From Caryophanales bacterium UBA970 (GTDB taxonomy: Bacteria > Bacillota_I > Bacilli_A > RFN20 > CAG-826), in the NCBI GenBank assembly GCA_002292805.1, contig DBCA01000099.1:1-11608 (forward strand): a stretch of 11,608 nt of DNA, written 5' to 3'. Below, piece after piece: positions 1-11,608 of this stretch. The notes under the pieces are model-generated. The model was not told where the DNA came from. It made no database searches and was given only the letters and a program-made list of their open reading frames with translations. Both the position numbers and the translations under genes were made by a program. Each line of letters starts with the position of its first letter. The first letter of the stretch is position 1.

Positions 1-2968
1 CATGGACCGCCTTATTTCCGCAATCAAAGAAAAAGGTTATTCAACTGTCGGCTTAGCCGATCATCAAGTCTTATTCGGTGTTCCTGAATTCGCAACTTTA
101 ACCAAAAAACATCAAATTCAATCGATTATCGGTATCGATATTGTTTATCCGAAAATGTTGGTCACCTTTTTTGCTGTCAATGAACTTGGGTACCGTGAAC
201 TCATTCAATTAAGTCACATCGCTCAAGAAGGTCTCATTAGCAATCACCGTTTCCAAGCGAAAAACAAGAACATTATTGCCGTCATCTCACCTTTACAAAG
301 TTCAATCTTTAAAGAACCTTTTGATCAAATTGCCTTATACCTTAACACGCATTTGTCTGGGATAGCATTGACCTATGTTGGGATTGAAAACTATCCAGAT
401 AGCGATGAAAAACCCATCCAATTATATCGAGAATTTGCCAAGAAATATTCCTATCCGACGGTTGCCTTTCCTCATATTCGATATGGCAAACCAAATGACG
501 CGATTATTCTTGATATTCTTCAAGCCATTCATCGTGGGGAAACCTTAACCATCAAGGAAAAACTAGGTGGGCAATATTTACCTACCCTTGAAGAAATTCA
601 ACAACGTTATCTTCCAGAAGAAATCATTGAAACAGCAAACATTGCGAATGGATGTCGGTTTAATTTTTTTGTCAAACGCGGGCAATTGTTAAGTTTCCAA
701 TCAGGAACATCAAGTCAAGACTTACTAAGGGAAAAATCCATTGAAGGTTTACAAAGCCGACCGATCGATTTTACACAAATGGCTTATCTAGAAAGATTAG
801 ACTACGAGTTAACGATGATTGAGCAGTTAGGGTTTGCAGATTACTTCTTAATCGTTGCCGATTTTATTCAGTATGCAAAACAACAACGTATCATGGTTGG
901 ACCTGGAAGAGGATCTGCTCCTGGTAGTTTGGTCGCTTACGCATTAGGCATTACTGACATTGATCCTTTACCTCATCAACTTTTGTTTGAACGTTTCTTA
1001 AATCCTTCACGTAAAACCATGCCAGATATTGATACGGATTTTGCCGATAAAGATCGAGAAAAAATCATTGAGTACATCCGAAAAAAATATGGAGATGATC
1101 GCGTTAGTCATATCATTACTTATCAAACCATTCAGGCCAAACAAGCGATTCGAGATATTGGTCGAGTATACAAATTTTCAAATACCTCAATTGAATTATT
1201 AAGCAAAGCTTTAGGTGATGGAAAACTAGATTTACGAAGTTCTTATAAAAAACTTCCGGCCTTTCAAAAACATTTTGATGAAGATCCTGAATGCGCCGAG
1301 ATTGTTAAACTCGCTCATAAAATTGAAGGTTTTATCCGTGAATCTGGCATGCATGCTGCTGGCATCATTCTCAATGAAACCCCACTTCACCAATCCTTAC
1401 CGTTGATCAAACAAGGACCCAAAGTCATTACTCAATATGAAATGAATCATTTGGAAGCTCAAGGATTTTTAAAAATAGACATCCTTGGACTGAGAAACTT
1501 AACGATCATTGAAACGTGCTTAAACCAATTAAACCATCAAGGCATCCATCTTGACTTAAAAACCATTCCTATGGAAGATAACCAAGTGTTTCAATTATTA
1601 AGAACTGGTCTAAACATGGGTTTATTTCAACTTGAATCCGATGGCATGAAACGAGCGATGAAAACAATTCAAATTGATCGCTCTAGTGATCTAGTAATTT
1701 TGATTGCCCTATATCGCCCAGGACCCATGGATAACATTGAAAGTTATGCAAGGCGAAAACAAGGGTTAGAACCTGTCACGTATTTAGATAATCAACTCAA
1801 GCCAATTCTTAATCCGACATTTGGTATCATTATTTACCAAGAACAAATCATGCAAATTGCCCAAACCATGGCTGGTTTTTCCTTGGCAAAAGCAGATGAT
1901 TTCCGGCGAGCTATTTCTAAAAAAGATAATGAAACCATGCTTGCTTTAAAACAGTCCTTTTTGGATGGCGCAGTGAGTAAAGGGTATAAATCGGATCATG
2001 CATTGAGTGTTTATAATCACATTTTAAAGTTTGCTGATTATGGATTTAACAAATCTCATTCCGTCGCTTATGCAACGTTAACGTATCAAATGGCTTATTT
2101 AAAAACGTATCACCCGCATGCATTTTATGCTTCGATTTTGAACTCTTCTGCTGGGACGTCGGATACAAAATTAATGGGTTATATGGATGAATTACGAACC
2201 TTAAAAATTAAACTGATGCCACCAAATATTCAAACCCCATCCATTCAATTTAGTATTCAAGATCATCAACTGATTGCCCCTCTGACATTGTTAAAAGGGA
2301 TTCATCCTGAATTGGTGCTTCGCATTCAAAAAGTTCGTCTTCAAGGACCCTTTGCTGATTTTTTTGATTGTGTCACAAGATTGTATCCTCTTGATTTAAC
2401 CCTTCAACATCATTCGAGTTTTATTGATGCTGGCGCTTATGATGTCTTTGGTTTACCAAGAGCGACGTTAAGAGCAAGTCTACAAAATGCCATGAAGAAT
2501 GCTGCGATTCAATCAACTTTTTTGGATGAACAAACCGGCTTATTACCACCCACATCGTTACCCAAAATTCCGATGGTCGAGGCTGAAGATAAACCATTTG
2601 AAAACTTAGAAAAAGAACTTGATGTCACGGGGATGATTTTATCGCAATCCGTATTAGGAAATTATCGTCAACCCAAAAACGGACCGGTGATTCCTACCAT
2701 TCAAGAAAGTAAACGAACCAATCAAGTGGTGACCACGGGTGGTTTAATTCGGACGATACGGGTGGTCAAAACAAAAGCTGGTCAAACCATGGCGTTTGTT
2801 ACCATCTACGATGAAACCGACAAACTTGAGCTTATCTTGTTTCCAAAATTGTATGAACGTTTTGGTGCCGAACTTGAACGTGGACAATTGGTTGTGGTAA
2901 CAGGCACTCAAGACTTAGAAAAAAATGATAACTTTCTTGTCGATCAAATTCGCTTGATGAAATCATGA
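1..2968 (+). CDS. dnaE: DNA polymerase III subunit alpha, DnaE type (5'-partial)
   Basis: Replicative C-family DNA polymerase; in Bacillota the DnaE-type enzyme normally extends RNA primers alongside PolC. The reading frame is open at the left edge and the usual HxH start of the PHP domain is missing, so the ATG at position 2 is internal. Numbering from that Met: PHP domain remainder (ADH at 19-21, FPH near 156-158); polymerase core with GPGRGSAPGS (300-309), catalytic PDIDTD (341-346) and the third catalytic aspartate in KIDILGL (D493); a helix-hairpin-helix region; then a C-terminal OB-fold at about 905-985 (TTGGLIRTIRVVKTKAG). There is no PolC-type exonuclease insertion. The 988 visible residues plus a short missing N-terminus suit the roughly 1,000-1,100 aa DnaE family. 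The stop TGA overlaps the polA ATG (ATGA at 2965-2968), so the two are probably one transcription unit with coupled translation. Identity is secure. Confidence 0.96.
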   Translation, partial: MDRLISAIKEKGYSTVGLADHQVLFGVPEFATLTKKHQIQSIIGIDIVYPKMLVTFFAVNELGYRELIQLSHIAQEGLISNHRFQAKNKNIIAVISPLQSSIFKEPFDQIALYLNTHLSGIALTYVGIENYPDSDEKPIQLYREFAKKYSYPTVAFPHIRYGKPNDAIILDILQAIHRGETLTIKEKLGGQYLPTLEEIQQRYLPEEIIETANIANGCRFNFFVKRGQLLSFQSGTSSQDLLREKSIEGLQSRPIDFTQMAYLERLDYELTMIEQLGFADYFLIVADFIQYAKQQRIMVGPGRGSAPGSLVAYALGITDIDPLPHQLLFERFLNPSRKTMPDIDTDFADKDREKIIEYIRKKYGDDRVSHIITYQTIQAKQAIRDIGRVYKFSNTSIELLSKALGDGKLDLRSSYKKLPAFQKHFDEDPECAEIVKLAHKIEGFIRESGMHAAGIILNETPLHQSLPLIKQGPKVITQYEMNHLEAQGFLKIDILGLRNLTIIETCLNQLNHQGIHLDLKTIPMEDNQVFQLLRTGLNMGLFQLESDGMKRAMKTIQIDRSSDLVILIALYRPGPMDNIESYARRKQGLEPVTYLDNQLKPILNPTFGIIIYQEQIMQIAQTMAGFSLAKADDFRRAISKKDNETMLALKQSFLDGAVSKGYKSDHALSVYNHILKFADYGFNKSHSVAYATLTYQMAYLKTYHPHAFYASILNSSAGTSDTKLMGYMDELRTLKIKLMPPNIQTPSIQFSIQDHQLIAPLTLLKGIHPELVLRIQKVRLQGPFADFFDCVTRLYPLDLTLQHHSSFIDAGAYDVFGLPRATLRASLQNAMKNAAIQSTFLDEQTGLLPPTSLPKIPMVEAEDKPFENLEKELDVTGMILSQSVLGNYRQPKNGPVIPTIQESKRTNQVVTTGGLIRTIRVVKTKAGQTMAFVTIYDETDKLELILFPKLYERFGAELERGQLVVVTGTQDLEKNDNFLVDQIRLMKS

Positions 2969-5517
2969 AAAAATTTAAAATCATTGATGGCAATGCGTTA
3001 TTATTTCGTGCCTATTATGCATCAGCTTACAGTGGTGCGAATTTAACCACGGCCTCAGGCATTCCTACCAGTGCCGTGTATGTGTTCGCTAACATGTTAC
3101 AAAAAATCTTGTTTCCAGTCCCGGAACATACTTATATTTTGGTGGCCTTTGATACTGGTCAAAAAACCTTTCGCCATGAAGCATTAGAAACTTACAAAGC
3201 TCATCGTAAACCTGTGCCTGAAGATTTAATCAAACAATTTCCAATTGCTCGTGAACTTTTAAAAGCCCTTAATCTTTATACTTTTGAACAAGATGGTTTT
3301 GAAGGCGATGATGTCGCTGGGACCGCCGCCATCCTTGGTATCAAAGCTGGCATGGAAGTTGATATTTACACGTCTGATCGTGATTTTCTTCAACTCGTTC
3401 AACCCCATCTAACCGTGCAACTCATTCGAAAAGGCGTCAGTGAAACGGTAGCAATGACAAGAGAACGTGTCATAGCAGAATACGGGATTACCCCAGAACA
3501 AGTCCCAGATTACAAAGGATTAGTGGGCGATGCTAGCGATAACCTTCCAGGTATTCCTGGCATTGGCGAAAAGACAGCGGTGAAGTTACTGCAACAATTT
3601 CATACCTTTGAACAAGTGTTATTGGCTGCTCCAACCTTAAAGGGAAAAACCGCAGAAAATCTAATCACTCATCAAGCCGAAGGAATTTTATCAAAGAAAC
3701 TTGCCATCATTCAAAGTGATATGGCGTTACCTTTTGACTTAGAAGCAACACGATATCAAGGCATTGATGAAACCATCTTCCAAACATTCGCGCAAACCTA
3801 TGAAATGAAATCCTTACAAGGTAGGTTTTTATTCAAGCAGTCAGCAAGTCCAGTCACCACCACCTTTGAAACCGTTACATCATTACCAGCGTTAAGCGTC
3901 GATGCGATAGCGATGGTACCAGTCCTCGCGGAAGGCAATTACTTTCAAGTCGATCTTCAAGGCTGGACGTTACGTATCGGAGATAAGAATTATTATATTT
4001 CCTTAAAAGACAGCCAATCGGACGCTTCTTTTTCTCAATTACTAGGATCACCATCGATTGAAAAAATTGTCTATGATTATAAACAACTGATGGTCTTATG
4101 CCATCGTTACCATTTTTCATTGAAAGGCCCTTTCTTTGACTGTATGTTAGCCACGTATGTCATTGATGAAACCCCATCATTAAATCGAAACCAAGTGTTT
4201 CAACAAGCAGGGATGACCTTGCCCATCGATCTTGTTGAACAAGCCATTCAAGTGGTTGATTATTTATTCACCATGAAAGAAAAACTCATGGTGTCTTTAA
4301 AAGAAAAACAACTTGAAAAAATTATTTTTGAGATTGAATTTCCACTCATCCCTGTCTTAGCAAAGATGGAAATTGAAGGCATCCCAATAGATAAGATTTA
4401 TTTAAAAGACATGGAAGTATCTTTGGAAAAGAAACTGAATGATTTACAAGTCTTGATTCATCAAACTGTTGGTCAAACTTTTAATATCGATAGCCCGAAA
4501 CAATTAAGTGAAATTCTATTTCAACAACTTCATTTACCTAATCCAAAAAAGGGTTCAACCAATGCTGAGGTGTTAAGACAATTGATGCCACTTCATCCTT
4601 CCATCGCGTCGATTTTGGATTATCGAAAATATTCAAAACTTCAATCTACCTATGTCAAAGCCCTTCCTGCGTTGGCATATCCGGATGGAAAGTTACACCC
4701 TATTTACCAACAAGCACAAACCACCACAGGTCGACTATCCTCCTTTGATCCAAACATTCAAAACATTGCTGTCAAGGATGAAGAAACAAAACTCATTCGA
4801 AAAGCATTTTATTATCCTGATCAGCATTATGTTTGGTTGTCTTTTGATTACTCACAAATCGAATTAAGAATTTTAGCAGAACTTGCTGAATGTAAGCCGT
4901 TGATCGAAGCGTTTCAAAACCATGTCGATATTCACACCTTAACCGCCCAACGGTTATTTGCGCAAGGTGGTGAAGTGACCGCGTTGATGCGGCGTCAAGC
5001 AAAAGCAGTGAATTTTGGCATCATCTACGGGATTTCTTCTTGGGGCTTATCAGAACAACTTGGGATTAGTCCAGGGGAAGCGAATGGATTGATTGAAGCG
5101 TTTTACCAAGCCTATCCGGAATTAAGAACGTATATGCAAAACTTAATCACCTCGTTACAAGAACAAAAATTTGTCTCCACGATGTTAGGCAGACGGCGAT
5201 ACTTAAGAGACATTGGTGGCAGTAATTTTCAAGCGCGAGAGTTTGCCAAACGTGCGGCGATGAATGCGCCCATCCAAGGCACGGCTGCTGATTTAATGAA
5301 GTTAGCCATGATTCAAGTGGATCATGCGTTAACAGCCAACCACATGAAAACCCAGTTGATTTTAACCATCCACGATGAATTGATTTTTAAAACCCCAAAA
5401 GATGAAATCACGAAGGTGATGCCACTGATCCAATCGATCATGGAGCATGCCCTTCCTCTTCGCGTCCCCCTTCAAGTTGAGGGCCATTATGCCGAAACTT
5501 GGTATGATTTAAAGTAA
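2965..5517 (+). CDS. polA: DNA polymerase I
   Basis: Family A polymerase for Okazaki fragment processing and repair synthesis; 850 aa, normal for Bacillota. The N-terminal 5'-3' nuclease (about 1-290) shows IIDGNALLFRAYYAS (6-20), GFEGDDVAGTAA (111-122), YTSDRDFLQLV (135-145) and GDASDNLPGIPGIGEKTAVK (188-207). The middle 3'-5' exonuclease-like domain (about 300-450) lacks the DxE proofreading motif (V329-D330-L331-Q332 in its place) and is probably inactive, as in Bacillus Pol I. The polymerase domain has TTTGRLSS (586-593), motif A FDYSQIELR (627-635, D628), the O-helix RRQAKAVNFGIIYG (676-689; K680, F684, Y688) and motif C IHDEL (802-806). Phe at 684 is the usual ddNTP-discriminating form. 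The start is fixed by the ATGA overlap with dnaE; no strong Shine-Dalgarno is visible, consistent with coupling. A 3-nt gap separates it from the next gene. Confidence 0.97.
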   Translation: MKKFKIIDGNALLFRAYYASAYSGANLTTASGIPTSAVYVFANMLQKILFPVPEHTYILVAFDTGQKTFRHEALETYKAHRKPVPEDLIKQFPIARELLKALNLYTFEQDGFEGDDVAGTAAILGIKAGMEVDIYTSDRDFLQLVQPHLTVQLIRKGVSETVAMTRERVIAEYGITPEQVPDYKGLVGDASDNLPGIPGIGEKTAVKLLQQFHTFEQVLLAAPTLKGKTAENLITHQAEGILSKKLAIIQSDMALPFDLEATRYQGIDETIFQTFAQTYEMKSLQGRFLFKQSASPVTTTFETVTSLPALSVDAIAMVPVLAEGNYFQVDLQGWTLRIGDKNYYISLKDSQSDASFSQLLGSPSIEKIVYDYKQLMVLCHRYHFSLKGPFFDCMLATYVIDETPSLNRNQVFQQAGMTLPIDLVEQAIQVVDYLFTMKEKLMVSLKEKQLEKIIFEIEFPLIPVLAKMEIEGIPIDKIYLKDMEVSLEKKLNDLQVLIHQTVGQTFNIDSPKQLSEILFQQLHLPNPKKGSTNAEVLRQLMPLHPSIASILDYRKYSKLQSTYVKALPALAYPDGKLHPIYQQAQTTTGRLSSFDPNIQNIAVKDEETKLIRKAFYYPDQHYVWLSFDYSQIELRILAELAECKPLIEAFQNHVDIHTLTAQRLFAQGGEVTALMRRQAKAVNFGIIYGISSWGLSEQLGISPGEANGLIEAFYQAYPELRTYMQNLITSLQEQKFVSTMLGRRRYLRDIGGSNFQAREFAKRAAMNAPIQGTAADLMKLAMIQVDHALTANHMKTQLILTIHDELIFKTPKDEITKVMPLIQSIMEHALPLRVPLQVEGHYAETWYDLK

Positions 5518-5520
5518 CCT

Positions 5521-6930
5521 ATGCCAGAATTACCAGAAGTAGAAACTGTTGTCAGAACCTTAAGGACAATCCTGATTGGATCGACCATTGAATCGATGAC
5601 ATTTCGTTATACAAAAATGATTCATCCATCCCCATCCATCTTTGAACAAAAACTCAAAGGACAAACCTTTACAAACATCGAACGCATTGGTAAATTCATT
5701 ATCTTCTTCTTTTCCAATCAATCGGTGGTGGTCTCCCATTTACGAATGGAAGGTAAGTTCATTGAACTTAAAAATCCCCTGGATCCATTGACTCGATTTG
5801 CCCATCTTATTTTTCAATTAAAAGATGGAAGAAGACTGGTCTATGATGACATGCGTAAATTTGGCACGTTCACCCTAGCAACTGCCAAAACATATCTAGA
5901 TTTACCATCATTAAAAAACTTAGGCAAAGAACCATTAACAACGTTAGATCCTTTACCAATCTTGACTAAATTCAATGCTTCTCGTCGTCCGATTAAAAGT
6001 ATCCTTCTTGATCAAACCATTCTTTTAGGTCTAGGTAATATCTATGCGGATGAAGTCCTTTATGCATCAAAGATTCACCCTCTTAAAAAAGGAACTCAAT
6101 TGACCTTAGAAGAAACCAAATCGATTTTGCTTCACAGTGAAAAAATCTTGAAGGCTGCGATTGCGTCTGGTGGAAGTCGGATTCGCTCTTATCGATCAGG
6201 TAGTCCCATTGATGGCGAATTCACCTTAAACATTCAAGCCTATGGTCGCGAGGGTGAACCTTGCCATCGCTGCCACCATCGTCTTGATAAAATCACTGTG
6301 GCTGGACGGGGAACTCATTACTGTCCACGTTGCCAACATCATCCCGATTTACCCTTTGTCATAGGTGTCACGGGTACCATTGCCACTGGAAAATCAACCT
6401 TGGTCAGTGTCGGTGCATCGCTAGGTTTTCACTTCATCGATGCCGATCAAATCGTTCACCGTGTGTATCAAACCAAACCAGCCATCTCATTTATCAAAAG
6501 CTTATTTCCCTTTGCTGTGATTGATAAAAAGACTGACCGTCGCCAATTATTAAAAGCGATGATTGAGCAGCCAAAGGGTTATCAAAAATTAATTCAATGG
6601 TTATTTCCTCTGGTTAAATCGATCATCCTTCATGAGCTGATGAAAACAAAATCCAAGGCGGTAATGCTTGAAGTGCCTTTGTTATTTCAAGGTCATCTTG
6701 ATGCTTACTGTGATGTGATCATTGGGGTGGACATGGACGCATCGAAACAAAAACGTCGATTGCAACAACGGGTTGGTGAACTGGCTGAACTATTATGGAT
6801 TTTAAATGAGCGAAATCATTATCATGACTTTCAATCTTATCTTGATGTTCGTCTTACCAATGACGGTAGCTTAGCAACTTGGCAACAACAAGCAAAGCAA
6901 GCCTTATCACCTTTTATAAAATATTTATAG
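5521..6930 (+). CDS. mutM-coaE: Fused formamidopyrimidine-DNA glycosylase (MutM/Fpg) - dephospho-CoA kinase (CoaE)
   Basis: One uninterrupted 469-codon frame encodes two enzymes normally made separately. MutM (1-272) excises oxidised purines such as 8-oxoG and cuts the abasic strand. It begins MPELPEVETV (catalytic P2, E3), and has K58 in the RIGKF motif, M76, DDMRKFG (R112, F114), the H2TH segment LGLGNIYADE (169-178) and an intact zinc finger (C248, C251, C268, C271) with AGRGTHYCPRCQ (261-272). After a linker of about six residues, CoaE (about 279-469) phosphorylates dephospho-CoA, the last step of CoA synthesis: P-loop GVTGTIATGKST (282-293), FIDADQIVHR (305-314), EVPLLFQ (384-390) and TNDGSL (446-451). 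There is no start codon at the junction, so CoaE is not independently initiated there. mutM and coaE are near neighbours after polA in Bacillus, so the fusion joins existing neighbours. The CoaE lid region (about 415-440) is divergent. The 3' end overlaps the end of dnaI on the other strand. Confidence 0.94.
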   Translation: MPELPEVETVVRTLRTILIGSTIESMTFRYTKMIHPSPSIFEQKLKGQTFTNIERIGKFIIFFFSNQSVVVSHLRMEGKFIELKNPLDPLTRFAHLIFQLKDGRRLVYDDMRKFGTFTLATAKTYLDLPSLKNLGKEPLTTLDPLPILTKFNASRRPIKSILLDQTILLGLGNIYADEVLYASKIHPLKKGTQLTLEETKSILLHSEKILKAAIASGGSRIRSYRSGSPIDGEFTLNIQAYGREGEPCHRCHHRLDKITVAGRGTHYCPRCQHHPDLPFVIGVTGTIATGKSTLVSVGASLGFHFIDADQIVHRVYQTKPAISFIKSLFPFAVIDKKTDRRQLLKAMIEQPKGYQKLIQWLFPLVKSIILHELMKTKSKAVMLEVPLLFQGHLDAYCDVIIGVDMDASKQKRRLQQRVGELAELLWILNERNHYHDFQSYLDVRLTNDGSLATWQQQAKQALSPFIKYL

Positions 6931-7821
6931 CGGCATCATCGCGGGAAAATAAATCGGTTTGGTTAATAACTTGACAAGATTTAACCATTCCGTCATGAGC
7001 ATGCGTTTATCTTTATAACCTTTAAACAATCCATCCAATTGAGCAATCTCAACTGTGCTTGTCACCATGGTGATTAACGTAGGTTTTTGTCTAGCAAGAA
7101 AAACCGGAATTAGAAAGTCAGTCAACATGTCCTCGGTGATGGGATGACTACCTAGGCCATCAAGGATCATGATGGAGAGATTTTGTAGACGTTCTAATTC
7201 ACGTTGAAAGGCAGTTGAATCAGACCGTTTTAGATTGGTTAATCTTGAAGATTGCGAGGCAAAATCAAGAACTCCAATCGTTCCCAATTCATTCAATGCA
7301 TATCGATAAGCAAAGATGCCTAACCCATACGATTTCCCAGATTGATGTGGACCAATGAGGGCAAGGCCATCTTTGGTTTGTTTTTGCAAAACTTTCATGA
7401 GGTAAACATAAAGCGATTTTTGCCCTTCACGTTGTTTTAGAGATTCAAATAATTTCGAATCTTTCCAAAGAGAATTAAAGTCATCATAGATCAAATATTG
7501 CGAAACTTTTAATTGGTCTGCAAGCATCGGGCAAGGTTGAAATTGCCGCTCAAGATGACCCACGGCATTACGTTGAACTTGCAACACATAGTGGCCTTGT
7601 GGTTTTAAACATTGACCTGCCAATTGACATTGATGAACCGCTTGTTCATCTTCTTCAAGTTTAATAAACGTCGCTAAATGTTCCCTAATTTCATGTTCTT
7701 TTAATTGCAAACGCTTGATGGTCTTTGCCATCAAAGGTGAAGCTTTTAACGTTTGAAGTGCTTGTTCAATGGCATCTTCAAAGTCATCATCGATGAGTGC
7801 TTTGGGATTTATTGGTTTCAT
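6925..7821 (-). CDS. dnaI: Primosomal protein DnaI (AAA+ helicase loader), ATPase motifs partly degenerate
   Basis: Homologue of Bacillus DnaI, which works with DnaB to load the replicative helicase (DnaC in Bacillus) onto DNA. 298 aa against about 310 in Bacillus. The N-terminal domain carries candidate zinc ligands C65, C71, H77 or H89, and C97 (QPCPM), matching the zinc-binding N-terminal region of DnaI. The C-terminal AAA+ domain has Walker A GPHQSGKS (157-164) and a Walker B strand LSIMILDG (215-222) in which the second acidic residue, expected in LDDIG, is Gly222. The sensor 1 segment reads VTST (253-256) rather than TSN, and the C-terminal region after KDKRM (270-274) lacks the usual MERI and NRR arginines. 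The start is set by the ATGA overlap with dnaB plus a good Shine-Dalgarno (GAAGGG, 6-nt spacing). The family call rests on domain order and the dnaB neighbour; ATP hydrolysis is uncertain. Confidence 0.9.
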   Translation of the reverse strand: MKPINPKALIDDDFEDAIEQALQTLKASPLMAKTIKRLQLKEHEIREHLATFIKLEEDEQAVHQCQLAGQCLKPQGHYVLQVQRNAVGHLERQFQPCPMLADQLKVSQYLIYDDFNSLWKDSKLFESLKQREGQKSLYVYLMKVLQKQTKDGLALIGPHQSGKSYGLGIFAYRYALNELGTIGVLDFASQSSRLTNLKRSDSTAFQRELERLQNLSIMILDGLGSHPITEDMLTDFLIPVFLARQKPTLITMVTSTVEIAQLDGLFKGYKDKRMLMTEWLNLVKLLTKPIYFPAMMPL

Positions 7822-9077
7822 TTTAAACCCTTCATGTTGGACTCTAATGTATCCAATTCTTGATCATCAACTTGTTCATTTTCTTTCGGTAATGGAGAGG
7901 AAATAACATCGGCAATCGGGGTGACTTCTTCTTTTTTTCCAGGATACGTTTTTGCAGTTCTTGGTTGGTTGATTTGATAAAAATAATCCATGGTGTCAAC
8001 CGCATGTTGAAGATTTTCTCGTTTGACACTTCCCGCTAGTTTTTCTACATAGCGAGAACTAAGGACATTATTTTGAGTCGTGAGAACATGGTGGATCAAG
8101 GCATTAATGACAGGATTTGGTAAAGCATATTGGGTTTGTAAGCGTAACAGCAAACTAAAATCTGCAGGAGAAACTTCTGCACCTTGTTGTTTCATGCTTA
8201 AGAAAGCCATTGGGGTTAACATTTCCATTTGATTAATGGCGATCGTTTGCGATGAGGTTTCTTGCAATTGTACTTTTTGTTGTTGCCGTTGTCTGACGAA
8301 AGGTAAACGCTTTTCTTGGCGAGCGGCCTGCATGACTTTATCCATGAGTAGACGGTGATTCATATCAAGATTGGTACCGACGATGTCTGCCGCTGCAAGT
8401 TCATCAAGACCCGTGAGGGTAGCGATGGCAATGATTTGCGTCATATCATCGGCGTTTAATTTTTTGATGTCGATTGAAAACTGTGCTTTTAATTGTTCTG
8501 CAAATCGTATTGAATCAAAAGGTTGACGAATTTCTGCTAATGATTTGCCTTTGTATTGAGGATTGGATTGGTTCATAAACGCTGGGTGATTTAAATCGGG
8601 GTGAAAGACTTCACCAAAGGAAACGGATACTTCTTTTGCTTGAGGGTCGATGGAGGGCAAGACATATTTAGTTGATAAACGTTGGAGATAAGTTGATCCA
8701 GCTCGTTGAATTAATAACCCCTTCAGGATTGGGTCATCCATGAATGCTTGTGGGTTTTTTGGTGTGTATAAAGAGAAGGTAAATTGTTGAGTTTTTTGGG
8801 AGGTTTGTTGATACGTTCTAAGTAAACCGACGGCTTCTAAATAAAGTCTAGCTTGATGAAATGCTTGCGGGGTGGTTTGTAAATACGTTAACTCTGTGGC
8901 CAAATCAATAAAATTTCCTTCTAATAAAGCGTCTTGTTGTTTTAATCCCAAATACAAACCCACCGCATCGGTGCCAACAATGGGTCCGTAGAATTCTACT
9001 AAAAACTCTACATCCAATGAGGATATGGTGCTTTCAAGCCGAATTTGAATGAAATCTTGGGTGTTAATGATTTTCAT
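7818..9077 (-). CDS. dnaB: Replication initiation and membrane attachment protein DnaB (DnaD/DnaB family)
   Basis: Bacillus-type DnaB (not the E. coli helicase of the same name), which takes part with DnaD, PriA or DnaA and DnaI in loading the replicative helicase at oriC and at restarted forks. 419 aa; Bacillus DnaB is about 470. The N-terminal part (about 1-120) is the winged-helix-like domain: DVEFLVEFYGPIVG (22-35) and a helical stretch around 60-90 match the family opening, where replicase interaction modules sit. The second DnaD-like domain (about 286-370) shows LTPMAFLSMKQQG (287-299), YALPNPVINALIHHVL (317-332) and YVEKLAGSV (343-351), corresponding to the YxxxIxxxW DNA-binding motif but with Val in place of the final Trp. 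The tail 375-419 is charged and probably disordered. It overlaps dnaI by 4 nt (ATGA), so the two are co-translated. No Shine-Dalgarno precedes the start; see the promoter entry. Confidence 0.9.
   Translation of the reverse strand: MKIINTQDFIQIRLESTISSLDVEFLVEFYGPIVGTDAVGLYLGLKQQDALLEGNFIDLATELTYLQTTPQAFHQARLYLEAVGLLRTYQQTSQKTQQFTFSLYTPKNPQAFMDDPILKGLLIQRAGSTYLQRLSTKYVLPSIDPQAKEVSVSFGEVFHPDLNHPAFMNQSNPQYKGKSLAEIRQPFDSIRFAEQLKAQFSIDIKKLNADDMTQIIAIATLTGLDELAAADIVGTNLDMNHRLLMDKVMQAARQEKRLPFVRQRQQQKVQLQETSSQTIAINQMEMLTPMAFLSMKQQGAEVSPADFSLLLRLQTQYALPNPVINALIHHVLTTQNNVLSSRYVEKLAGSVKRENLQHAVDTMDYFYQINQPRTAKTYPGKKEEVTPIADVISSPLPKENEQVDDQELDTLESNMKGLK
7828..7833 (-). promoter_or_regulatory. Ribosome binding site of dnaI
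   Basis: On the minus strand this reads GAAGGG, 6 nt before the dnaI ATG and inside the last codons of dnaB. It supports the chosen start and the overlap. It is the clearest Shine-Dalgarno in the window; most other starts rely on stop/start coupling. Confidence 0.7.
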
Positions 9078-9085
9078 AGAAGGTT

Positions 9086-9098
9086 ATTATAAATTATA
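9086..9098 (-). promoter_or_regulatory. Double -10 (TATAAT, TATAAT) promoter of dnaB-dnaI; likely leaderless
   Basis: On the minus strand two perfect TATAAT hexamers lie 1 nt apart (9098-9093 and 9091-9086). The nearer one ends 8 nt before the dnaB ATG at 9077. The short spacer AACCTTCT contains no purine-rich ribosome binding site. A start site 6-8 nt after the inner -10 would fall at or next to the ATG, giving a leaderless mRNA; using the outer hexamer would leave a leader of fewer than 10 nt. No good TTGACA -35 is visible, only T-rich sequence. This is a motif reading, not a mapped start. Confidence 0.55.
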
Positions 9099-9200
9099 AC
9101 CGATTAAAATGAAAAGAAATGTATGTTTATTTGCATTAAGGTTTGATTGCTTAAGTACCCCAATTTTGATAGCATTATGAATGAAAAGAGAATCTATTGA
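9099..9200 (+). promoter_or_regulatory. Divergent intergenic region: putative speD-pfkA-pyk promoter
   Basis: With the dnaB promoter this forms the only sizeable gap (9078-9200). Plus-strand signals are weak: TTGATT (9143-9148) with TTTGAT (9165-9170) at 16-nt spacing is one possible -35/-10 pair; CATTAT (9173-9178) is another -10. A 5-bp inverted repeat TTAAG/CTTAA (9136-9140 and 9150-9154, 9-nt spacer) overlaps the -35 area and could be an operator, but is too short to trust. AAAAGAGA at 9184-9191 is a weak ribosome binding site about 10 nt before speD. A promoter for the downstream genes must lie here or upstream, because dnaB reads the other way. Confidence 0.4.
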
Positions 9201-10013
9201 ATGACCCACTTAATGTTCGATGGTTATGGCGTAAAAGCAACGATTCCACTTGGGGATAGTAACTTTATCAATCAAACCATTAATTTAGTGCTTTTTGATT
9301 TAAAAATTAAACCAATTTCTCCTGCATACTTATTACCCTATGATTATGGTTTAGTTCCGCTTGATGAAGGATTATCAAGTTATATATTTTTAGACGGTGG
9401 CCACTTAACCATTCACACGTTCCCGTTACGGGGTTGCTACTTTGTTGACTTAAGTACACAAGTTAATATTGATCCAAAGTTATTCCAAAAGGTTTTACAA
9501 CGTTACTGGCCAAGCGCGATGGAAAAAAGTCGATTATTTTCAGCAGATCGAAATGGTCTTAACCAATCTGAACCGTTTGATCCAAAATCTGTATTTGGAC
9601 CGCACGTCATGGCAACGATTCAATTAAAATCTCCCATTAACCTCGAAACCTCAAACCGTTTTTTAGAAGGTTTAATTCAAGATATTGGTATGACGCCCAT
9701 TACGAGAGCTTTTGGGTTATACAATCAATATCACAACTCAACTTTTTTATCGAGCATTGTGATGATCGCTGAATCGCACTTATCCATCCATGTAAACTTA
9801 AAGCAGAACGTGATGTACTTTGATATTTTTTCTTGCAAAATGTTTGACTATGCAAGTGTTCAAGGATTACTTGAAAATATGGGAAAAGTGAAAAGTTGGC
9901 ACGTCGTTCCGCGCGGTGAAAAACACGATCCACGCTCTACGAATAGACAAGCTAAGACGTCGATGAGTTCTAAAGCAAAGCAAGCCTTAAATTGGTGGAA
10001 AGATACCAAATGA
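9201..10013 (+). CDS. Tandem-domain SpeD-family pyruvoyl decarboxylase homologue (AdoMet decarboxylase-like)
   Basis: 270 aa, about twice a bacterial SpeD (roughly 120-140 aa), and it reads as two SpeD domains in tandem. N-half (about 1-105): THLMFDGYG opening, then GGHLTIHTFP (66-75) and YFVDLST (80-86). The processing Glu-Ser pair is D65-G66-G67 and the catalytic Cys position is Q87. C-half (about 130-235): AESHLSIH (190-197) and FDIFSC (207-212), giving the self-cleavage pair E191/S192 (pyruvoyl from S192), H197 and C212. S184, eight residues before S192, matches the processing serine. The two halves align without gaps from S192/G67 to D208/D83. So self-cleavage in the C-half is likely, but residues that hold AdoMet in known SpeDs (Phe, and Trp/Glu of HTWPE) are H178, N199 and K201. 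The substrate is therefore uncertain: AdoMet, or an amino acid as in neofunctionalised SpeDs. A basic tail follows (237-270). The start is the first ATG after an in-frame TGA. The stop overlaps the pfkA start. Confidence 0.82.
   Translation: MTHLMFDGYGVKATIPLGDSNFINQTINLVLFDLKIKPISPAYLLPYDYGLVPLDEGLSSYIFLDGGHLTIHTFPLRGCYFVDLSTQVNIDPKLFQKVLQRYWPSAMEKSRLFSADRNGLNQSEPFDPKSVFGPHVMATIQLKSPINLETSNRFLEGLIQDIGMTPITRAFGLYNQYHNSTFLSSIVMIAESHLSIHVNLKQNVMYFDIFSCKMFDYASVQGLLENMGKVKSWHVVPRGEKHDPRSTNRQAKTSMSSKAKQALNWWKDTK
9994..10002 (+). promoter_or_regulatory. Ribosome binding site that sets the pfkA start
   Basis: GGTGGAAAG lies within the 3' end of the speD-like gene, 7 nt before the ATG at 10010. It supports the ATG start (protein opening MKSLNIGVLTSGGD) over the in-frame TTG at 9992, which would add six residues and place the start on top of this site. 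Confidence 0.6.
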
Positions 10014-10972
10014 AATCCTTAAATATTGGAGTGCTTACTTCTGGTGGTGACTCACCTGGAATGAATGCTGCTATTCGAGCAATCATTCGTGCTGGCATTA
10101 GTCATGGCCATCAAATGTATGCCATTTATAATGGGTATCGCGGATTAGTCTCGGGGCAAATCGAAAAAGTAGATCGCTCTTTTGTTTCGCAAATCATTAA
10201 TAAGGGTGGAACCATACTTCGTTCTGCTCGCCTTCCAGAATTTATCGATGCCAATATTCGCGAAGAAGGCGTTAAGCAACTTAAAAAATTCGGAACTAAT
10301 GCTTTGGTCGTCATTGGTGGAGATGGTACGTACCGTGGTGCAAAAGATTTATCAGATATGGGAATCAACTGTATTGGTTTACCTGGCACAATTGATAATG
10401 ATATTGCATGCACCGATTACACCATTGGATTTGATACATGTCTCAATACGATTGTTACGGCTGTCGATAAACTGCGAGATACGACCTTCTCACATCAACG
10501 CTGCTCCATTATAGAAGTCATGGGTAATCGCGCAGGAGATTTGGCGATTTATGCAGGCTTGGCATGTGGCGCAGAATTAACCATTTCCGGTGATAATTTT
10601 ATGCCGTTACAAGAAATGATTGAACGTTTAAAATTTCAAAAAGCTACCAGTAAAAACCACGCAATGGTGATTGTTTCTGAAAAATTATTTGATCTTCAAG
10701 AACTTGCTCGTTTTATTCAACAAGAAACCGGTTTTGAAGTGAGAACGGAAGTTTTAGGACGCATACAACGAGGTGGTTCTCCTTCTGCTTTTGATCGCAT
10801 TCTTGCCTCACGGATGGGCGAATACGCCGTGCAATGTTTAAATGAAGGGAAGACCAGTCGCTGTATTGGAGTCCGCGGCCAACAACTTGTGGATTTTGAT
10901 ATTTACGAAGCACTTGCCATGCAACGAGCAAAGCATACTAGCATCGTAAATGTGATTGATCGGTTGAAATAA
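10010..10972 (+). CDS. pfkA: ATP-dependent 6-phosphofructokinase
   Basis: Converts fructose 6-phosphate and ATP to fructose 1,6-bisphosphate, the committed step of glycolysis; cytosolic tetramer in this family. 320 aa, the usual length. ATP site: TSGGDSPGMNA (10-20) and GGDGTYRGA (103-111). Catalytic loop: PGTIDND (125-131; D129 equals E. coli D127). F6P and effector residues largely kept: HQR (R164), R245, E224, and allosteric R23, R27, R56, R156 and E189. Two positions differ: the MGR motif reads M171-G172-N173-R174, and LGH before QRGG reads LGR (R251). Both are active-site positions in E. coli PfkA (R171, H249). The start is the ATG overlapping the preceding stop (ATGA), backed by a ribosome binding site. 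It is followed after 1 nt by pyk, the classic pfkA-pyk pair. Regulation by ADP/PEP is plausible from the retained effector arginines. Confidence 0.96.
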   Translation: MKSLNIGVLTSGGDSPGMNAAIRAIIRAGISHGHQMYAIYNGYRGLVSGQIEKVDRSFVSQIINKGGTILRSARLPEFIDANIREEGVKQLKKFGTNALVVIGGDGTYRGAKDLSDMGINCIGLPGTIDNDIACTDYTIGFDTCLNTIVTAVDKLRDTTFSHQRCSIIEVMGNRAGDLAIYAGLACGAELTISGDNFMPLQEMIERLKFQKATSKNHAMVIVSEKLFDLQELARFIQQETGFEVRTEVLGRIQRGGSPSAFDRILASRMGEYAVQCLNEGKTSRCIGVRGQQLVDFDIYEALAMQRAKHTSIVNVIDRLK

Positions 10973-10973
10973 C

Positions 10974-11608
10974 ATGATGTATCGATTTGATAAAAAGACG
11001 AAAATTGTTGCGACGATAGGCCCCGCATCAGAAACCTATGAAAAACTTTTAGAGTTGGTAGATGCTGGCATGAATGTCATGCGGGTCAACTTTTCCCATG
11101 GAGACTATCCAACTCATCTAAAGAAAATTGAAATGGCTCGTCGCTTAGAAAAAGAAAAAGGCATTTTTATTCCTGTGATGCTGGATTCACGTGGTCCAGA
11201 AATACGCGTGGGCATGTTTGAAAATGATTCAGCCTTGATAAAACAAGATAGTGTTGTACGTGTCAGTATGAAACCATTATTAGGTAATGCGGAAATTTTT
11301 TCCGTTTCCTATGCCGATTTATATGAGGATGTTAAGGTTGGCGATCAATTGAGAATTGATGATGGTAATTTAGCACTCTTAATCGTTGAAAAAGATCGCA
11401 TTAACCACCAACTTGTATGTAAAGCATTGAATACGCATACCATTAAAAATCGCAAAGGATTAAATGCACCTTTTGCTCGATTATCCATGCCGTTTATTTC
11501 TGCCCAAGATGAAGCAGATTTTAAATTTGGATGTGAACACGACGTGAACTATATTGCAGCAAGTTTTACAAGAAGAAAACAAGATGTTTTGGATATTCGA
11601 GCCATTTT
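10974..11608 (+). CDS. pyk: Pyruvate kinase (3'-partial)
   Basis: Transfers phosphate from PEP to ADP, giving pyruvate and ATP. The frame is open to the right edge; 211 complete codons are visible, which is less than half of a typical 470-590 aa enzyme. Motifs: KTKIVATIGPAS (8-19), MNVMRVNFSHGD (33-44) with catalytic R37 and potassium ligands N39 and S41, then LDSRGPEIRVG (70-80), where the usual LDTKGPEIR has Ser and Arg for Thr and Lys; E76 is the residue typical of potassium-dependent enzymes. The B domain follows (about 81-167), with IDDG (128-131) at its middle, and the barrel resumes at about 168 through AASFTRRKQDV (195-205). The catalytic KIE motif lies beyond the window. Two adjacent ATGs (10974, 10977) are possible starts; the first leaves a 1-nt gap to pfkA. 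No strong ribosome binding site is seen, consistent with coupling. Confidence 0.95.
   Translation, partial: MMYRFDKKTKIVATIGPASETYEKLLELVDAGMNVMRVNFSHGDYPTHLKKIEMARRLEKEKGIFIPVMLDSRGPEIRVGMFENDSALIKQDSVVRVSMKPLLGNAEIFSVSYADLYEDVKVGDQLRIDDGNLALLIVEKDRINHQLVCKALNTHTIKNRKGLNAPFARLSMPFISAQDEADFKFGCEHDVNYIAASFTRRKQDVLDIRAI

Follow-up and report, generated by a model that had tools for sequence, protein, structure and literature searches.

A fused SpeD-family protein of Bacilli and Clostridia with its predicted cleavage site in the C-terminal half is probably an arginine decarboxylase

What does a SpeD-family gene produce when its chain carries two SpeD domains, only one of which has a cleavage site? 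The question is raised by an open reading frame (ORF) of 270 aa at 9201..10013 (+) in an 11,608-nucleotide contig of Caryophanales bacterium UBA970 (DBCA01000099.1 of assembly GCA_002292805.1), the whole of which is referred to here as the window. PF02675, an AF2 model and fold matches identify the product as a fused SpeD-family proenzyme made up of an N-terminal SpeD domain without the cleavage site (9201..9584, +; residues 1-128) and a C-terminal SpeD domain, the catalytic half (9585..9944, +; residues 129-248). The gene has as its divergent neighbor a dnaB-type replication initiation gene (7818..9077, -; PF07261), with 123 bases between that gene and the start of the speD ORF, and on its 3' side pfkA, encoding phosphofructokinase (10010..10972, +; PF00365, 1.2e-102), whose start codon overlaps the speD stop codon (ATGA, 10010-10013). 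(Note that elsewhere in the window a single ORF at 5521-6930 (+) fuses formamidopyrimidine-DNA glycosylase with dephospho-CoA kinase, matching PF01149, PF06831, PF06827 and PF01121, and that a 298-aa ORF at 6925-7821 (-), in the position of dnaI beside dnaB, had no Pfam match at 1e-3.)

Each half of the protein is recognizable as a SpeD domain. Scored alone against PF02675, for which the curated cut-off is 25 bits, the N-half (119 aa) reached 30.7 bits and the C-half (144 aa) 33.5 bits, and the whole protein, at 60.2 bits, belongs to the AdoMet_dc superfamily. A profile built from 25 single-domain SpeDs gave 44.4 bits for the N-half and 63.5 bits for the C-half, the top scores from 500 shuffles of each half being 2.3 and 5.5 bits, respectively. 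Moreover, the profiles of the N- and C-halves matched each other (probability 96.5, E 1e-9). Thus, the proposal of the initial annotation that two SpeD domains are joined in one chain is borne out. The same holds for its prediction that the N-terminal part would adopt a SpeD fold: in an AF2 model built from 82 sequences (pLDDT 90.6, pTM 0.90), residues 1-120 matched SpeD of T. maritima, and the top match of residues 1-240 was the human S68A AdoMetDC proenzyme, with an identity to human AdoMetDC of about 10% in the structural match. Note that a predicted fold shared with AdoMetDC proves no function.

Residues were counted in 68 aligned rows, comprising 67 fused loci (described below) and P0001. 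The residues G66-G67, Q87, E191-S192, H197 and C212, on which the initial annotation had drawn, are all present in the window protein. In the C-half, S192 of the predicted self-cleavage pair E191-S192 (9771..9776, +), the second conserved histidine H197 (9789..9791, +) and C212 (9834..9836, +), which is the counterpart of T. maritima Cys83, occur in 68/68 rows, as does H193. The claim that this half keeps its catalytic residues therefore stands for S192, H197 and C212 but has to be amended for E191, which is Glu in only 24 of the 68 rows and Gln in the other 44. (The residue before the pyruvoyl serine occupies the position of T. maritima Glu62, for which a possible general-base role has been described (PMC3975893).) In the N-half the cleavage pair Glu-Ser is replaced by G66-G67 (9396..9401, +; G67 in 68/68, G66 in 64/68), and Q87 (9459..9461, +) stands at the position of the catalytic Cys, where 42 rows have Asp, eight Gln and one Cys, the rest being mixed. 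To this extent the N-half has lost its active residues as the initial annotation stated, but S59 (9375..9377, +) and H72 (9414..9416, +) are kept in every row. Also invariant in this half are D55, G57, H68, T70, I71, T73, F74 and P75, so that the TFP after the conserved His is kept in 68/68 N-halves; it is not kept by the C-half. Substitution rates indicate that the N-half is constrained to a similar degree, changing as slowly as the C-half. A Glu four residues past the His, kept by single-domain relatives, is found in three of the 68 N-halves and 14 of the 68 C-halves.

S59 is the counterpart of T. maritima Ser55 and human Ser229, and lies eight residues ahead of the cleavage-site position, the same spacing as from Ser55 to Ser63. 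H72 is, by its spacing, the counterpart of T. maritima His68 and also that of H197 in the C-half, and we take His68 to be equivalent to human His243. In human AdoMetDC both of these residues, 229 and 243, belong to the uncut half. According to PMC3975893, Ser229 and His243 are needed for processing of human AdoMetDC at Ser68, and T. maritima Ser55 is analogous to Ser229. With S59 and H72 kept and the cleavage site gone, the N-half appears to retain the residues that one partner lends to the other, minus what a half that is cut would need. This division of residues between the halves is incomplete, since H197 is also kept in the C-half, and the case for S59 is weakened by the finding that activation of T. 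maritima SpeD persisted in the S55A mutant (PMC3975893).

We consider it probable that the fused protein is a pyruvoyl arginine decarboxylase, a single-chain pseudo-dimer with one shared active site that is self-cleaved before S192. The two SpeD domains would fold together like the eukaryotic AdoMetDC proenzyme, and the chain would cut itself before S192 in the C-half, yielding two chains of about 21.6 and 9.2 kDa, the smaller of which would start with the pyruvoyl group (predicted masses, 21.56 and 9.20 kDa). One active site would be left, at the interface, to which the C-half would give the pyruvoyl group and C212 and the N-half, itself unable to self-cut, would give H72, S59 and the HTFP and D-x-G-x-S stretches. 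We infer the cleavage, the substrate and the shared site, the last from the alignment and the literature. The substrate would most likely be L-arginine and the product agmatine, the first step towards putrescine; in the window's lineage AguA and AguB would carry agmatine on to putrescine, and in many relatives among the Bacilli an agmatinase encoded directly upstream would do so.

How widely the fused form is spread was determined in two ways. A protein search returned 58 matches including the window protein, all with PF02675 and three of them short (165-199 aa), and a genome scan gave 138 confirmed loci, 80 of which were kept. In 67 of these 80 the fused ORF is complete, at 261-292 aa. The other 13 were single-domain relatives or, in one case, a different fusion: the locus from Bacterium HR23 (L070:6558-8420, +) has a 620-aa ORF whose sole SpeD domain spans residues 483-594, behind about 480 residues without a Pfam match. 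The fused form was found mainly in metagenome-assembled genomes (MAGs) of Bacilli and Clostridia, and the record titles of 65 of the 67 fused loci name Bacillota or Mycoplasmatota, the exceptions being L026 (Gammaproteobacteria) and L049 (Cloacimonadota). A further record, L002, is titled Staphylococcus epidermidis and looks mislabelled, the genome being about 0.9 million bases. Because the fused protein and its neighbors in L002, L026 and L049 resemble those of other Bacillota loci, these three are likely mislabelled or mixed bins.

The initial annotation described the protein as duplicated, and we examined this with a tree in which the halves of 23 fused proteins were entered separately, together with 26 single-domain rows (136 columns). 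The N-halves and the C-halves each stood together on their own side of a branch. The N-halves grouped with single-domain proteins of the Desulfacinum/Woesearchaeota type (90/96) and the C-halves with single-domain proteins of the type of the second SpeD of Vampirovibrionales and others (94/98), both below the tool's own support mark, the stems of the half groupings being long (2.2 and 3.1). Placing all N- and C-halves in a single clade cost 7.4 log units and was not rejected (p-AU 0.203). Duplication is thus not demonstrated: the halves stand beside different single-domain groups, and a common clade is neither shown nor rejected. The interpretation given in the initial annotation, an event independent of the eukaryotic one, is partly supported; the cleavage-type Ser is confined to the C-half in 68/68 rows. 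A separate origin, in which two different subfamilies of arginine-decarboxylase type, and not two copies of one gene, were joined into an asymmetric one-site chain that mirrors the eukaryotic one and whose N-half survives only as a donor of interface residues, is a possibility that we put forward tentatively. (In 198 genomes sampled from the phylum of Desulfacinum, no frame had two PF02675 matches, and the published fusions of PMC10407285 were therefore left out of the tree; eight single matches lay in frames of 256-440 aa, which could include fusions with a degraded half.)

Evidence on the substrate comes from the genes around speD and from the rest of the genome. In 23 of the 67 loci an agmatinase-family gene lies immediately upstream of the fused gene, 15 loci have aguA upstream, and the locus DNA of 28 contains neither. 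The agmatinase-family gene is found between dnaB and speD in L006 and L027. In the window, L001-L005 and L007 the dnaB-speD gap is about 60-235 bases with no gene between, and in the genomes of L001-L005 and L007 AguA is encoded elsewhere; AguB follows AguA in the two genomes examined (G002 and G007). All five PF00491 neighbors tested were nearer agmatinase than arginase, three being above and two below the agmatinase cut-off and none above that for arginase. (The one clostridial AguA tested, from L031, fell below its equivalog cut-off.) Gene content was assessed in the genomes of 32 relatives from among the 67 loci, which are MAGs with completeness not given. PF01862 had no match in any of the 32. 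PF01276 matched 10, none of them G001-G008, and PF02784 matched 18, none of them G001-G005; since the PF02784 family also includes LysA, we drew no conclusion from its matches about a further arginine or ornithine decarboxylase. In the window's closest relatives aguA is present and another arginine decarboxylase was not found, and in G001-G005 the fused protein is the sole first-step candidate found for what is likely the route, from arginine through agmatine and N-carbamoylputrescine to putrescine.

Among the same 32 genomes, PF00491 occurred in 16 and AguA (PF04371) in 13, none having both, so that 29 had exactly one of the two (Fisher p 3e-6 for exclusion); a search of the whole genomes of G027, G031 and G032 found neither. 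We considered whether this co-occurrence could itself serve as proof of the substrate and rejected it on the basis of a wider control of 147 genomes from the order of G002. There the fused gene was found in nine genomes, one of which (G254) gave a weaker and partial match; AguA was found in 67 and PF00491 in 39. One or other of AguA and PF00491 was present in eight of the nine genomes with the fused gene and in 97 of the 138 without it (Fisher p 0.45), and the two occurred together in one of the 147, indicating that near-exclusion is general in this order. With no enrichment, co-occurrence is not evidence, and it is adjacency and the missing other arginine decarboxylase that carry the case.

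The clostridial-type loci (L030-L066 and L068) differ in their surroundings. All 38 have, upstream and in the same orientation, a gene for a ParA-like ATPase of about 300 aa, and the gene adjoining speD encodes 230-867 aa, without a Pfam match in the one tested. In 31 of the 38 another gene, of about 480-860 aa, precedes the ATPase gene, again with no Pfam match in the one tested (for an example of these upstream genes see L030:2782-7992). PADLOC gave no match for two of the three clostridial neighbors and only a weak one for the ParA-like protein (E 0.0014 at best), and the model of clostridial operon protein C (pLDDT 75.2, pTM 0.48) was too weak for a structure search. At least in the clostridial branch, in which the gene follows these conserved genes, the protein might decarboxylate another substrate. 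The ParA-like gene in 38/38 loci speaks for this, as do 22 of the 38 that have neither aguA nor an agmatinase gene in the locus DNA (in three of these 22, genome-wide searches found neither AguA nor PF00491). Against it, aguA lies further upstream in 15 of the 38 and an agmatinase-family gene upstream in one (L030), and we regard a different substrate as distinctly unlikely.

Family membership and fold would be in keeping with a genuine, though fused, AdoMet decarboxylase that supplies an unrecognized aminopropyltransferase with its product. The family is PF02675, the best NCBIfam model is TIGR03330 and the fold matches that of human AdoMetDC; HTFP is kept in 68/68 N-halves, and P75, likewise 68/68, could be the Pro described as distinguishing true AdoMetDCs. 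However, the score against TIGR03330 is 48 bits, well short of the equivalog cut-off of 75.65. In T. maritima SpeD, Phe49 stacks the adenine and Glu72 binds the ribose. Both positions vary in both halves of the fused proteins (here P53/H178 and L76/K201, respectively). Spermidine synthase (PF01564) matched 14 of the 32 genomes, seven above the Pfam cut-off, but strong SpeE matches were confined to G009 and G028 (196 and 140 bits); none of the remaining 12 exceeded 28.8 bits (five of them being above the cut-off). In G009 a further SpeD lies about 0.5 kb from the SpeE. The other 31 genomes gave no second SpeD, and that G028 has a SpeE without one counts against the arginine reading. AdoMet decarboxylation is therefore, in our estimation, unlikely.

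Marginally less likely still is a pyruvoyl ornithine decarboxylase resembling SpeDC, with the PF00491 neighbor acting as arginase. SpeDC ornithine decarboxylases have a diagnostic Gln, Thr, Phe and Tyr (PMC10407285), and the Gln at position 191 in 44/68 rows might be the first of these, an arginase-fold neighbor being present in 23/67 loci. However, that neighbor fits agmatinase better in 5/5 cases, the AguA-AguB pair of the window's lineage requires agmatine, and the nearest assayed single-domain relatives described in PMC10407285 are arginine decarboxylases. That the cleavage site is gone from half of the chain could also point to a non-catalytic pseudoenzyme that regulates another decarboxylase, like the trypanosome prozyme; the retention of S192, H197 and C212 in 68/68 rows and the failure to find another SpeD to regulate in 31/32 genomes make this very improbable.

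If the protein is an arginine decarboxylase, its closest parallels are the SpeDA proteins of PMC10407285 (V. chlorellavorus SpeD2 and Woesearchaeota). SpeDA and the fused protein share the family and the pyruvoyl motif. Among the nearest tree rows, on groupings below the tool's support mark, are single-domain proteins of Vampirovibrionales and of a Woesearchaeota MAG, and SpeDA likewise has speB or aguA-aguB among its neighbors or in the genome. For the fused protein, agmatine-using genes were found in 29/32 genomes and beside the gene in 23/67 loci, although also in the 97/138 genomes without it. In contrast, SpeDA proteins are single domains expected to form homodimers, and the fused protein is a single chain of Bacillota with one predicted site and a dead N-half. 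Fusions of SpeD with SpeDC are known from Desulfotignum, Omnitrophica and Lentisphaerota (271, 278 and 318 aa in three tested; PMC10407285), and they too have two SpeD domains per chain; some have two live sites and others a degraded C-half, and the paper sees in the latter a model for the eukaryotic protein. In those fusions the N-half is an AdoMet decarboxylase beside speE and the C-half an ornithine decarboxylase or degraded, whereas in the fused proteins studied here it is the N-half that is degraded, with Gly for the cleavage Ser in 68/68 rows and strong SpeE matches in 2/32 genomes. Eukaryotic class 2 AdoMetDC (human, plant) is also a fused pseudo-dimer with one active site, and the human enzyme depends for its processing on Ser229 and His243, which the uncut half contributes. 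It is larger and AdoMet-specific and has its pyruvoyl serine in the N-half, unlike the fused SpeD, in which the cleavage-type Ser is in the C-half only. The AdoMetDC/prozyme pair of T. brucei is similar in that a live partner needs a dead one, but consists of two separate chains, each a fused class 2 protein, and the role of the dead one is allosteric (PMC5201418). We found no paper on a SpeD fusion of Bacillota in the open-licence literature, and the main text of PMC10407285 contains no occurrence of Firmicutes, Bacillota, Bacilli or Clostridia. Bacterial SpeD fusions having been published (PMC10407285), what is new here is the reversed order of the live and dead halves, the lineage and the likely substrate.

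Eukaryotic AdoMetDC poses the question of how a symmetric homodimer with two sites becomes an asymmetric chain with one, and the fused SpeD offers a natural replicate in which the opposite half is dead and the residues kept by each half can be compared across dozens of fused sequences. The label 'S-adenosylmethionine decarboxylase' may be wrong for these genes of Bacilli and Clostridia, and in bacteria with small genomes the fused protein is a candidate enzyme for the first step of putrescine synthesis, which is otherwise missing.
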